Source: a virus. Taken from it: 23,646 nt of DNA. How positions within the stretch are numbered: the first letter of the stretch is position 1; each line of letters opens with the position of its first letter. Under the pieces are notes generated by a model. That model searched no databases and was not told where the DNA came from. It worked only from the letters and a program-made list of their open reading frames with translations. The DNA lies in the IMG/VR virus record IMGVR_UViG_3300021247_000263, positions 1 through 23,646 of that record. One strand, written 5' to 3'. Below are positions 1 to 23,646 of this stretch, one piece after another. Made by a program: the position numbers and the translations under genes.

Positions 1-957
1 AATTCTGCTGCAATTTTCCGTGGCGACGTCGCTGGCGTTCTCGAGCAAGCTAAAGACTGGGAGTCTGGCTTGATCGGCACGTCTGTGATGCCCGTCCTCA
101 ATGTTCCTGTCCGCGCTGGTCAGTATCCTTCCTTTGTTCTCAAAGAAGGCCAACTGCTCAAGAGCGAGGTCAAGAACCGCGCGCCTTACAGCACCTACGC
201 TCGCGGCACCCGCGCCTTCAACCAAGACACTTACACCGCGCTCGAGTACGGTTATGAAGAAGCTGTCGATGACACGGTGACGCTCGACGTCGCTCGTTTC
301 TTCGATGCCGAAGTCATCGCCGCCAAGCTCGCCAAGCGCAAGTTGCTCCTCGCTCACGAACTCCGCGTCTCTAGCGCGATCTTCAACAGCTCCAACTTCA
401 CCTCGACGAACTCCGCCACGGCTTATACCACGGCCAACATCGCCACCTTCGACGCCGCTGCCGACGTTCAAGACGCGCTCGACCGTATGCTCGCCAAGGG
501 CGAATCCACGAGCAACGCCAAGGTTGTGATTCCGTTCCCAGTCTGGACGCGCCTCCGCGCTTCCACGAAATTCCAGAACCGCCTCCGTGGCACCGGTCTT
601 TCGAGCGACACCATCCTCAATGCCTCGACGCAAGCCGCTGCCGAAGTGTTCGGCGTTGCCGAAGTGTTGATCGGTCGCGCTGCCTATGACTCAGCTCCCG
701 AAGGCGTGGCGTTCAGCTCCAGCAACGTCTGGGCGAACACCTACATCTGGGTCGGTAACGTCACCGAAGCCTCTGCCGGCTTCTTTGGTGGTGGCGCTGG
801 CTTCACGCTCAACTGGTCTGAGTACGGCCCCGCCATCGGCGTCAGCACCTACCGCGACGAGTCGATCAAATCGAACATCGTCCGCGCTTCGCACTACACC
901 GCCGAGAAGGTTGTGAACACGAACGCCGGTCAGCTTATCGCAACCCAATACAGTTGA
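1..957 (+). CDS. Major capsid protein, 5' end missing
   Basis: Frame 1 is open from the first base to the TGA at 955-957, so 318 residues are visible and the true start lies upstream of the window. An in-frame TTG at 70 is not a credible start because coding continues before it. The protein forms the icosahedral head shell (HK97-type fold by inference). Visible support: a central stretch rich in acidic and aromatic residues (YTALEYGYEEAVDD), a long basic/alanine helix with AAKLAKRKLLLAHELRVSSAIF, a domain with VVIPFPVWTRLRAS, and a Gly-rich late segment near FFGGGAGFTLNWSEYGP before the final strands. This pattern is typical of a capsid family often paired with GpA-type terminases. It is followed by a strong terminator, as expected for a highly expressed structural gene. 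No single catalytic motif anchors the call, so it rests on overall pattern and on position before the head-tail and tail genes. Confidence 0.82.
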   Translation, partial: NSAAIFRGDVAGVLEQAKDWESGLIGTSVMPVLNVPVRAGQYPSFVLKEGQLLKSEVKNRAPYSTYARGTRAFNQDTYTALEYGYEEAVDDTVTLDVARFFDAEVIAAKLAKRKLLLAHELRVSSAIFNSSNFTSTNSATAYTTANIATFDAAADVQDALDRMLAKGESTSNAKVVIPFPVWTRLRASTKFQNRLRGTGLSSDTILNASTQAAAEVFGVAEVLIGRAAYDSAPEGVAFSSSNVWANTYIWVGNVTEASAGFFGGGAGFTLNWSEYGPAIGVSTYRDESIKSNIVRASHYTAEKVVNTNAGQLIATQYS

Positions 958-978
958 GATAACGTTTGCTTAAACTAA

Positions 979-1010
979 ACCGGCGCTCTTAACTGAGCGT
1001 CGGTTTTTTT
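979..1010 (+). terminator. Rho-independent terminator after the capsid gene
   Basis: A 10-bp stem (ACCGGCGCTC at 979-988 with GAGCGTCGGT at 995-1004, one G-U pair) closes a 6-base loop and runs straight into a seven-T tract (1004-1010). It would end transcription of the capsid gene. The next start codon is at 1011, immediately after the last T. Confidence 0.9.
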
Positions 1011-1694
1011 ATGCACCCTTGGCACGGAATCATATTTACAGAACGGAAACAGAAGCACGCTGAAATGCGGCGCTGGATTGCTGAAAATCCAGAGCAACGG
1101 CTAAGGCATGGACAAACGCGGGAGGATGGGAAGCGGTTCTGCGGGTATTCCGTAGGCTATGCAAATGGAGAATACTGGGCGGATCCGAAAGTCTTTGAGA
1201 CGCGCCTTGAAGCAGCGCGCAGGAAAATGCGCGAATGGCGCAAAGACGAAAACTACAAAAAAGCTCATACCGCATATTGTCGCTCAAGATATGCAAATCA
1301 GCAGGATGTCAGAGAAAAAACTAAGAATCGGCAGCGAGCGTGGTCTGAGAAGCATCCCGAGCGAATCAACCAGCTCGCATCAAAGCGTCGCGCGCTTAAG
1401 CGATCTCTGCATCACCCGCAGCACGATGAGAGCGTTGAGCTACGTCTACACGAGGAGGCAAAGCGGCTGACCGCAGAGACTGGAATCAAGCATCACATTG
1501 ACCACATTATCCCAATCAAGCACGGTGGATTTCATCATCACGATAATTTGCAGGTTCTACCGGCGAACGTGAACCTCGCTAAGAGTTCGACGCCATTCTG
1601 GATTTCCTCGACATATAAGGACTTTCGCGCGGTGCCGCAATGGTTGTGGCCGGATCCGCTCGTGGATTTATATCTAGCGATGCGGACGGTTTAA
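1011..1694 (+). CDS. HNH endonuclease, homing type
   Basis: 227-residue protein. The HNH nuclease fold sits in the C-terminal third: HIDHIIPIKHGG, then DNLQVLPANVNLAKSS, giving the DH pair, the central Asn and the final Asn/Lys helix of the beta-beta-alpha-metal motif. The N-terminal 120 residues are Arg/Lys/Trp-rich and probably bind DNA. Such enzymes cut DNA and are often free-standing mobile genes in phages. The ATG at 1011 touches the T-tract of the preceding terminator and has no Shine-Dalgarno sequence; a later in-frame ATG at 1062-1064 is also poorly supported, so the start is uncertain. Expression would need read-through or an internal promoter. The gene stands between the capsid gene and two glycosyltransferase-like genes and looks like an accessory insertion. 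The family call is firm; whether it homes or helps packaging is unknown. Confidence 0.88.
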   Translation: MHPWHGIIFTERKQKHAEMRRWIAENPEQRLRHGQTREDGKRFCGYSVGYANGEYWADPKVFETRLEAARRKMREWRKDENYKKAHTAYCRSRYANQQDVREKTKNRQRAWSEKHPERINQLASKRRALKRSLHHPQHDESVELRLHEEAKRLTAETGIKHHIDHIIPIKHGGFHHHDNLQVLPANVNLAKSSTPFWISSTYKDFRAVPQWLWPDPLVDLYLAMRTV

Positions 1695-1741
1695 TTTGAC
1701 GGTTCGCGCGCCTTCTATTGACCGAAGCAAAACACACGACT

Positions 1742-3127
1742 ATGACAATCTCCCTCTGCGTAATTTGTGGCAACGAGGCGCACCACATCGAGGCAATGCT
1801 TAACTCGTTCGTCGGACTGATCGACGAACTCTCACTTGTCCGCGCCATCGGCTCAAAGGAACCGGACGACACCGAGCGAATTGCGCGCGGATGGTGCATC
1901 GACAACAGCGTCAATTTCGTTTTCAGCGAGTATCACAACGGGGTCACGGCGCAGACTTGGAAGCACGTCGATTCCTTCGCCAAGGCACGCAATCAGGCTT
2001 TCGCGTATGCGACAGGCGATTGGCTAGTCTGGGCGGATTGCGACGACGTCTTGGCCGAAGCCGACGACCTTAAAAGCAAGCTCGCCGAACTCTCCGAGAA
2101 CGTGCTGATGGTGCGCTGTCCGTACGACGTGCGCGGCACCGGAAAGAAACTGCAACGCGAGCGGTTAATTCGTCGCAGCGCGTTTCAATCTGGGCGAGTC
2201 TGGCATCACGACGTGCATGAAAACCTGCTTCTCTTGCCTAACGACCGTCACGTTGAGTGGACGGCGCCGGTCTGGAAGCATGAGCCGGTCGCGATCAAAC
2301 AAGACAACCGCAAGCGCAACCTTGCGATCTTGGGGCGCAGCGTAGGCGAGGCGGCGACTCAATACTTTTACATCCACCAAGAGCACTATTGTTCCGGCAA
2401 CAAACAAGCCGCAGAACAGTTTGGCCGCATCGCCCTATCTTTTCCGAACCTCGACGACTCTTTCCGCTACGAGGTTCAGCTTAACCTTGCGCGCATCTCA
2501 GCGAGTCGGCGCGAGTCGATGCAGTTCGCAATGGGCGCGCACGGCGTCTTTCCGTGGTGCCGCGAAGCCATCGCCTCGATCATCATGCTGGCGTTTGAAA
2601 AGAACGACGGCAAGCGCGCGGCATGGTGGGCGTCTCGGATGCTGACCTTGCCTGAACCGGCGCAGAAAGACCGTCCGTGGACGCACGAGGCGAAGTGGTA
2701 CGGCTGGGCGGGACATGATCTCGCCGCGCGTGCATATCGCTTGGCTGGCATGACAGCGGACGCAAACGCGCTTCAACTGGTTTATCACAAGCACACCGAG
2801 CCGACCATTCGCATCACGCAAAAGACGCTCGGTAACTCGACGCGCTCGGTTTCTTTCCGCGACGCTTGGCTCTCGACTGCGGCGCGACCTGAGATCGTCG
2901 AGCACTACTTTCAAATAAAGGCCGACGACGCCGAGACGCTGGCAATGGCGAAGCAGTTCCTGCATCACGTCGGCGAGCCTACTGAAACGCCTCGCGCCGT
3001 GATTCGCGTGAACGTCGAGGACGGCATGGTGCCGCCGAACAGTTGGGATGAGCGCGTGCTTACGTGCGGAGAAACCGTCATCGACGCGGAGAACATCGAG
3101 CGAATCCTTGGAGGTAAAAAGCCATGA
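1742..3127 (+). CDS. Family 2 glycosyltransferase with C-terminal helical domain
   Basis: 461 residues from ATG 1742. An upstream in-frame TTG at 1718 would add eight residues, but TISLCVICGNE after the ATG is the normal first strand of a GT-A fold. Residues 1-210 carry the catalytic domain: CVICGNEAHHIEAML, then FAKARNQAFAYATGDWLVWADCDDVL with the metal/nucleotide-sugar DxD at Asp99-Cys-Asp101-Asp102, then RCPYDVRG and a WHHDVHE segment in the acceptor region. The rest (about 210-420) is helical and TPR-like. It should transfer a sugar from a nucleotide donor in the cytoplasm; the acceptor (virion protein, DNA base or host glycan) cannot be told. There is no ribosome site at its start, only an A/C-rich stretch. 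It overlaps the next, related gene by 4 bases, so the pair is probably co-translated. Confidence 0.85.
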   Translation: MTISLCVICGNEAHHIEAMLNSFVGLIDELSLVRAIGSKEPDDTERIARGWCIDNSVNFVFSEYHNGVTAQTWKHVDSFAKARNQAFAYATGDWLVWADCDDVLAEADDLKSKLAELSENVLMVRCPYDVRGTGKKLQRERLIRRSAFQSGRVWHHDVHENLLLLPNDRHVEWTAPVWKHEPVAIKQDNRKRNLAILGRSVGEAATQYFYIHQEHYCSGNKQAAEQFGRIALSFPNLDDSFRYEVQLNLARISASRRESMQFAMGAHGVFPWCREAIASIIMLAFEKNDGKRAAWWASRMLTLPEPAQKDRPWTHEAKWYGWAGHDLAARAYRLAGMTADANALQLVYHKHTEPTIRITQKTLGNSTRSVSFRDAWLSTAARPEIVEHYFQIKADDAETLAMAKQFLHHVGEPTETPRAVIRVNVEDGMVPPNSWDERVLTCGETVIDAENIERILGGKKP

Positions 3128-3768
3128 TTCCAGAACCCGCAATCGTGGTCTGCACCAAGAACGCGCGTTGCCTCGACGTGATGAGAGCGTCGATCAAAGC
3201 CTACGTTCCGCACGGCATCCGCACCTACGTTTCGCACGGACTTGGCCCGACCTTCGGCGAGGCTTACAACGAGGCTGCGCGCATCGCGTTTAAGGAGCAC
3301 GACCAACTTGTGATCTGCAACGACGACATTGTCTTCACGCCAACGACGTGGGCGAAGCTCATGGGCGACGTGAAATTACTGCGCGAGCATTATCCATACC
3401 TCGGCTGGGTGGCGACGCGCTCGGACTACGCGCGCGGAGAACAGAACATCCGCATCGGACGCGGGCAAATCGACTTCCTGCGGTTCACGTCGGAGCGAAA
3501 CATCGTTCAAGCAAGCGTCATCGCTCCGATCTGTGCGTGGATTCACCGCGACGCATGGGTGGATTTTCCTCCGCTCAACTGGTTCAGCGACGACGTGCAA
3601 TGCCTCGACATGAAGCGACCGCATTTTATCTCGCGCGCCTACGTTCACCACGTCGGAAGTCAGACCTGCGGCAACGACGCGCAAAAGTGCATGGACGACG
3701 CCGAGCCTTGGCTGCGCGAGAATCGGCCCGAGTTGCACGCTCGGTGGTATTTAACGAAAGGCGCATAA
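3124..3768 (+). CDS. Glycosyltransferase-like protein (GT-A fold)
   Basis: 214 residues. The start is well fixed: ATGA overlap with the preceding gene and a clear GGAGGT at 3110-3115, eight bases before the ATG. Residues 6-15 (AIVVCTKNAR) form a first Rossmann-like strand, YNEAARIA lies in the following helix, and LVICNDDIVF puts a DxD-like Asn66-Asp67-Asp68 in the nucleotide-sugar site. Further on, WFSDDVQCLDM and AYVHHVGSQTCG resemble the acceptor-side acidic residues and the late His motif of GT2 enzymes. It is shorter than full GT2 enzymes and has no membrane segment. With its upstream partner it probably acts in sequential or alternative glycosylation of the same target; that is inference. 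Confidence 0.72.
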   Translation: MIPEPAIVVCTKNARCLDVMRASIKAYVPHGIRTYVSHGLGPTFGEAYNEAARIAFKEHDQLVICNDDIVFTPTTWAKLMGDVKLLREHYPYLGWVATRSDYARGEQNIRIGRGQIDFLRFTSERNIVQASVIAPICAWIHRDAWVDFPPLNWFSDDVQCLDMKRPHFISRAYVHHVGSQTCGNDAQKCMDDAEPWLRENRPELHARWYLTKGA

Positions 3769-3770
3769 GT

Positions 3771-4091
3771 ATGGCCGCCGTCCGAGACTTCGACCCGACT
3801 CAAATCAATGCCGATTTCGACGCTATCTTGTCGCAAGCGGGCATCGCGTTCACCTACCAAGGCAACAGCATTACCGGCGTTTGGTCTGCTTCGCGTGACG
3901 CGTTTGCTGACTTTGAAGATCAACGCCGCGACGATTCCAAGTTCACCGTGTTTCTTTTGACGACGAGCGTGAGCGCGACGCCGAAGGTCACGCAGACGCT
4001 TTCGCGCGCGGGCATCACCTATTTTATCGAACGCGTGACGCTCGACGCCGAGGGCGCGGGCTGCGAAATCGAAGTCTGCAAAGCGATATGA
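3771..4091 (+). CDS. Putative head-tail connector protein
   Basis: 106 residues from ATG 3771, two bases after the previous stop. The reading frame is open much further upstream (to 3348), but that part overlaps the glycosyltransferase gene and reads as a shadow. The visible sequence begins MAAVRDFDPTQINADFDAILSQAG and has alternating strands (TVFLLTTSVS, ITYFIERVTLD), fitting a small beta-rich head-completion or stopper protein. I do not recognise a specific family; the assignment comes from position between the head gene and the gp10-like and tail-terminator genes, matching the lambda FII position. Confidence 0.6.
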   Translation: MAAVRDFDPTQINADFDAILSQAGIAFTYQGNSITGVWSASRDAFADFEDQRRDDSKFTVFLLTTSVSATPKVTQTLSRAGITYFIERVTLDAEGAGCEIEVCKAI

Positions 4092-4891
4092 TTCAGATCG
4101 AGACGAGTTTTCATCGCTTGGAATACCAACTGGCGCGACTCGCTCTTGCCGCAAAGGTCGATCTTGGCTTAGTGATTAAAGAGGAAGCTAAGTATGCGAT
4201 TCAGACCATCGTGAAATTCACGCCGCCAAAGAATAAGCAGCAAGGCGTCAATGCGGTGCGTCGAGATATGGCGAACGTGGCGCAGCCTCTCGTTTACCAA
4301 GACTTGAAAGCAAAGGCGAGCAAGGGCGGGTTTTATGGCTCGATGGCAAAATATGTTCGCAATCGTGAAGTCGAAAAACTCCGCGCGCTCTTTCGCAATC
4401 CAAAGCTCAATCATTACTATGGCGGCAAGTTGCTCGCCGACATTGGCGCATTAAAAGACGAGCACCGATTACGCCAAAACAATCGCGGTCGAGTGACTGG
4501 AAAACCAAACGCTTTTGCTTTTGGTGCTGATTACAAAAAATACCTCAAGCAAGTTGAAGACCGTGTCGGCTGGACGGTGTCAGGATGGAACTCATCGGCA
4601 AAAGTTGCCGGTGCGCGCTATAAGAAATTTTCCGATAGACTGAAACCACAAGGCGGAGCCAACGGACGCTTGTTCGGTTACGTCAGTTCAAACTTTGGCG
4701 ATAAACCTTTTATCAAAGCGACTGCGACCAACGTGAAGATTCCGAATTATCAGCGCATGGTCGATGGTGCGATCAATTCACGTGAGCGCACCACCGTTAA
4801 AAAGGTCAATGCCGTTCTCGCTAACCGTGCCGTCAATCTTGGATTCACCAAGGTGAACGGAGCAATGCCACTTCAAACCGCCGCCGCATGA
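4088..4891 (+). CDS. HK97 gp10-like tail completion protein, long form
   Basis: 267 residues, ATGA overlap with the previous gene. The N-terminus (FHRLEYQLARLALAAKVDLGLVIKEEAKYAIQTIVKFTPPKN contains the relevant stretch) is a helix followed by a Thr-Pro-Pro turn, as in gp10/Z-like proteins that cap the tail before head joining. Later features include VGWTVSGWNSSAKVAG and KPFIKATATNVKIPNYQRMV. It is about twice as long as a usual gp10 protein; the extra Lys/Arg-rich middle (about residues 60-150) is unexplained. Base use is more AT-rich than its neighbours. Position between connector and tail terminator supports the role. Confidence 0.6.
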   Translation: MIQIETSFHRLEYQLARLALAAKVDLGLVIKEEAKYAIQTIVKFTPPKNKQQGVNAVRRDMANVAQPLVYQDLKAKASKGGFYGSMAKYVRNREVEKLRALFRNPKLNHYYGGKLLADIGALKDEHRLRQNNRGRVTGKPNAFAFGADYKKYLKQVEDRVGWTVSGWNSSAKVAGARYKKFSDRLKPQGGANGRLFGYVSSNFGDKPFIKATATNVKIPNYQRMVDGAINSRERTTVKKVNAVLANRAVNLGFTKVNGAMPLQTAAA

Positions 4892-5319
4892 GCACACGCA
4901 CAAACATCCGAAACGCCACCGCAACCGCCCTCACGTCCGCTCTGGTCGTGCCCACGGCGAACATCCTGCGCGGGCGCAACAACACGATTGCCAGCGTCAG
5001 CTTTCCGTCGGCTGCGGTCTATGCCGTCACCGAGCAAATTGAAGTTCGCACGCTCGGCCCGAGCAATCGCACGCAGTACCGCCAGCTTCAACTCGTCGTC
5101 GATTACTTCACAGCTGAGAGCGGCACTTACCTGATTGATGATCTTTTCGACACTGGCTCCGCTGCCGTCGAGGCCGCAGTCTTGGCCGACGTTACGCTCG
5201 GCGGTACTTGCCGCGACCTTCATTTGACAAATGTCGAATATGTGATCGAACCCGACGAGGAACGCCGCTGGGGCACCGCACGTCACACTTTCAACTGCAT
5301 CTATTTAACCAACGACTAA
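4888..5319 (+). CDS. Putative tail terminator protein (gpU-like)
   Basis: 143 residues starting with the ATG of an ATGA overlap at 4888. It has an N-terminal helix (NIRNATATALTSALVV), then strands around FPSAAVYAVTEQIEV, RTQYRQLQLVVDYF and a late LTNVEYVIEPDEERRWGTARHTFNCIYL. The mixed alpha/beta layout with repeated strands fits tail terminators, which stop tube growth and join the tail to the head. The order gp10-like, this gene, tube protein, frameshifted chaperone and tape measure is the lambda Z-U-V-G/GT-H order. No diagnostic motif is present. Confidence 0.65.
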   Translation: MSTRTNIRNATATALTSALVVPTANILRGRNNTIASVSFPSAAVYAVTEQIEVRTLGPSNRTQYRQLQLVVDYFTAESGTYLIDDLFDTGSAAVEAAVLADVTLGGTCRDLHLTNVEYVIEPDEERRWGTARHTFNCIYLTND

Positions 5320-5320
5320 C

Positions 5321-5707
5321 ATGGCAAATCACCTTGGCCGCGAAGGCCTAATCAAAGTCTCGTCCACCACCATCGGCGAACTCCGCAACTACTCGCTCTC
5401 GCACTCCTCTGACACCGTAGAGGACAGCGTGATCGGCGACACCTACCGCACGCGTCAAGGCTCGATGAAAACTTGGAGCGCGTCTGGCGATCTCTACTGG
5501 GACGAAGCCGATGCCGGCCAACTCCTGATCACCATCGGCTCGACCGTGACGCTGAACCTTTATCCAGAGGGCGCGTCGTCCTCCGACGTTTATTATTCCG
5601 GCTCGGCTATCGTCACGAAGTTCGACGTGTCGGCTTCGTTCGATGGTCTTGTCGAAGGCTCGATTGCTTTTGAAGGCAACGGCGCGCTCTCGACCCTGAC
5701 CGTTTAA
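5321..5707 (+). CDS. Major tail tube protein
   Basis: 128 residues, ATG one base after the previous TAA (TAAC-ATG) with no Shine-Dalgarno. The protein is almost all beta: EGLIKVSSTTIGELRNYSL, then TYRTRQGSMKTWSASGDLYW, DAGQLLITIGSTVTLNLYPEG and FDVSASFDGLVEGSIAFEGNG. The TWSASGDLYWDEAD and late FEGNG turns are typical of tail tube proteins of the TP901-1/gpV type that stack as hexamer rings. It sits just upstream of the tail chaperone and tape measure genes. Confidence 0.82.
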   Translation: MANHLGREGLIKVSSTTIGELRNYSLSHSSDTVEDSVIGDTYRTRQGSMKTWSASGDLYWDEADAGQLLITIGSTVTLNLYPEGASSSDVYYSGSAIVTKFDVSASFDGLVEGSIAFEGNGALSTLTV

Positions 5708-5715
5708 CGCTAGGA

Positions 5716-5733
5716 AAAACACAAAACAAAACA
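5716..5733 (+). repeat. 18-base A/C-rich leader repeat, copy 1
   Basis: The 18-base string AAAACACAAAACAAAACA lies four bases before the chaperone ATG at 5737 and recurs exactly at 15094-15111 before the RecT gene. It contains no Shine-Dalgarno, so it may act as an unstructured ribosome-loading leader. A shorter relative (CAAAACACAC) precedes the glycosyltransferase start at 1742. Confidence 0.6.
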
Positions 5734-5736
5734 CAC

Positions 5737-6060
5737 ATGGAAGCCATTGATCTCGTCCGCGAACACTTCAACAACCTCGGCACTAAACGAATCGAAGTTC
5801 CCGAATGGAAACTCGTGATCTTCTCGACTCCAATGACCTTGGCCGAGAAGAACCGAGTTTACAAAAAGTCTCAGAACAACGATATGGATTTGCTCGTGGA
5901 CATTTTGATTATGAAGGCCACGGACGAGAGCGGAAAGAAGCTGTTCACCATCGAGCACAAGCCGACTCTCTTGAACAAGGCCGACAGCAACATCGTCGCT
6001 CGCGTCGCTAATGAGATTCTTTCGGATAGTTCGCCGAAGCTCGACGACTTAAAAAACTAA
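5737..6060 (+). CDS. Tail assembly chaperone, short form (gpG-like)
   Basis: 107 residues in the zero frame, ending at the TAA (6058-6060) directly after the slippery heptamer. The sequence has two strands near KRIEVPEWKLVIFSTPMT and then a helical, Lys-rich half. In lambda-like phages this product and its frameshifted long form coat the tape measure protein and recruit tube subunits, and are absent from the finished virion. Position between the tube and tape measure genes plus the frameshift signal make the assignment secure, though the sequence itself is not family-diagnostic. Translation starts after the A/C-rich leader. Confidence 0.88.
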   Translation: MEAIDLVREHFNNLGTKRIEVPEWKLVIFSTPMTLAEKNRVYKKSQNNDMDLLVDILIMKATDESGKKLFTIEHKPTLLNKADSNIVARVANEILSDSSPKLDDLKN

Positions 6061-6221
6061 TTGACGGCGATGAAGGTGCCGACCTCCTCGCCGTCTATGT
6101 AATCGCTGAACGTCTCGGCAAATTCGCTCACGAAGTCCTCGCAATGCCAGTCGAAGAAATGAACGGCTGGCTTGCTTACATTAACCACCAAAATCGACTG
6201 AGAAAACATCATGGCAGCTGA
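5737..6221 (+). CDS. Tail assembly chaperone, -1 frameshift fusion (gpGT-like)
   Basis: A -1 slip at 6051-6057 moves the ribosome past the TAA at 6058 into an open frame running from CTA 6057 to TGA 6219-6221. The join gives 107 plus 54 = 161 residues. The added part reads LIDGDEGADLLAVYVIAERL and later MPVEEMNGWLAYINHQ; an EEMNGWLAY-like motif is characteristic of the T domain of phage tail chaperones. The extension overlaps the tape measure start by 11 bases. Known role of the family: the T domain binds tube subunits while G binds the tape measure, and a fixed G to GT ratio is needed. The extension has no start of its own and is too short for routine gene calling. Confidence 0.88.
6051..6095 (+). 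promoter_or_regulatory. -1 programmed ribosomal frameshift signal
   Basis: Heptamer A AAA AAC at 6051-6057 is in the correct phase (codons TTA AAA AAC). After a 5-base spacer comes a perfect 8-bp stem: GACGGCGA (6063-6070) pairs with TCGCCGTC (6088-6095). Inside the loop AGGT can pair with ACCT around GCCG, extending the fold. Sequence, phase, spacing and location all match known tail-chaperone frameshift sites. Confidence 0.93.
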
Positions 6222-7503
6222 AGCTACATTCACACTCAGGGCGGTTGATTCAACCAAACAGGCTTTTGCGAGCGTACAAAACTCGCTTCAAAAGATTCAT
6301 GGCACCGCAAAGCAAATCGGGGTTGGTCTTGCGAGTTTCTTTGGATTTAGTGCAGTAATTGGCGGAGTAAAACGATTGGATGCATTTTTATCCGACGCTG
6401 AAAAAAATGCAAAAAAGCTCGGACTGACTTCTGAGGATTTGGACAAATTAACAATCGCAACCGGCTTTGCCGATGCCGCTGCGATGAAGTTACAAATCAC
6501 GGCCGCTAATAGCGCGGCCGCATTGGCTGGCGCTTTTACATCTGGCGACATTGCTGCAAAGGCGGCTGGCATCCGATTTGCCAGAGTAAGCGAAGAACTA
6601 AAACCGTTAAATGAGGAGGCTGCTAATTTAGAGCGTCAATTCGATGACTTGACAAAAAGCGAATCGCTTATGGCAAATGAAGCCATGGTGCGCGCAAAAG
6701 CTATGCGCGAAGAAGCAAATGCAATCGAAGGAGGCGACCCGCTTGCTGCTGCTCGAAAAAGAAATGATGCGCGCAAGATGGAGTTAGATGCCACAAAATC
6801 ACTGATTGAAATTGATAAAAAATATGCTGCTGCTTCTGAGGCGTTTGGCGTTGCTCAATCTAAACTTTATGAGGGCAACGTTTCCGCATCCGAACGCTTG
6901 ATTGGATTACGAGCGCAAGAATATGAATTGCTGAAAAAAACTGCATCGCTGGACAAATCCGTTGCGACCGAAGCAATGGAAAAGCTCGTGCCTATTTACG
7001 AAAAAATAAACGCATTGCAGGTTGAGCAAAACCGACTCGGAAACGAAGCGGGTCAAATCATTGCTTCTGGTTTCGAGGACGCAATTTTAGCAGGGGAAAA
7101 ATTAAGCGATGTTCTTAAACAAGTGGCGCGCGATCTCATTCGTCTTGTTTTTCAAAACGTAGTCACGGCTCCTCTAGCTGCTGGCATTGGCGGTGCGATC
7201 AATGCAGCGTTCGGAGGATTCCGCGCAAATGGTGGCCCAGTCTCAAGCGGCTCGCCTTACATCGTCGGAGAACGCGGTCCAGAATTATTCGTGCCACGCG
7301 CCAGCGGCTCCATCGTTTCCAACTCCAACATGAACCAAGGTGGCGGCTCGGCTGGTTCCTCGATCAACGTGAGCTATAACATCGCCGCCGGCGTCACGCG
7401 CAACGAACTCGCGCCGATCTTGGAGCAAGAGCGTCGCCGCCTCAAAGCCGAGATTCCAGACATGGTGCGCCGTGGTGGCGCGTATCGTTCAGCCTTCGCG
7501 TAA
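6211..7503 (+). CDS. Tail tape measure protein, short
   Basis: 430 residues. It opens MAAEATFTLRAVDSTKQAFASVQNSL, a common tape measure beginning, followed by long helical/coiled-coil stretches (about residues 90-280, rich in Ala, Glu, Lys), a hydrophobic segment near residues 310-340 (LVFQNVVTAPLAAGIGGAINAA) and the signature C-terminal module GGPVSSGSPYIVGERGPELF. Its length sets tail length: at the usual ~0.15 nm per residue it predicts a tail near 65 nm, short for a siphovirus. It overlaps the end of the frameshifted chaperone. The first three quarters use AT-richer codons (many AAA, GAA, ATT) than the last quarter, suggesting recombination. Confidence 0.93.
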   Translation: MAAEATFTLRAVDSTKQAFASVQNSLQKIHGTAKQIGVGLASFFGFSAVIGGVKRLDAFLSDAEKNAKKLGLTSEDLDKLTIATGFADAAAMKLQITAANSAAALAGAFTSGDIAAKAAGIRFARVSEELKPLNEEAANLERQFDDLTKSESLMANEAMVRAKAMREEANAIEGGDPLAAARKRNDARKMELDATKSLIEIDKKYAAASEAFGVAQSKLYEGNVSASERLIGLRAQEYELLKKTASLDKSVATEAMEKLVPIYEKINALQVEQNRLGNEAGQIIASGFEDAILAGEKLSDVLKQVARDLIRLVFQNVVTAPLAAGIGGAINAAFGGFRANGGPVSSGSPYIVGERGPELFVPRASGSIVSNSNMNQGGGSAGSSINVSYNIAAGVTRNELAPILEQERRRLKAEIPDMVRRGGAYRSAFA

Positions 7504-7508
7504 ACATC

Positions 7509-8090
7509 ATGGCAATTTCCTATCCACTCACGCCGCCCGCTGCGCTTGAAGCCTCGCGCCTTTCAATTACAGGCGTCAGCGCAGTTTCGCGCAACGTCTC
7601 GCCGTTCACGATGCAGGTGCAACAGTACAACTGGCAAGGCCAAGGCTGGCTCGGCACCGTGGATTGCCCACCAATGACGCGCACCGCAGCCGAGCAAGTC
7701 ATCGCGTTCCTGCTCATGGCCCAGCGCGGCACGTTCTATTTTCAAGACTTCGCCAACCCGACGCCACGCGGCAACGTGACTGGCACGCTCACCGTGTCCT
7801 CGGCTACGGCCAACGGAACTACGCTCGGCATCAGCGGCGCGACCGGCTCCTTTGCTGCGGGCGATTGGCTGCAAATCTCGACTTCGCTTTACAAGGTCGT
7901 GCAAGTAAACTCGTCGTCGTCGGTGGACGTGTTTCCAGTCCTGCGCTCCTCCTACGCTGGCGGCACCGCGATCACTTACAGCAACGCCAAGGGCGTGTTC
8001 CGCCTCGCCGAGCCTTCGACGCAATGGAGCATCGACACGGCCAAGTTTTACGGCGTCTCGTTCAACGTGATGGAGGACGTCGCGCAATGA
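7509..8090 (+). CDS. Minor tail protein (tail tip, gpM/distal-tail-like)
   Basis: 193 residues, ATG five bases after the tape measure stop. Opening MAISYPLTPPAALEASRLS and WQGQGWLGTVDCPPMTR, followed by FLLMAQRGTFYFQDF, resemble small tail-tip proteins that sit between the tape measure and the baseplate hub. The middle (residues 90-160) is a small beta domain with TGSFAAGDWLQI and VDVFPVLRSSYAGG, a frequent insertion in such proteins. Position matches lambda M and the distal tail gene of gene transfer agents. The exact family is not certain. Confidence 0.65.
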   Translation: MAISYPLTPPAALEASRLSITGVSAVSRNVSPFTMQVQQYNWQGQGWLGTVDCPPMTRTAAEQVIAFLLMAQRGTFYFQDFANPTPRGNVTGTLTVSSATANGTTLGISGATGSFAAGDWLQISTSLYKVVQVNSSSSVDVFPVLRSSYAGGTAITYSNAKGVFRLAEPSTQWSIDTAKFYGVSFNVMEDVAQ

Positions 8091-8719
8091 GCATTACCAC
8101 CGCAGGACGCTCTCTCAGCAATGACATGACGACGCAGGTCAGCGCGTCGCAACTCTCGCCGATCATTCTCGCGTCGCTATCGTTCACGACTCCGGTAAAT
8201 CTTTGGAGCGGTTACGGCACGATCACTTACGGCGGAACCGGCTACCTCGGCATTGGCACGCTCGGCACGATCTCGCCCGTCGAGGAAACGACCGACTTAG
8301 CTGCGCGTGGTATTACGATGCAGCTCTCGGGCGTTCCTACCGCAATGATTGCAGTCGCGCTTTCCGAGAATTACCAAGGCAAGGCTTGCTCGGTCATGTT
8401 TGGCGCGCTTGATGCCAGCGGCTCGCTCGTCTCGTCTCCGATTACCGTTTTTTCTGGCCGCATGGACGTGATGAGCATTAACGACGACGGCCAAAACGCG
8501 ACGATTGGCATGACTGCCGAAAACAAGCTCGTCGATTTTCGTCGTCCGCGCGAAGTGCGTTACACCGATGAGGAGCAAAAGAATCTTTATCCGCTCGACA
8601 AGGGTTTGGAGTTCGTGAACTCAATCCAAGAAAAGGAAATTTATTGGGGCAACGCAAAGATGACGGCCCCGATTAACGACAACGGAGGCGGAGCCTACGA
8701 GCCGACTGGCTACGAATAA
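8087..8719 (+). CDS. Tail tip / baseplate hub protein (lambda L or GTA DUF2163 position)
   Basis: 210 residues from ATG 8087 (ATGA overlap, GGAGG at 8072-8076). The frame is open upstream to 7664, but that overlaps the previous gene and reads as a shadow. Beta-rich sequence: PVNLWSGYGTITYGGTGYLG, then ISPVEETTDLAARGITMQLS, VFSGRMDVMSINDDGQNATI and AENKLVDFRRPREVRYTDEEQ. The phrase on a GYGTI turn plus SGRMD is usual in proteins that form the hub connecting tube and central fibre. Unlike lambda L it has a single Cys, so no iron-sulphur cluster is expected. Role inferred from order and general pattern. Confidence 0.65.
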   Translation: MSITTAGRSLSNDMTTQVSASQLSPIILASLSFTTPVNLWSGYGTITYGGTGYLGIGTLGTISPVEETTDLAARGITMQLSGVPTAMIAVALSENYQGKACSVMFGALDASGSLVSSPITVFSGRMDVMSINDDGQNATIGMTAENKLVDFRRPREVRYTDEEQKNLYPLDKGLEFVNSIQEKEIYWGNAKMTAPINDNGGGAYEPTGYE

Positions 8720-8721
8720 CC

Positions 8722-9144
8722 ATGCCGACACGCTGCGCAAACTGGCCCGAAGCTCTCGCCGCCTACATCGACCGCAAACGCAACGAGCCTTTCGCTTGGG
8801 GCGTGAACGATTGCTGCTTGTTTGGAGCCGACTGGATTCAACTTTGTACCGGACTCGACCCAGCGGCGACCTTGCGCGGCACTTATGACCGTGCTCTTTC
8901 TGGCGTTCGCGTGCTTGAAAAACATGGCGGGCTGATCGGAACCATTCAAACGCACATGGAACCATTAGGCTTCAAGCCAATCGGCCAAGGATTCGCGGCG
9001 CGCGGTGACATTGCAGTTCGTGATTGTGGCAACGGCGACACGATGGGAATCGTGCTTGGTTCAACCGCAGCGTTCGTCGGCAAGGATGGACTTCAATTTG
9101 CTAACTTAAACGATGGCGCGGAAACGCGCTTCTGGAAAATATAA
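8722..9144 (+). CDS. NlpC/P60-like tail protein (DUF6950 type)
   Basis: 140 residues, ATG two bases after the previous TAA. FAWGVNDCCLFGADWI places a Cys in the helix that carries the nucleophile of NlpC/P60 peptidases, and GDIAVRDCGNGDTMGIVLGS occupies the region that normally holds the catalytic His. No His is visible there (Thr-Met-Gly-Ile instead), so peptidase activity is doubtful. This resembles the phage tail family DUF6950. Position before the J-like gene equals lambda K and GTA gene 14, where it would help local cell wall opening or tail-tip assembly. Confidence 0.72.
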   Translation: MPTRCANWPEALAAYIDRKRNEPFAWGVNDCCLFGADWIQLCTGLDPAATLRGTYDRALSGVRVLEKHGGLIGTIQTHMEPLGFKPIGQGFAARGDIAVRDCGNGDTMGIVLGSTAAFVGKDGLQFANLNDGAETRFWKI

Positions 9145-9146
9145 TC

Positions 9147-12100
9147 ATGCCGCAAGCAGCAATAGCACTCGCCCTAAGTTACGTTGGAATTCACACCGTA
9201 TCTGCATGGGTAATAACTACGATTCAATATATCGCAGTCACAGCGGCATCAATGGCCGCGTCGAAATTACTTGCGCCAAAGCCTCCAAGTTTTTCGGATT
9301 CATCTCTTTCGCAACGCTCGCAAATGGTGCGTTCGCCAATCGCTGCGCGCACGCTTGTTTATGGTCGCTGTCGCGCATCTGGCACCGTGGTTTATATGTC
9401 CACGACTGGAAGCAAAAACGAGTATTTGCACATCGTGATTGCTCTTGCCGGCCACGAGATCGAGGAAATCCAAGAAGTGTATTTCAATGACGATCTCGTT
9501 CCGCTCGTCAGCAACACGCCGACCGGATTCTACAACGGCGTCGCACGCGTAAACAAACATCTTGGCGGAAGCGGTCAGACGGCGGACACCGATTTGATTA
9601 ACGACACGGCCAGCCTCACGGACGGCAAGTGGACGAGCGATCACAAGCTCTCTGGCATCGCTTACCTTTATGTCCGCCTAACTTGGGACACCGAGAAATT
9701 TCCGAGCGGTATTCCGAACATCTCGGCAGTTATCAAAGGCAAAAAGGTTTACGACCCGCGCTCGACCTCGACCACTTATTCAGCAAACGCCGCGCTTTGC
9801 TTGCGCGATTACCTGACCGACTCCGCGCTCGGCATGGGATTAACCTCTGCCGAAGTGGACGACACGGCGATCACGGCGGCCGCAAACATCTGCGACGAGC
9901 AAGTGCAAGTTCTCCCGCTCTCGCCGACGACCTACGAAAACCGTTACGAGTGCAACGGCGTCATTGCCACGAGCGCCTCTCCCGACGAGAACATCGGCAA
10001 GCTCCTCTCGGCGATGGGAGGACTCATCGCGTACTCAGGCGGCAAGGTTGTTCCTTACGCCGGAGGCTATCGCATCCCGACAGTGACGCTCACCGAAAAG
10101 CACTTCGTCGGCCCGCTGAACATCCAGACCCGCACGAGCGCGCGCGATCGCGTGAACTCGGTCAAAGGCGTTTACGTCAGCGAGTCGAACAACTGGCAAG
10201 TGTCAGACTTCCCGACGATCTCGTCGGCGACCTACGTTTCCAACGACAACAACACGCGCTACTATCGCGACGTTGTGCTTCCATTCACGACGTCCTCATC
10301 CTGCGCTCAACGCTTGGCCGTTATCGAGCTGCGCCGCGCGCGCGAGGAAATCACATTCACCGCCCGCTTCCGTCTAGAGGCGATGCAGGTTCGCGCGGGC
10401 GACACGGTCATGATCACCAACGCAAAACTCGGTTGGTCGTCGAAAGTTTTCGAGGTGATGGAGTGGCATTTTGCGAGCGACGGCAATCCGCCGCAGCTTT
10501 ACATCGACATGACGTTGCGCGAAACGGCGTCCTCGGTTTATTCGTGGACAGTTTCCGACGAGGTTTATGTCGCCGACTCTCCGAACACGACATTGCCCGA
10601 CCCATTTACTCTCGGCGCACCGTCTGGCCTTACGCTTACGGCAGACGGCACGACACAATTTATTCAAGCCGATGGAACCGCGATTCCACGCATCAAAGTA
10701 AAGTGGACACCGCCAGCCGAGGAGTTCATTCAATCCGGTGGCGCAGTCGTCATCGAATACAAGCCGAGCACGAGCACGACTTACTTGACGTGGAGTCGCG
10801 TCGAAGGTGACCAGTCCGAAGATTACATCAGCTCTGATGTGAAGATCGGCACGAATTACAACGTGCGAATCTTCGGCGAATCGTATTTCAAGATCAGCAC
10901 GAGCTACGTCACCAACTCGATCACGGTCGCTCCCGACACGACTCCGCCCGCGACTCCGACCGGACTCACGGCCATTGCTGGCACCGGACAAATTATCTCG
11001 CTGGACTGGGACGACAACACCGAGGCCGACTTCGGCGAATACGGTGTTTGGCGCAACACGAGCAACAGTTCTGGCGGCGCAACCGAGATCGCTCAAACTC
11101 GCGCGAGTCGATTCGTGGACGTGAATCTTACGCTCGGCACGACTTATTATTACTGGATTTCTGCCTACGACCGCAGCGAGAATCAAAGCGCAAAGAGCAG
11201 CGGAGCAAGCGCGACTGCGGTGGCCGTTACTGCTGGCGAGGTTGATAACACGCCGCCATCCGACCCAAGTGCGCCAACAGTAAACACGACTGGAACTTAT
11301 TTGAGCGGAGACGGCACGGTGTTCTCGCGCATCGTGGTAAATGTGCCAGCGTTCTCGACGCGGTGCGTTGTGATGAACGTGCTCTATCGCAAGAGCGGAA
11401 CAGCTGGCTGGATTGTCGCCGACCAACGCAGCAGCGGAGGCGGCACATCTTCCATCGACGACTTATCTCCAAACGTATCTTATGAGATCGCCGTGCAAGC
11501 GTTCAGCACGTTCGGCATCGCAAGCAACATCGTCAGCGGTGGCACACAGACCGCGCCTAACAATTCGACGGCACCTGCTACTCCGAGCGGGTCAGGTCTT
11601 ACGAATGTCGGCGTGACACCAAAGCTGATCGAGAGCACTCGTGAGTATTACTTTGGCTCACGCGCCTACTGGAACGCAAACACTGAGGCAGATTTTGATC
11701 ATTACGAAATTAAAGCCACCGCAACAAATAGTAGCAGTGCAACAGACTATAATTGGTTTGGTGAATCTGGCGTTAATGGTTTGGTTTTAACCAAGGCGAC
11801 GACGATGTGTTTCTACAACACGTTTGCGACTAGCGGATTTACTTTTTTGCGCGCGGTTAATCGCAGTGGCGTCGCGTCAGCTTGGGTTTATCTTGGATTC
11901 TGCGCCAACAATGCAGCGTATGGAGCAGGCGACATCTCATCACAAGATCGAGACGATGTGACCGTGAGCGGAATTAAAACTGGCGCAATCTCAGCATCGA
12001 GCGTGCGCCAAGTCGCCGCAATATTTCAAGAGTCCGCCGTTGTCTTGCTTTCTGGAGGCTCACCGACTGAGACATTCTCGGTGGACATTTCCAACCGTGG

Positions 12101-12287
12101 ATTCTCGACAAAACCTGATATCGGCGTTGCTGGTTGTGCGAGCGATGCAAATTTGATTGCCGCTTACGATTTTGACCACTCATCAAATAGTTCCTCGACT
12201 GCTTACGTTCGCGCGGCAACGTTGGACGGAAGCAACATTGGTGCGGGATACTACCGATTCAGCATCGACTTCACTGAATACAATTAA
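9147..12287 (+). CDS. Tip attachment protein J-like central tail fibre with FN3 domains
   Basis: 1046 residues. The hydrophobic N-terminus (about 1-45) and SQRSQMVRSPIAARTLVYGR then HIVIALAGHEIEEIQEVYFN are hallmarks of lambda-J-type host specificity proteins. The hub domains run to about residue 480. Three fibronectin type III-like domains follow: about 490-590, 590-690 (after PDTTPPATPTGLTAIAG, with WDDNTEADFGEYGVWR) and 695-805; a fourth degenerate one may cover 820-920. The C-terminal about 110 residues, ending RFSIDFTEYN, are a probable receptor-contact tip. It determines host binding and sits at the tail end. Confidence 0.9.
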   Translation: MPQAAIALALSYVGIHTVSAWVITTIQYIAVTAASMAASKLLAPKPPSFSDSSLSQRSQMVRSPIAARTLVYGRCRASGTVVYMSTTGSKNEYLHIVIALAGHEIEEIQEVYFNDDLVPLVSNTPTGFYNGVARVNKHLGGSGQTADTDLINDTASLTDGKWTSDHKLSGIAYLYVRLTWDTEKFPSGIPNISAVIKGKKVYDPRSTSTTYSANAALCLRDYLTDSALGMGLTSAEVDDTAITAAANICDEQVQVLPLSPTTYENRYECNGVIATSASPDENIGKLLSAMGGLIAYSGGKVVPYAGGYRIPTVTLTEKHFVGPLNIQTRTSARDRVNSVKGVYVSESNNWQVSDFPTISSATYVSNDNNTRYYRDVVLPFTTSSSCAQRLAVIELRRAREEITFTARFRLEAMQVRAGDTVMITNAKLGWSSKVFEVMEWHFASDGNPPQLYIDMTLRETASSVYSWTVSDEVYVADSPNTTLPDPFTLGAPSGLTLTADGTTQFIQADGTAIPRIKVKWTPPAEEFIQSGGAVVIEYKPSTSTTYLTWSRVEGDQSEDYISSDVKIGTNYNVRIFGESYFKISTSYVTNSITVAPDTTPPATPTGLTAIAGTGQIISLDWDDNTEADFGEYGVWRNTSNSSGGATEIAQTRASRFVDVNLTLGTTYYYWISAYDRSENQSAKSSGASATAVAVTAGEVDNTPPSDPSAPTVNTTGTYLSGDGTVFSRIVVNVPAFSTRCVVMNVLYRKSGTAGWIVADQRSSGGGTSSIDDLSPNVSYEIAVQAFSTFGIASNIVSGGTQTAPNNSTAPATPSGSGLTNVGVTPKLIESTREYYFGSRAYWNANTEADFDHYEIKATATNSSSATDYNWFGESGVNGLVLTKATTMCFYNTFATSGFTFLRAVNRSGVASAWVYLGFCANNAAYGAGDISSQDRDDVTVSGIKTGAISASSVRQVAAIFQESAVVLLSGGSPTETFSVDISNRGFSTKPDIGVAGCASDANLIAAYDFDHSSNSSSTAYVRAATLDGSNIGAGYYRFSIDFTEYN

Positions 12288-12288
12288 C

Positions 12289-12621
12289 ATGGCTCTCCAA
12301 AAAACAATCGCTCTGCTTTCCGGTATCTCTGGCAATTACATTCGCCTCACGTCGTATCGCTACGACCGTTCAACGCTTGAAGCATCGGCCATCTTCGCGC
12401 TCTACCTCGACGCGGAACACGCGCAATCTGGTGCGGATTATCTCGTGCCAGTTATTGCCAAGCTCCGACTCAGCGGAGCAAAATTCACACAGTATCTCGG
12501 AGCATCCGCACTTGCCGACCATCAAGTCATCGCTCAACTATACGTCGCAGCCAAGGCGGAGACATTACTTGCTGGCGGTGGGCTTACATCGATCGACCTA
12601 AGCGAGGCACATGATGTCTAA
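12289..12621 (+). CDS. Small protein downstream of the tail fibre, unknown
   Basis: 110 residues from ATG 12289, one base after the J-like stop (TAAC-ATG). Upstream codons are open to 12157 but lie inside the fibre gene. The protein is moderately hydrophobic and Ala/Leu-rich (ALQKTIALLSGISGNYIRL, YLVPVIAKLRLSGAKF, IAQLYVAAKAETLL) without a clear membrane segment. I recognise no family. Tight coupling to the fibre gene suggests a tail-tip component or fibre assembly helper. Confidence 0.7.
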   Translation: MALQKTIALLSGISGNYIRLTSYRYDRSTLEASAIFALYLDAEHAQSGADYLVPVIAKLRLSGAKFTQYLGASALADHQVIAQLYVAAKAETLLAGGGLTSIDLSEAHDV

Positions 12622-13363
12622 AGGTGCTCAACGCTTCATCGTCGTGAGCGATAATCACGGCGACATGGTAGACTCAGCAAGTGCCGGTGCGCTCTGGTCT
12701 TTTATGCGAGACTGGAAGCCCGAGATCAGAATCCACGCCGGCGACAACTACGATTTCCGCAATCTGCGCAAGGGCGCGAGCGACGAGGAGAAGGCTGCAA
12801 GTCTCGCCGAAGATTGGGAAATGGGAAATGATTTTCTGCGTCGCTTTTTTGATGGAGGCTCGAGCAATCATTTCCTTCGCGGCAACCACGACGAGCGCAT
12901 CTATGACTTTCGCGGCAACGCGACTGGTGTGATTCGCGATTACGCGAACGACGGAATCAAACAGCTCGAGGCCACGGTTAAAAAATGCCGCGCGAAGATG
13001 TTGCCTTACGACGCCGAGCTGGGCGTGCTCGAACTCGGCAAGCTCTCGGTGATTCATGGCTACCATGCCGGTGCATCTGCGTGTCGGAGCCACGCGAACA
13101 TTTATCGCAACTGCATTTTCGGCCACGTCCACACCATCGAGTCGGCTCCTGTCGCTGCGCGCGAACCGGCTGAGGCTCGCAGCATTGGCTGTCTCTGCAA
13201 GCGCGACATGGATTACATCAACAAGAAAACTGGCAAGCTGCGCTGGGCGCAGGGCTGGGCTTACGGCATCTTGTATCCAGACGGAACCTACCAACTTTTT
13301 CAGACGCGCAACATCAACGGAAATTTCTATGCCGCAGCCGAAATCAAAACCTATCACGGCTAA
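12611..13363 (+). CDS. Calcineurin-like metallophosphoesterase
   Basis: 250 residues, start at ATG 12611 (or ATG 12614, which is better spaced from GAGG 12604-12607). All metal-site motifs are present in order: VSDNHGD (Asp14, His16), HAGDNYD (Asp45), FLRGNHDER (Asn92, His93), VIHGYHAG (His149) and FGHVHT (His172, His174). The family uses two metal ions to hydrolyse phosphomono- or diesters, and phage members can act on DNA, RNA or nucleotides; substrate unknown here. The intact motif set says it is active. It overlaps the preceding gene by 11 bases and the following HTH gene by 35. Confidence 0.9.
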   Translation: MMSKGAQRFIVVSDNHGDMVDSASAGALWSFMRDWKPEIRIHAGDNYDFRNLRKGASDEEKAASLAEDWEMGNDFLRRFFDGGSSNHFLRGNHDERIYDFRGNATGVIRDYANDGIKQLEATVKKCRAKMLPYDAELGVLELGKLSVIHGYHAGASACRSHANIYRNCIFGHVHTIESAPVAAREPAEARSIGCLCKRDMDYINKKTGKLRWAQGWAYGILYPDGTYQLFQTRNINGNFYAAAEIKTYHG

Positions 13364-13607
13364 CTGGGCGCATGAGTTGCGTTCGGTGCTATGCGCGAAA
13401 ACCCGCGAACCTAAAGGTGACGGCTGGATGACTACTGAACAGTTTGCCGATACGTTAGGCATTTCTATCGGCACCGCTCAAATCTATCTACGACGTGGAT
13501 TGGCTTCGGGATACTTGGAAAAGTTTATCGGCACCGCAATTTCAGCGGCAGGAATCAAAAAACAAACGTGGCATCGGCCAGTCTTAGTGAAAAAAGATAA
13601 GACGTAA
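13329..13607 (+). CDS. Small helix-turn-helix protein
   Basis: 92 residues from ATG 13329. The frame is open upstream but inside the phosphoesterase gene. Residues 34-65 (MTTEQFADTLGISIGTAQIY then LRRGLASGYLEKF) form a helix-turn-helix with a wing-like tail, so DNA binding is likely. The basic C-terminus ends LVKKDKT. The 35-base overlap with the previous gene is unusually long here; an internal start such as GTG 13386 is possible. A regulator of the late or lysis region is a reasonable guess from position only. Confidence 0.62.
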   Translation: MPQPKSKPITANWAHELRSVLCAKTREPKGDGWMTTEQFADTLGISIGTAQIYLRRGLASGYLEKFIGTAISAAGIKKQTWHRPVLVKKDKT

Positions 13608-13626
13608 GTCTTTGATAATTAAAGAC
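13581..13626 (+). other. Two tandem small hairpins at the end of the HTH gene
   Basis: GTCTTA (13581-13586) pairs with TAAGAC (13598-13603), and GTCTTT (13608-13613) pairs with AAAGAC (13621-13626). The arms are near copies of each other. No T-tract follows, so this is not a standard terminator; it may mark the 3' end of the message or an operator. The remaining gap to 13729 shows no other clear structure. Confidence 0.35.
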
Positions 13627-13729
13627 AACGGATAGTGACGCGAAAGTTAGAGCGATTTGTCTCGAAATAGATGAGTCGATGTGTTGTCGTATTCGCATCG
13701 GAGGCAATTAAGCCCGAGAACAAAAATAC

Positions 13730-13972
13730 ATGAACAACGCACAAATCACCAAAGCATCCCAATCAGACGCGCTTACCAAGTTCGTTCTCCGCAATCCAAC
13801 GACCGGACTTTATTACACAAACGGATTTGGATTTAACGGCACTATTGCAACCGCCGAGAGACTGGCTGGCGGCTCAGATTTAATCCGCATTTGGCTTTGC
13901 ATCAAAGCAACGTGGTGCAGCTACTCACACGACGCTGGTGCAAGCATCGAAGCAATCCAAGTAGGAAACTAA
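13730..13972 (+). CDS. Small protein of unknown function before the endolysin
   Basis: 80 residues from ATG 13730, after a 122-base gap. The sequence contains a compact core (FVLRNPTTGLYYTNGFGF, then WLCIKATWCSYSHDAG) with three Cys/Trp-rich turns and no signal or membrane segment. I recognise no family. It ends seven bases before the hairpin of a strong terminator. The A-rich lead (AACAAAAATACATG) lacks a Shine-Dalgarno. A 20-codon ORF (13671-13733) ends in an ATGA overlap with this start and could be a coupled leader. Confidence 0.6.
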   Translation: MNNAQITKASQSDALTKFVLRNPTTGLYYTNGFGFNGTIATAERLAGGSDLIRIWLCIKATWCSYSHDAGASIEAIQVGN

Positions 13973-13979
13973 TCACCAC

Positions 13980-14008
13980 GCGCCGAGGTTACTAAGGCGC
14001 ATTTTTTA
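13980..14008 (+). terminator. Rho-independent terminator before the endolysin gene
   Basis: GCGCC (13980-13984) pairs with GGCGC (13996-14000) across an 11-base loop, followed by ATTTTTTATT. The stem is short but all GC. The endolysin ATG is at 14011, directly after the T-rich tract. Confidence 0.7.
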
Positions 14009-14010
14009 TT

Positions 14011-14394
14011 ATGAAACATTTTCTTCTTTTTCTTTTTCTTGTTCTTACCGCTCACGCCGCTCCTTCCGACTCATTCTGGCGCGCCTTGCACCTCGTCGAG
14101 ACAGGCGGACGTCTTGGCCCGACGATCGGCGACAACGGCAAGGCACTTGGCCCGCTACAAATCCACCGAGCCTATCACGCCGACTCTCGTATGGCCGGTG
14201 ATTACTCGCGATGCGCTGATCTGGAGTACTCCAAGCGCGTTGTGACCGCCTATCTTCAACGCTATGCTCTGCAGGCTTGGGCTGCGGGCGACGTAGAGAC
14301 GCTTGCTCGAGTTCACAACGGTGGCCCAAAAGGCGCGATCAAACCAGCGACCAAAAGTTACGCCGTCCGCGTTAAAACCTTTATGAAAAAATGA
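14011..14394 (+). CDS. Secreted endolysin, i-type lysozyme-like
   Basis: 127 residues. Residues 1-16 are a Sec signal peptide (MKHFLLFLFLVLTAHA, cleavage after AHA). The mature part has LHLVETGGR with Glu30 and then IGDNGKALGPLQIHRAYHAD with Asp41, a spacing of 11 that matches the Glu/Asp pair of invertebrate-type lysozymes (12 in known enzymes). The late ARVHNGGPKG is also a hallmark of that family. It should cleave peptidoglycan glycan strands from the periplasm. Export by its own signal means it need not wait for a large holin hole. No convincing holin lies next to it. ATG abuts a terminator tract and has no Shine-Dalgarno. Confidence 0.85.
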   Translation: MKHFLLFLFLVLTAHAAPSDSFWRALHLVETGGRLGPTIGDNGKALGPLQIHRAYHADSRMAGDYSRCADLEYSKRVVTAYLQRYALQAWAAGDVETLARVHNGGPKGAIKPATKSYAVRVKTFMKK

Positions 14395-14588
14395 GCCGAC
14401 CAACTAATCCAAAAAACAAGCCGCGCATCGTCGAGGCGATCAATCGAGGAGAGTCGATCAAGGCTGCAGCGTATGAACTAGGCATTAGCACGCAATGGGC
14501 ATATCGTATCGCTCAGGAACTTGGCTATTATGCTACGCTTGTTAATCGCTCCGAGATGAAACTTTTGCAGAAACTAAGAAACAAATGA
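14391..14588 (+). CDS. Small helix-turn-helix DNA-binding protein
   Basis: 65 residues, ATGA overlap with the endolysin gene. IVEAINRGESIKAAAYELGI followed by STQWAYRIAQELGY is a clear helix-turn-helix of the transposase/resolvase kind; the remaining tail is Lys/Arg-rich. It probably binds DNA as a regulator or replication accessory. Being coupled to both the endolysin and the following gene, it may be co-expressed with the recombination module. Confidence 0.68.
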   Translation: MSRPTNPKNKPRIVEAINRGESIKAAAYELGISTQWAYRIAQELGYYATLVNRSEMKLLQKLRNK

Positions 14589-14974
14589 CCAACGAACAAA
14601 TCCAAGAACTCCTCGTTGAGCTGCGCGCAATCCGCGCGGCTCTCGAAAATAAATCACGCGCGGTCGCTACGGCACCGAGCATCAAAACGTCGAGCGCAAC
14701 GTCGCTTCCACCGCCCGATCAAGTGATCGATGGCGCGGCCAGCGTCCAAGTTCACTTCGGCAAAAACAAAGGCATCGCAGTCGGTTCGCTCACCGAGAAA
14801 CAACTTCTCTGGTACGGCGCAGACCGCGAGCCTCAGTTGAAAAACGACGGCACGCCATTTCCTCCGCGCGCCGAGGACACGTTACTCAAAAACGCGTGTC
14901 GCACATTGTGGCACGCTAGAACTGGTGGAGCCGTCTATCAGATCACGACGAGCACCGAGGAAGTGCCGTTCTAA
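14585..14974 (+). CDS. Putative single-strand DNA module protein with SSB-like C-terminal tip
   Basis: 129 residues, ATGA overlap. Residues 1-25 form a helix (IQELLVELRAIRAALENK), 26-50 are a Ser/Thr/Pro linker, and 54-112 form a domain beginning VQVHFGKNKGIAVGSLTEKQ with WYGAD, reminiscent of the small FGKxKG domains found after exonucleases. The protein ends TSTEEVPF, closely resembling the acidic-Pro-Phe C-terminal tip of SSB (DDDIPF) that docks repair enzymes. It lies just before the RecT gene, so a role in recruiting recombination proteins is plausible. Function not established. Confidence 0.62.
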   Translation: MTNEQIQELLVELRAIRAALENKSRAVATAPSIKTSSATSLPPPDQVIDGAASVQVHFGKNKGIAVGSLTEKQLLWYGADREPQLKNDGTPFPPRAEDTLLKNACRTLWHARTGGAVYQITTSTEEVPF

Positions 14975-15060
14975 TGAATTGTCGCCGGTATCGACGTAAA
15001 CCAGAACCCTCCGACGCCGCTGGTCGCGGTGCGAAAATAGGCCAGCACAATTTGCTATAA
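14974..15060 (+). CDS. Possible 28-residue basic peptide
   Basis: ATG 14974 shares bases with the previous stop (TAATG) and the frame runs to TAA 15058-15060, just before the hairpin at 15067. The peptide starts MNCRRYRRKPEPSD, is Arg/Lys-rich and has no recognised family. Stop-start coupling and the fact that it fills the gap up to the hairpin are its only support. Confidence 0.35.
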   Translation: MNCRRYRRKPEPSDAAGRGAKIGQHNLL

Positions 15061-15066
15061 GCAAAA

Positions 15067-15092
15067 CCGCCCACCGATTTAACGATGGGCGG
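15067..15092 (+). promoter_or_regulatory. Hairpin in the leader of the RecT gene
   Basis: CCGCCCA (15067-15073) pairs perfectly with TGGGCGG (15086-15092); inner CG/CG pairs can extend it. On the + strand it is followed by the A/C-rich leader rather than T's, so it is probably a mRNA 5' or 3' end feature. On the - strand it would be followed by TTTTGC and could act as a terminator. Confidence 0.5.
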
Positions 15093-15093
15093 C

Positions 15094-15111
15094 AAAACAC
15101 AAAACAAAACA
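15094..15111 (+). repeat. 18-base A/C-rich leader repeat, copy 2
   Basis: AAAACACAAAACAAAACA, identical to 5716-5733. It starts two bases after the hairpin and ends 11 bases before the RecT ATG at 15123. The leader contains no Shine-Dalgarno. Confidence 0.6.
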
Positions 15112-15122
15112 GAACCGATAAC

Positions 15123-15782
15123 ATGAATACGACAGACGTTAAAACTGAAACACAAGTCGCGGTCGCAGACACCGCTCCAAAAGCGCAGATCACTTTCGGA
15201 AATCAAGGCGTGCAACTAGCCAGCATCGACGAGGCATTTCGATTCGCCAAGGCAGTCGTCGCATCAGGCTTTGCTCCGCGCGGCATGGAGAAGCCCGAGA
15301 GCGTGATGATCGCAATCCAGCTCGGTATGGAACTAGGGCTGACGCCAATGGCCGCGCTACAAAATACCGCAGTCATCAACGGTCGGCCAGCGATCTACGG
15401 CGACGCCGCTCTCGCTCTGGTTCGCGCCAGCGGCCAGCTTGTGAGCTACGCCGAACAAGAGGTCGGCGAAGCCGGCAAAGACTCGCACGGCTACAAAATC
15501 ACGGTGCAACGCAAAGGTTACGACGCAGCCTCGGAGACATTCACGACTGCCGACGCCAAGGCCGCAAAACTTTGGGGCAAGAATGGCCCTTGGTCAGATT
15601 ATCCAAAGCGGATGCTCAAGTTCCGCGCTCGCGGCTTTATCCTGCGCGATCAGTTCGGAGATGTTCTCAAAGGTCTCCGCACCGTCGAGGAAGCCCGCGA
15701 CATTGCTCCAGAGATCAACGTCACGCCACTCGCCGAGAAAGTCGCCGGTGGATTGAGCGAAGCGATTGGAGGTGCCGCGTGA
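15123..15782 (+). CDS. recT: RecT-family single-strand annealing protein
   Basis: 219 residues. The conserved core is intact: IAIQLGMELGLTPMAALQNT then VINGRPAIYGDAALALVRAS (about 63-103), then WSDYPKRMLKFRARGFILRD (158-176) and FGDVLKGL. These are the signature blocks of the RecT family, which coats single-stranded ends and anneals complementary strands in phage recombination. A disordered Thr/Val/Ala N-terminus (1-25) and Ala/Gly tail flank it; it is at the short end for the family. The PD-(D/E)XK exonuclease at 16407 is its likely partner. Leader: hairpin plus A/C-rich repeat; ATG follows GATAAC with no Shine-Dalgarno. Confidence 0.9.
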   Translation: MNTTDVKTETQVAVADTAPKAQITFGNQGVQLASIDEAFRFAKAVVASGFAPRGMEKPESVMIAIQLGMELGLTPMAALQNTAVINGRPAIYGDAALALVRASGQLVSYAEQEVGEAGKDSHGYKITVQRKGYDAASETFTTADAKAAKLWGKNGPWSDYPKRMLKFRARGFILRDQFGDVLKGLRTVEEARDIAPEINVTPLAEKVAGGLSEAIGGAA

Positions 15783-15997
15783 ATGTAATGGGTCAAGCCA
15801 TCCGTCGCTCCGACGTCTATGATCGGAGCCGACTCTACAAACCAGAACGACGCGTGCTCGAGCGAATGAAGTCGTGGCATCTAAACGAAAAAGGCGAGCG
15901 CGTAGATTCTCAAGGCCGATACGTCGGTCACGGCGACATCGACCGTGGCATGAAGTATTTTTTCAGCAAACGCATCAACAAACAAAAAAAAGAATAA
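15779..15997 (+). CDS. Small basic protein between RecT and the exonuclease
   Basis: 72 residues from GTG 15779 (GTGA overlap, GGAGGT at 15768-15773 five bases upstream); ATG 15788 is in frame but too far from that site. It is Arg/Lys/Asp-rich with many charged turns (YDRSRLYKPERRVLERMKSW, GRYVGHGDIDRGMKYFFSKR) and no recognised fold. Conserved-looking position in the recombination operon; function unknown. Confidence 0.6.
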   Translation: MNVMGQAIRRSDVYDRSRLYKPERRVLERMKSWHLNEKGERVDSQGRYVGHGDIDRGMKYFFSKRINKQKKE

Positions 15998-15998
15998 C

Positions 15999-16295
15999 AT
16001 GAACGACAACGATCTAAAACAAGTGGCAGTCATCAACGCAGCGACGGAACAATTCCGCAGTCTGCTCGATTTGCATTTCAAGCAAATCGCTAAGGCGGCG
16101 CAGGAATCATTTATCGAGGACGAGAATCAGACCGAGCCGAAAGCTAAGGCGACGTTCTCGGTCGAGTGGGATTCGCTCGCAGCCGCTCCGAAGATCAACG
16201 TCAAGGTCAGTTGGTCGGTTCGCTACAAGGACGAGACCGAAACCGAGATCGACCCGCTGCAATTCAAAATCAAACTGGAGGGCGACGACCTGTGA
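15999..16295 (+). CDS. Small acidic protein of unknown function
   Basis: 98 residues, ATG one base after the preceding TAA (TAAC-ATG). The first half is helical (AATEQFRSLLDLHFKQIAKAA), the second a pair of strands (KATFSVEWDSLAAAPKINVK, VSWSVRYKDETETEIDPLQF). Net acidic. No family recognised. Confidence 0.6.
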   Translation: MNDNDLKQVAVINAATEQFRSLLDLHFKQIAKAAQESFIEDENQTEPKAKATFSVEWDSLAAAPKINVKVSWSVRYKDETETEIDPLQFKIKLEGDDL

Positions 16296-16414
16296 ACCTA
16301 CTCCGCAGATTGATCGGCTGGTTTTGCGAATGGGCGTTGCTCATTCTATTTACGACTTTGCTCATCGTGATCTGGCCGTTCATCTGCGACGCGGAGGACA
16401 AAAAAGATGAATGA
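16292..16414 (+). CDS. 40-residue single-pass membrane protein
   Basis: GTG 16292 (GTGA overlap) with GGAGGG at 16277-16282 nine bases upstream. After an Arg-containing start (NLLRRLIG) there is one strong membrane segment, WALLILFTTLLIVIWPFI, and an acidic/Lys tail (DAEDKKDE). Size and topology would suit a small holin or membrane anchor, but it sits in the recombination module. Function unknown. Confidence 0.58.
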   Translation: MNLLRRLIGWFCEWALLILFTTLLIVIWPFICDAEDKKDE

Positions 16415-17234
16415 ATCAATTCAAGATTATCACGCGAACAGCGCGATCTCGCACTCGAAATTGGAATGTTACCGCCGACGGCCCGCGCTCTACTACAAAA
16501 AGTATATCGCAAAGACTCTCGCGCAACCGGACGAGTCCACGGCATTTCGACTCGGCAGCGCGGTGCATTGCGCCGTGCTCGAGGAAAAAGAGTTTGCGAC
16601 GCGCTACGTTCAAAAGCCAGACCTCGACCGACGCACGAAAGAAGGCAAGGCAGCTTACGCAGAGTTTGCAGCGCAGCATGAAGGCAAGACGTTACTCGAT
16701 GCCGACGAACTGGCGCAGGTCGTGGCGATGCGAGAGGCCGTAGCGGCGCATCCTATCGCGGGTCAACTGTTATCAAACGGAGAAGCCGAGGTGACGTGGC
16801 GCAAGGCTCAGAAAAATGCTCTAGGCGCGCTGCAATGCCGCACGGACTGGTTCAATTCAACTGGCTGCGAGATCAGCAACGGCGAGCCTTACGTTCTCGA
16901 CGTAAAAACAGTCGAGAGTCTGGACAGCGATGCGTTCCGCAATTTCGAGCGCGCTGCGTTTTCCTACGGCTATCATCGCCAAGCAGGATTTTACCTTCCG
17001 CTCATCAACGAAATCTTCGAGCGGCCAGTCTCGCGGATGTATTACGTCGCGGTCGAGAAGTGCGAACCCTTCGGCGTTGTAGTCTACAAACTCAGCGACG
17101 ACGCAATCGCACGCGGTCAGGATGAGACGATCTCCGACCTGATTCGTTTAAAGAAAAGCATCGAGGACAACCACTGGATCAATTTTGAACCAGTCATACA
17201 CGAACTCAGTTTGCCGAGTTGGTATAAACAATGA
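16407..17234 (+). CDS. PD-(D/E)XK exonuclease, RecE-like
   Basis: 275 residues, overlapping the previous gene by 8 bases with GGAGG at 16393-16397. The opening HANSAISHSKLECYRRRPAL is the usual first helix, FRLGSAVHCAVLE carries His54, AEVTW has Glu128, CRTDWF has Asp147 and YVLDVKTVESLD gives the catalytic Asp165-x-Lys167; YGYHRQAGFYL is the closing helix. This is the layout of phage exodeoxyribonuclease VIII-like nucleases, which resect DNA ends so RecT can bind the exposed strand. All metal-binding residues are in place. Shorter than E. coli RecE but normal for phage versions. Confidence 0.88.
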   Translation: MNESIQDYHANSAISHSKLECYRRRPALYYKKYIAKTLAQPDESTAFRLGSAVHCAVLEEKEFATRYVQKPDLDRRTKEGKAAYAEFAAQHEGKTLLDADELAQVVAMREAVAAHPIAGQLLSNGEAEVTWRKAQKNALGALQCRTDWFNSTGCEISNGEPYVLDVKTVESLDSDAFRNFERAAFSYGYHRQAGFYLPLINEIFERPVSRMYYVAVEKCEPFGVVVYKLSDDAIARGQDETISDLIRLKKSIEDNHWINFEPVIHELSLPSWYKQ

Positions 17235-17422
17235 TCACGCTCGCAGTAATTACATTATGCTCTGTCGCCGTTGTGCTCGCTTATTATGCTGGGCGCGCCG
17301 ATGGTATCACGCGAGGTCGTAACGAACAATGGGTCGATGACTACTTCGCAAACTTAGAAAAGCTGCGCGAACTCCGAGACGAGTTGGGCAGATTCAAAAC
17401 CAAAAAACATAATAAAAAATGA
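17231..17422 (+). CDS. Small membrane-anchored protein
   Basis: 63 residues, ATGA overlap. One N-terminal membrane segment (ITLAVITLCSVAVVLAYYAG), then a charged helix (WVDDYFANLEKLRELRDEL) and Lys-rich end. The layout resembles a Rz-type spanin or membrane tether but no diagnostic feature supports either. Unknown function. Confidence 0.55.
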   Translation: MITLAVITLCSVAVVLAYYAGRADGITRGRNEQWVDDYFANLEKLRELRDELGRFKTKKHNKK

Positions 17423-17631
17423 GACGCACTCGCTATGAACAAGACAAACTCAATGCAGAAATCGACCGACGCCTGCTGGAATTTCAGTCTCCAAAGGAGA
17501 TCGCAATGAACATTGAAACCTGTCAGCAAACCGTGTTTCGGCGCGCGATCTCGCTCGGATTGCTAACGCAACGCATCACGCAAGAAGAACGCGATCACTT
17601 GCTCGTGCGACGCAAGGAGGCCAGCAAATGA
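17419..17631 (+). CDS. Small HTH-like protein
   Basis: 70 residues, ATGA overlap. KLNAEIDRRLLEFQSPKEIA and then TCQQTVFRRAISLGLL read as helices of a possible HTH, with a basic C-terminus (LLVRRKEASK). No family recognised; likely a small DNA-binding accessory in the replication module. Confidence 0.52.
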   Translation: MRRTRYEQDKLNAEIDRRLLEFQSPKEIAMNIETCQQTVFRRAISLGLLTQRITQEERDHLLVRRKEASK

Positions 17632-18083
17632 CCTTCTTCATCCACGGTGACCCGAAAGGCCAGCCAAGACCGAGAGCCTTCGCCCGCAAGATGGGAGCGA
17701 AATACGTCGCGCGCGTTTATGACTCGGACGTTGCCGATGACTGGAAGCGTGCAGTCGATGCCGCTATCTTAAAATCGTGCAGAGAAAAGCAGTTCACTAC
17801 AGACGACAAGACTCCATTCGAGGTCGTGATGACGTTCTGGATGCGCCGACCAAAGTCGCATTTCAACGCGCAGGGTTTTGTGAAAATCGGTTCTCCGATG
17901 CGTCACACGCAAAAGCCTGATGTCGATAATATGGTGAAGCTCGTGCTCGACCGCATCACGCGATCAGAACTGATCTGGCGCGACGATTCGCAGGTTGCCT
18001 ATCTGACCATTGCGAAATACTGGGCGGACAACGACGAAGCAATCGGATGTAATTTGACTTTACAGACGCTTACGACGCAGTAA
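17628..18083 (+). CDS. rusA: RusA-type Holliday junction resolvase
   Basis: 151 residues, ATGA overlap with the preceding gene. FFIHGDPKGQPRPRAFAR is the typical RusA opening strand-loop. The catalytic motif KPDVDNMVKLVLDRI (Asp98, Asp100) and the later IWRDDSQVAYL (Asp119) reproduce the acidic triad; the 98-to-119 spacing of 21 equals that of Asp70-Asp91 in E. coli RusA. It resolves four-way junctions made during recombination or replication before packaging. It sits last in the recT-exonuclease-rusA group and is followed by the structured 18.1 kb element. Confidence 0.93.
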   Translation: MTFFIHGDPKGQPRPRAFARKMGAKYVARVYDSDVADDWKRAVDAAILKSCREKQFTTDDKTPFEVVMTFWMRRPKSHFNAQGFVKIGSPMRHTQKPDVDNMVKLVLDRITRSELIWRDDSQVAYLTIAKYWADNDEAIGCNLTLQTLTTQ

Positions 18084-18133
18084 CCAAAGCGAAGGCCGTG
18101 AAACGCCTAACAATGCAATCAATCAAACAATTT

Positions 18134-18205
18134 AGTCCGTCAGTCTGCGCGAGGCGAGTGCGGGTTGCATCGCCAAGTTTCACCGCGTGGACTGGCGGAC
18201 TTTTC
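18134..18205 (+). terminator. Structured intergenic element, probable terminator or leader RNA
   Basis: A 12-bp outer stem (AGTCCGTCAGTC 18134-18145 with GACTGGCGGACT 18190-18201, one wobble) encloses a second hairpin GGCGA/TCGCC (18153-18157 with 18170-18174) with TGC/GCA inside, and CGCG/CGCG pairs can join the two. TTTT follows the outer stem (18201-18204), then CTTTG. This fits a terminator with a large folded loop after RusA or a leader RNA for the following gene. A 34-codon ORF (18113-18217) covers the element and overlaps the next ATG as ATGA, so it might be translated. Confidence 0.6.
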
Positions 18206-18213
18206 TTTGATTT

Positions 18214-19077
18214 ATGAAACTACCTTTTTTGCAATTTTACCCGTCCGACTACTTAGTCGATACGCGCATTTTGACCCTATCAGCGCGCGGTGCTTGGGTG
18301 GACATTCTCTGCGTTCTGCACGGCTCATCGACTCGCGGAACGGCAACTTTTCCGGTTCGTGGATGGTCGCGCATCATGGGCGTTTCCGAGGCCGAATTTG
18401 AAACAGCAGTTGAAGAAATCGACGCAATGAAGGTCGGAAACGTGATACGATGCGGTAACGGTGATGTAACAATAACCTGCCGACGTATGCTCAACGAAGC
18501 TATCACGCGAGAACAGACTAGGTTACGCGTTCAAAATCACCGTAACAAAGAGCGTAACAATGCAGGTAACGCTCCGAGTAACGCAACTGTAACGCCCAAT
18601 AAGTCAGAAGTCATAAGTCAGAAGCTAGAAGAAGAAGCAGAGAGCGAGGCTGACGCCCCGCCGCCCAATCTTCCTTTCGATGACTTGCCCGATCAACCCG
18701 AGAAGCCTAAAAAACAACCCAAGCAGACCGACGCCGAATGGCTAGCCGACCTTGCGACCTCGCCTGCATATCGCGGCATCGACATTCGCCGCGAGCACGC
18801 TAAAGCCTTGATCTGGGCTGCGGCTAACAAGAAAACAATGACCCGACGCCGTTTCGTGAATTGGATTAACAAGTGCGAGCCGACGATGGGACAGCAAACG
18901 CCCAACGCTTCGATCTCGACCTCATTGCCAGAACCGAACGGCTGGCGCAACTGGATAAACGAAAACGCGCCTGATTCGGTATATGCTCGAGGCGGAACGC
19001 GCGAGGGCGAGCAATGGTCTGCGCTCGATCGCACCACGCAGGACTGGCTGAAGAAGCAGACCGCGAGCATGCGCTAG
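18214..19077 (+). CDS. DUF1376-type phage replication protein
   Basis: 287 residues. The N-terminal FLQFYPSDYLVDTRILTLSARGAWVDILC is split here by position but carries the DUF1376 signature FYPSDYL then LS..GAW.D.L (residues 7-35). GWSRIMGVSEAEFETAVEEI follows as a winged-helix-like part. The centre (about 115-175) is a charged Pro/Glu/Lys linker with PFDDLPDQPEKPKKQPKQ; the end (about 175-285) is helical with WLADLATSPAYRGIDIRREH and INKCEPTMG. DUF1376 proteins are usually linked to phage replication initiation or helicase loading. The position after RusA and before regulatory genes fits. Translation is not preceded by a Shine-Dalgarno. Confidence 0.75.
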   Translation: MKLPFLQFYPSDYLVDTRILTLSARGAWVDILCVLHGSSTRGTATFPVRGWSRIMGVSEAEFETAVEEIDAMKVGNVIRCGNGDVTITCRRMLNEAITREQTRLRVQNHRNKERNNAGNAPSNATVTPNKSEVISQKLEEEAESEADAPPPNLPFDDLPDQPEKPKKQPKQTDAEWLADLATSPAYRGIDIRREHAKALIWAAANKKTMTRRRFVNWINKCEPTMGQQTPNASISTSLPEPNGWRNWINENAPDSVYARGGTREGEQWSALDRTTQDWLKKQTASMR

Positions 19078-19133
19078 GGATAAGCGTTTAAAAAAGATTG
19101 ACACAAGCGCGCAAACGTCAAAGCCGATTACTC

Positions 19134-19271
19134 GTGAGCAAGATTCTACCAACAAAACCGAAACTTATTTCGAGCCATGCGTGGGCAAAACACCACCGCC
19201 TCACCGCGCAAGGCTCGAAGAAAAAACTAAAACGCAAATGCCCGCCACCGGAAATCACGATCTGGAATTAA
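19134..19271 (+). CDS. Possible 45-residue basic protein
   Basis: GTG 19134 opens a frame to TAA 19269-19271. The sequence starts SKILPTKPKLISSHAWAK and continues with a Lys/Arg run and PPPEITIWN; codon use looks like neighbouring genes. It overlaps the next gene by 34 bases if that starts at ATG 19238. No Shine-Dalgarno and no family known. If real it explains most of the otherwise empty 19078-19237 gap. Confidence 0.38.
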   Translation: MSKILPTKPKLISSHAWAKHHRLTAQGSKKKLKRKCPPPEITIWN

Positions 19272-19510
19272 AAGAACTCGAGGCACTACGCTTCTCGGCT
19301 CGCGCAGCACGCGCGATCACCACGCTGGAAGTTCAGCGCAAGACCATTACGCGCGAATACGGTGAGCGCATCAAGAAGATCAAAGCCCTCATTCTTTTGC
19401 TTCAACAGCGCGAGAGCATGGGGCAACTCAGCATCGAGGGCATGGATGCCATCGAGATCACGCCGGAACTTCGGAAGCTGATTTACAACCCAGTCGGCGA
19501 CCTCTCGTGA
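19238..19510 (+). CDS. Coiled-coil protein of unknown function
   Basis: 90 residues from ATG 19238; an upstream in-frame GTG at 19181 would give 109, but the added residues (GKTPPPHRARLEEKTK) look like a shadow of the other frame. The core (LELKELEALRFSARAARAI and TREYGERIKKIKALILLLQQ) is a heptad-rich helix pair, followed by SIEGMDAIEITPELRKLIYN. Such short coiled coils often act as dimeric regulators or inhibitors. No family recognised. Coupled by GTGA to the next gene. Confidence 0.62.
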   Translation: MPATGNHDLELKELEALRFSARAARAITTLEVQRKTITREYGERIKKIKALILLLQQRESMGQLSIEGMDAIEITPELRKLIYNPVGDLS

Positions 19511-19929
19511 TCACCTACACGATCAATCGCCAGCCTGTTTACACCGCCGTTTACGACGGCGCAAGCGACTCGGCGAAGCTCACGGCCGAGATCATGGAGC
19601 GGTTGGTCGAGATCGAGGAGTGCGAGGTGAGGAGCGCAGCCGACCTATGCCGCCGACTGGCGACGCTCGCCGACCTATCGCCGACGATGTTCATGGTCGT
19701 GCTTAGGGTTGGCTCTGGCGATGTGAGCGCGGTCACGCAATCGTTCTCCGAGATGGCCGAGCGGACGGGGCGGACGCGGCAGGCTTTGCACTACGAGTTC
19801 GGCAAGGAGGTTGCGAAGGTCGCCATCGTATTCCCTAAGCTCGCCGCGCTCATGCTCGACTACCGGCAGACCATCGACCATCACGAGGACGCGAGGAGCG
19901 ACGCCGACGGATTGAAGGGCGAGGCATGA
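19507..19929 (+). CDS. Probable HTH regulator
   Basis: 140 residues from GTG 19507 (GTGA overlap). After a strand-rich start (YTINRQPVYTAVYDGASD) comes a helical stretch and then FSEMAERTGRTRQALHYEFG, a recognisable helix-turn-helix with a Gly-Arg-Thr-Arg-Gln recognition helix. AKVAIVFPKLAALMLDYRQT follows. A DNA-binding regulator, possibly of late transcription or packaging, is likely. Codons are rich in GAG, CTC and GCG compared with the AT-richer HNH gene downstream. Confidence 0.6.
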   Translation: MITYTINRQPVYTAVYDGASDSAKLTAEIMERLVEIEECEVRSAADLCRRLATLADLSPTMFMVVLRVGSGDVSAVTQSFSEMAERTGRTRQALHYEFGKEVAKVAIVFPKLAALMLDYRQTIDHHEDARSDADGLKGEA

Positions 19930-20168
19930 TGACAACGCGTATCAATAACTTGAAGGAGTGCGACACCCTAGGCAAGGGCGAGGACTTGGCCATTGCTACG
20001 GAACGCGAGCTGGCGACGCTCGCCGCGATGCTCCTAGGCCGCCGTCCTTTGCGATTTGGCGCGATTTGCGACGAAATGGGGGTGACGGTAGGGGGCGGGG
20101 GGTATAAGGAAGCTTTCGGGCTGGGACGGGAACGTGGGTTAAGCGACCTCGTGCAAGAAATCACGTAA
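19926..20168 (+). CDS. Small protein of unknown function
   Basis: 80 residues, ATGA overlap with the previous gene (two consecutive ATGs). Contains ERELATLAAMLLGRRPLRFG then a Gly-rich turn GVTVGGGGYKEAFGLGRERG. The Gly run comes from the G-tract cluster at 20078-20137. Ends ten bases before the next ATG, with an eight-T tract in between. No family recognised. Confidence 0.55.
   Translation: MMTTRINNLKECDTLGKGEDLAIATERELATLAAMLLGRRPLRFGAICDEMGVTVGGGGYKEAFGLGRERGLSDLVQEIT
20078..20137 (+). other. G-run cluster upstream of the packaging genes
   Basis: Runs of 5, 5 and 6 G's occur within 20078-20102, followed by three or four GGG runs up to about 20137. Such G density is found nowhere else in the window by eye. 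It could fold into a G-quadruplex, or mark a packaging/cos region given the HNH and terminase genes that follow. It lies inside a coding frame. Confidence 0.4.
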
Positions 20169-20176
20169 TTTTTTTT
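20150..20176 (+). terminator. Weak candidate terminator before the second HNH region
   Basis: CGTG (20150-20153) can pair with CACG (20162-20165), followed by TAA and eight T's (20169-20176). The stem is only four pairs, so the call is weak. The next ATG is at 20178, as at the other two terminators. Confidence 0.3.
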
Positions 20177-20177
20177 C

Positions 20178-20552
20178 ATGATTGTTCCGCAAGAAACACA
20201 AAATAAGATTGACTCAATTAACGCACACCAAAGCGTTTCGCTAAATGAAGCAGCTAGAGCTATGGGACGAAAAGGTGGGCGCGCGAAAACCGCTGCAAAA
20301 CTTTCGGCGTGCGCGAAGAACGCCAGACTCTCGCGTGGGTTGGTTGCACAGGTGGCAAAACATTTACACGGGACAAACCTGCGATCAGACGATCACAGAA
20401 TTATCGCAATCAAAAGAAATCTCTCGAATGGCACTAGTGGACTTGAGTTGCAAAGGATCGCTTTTCTTTCATCGGCAAATGGTGGGCCCAAGACTGAGAC
20501 GAATAATTTACGATCAAACGAAGGGATGGGCTCACGAAAGGAAGCTCCATAA
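20178..20552 (+). CDS. Small KGG-type protein, probably disrupted
   Basis: Frame from ATG 20178 gives 124 residues, but only the first 50 look coding: SVSLNEAARAMGRKGGRAKT then AAKLSACAKNARLSRG is the Lys-Gly-Gly pattern of small stress-type/phage proteins. After about 20340 the sequence loses character and the competing frame of the HNH gene (from 20245) takes over. Either this is a short overlapping gene or a remnant truncated when the HNH gene arrived. Which frame is used between 20245 and 20340 is not decidable by reading. Confidence 0.38.
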   Translation: MIVPQETQNKIDSINAHQSVSLNEAARAMGRKGGRAKTAAKLSACAKNARLSRGLVAQVAKHLHGTNLRSDDHRIIAIKRNLSNGTSGLELQRIAFLSSANGGPKTETNNLRSNEGMGSRKEAP

Positions 20553-21174
20553 GGTGATTCAAGGCGACGTGATTGATTGGCTTACCTCGCGACACGTTAA
20601 GGGCGGAAGCAATGCGATTCAGTTTAAGGAAACTGCGAGCAAAGCGTGGGACAACATAATCGTCATGATGGCTCGATACCACCAAGGAAAAGGAACCAAA
20701 ACAATCGCCAAGGAGTTTGGAACGTCAGGCGCACAAGTTTTGTATGCTCTCAAGGAGGCTGGAATCGACACGACCAAGCGAAGGAATTATTTTAAGCCAA
20801 GCGATTCGCTGACTCCCAGCGAAACAAGAAAAGCGAGATACCATAAAAATATGGAGACTCCGTCTGCTAGGATTAGAAAGCGGATCATGACTAGGATTTG
20901 GTGCGCCATGAAGGGCCAAAGCACAAACAGCATTGGCTCGTTTTCTATGGTCGGATGCTCGGTTGAGTTTCTTAGAAGTTACATCGAAAACAAATTTGAA
21001 CAAGGAATGTCGTGGAACAATTACGGCGAATGGCACGTTGATCATATCAGACCATGCGCCTCTTTTGATTTGAGCCAAAAAGATCAGATGTTGGAGTGCT
21101 TTAACTGGCGAAATCTTCAACCAATGTGGGCATCTCAAAACATAAGCAAAGGCTCAAAATATGCCCAAGCCTGA
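20245..21174 (+). CDS. HNH endonuclease with N-terminal HTH, next to the terminase
   Basis: Up to 309 residues from ATG 20245; the true start may be later. Residues about 130-175 (KAWDNIIVMMARYHQGKGTK, IAKEFGTSGAQVLYALKEAG) form a helix-turn-helix of the resolvase type. The nuclease domain is C-terminal: EWHVDHIRPCASFDLS with the DH pair, then CFNWRNLQPMWASQNISKGS with the Asn and final Lys. This HNH form is common in phage genomes, and HNH genes beside terminases are known to help cos cutting (HK97). The end overlaps the small terminase start by 14 bases. Codon use is AT-richer than neighbours. The first about 100 residues (ELWDEKVGARKPLQNFRRAR) are unexplained. Confidence 0.85.
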   Translation: MKQLELWDEKVGARKPLQNFRRARRTPDSRVGWLHRWQNIYTGQTCDQTITELSQSKEISRMALVDLSCKGSLFFHRQMVGPRLRRIIYDQTKGWAHERKLHKVIQGDVIDWLTSRHVKGGSNAIQFKETASKAWDNIIVMMARYHQGKGTKTIAKEFGTSGAQVLYALKEAGIDTTKRRNYFKPSDSLTPSETRKARYHKNMETPSARIRKRIMTRIWCAMKGQSTNSIGSFSMVGCSVEFLRSYIENKFEQGMSWNNYGEWHVDHIRPCASFDLSQKDQMLECFNWRNLQPMWASQNISKGSKYAQA

Positions 21175-21652
21175 ACCCGATCTTATTGCACTTTCTGAGA
21201 AACTGCAAATCGACATTCGCACGCTTCGGAACTGGCGCAAACGCGAAGGTTTTCCGCATGACGGCACGTTTGAACAGGTCAAGGCGTGGGCGGACTCTCA
21301 CGGACTCGGACGCGTAGGCGGCAGCGGCGGCGGACTGGCCGAACTCAAAGCCGAGTTGATGCGTGAGCAAATTCGTCTCGCGCGCGCGCGTAATGAGCGC
21401 GAGGCTGGAGAGGTCGTGGCACGTGAGATCGTGGACGATATGTTCGCCACACTCGCTCAGAAACTCGACTTGCTCCTGCGCCTCAAGCTGGAAGTCGAGC
21501 TAGGCCAGCGCGTCATCGGCAAGAACGCAGCCGAGGCGAACGTCGAGGGCGCGCTTATCCTCGATGAAATCCGCGAGGTAATTAACTCCAACATCGCGCT
21601 TTATCAGAACGACATGGTGGCGCGCTCGGCAAACTCGGAGGACGGTCAATGA
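21161..21652 (+). CDS. terS: Terminase small subunit
   Basis: 163 residues. N-terminal LSEKLQIDIRTLRNWRKREG is a DNA-binding HTH of the Nu1/terminase small subunit type; a Gly-rich linker (GRVGGSGGG) and a long helix (LAELKAELMREQIRLARARN, EREAGEVV) follow for oligomerisation and large subunit contact. It recognises the packaging site and controls the ATPase/nuclease subunit. Its role is supported by the GpA-type large subunit gene downstream, although three accessory genes separate them. Confidence 0.8.
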   Translation: MPKPEPDLIALSEKLQIDIRTLRNWRKREGFPHDGTFEQVKAWADSHGLGRVGGSGGGLAELKAELMREQIRLARARNEREAGEVVAREIVDDMFATLAQKLDLLLRLKLEVELGQRVIGKNAAEANVEGALILDEIREVINSNIALYQNDMVARSANSEDGQ

Positions 21653-22155
21653 GCTGGTCGGTTTTTGTAACGCTAAAACAATCAGAGATTGATTATGCGT
21701 TTGACATTGGAAAACAACGCCAAGACAGCGCAGACAGAAAGAAAAGCGTGTCGTCTTTTCCTGAGCAATTCGCTGGACAATTTCTGCAAAATCATCAGCT
21801 CGCTGCTTGTGCTGAATTGGCCGTTGCAAATTTTTTAGGATTAGAAATTGAGTTGCACGTTGATGTTTACGATGTGCCAGACATAGACGGAACAAGAATT
21901 GACGTAAGGTGGAGTCGAAGTAAAAATCATTGTAAGGTAAAATCAAGTGACATTCTGAAAGATCGAGTCATTGCCGGAACATTCGGCCCTCCGAATAAAA
22001 TAGAGATTCTTGGATGGATTCTTGCGAGTGATGCACCTAGTCGTTGTCGAAGAAGCAACCCAAACGATGGAAAGCCGCCGTGTTTATTTATCGAAGAACT
22101 TGCATGGGAAAACCCGCATGATTTAACCGAGGAGATTTATCTGCTCAAAAAATGA
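21649..22155 (+). CDS. Putative PD-(D/E)XK nuclease-like protein between the terminase genes
   Basis: 168 residues, ATGA overlap. AACAELAVANFLGLE (Glu56) on a helix, DVPDIDGTRIDVRWSR (Asp78/Asp80, then Asp85-x-Arg87 where a Lys is usual) and later DRVIAGTFG and IEILGWILASDA follow the strand-helix order of nuclease-fold proteins. The Arg in place of the catalytic Lys makes activity uncertain. It might assist genome maturation or be an unrelated accessory gene. Strikingly AT-rich compared with both terminase genes. Confidence 0.5.
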   Translation: MSWSVFVTLKQSEIDYAFDIGKQRQDSADRKKSVSSFPEQFAGQFLQNHQLAACAELAVANFLGLEIELHVDVYDVPDIDGTRIDVRWSRSKNHCKVKSSDILKDRVIAGTFGPPNKIEILGWILASDAPSRCRRSNPNDGKPPCLFIEELAWENPHDLTEEIYLLKK

Positions 22156-22544
22156 ACAAATCCAACAGAAACATTTCTCGCGGCTGGAAGCACTCGCAAG
22201 CAATCAAGCGGTCGCCGCGTTTCGACGAATGGCAAGCCAATCGCAGACCATCCGTGCGCTTGGATGTTCAGCCCGACCCAATGAAAGGTTGGCTAGAACT
22301 TGCGGAAAAGGCATGGGGCGATTGCGACATCGGAATCAAGTTGCTTCGCGTCGGTCGTTACAGCGACGAAGCAATTCAGCAGCAACTATGCGAACACTGG
22401 AAAGCCGGTTATATTCAAGCCTTGCAAGACGTAAAAAACGAACGCGAAAAAATGGAGCGCAATCGCTATGTCGGTTCACTTGAAACGATGTCGATGCAAG
22501 AGGCTGCAATAATTTCTCACGCTTACGATAACGACCTTCAATGA
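22152..22544 (+). CDS. Hypothetical protein
   Basis: 130 residues, ATGA overlap. Basic N-terminus (MNKSNRNISRGWKHSQAIKR), then helical with LLRVGRYSDEAIQQQLCEHW and AGYIQALQDVKNEREKMERN. No family recognised; probably a cytoplasmic accessory protein. Confidence 0.58.
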   Translation: MNKSNRNISRGWKHSQAIKRSPRFDEWQANRRPSVRLDVQPDPMKGWLELAEKAWGDCDIGIKLLRVGRYSDEAIQQQLCEHWKAGYIQALQDVKNEREKMERNRYVGSLETMSMQEAAIISHAYDNDLQ

Positions 22545-22759
22545 CCGACACTCCAAAGTTTCGCCTCGGAGACATGGTCTGGCATCGCACTTGCGGCGAC
22601 GACGCGGGCGTCATCATTGCCATGATTTACCGACCAAACTGCTTGCTCTACCAAGTGTCATGGGCTGGGCGTTGCGTCGATGACCATTACGAGATCGAGC
22701 TGACGTCTGAACGACCTTTCTTTTCATCGAGTGGCGGAGCAACCAAAGACGAAGCATGA
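22541..22759 (+). CDS. Small SH3/KOW-like protein
   Basis: 72 residues, ATGA overlap at both ends. FRLGDMVWHRTCGDDAGVII, then YQVSWAGRCVDDHYEIELTS, reads as a small beta-barrel of the SH3/KOW type often found as single genes in phages. Function unknown; coupled directly to the large terminase gene. Confidence 0.58.
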   Translation: MTDTPKFRLGDMVWHRTCGDDAGVIIAMIYRPNCLLYQVSWAGRCVDDHYEIELTSERPFFSSSGGATKDEA

Positions 22760-23646
22760 CCGAAACCGAACGCCGCCTCGCCGCCTTCAAGCTGCCCAAG
22801 CGTGACCGCTCGCCGATCTACGAGTGGGCGCGCAAGCATATCGTACTGCCCGAGTCCTACGCGACGAGCGGCCCGTTTAACGTGCGCCTATCGCCTTGGC
22901 TAATTCCGATCTTCGACGCGCTGCAAAACCCGCTCGTGCGCCGCGTGCATTTCCGCAAGGCGGTGCAGATTGGCGGCACGCTCGTCGCCGACGTATGGGT
23001 GCCGTGGCTCATCTGTAACGACGCTGGCCCGATCTCGTGGACGATGCAGACCGATGAAATGATTGATCGCCATGCGAAGTCGCGGCTCAACCCGATCTTC
23101 GAATCGTGCAAACCAGTCGCCAAGATGCTGCCGCGCGCTGGCCCGATGAAAACGACGACCGAGATTTACTTTGGCGGATTCTTTTTCATCCTGAACCCTG
23201 CGAATCTTTCCTCGCAGCAAAGCCAGTCCATCCGCTACAAGATCAACGACGAAATCTGGCTCCCGAAATGGCAAGACGTTTATGGTCATGCGGTTGCGCG
23301 CGTATCGCGTTTCGAGGAAGTTGGACGCTCGAAAATATACAACACGTCACAAGCTCCCGTCATGGACTTGGAAACCGGAAACGTCGAGGACACGTCTTTT
23401 CGCCAAGGCAACCAACAGGAGTGGAGCGCAGAATGTCCGTCGTGCAAAAAGGTTCATCCGGTCGCGTTCACTCTTGAGAAGAACGAGGAGACGGGTCTGC
23501 GCGGTGGCGTCGTTTGGGATGCGGCCGCAAAGCGCGACGACGAGACGTGGGACGTGACGCGCGCCGTCGAGTCCTGCCGATTCCGCTGTCCGCATTGCGG
23601 TCACGAGTCCGCGGATTCAGACGCGACGCGCAACGCCTGGAAGCGC
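22756..23646 (+). CDS. terL: Terminase large subunit (GpA-type), 3' end missing
   Basis: 297 residues visible from ATG 22756 (ATGA overlap); no in-frame stop before the window ends. The ATPase half is clear: SPWLIPIFDALQNPLVRRVH, a deviant Walker A KAVQIGGT (68-75), RYKINDEIW with the Walker B Asp165-Glu166, and QQSQSIR before it. A zinc-ribbon-like segment follows (CPSC 227-230, CPHCG 278-282), normal in GpA-type subunits. The enzyme drives genome translocation into the capsid and cuts DNA; its nuclease domain lies outside the window. Confidence 0.93.
   Translation, partial: MTETERRLAAFKLPKRDRSPIYEWARKHIVLPESYATSGPFNVRLSPWLIPIFDALQNPLVRRVHFRKAVQIGGTLVADVWVPWLICNDAGPISWTMQTDEMIDRHAKSRLNPIFESCKPVAKMLPRAGPMKTTTEIYFGGFFFILNPANLSSQQSQSIRYKINDEIWLPKWQDVYGHAVARVSRFEEVGRSKIYNTSQAPVMDLETGNVEDTSFRQGNQQEWSAECPSCKKVHPVAFTLEKNEETGLRGGVVWDAAAKRDDETWDVTRAVESCRFRCPHCGHESADSDATRNAWKR

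Follow-up and report, generated by a model that had tools for sequence, protein, structure and literature searches.

The stretch of DNA analyzed here in its full length (the window) comes to 23,646 bases and is the record of an uncultured virus, and its + strand carries a tailed-phage structural module (Table 1). Within this module, a short gene lies between the major tail protein and tape measure genes, as does the G/GT gene of phage lambda. Its 3' end holds a slippery heptamer, beyond which come a stem-loop and a -1 frame extension whose end is overlapped by the start of the tape measure gene. The length of the tape measure protein implies a short tail, and this protein also matched the tape measure of RcGTA below the threshold. 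Elsewhere in the window, the major head gene is separated from the tail genes by a region (1011-3768) in which one gene weakly matches an HNH endonuclease, another encodes a family 2 glycosyltransferase, and a third is of unknown family; these genes form an unusual insertion in the structural module. A weak RecT-like gene lies close to a DUF3799 PD-(D/E)XK nuclease gene at 15123-17234, which suggests a phage recombination pair.

Table 1. Structural genes and elements of the frameshift locus in the window, with the evidence for their assignment
Feature	Position	Strand	Evidence
Major head protein	1-957	+	
Tail terminator	4888-5319	+	
Major tail tube protein, upstream neighbor of the chaperone gene	5321-5707	+	Phage_tail_2 (4e-08), phrog_1407 (7e-18)
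Zero-frame tail assembly chaperone (G-like), 107 aa	5737-6060	+	phrog_344, phrog_16513, predicted fold, gene order
Slippery heptamer A AAA AAC, in phase	6051-6057	+	Invariant in all close relatives
Zero-frame stop TAA, codon next to heptamer	6058-6060	+	
Putative stimulatory stem-loop: 8-bp stem (6063-6070/6088-6095), inner pairing (6074-6077/6082-6085)	6063-6095	+	
-1 frame extension (T-like), 54 aa and TGA	6057-6221	+	phrog_16513 C-terminal match, dN/dS, model
Short tape measure protein, 430 aa	6211-7503	+	phrog_1538 and other tape measure profiles
Distal tail protein	7509-8090	+	
J-like tail protein	9147-12287	+	

The earlier note had described a complete -1 frameshift signal at the end of the short gene, and its coordinates proved exact to the base. 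The heptamer is in phase with the open reading frame (AAA at 6052-6054 and AAC at 6055-6057), and the zero-frame stop is indeed the very next codon. After a spacer of 5 nt, GACGGCGA pairs with TCGCCGTC in a perfect 8-bp stem, and the inner pairing of AGGT with ACCT was also confirmed. The minimum free energy of the 45 nt downstream was -20.6 kcal/mol (z = -6.0 against dinucleotide shuffles); none of 200 shuffles was as stable, and when the -1 frame was recoded synonymously, 35 of 2000 versions folded as stably. The stem-loop is the kind of stimulatory downstream RNA structure that is common, though not universal, in systems of the lambda G/GT type. The -1 frame runs without a stop from 6030 to the TGA at 6219-6221, and its translation agrees with the earlier note in giving a 54-residue extension (LIDGDEGADLLAVYVIAERLGKFAHEVLAMPVEEMNGWLAYINHQNRLRKHHGS) and a 161-residue fusion with the chaperone. 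This openness by itself is weak evidence, as the -1 frame was open over the same length in 9.5% of dinucleotide shuffles. The predicted genes of the window contain 17 in-phase heptamers, of which only the one at 6051-6057 closely precedes a stop (7 nt), all others being at least 40 nt away. From the upstream stop at 6027, no ATG, GTG, or TTG occurs in the -1 frame until 6144, which is past the half-way point of the extension.

Profiles, gene order, and the predicted fold support the identification of the zero-frame product as a tail chaperone. It matched two PHROG tail assembly chaperone families, phrog_344 (9.7e-07) and phrog_16513 (5.3e-06). The fusion matched phrog_16513 more strongly than either part alone (5.3e-14), with residues 5-152 aligned to positions 8-157 of the 160-position profile. 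This family therefore covers the zero-frame part and the extension as one protein. An AlphaFold2 model of the zero-frame product (pLDDT 74) was compared with PDB structures by Foldseek, and the closest fold to this N-terminal domain was the HK97 tail assembly chaperone 2OB9 (probability 1.00, TM 0.54), although the sequence identity was 13% and the E-value 2.5e-3. The chaperone of RcRhea was among the top viral structure matches to the same model. A sequence-profile search of the PDB returned matches of E about 0.2 at best, and in Pfam and NCBIfam neither part had a tail-chaperone or T-family match at E <= 1. Weak matches in these two databases, such as P22_AR_N at 0.16, were dismissed as chance. 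By these sequence tests, the two parts would fall outside the Pfam and NCBIfam families of lambda gpG and gpT.

The extension, which the earlier note had called T-domain-like, resembles a T domain by its position and by its match to the C-terminal part of phrog_16513, the end of a fused chaperone family. The proposed search against T-domain profiles gave this same match and no T-family match in Pfam or NCBIfam. Among the 15 extensions in the alignment, 12 matched phrog_16513 by themselves. The extension was modeled as a two-helix hairpin (pLDDT 87). In the close relatives described below, dN/dS was about 0.14 for the extension and 0.11 for the zero-frame part, and the differences in the extension fell mostly at third codon positions (8376, compared with 2898 and 2287 at the other two). 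Because dN/dS is low and third positions are the most variable, the extension, as judged from these substitution patterns, is under protein-level constraint. The -1 frame thus has no start of its own and is conserved as protein, which is what is expected of the lambda G/GT type.

The close set comprised 84 distinct sequences, namely the window and 83 IMG/VR relatives that are 64%-98% identical. A AAA AAC was invariant in 84/84, with the zero-frame stop immediately after it in every sequence and the extension in the -1 frame in all of them. The stem positions were paired in 88.5% of cells, compared with 39%-66% when the partner was slid by one to three columns. Covariation was modest, with four pairs showing two-sided changes, which is not above shuffles by that measure. 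RNAalifold likewise found little covariation, since the core of the stem scarcely varies. The same heptamer arrangement was found on a betaproteobacterial MAG contig.

The wider set comprised 207 distinct homologous stretches, from 98% down to about 26% identity; some contigs had been fetched twice with different flanks, so that totals count distinct stretches and not independent lineages. The earlier note had named homologues without the heptamer or without the -1 frame as evidence that would speak against its reading. Both were kept down to about 26% identity: the heptamer was in phase, 7 or 10 nt before the zero-frame stop, with the -1 frame open beyond it, in every stretch except that of the cyanophage S-2L, which departs in the heptamer. 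Scans beyond the close set and the isolate phages described below contributed about 120 of the distinct stretches, and each of these carried the heptamer. A deep profile tried as the seed for a collection scan was dropped because it was too diverse. In S-2L (28% identity), no heptamer lies near the stop, and an in-phase C CCA AAG occurs 52 nt upstream of it (L168:1833, MW334946.1 about 29688). The -1 frame from this site reads T-like (LASELGMTWGQMQQDMTEAELALW...), and no joined CDS is annotated.

Homologous genes were also read in nine isolate phages; in 8/9 a heptamer lies in phase at a distance of 7 or 10 nt upstream of the stop, and the ninth is S-2L. The heptamer is A AAA AAC in HTVC202P, HTVC026P, DSL-LC06, and phi3LM21, A AAA AAG in HTVC111P and HTVC112P, and G GGA AAC in RcRhea and R4C. 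The -1 extensions of these eight isolates align with that of the window, with A, L, and W invariant. The closest isolate homologues are the Pelagibacter phages HTVC111P, HTVC112P, HTVC026P, and HTVC202P (40%-45% identity), which, like the window, place the heptamer (A AAA AAC or A AAA AAG) immediately ahead of the stop and carry a T-like -1 extension. In contrast to the window, the HTVC026P group has weak downstream structure; its contigs (L250-L329) keep A AAA AAC TAA and fold weakly downstream. For the pelagiphage homologues, the mean downstream folding energy was -5 kcal/mol, compared with -23 kcal/mol in the group of the window. As judged from these sequences, the stem does not extend to the whole family. 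The chaperone of the Rhodobacter phage RcRhea (Cronusvirus) is homologous, with 27% identity in the zero-frame part. It has its heptamer 7 nt before the stop and a similar -1 extension, whereas the heptamer itself differs from that of the window and the extension has 46 residues.

These comparisons bear on three other explanations of the locus. Chance coincidence of heptamer, hairpin, and open frame without function might be entertained given the open frames in shuffled sequences and the other heptamers in the window. However, this reading is already contradicted by the comparative data and retains a negligible probability, because the heptamer is invariant in close relatives, the -1 protein is conserved, and the arrangement recurs in distant homologues with different heptamers. 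It is this conservation that places the signal beyond chance. It is also highly improbable that the extension stands alone as a small gene with a start codon of its own, unjoined to the chaperone. Such a gene is annotated in phi3LM21 as a separate hypothetical CDS, but the -1 frame of the window offers no start codon between 6027 and 6144, and phrog_16513 spans both parts as a single protein.

Transcriptional slippage, in which the polymerase would add or drop an A in the run of six A and so produce mixed mRNAs that need no ribosomal frameshift, is very unlikely, if less so than the two readings above. The site does contain such a run, and slippage of this kind is reviewed beside ribosomal frameshifting in PMC5009743. 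It is disfavored because G GGA AAC stands in place of A AAA AAC in two homologues (RcRhea and R4C), and this ribosomal heptamer lacks the A6 run. The strict phase of the heptamer and the stem at 5 nt suit the ribosome and not the polymerase. Six A is, moreover, short for polymerase slippage.

We conclude that the locus almost certainly encodes a programmed -1 ribosomal frameshift of the lambda G/GT type. The lambda strategy put forward in the earlier note is supported by gene order, profiles, fold, the conserved heptamer, and the related -1 extension, and the locus is a routine case of a mechanism that has been familiar since phage lambda. As in lambda, a -1 heptamer lies at the 3' end of the short gene, and the fusion gains a C-terminal domain. 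The lambda heptamer is G GGA AAG, whereas that of the window is A AAA AAC with the zero-frame stop directly after it; the window also differs from lambda in that its parts have no match to the Pfam or NCBIfam G or T families. Most ribosomes would terminate at the TAA and release the 107-residue chaperone. The stem-loop would pause a minority, which would slip back one base on the heptamer (from AAA AAC to AAA AAA) at low frequency and read on to the TGA to give the fusion. By analogy with the lambda G/GT mechanism reviewed in PMC5009743, which cites Xu, Hendrix and Duda 2004 for its conservation, the shared G-like part may bind the tape measure protein and the T-like extension may recruit the tail tube protein. 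On the same analogy, the proportion in which the two forms are made would be important for building the tail.

In deposited genomes, the RcRhea homologue is already a joined CDS (GenBank NC_028954). In the four Pelagibacter phages, the extension is unannotated, and in HTVC111P (L165:1906-2058) and HTVC112P (L160:1906-2052) hypothetical CDSs are annotated over it on the reverse strand, which are probably spurious. In phi3LM21, the hypothetical CDS mentioned above covers it, and in DSL-LC06 and R4C nothing is joined. The expectation that ordinary gene finding would miss the extension and that a joined CDS is needed agrees with the annotations of the pelagiphages, DSL-LC06, and R4C, from which the second chaperone is absent.

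Tentatively, the family may tune one frameshift in two ways, although we regard this as rather unlikely. The strong stem occurs in the group of the window and in Rhodobacterales and rhizobial phages, whereas many pelagiphages have a bare A AAA AAC followed immediately by the stop. If this were true, pausing in the latter may depend on the stop or the codon context in place of the stem. The family brings no new principle and provides a large comparative set for frameshift-site prediction. Its main import is for annotation: a joined CDS is due in the phage of the window and in the large number of uncultured phages with this arrangement.
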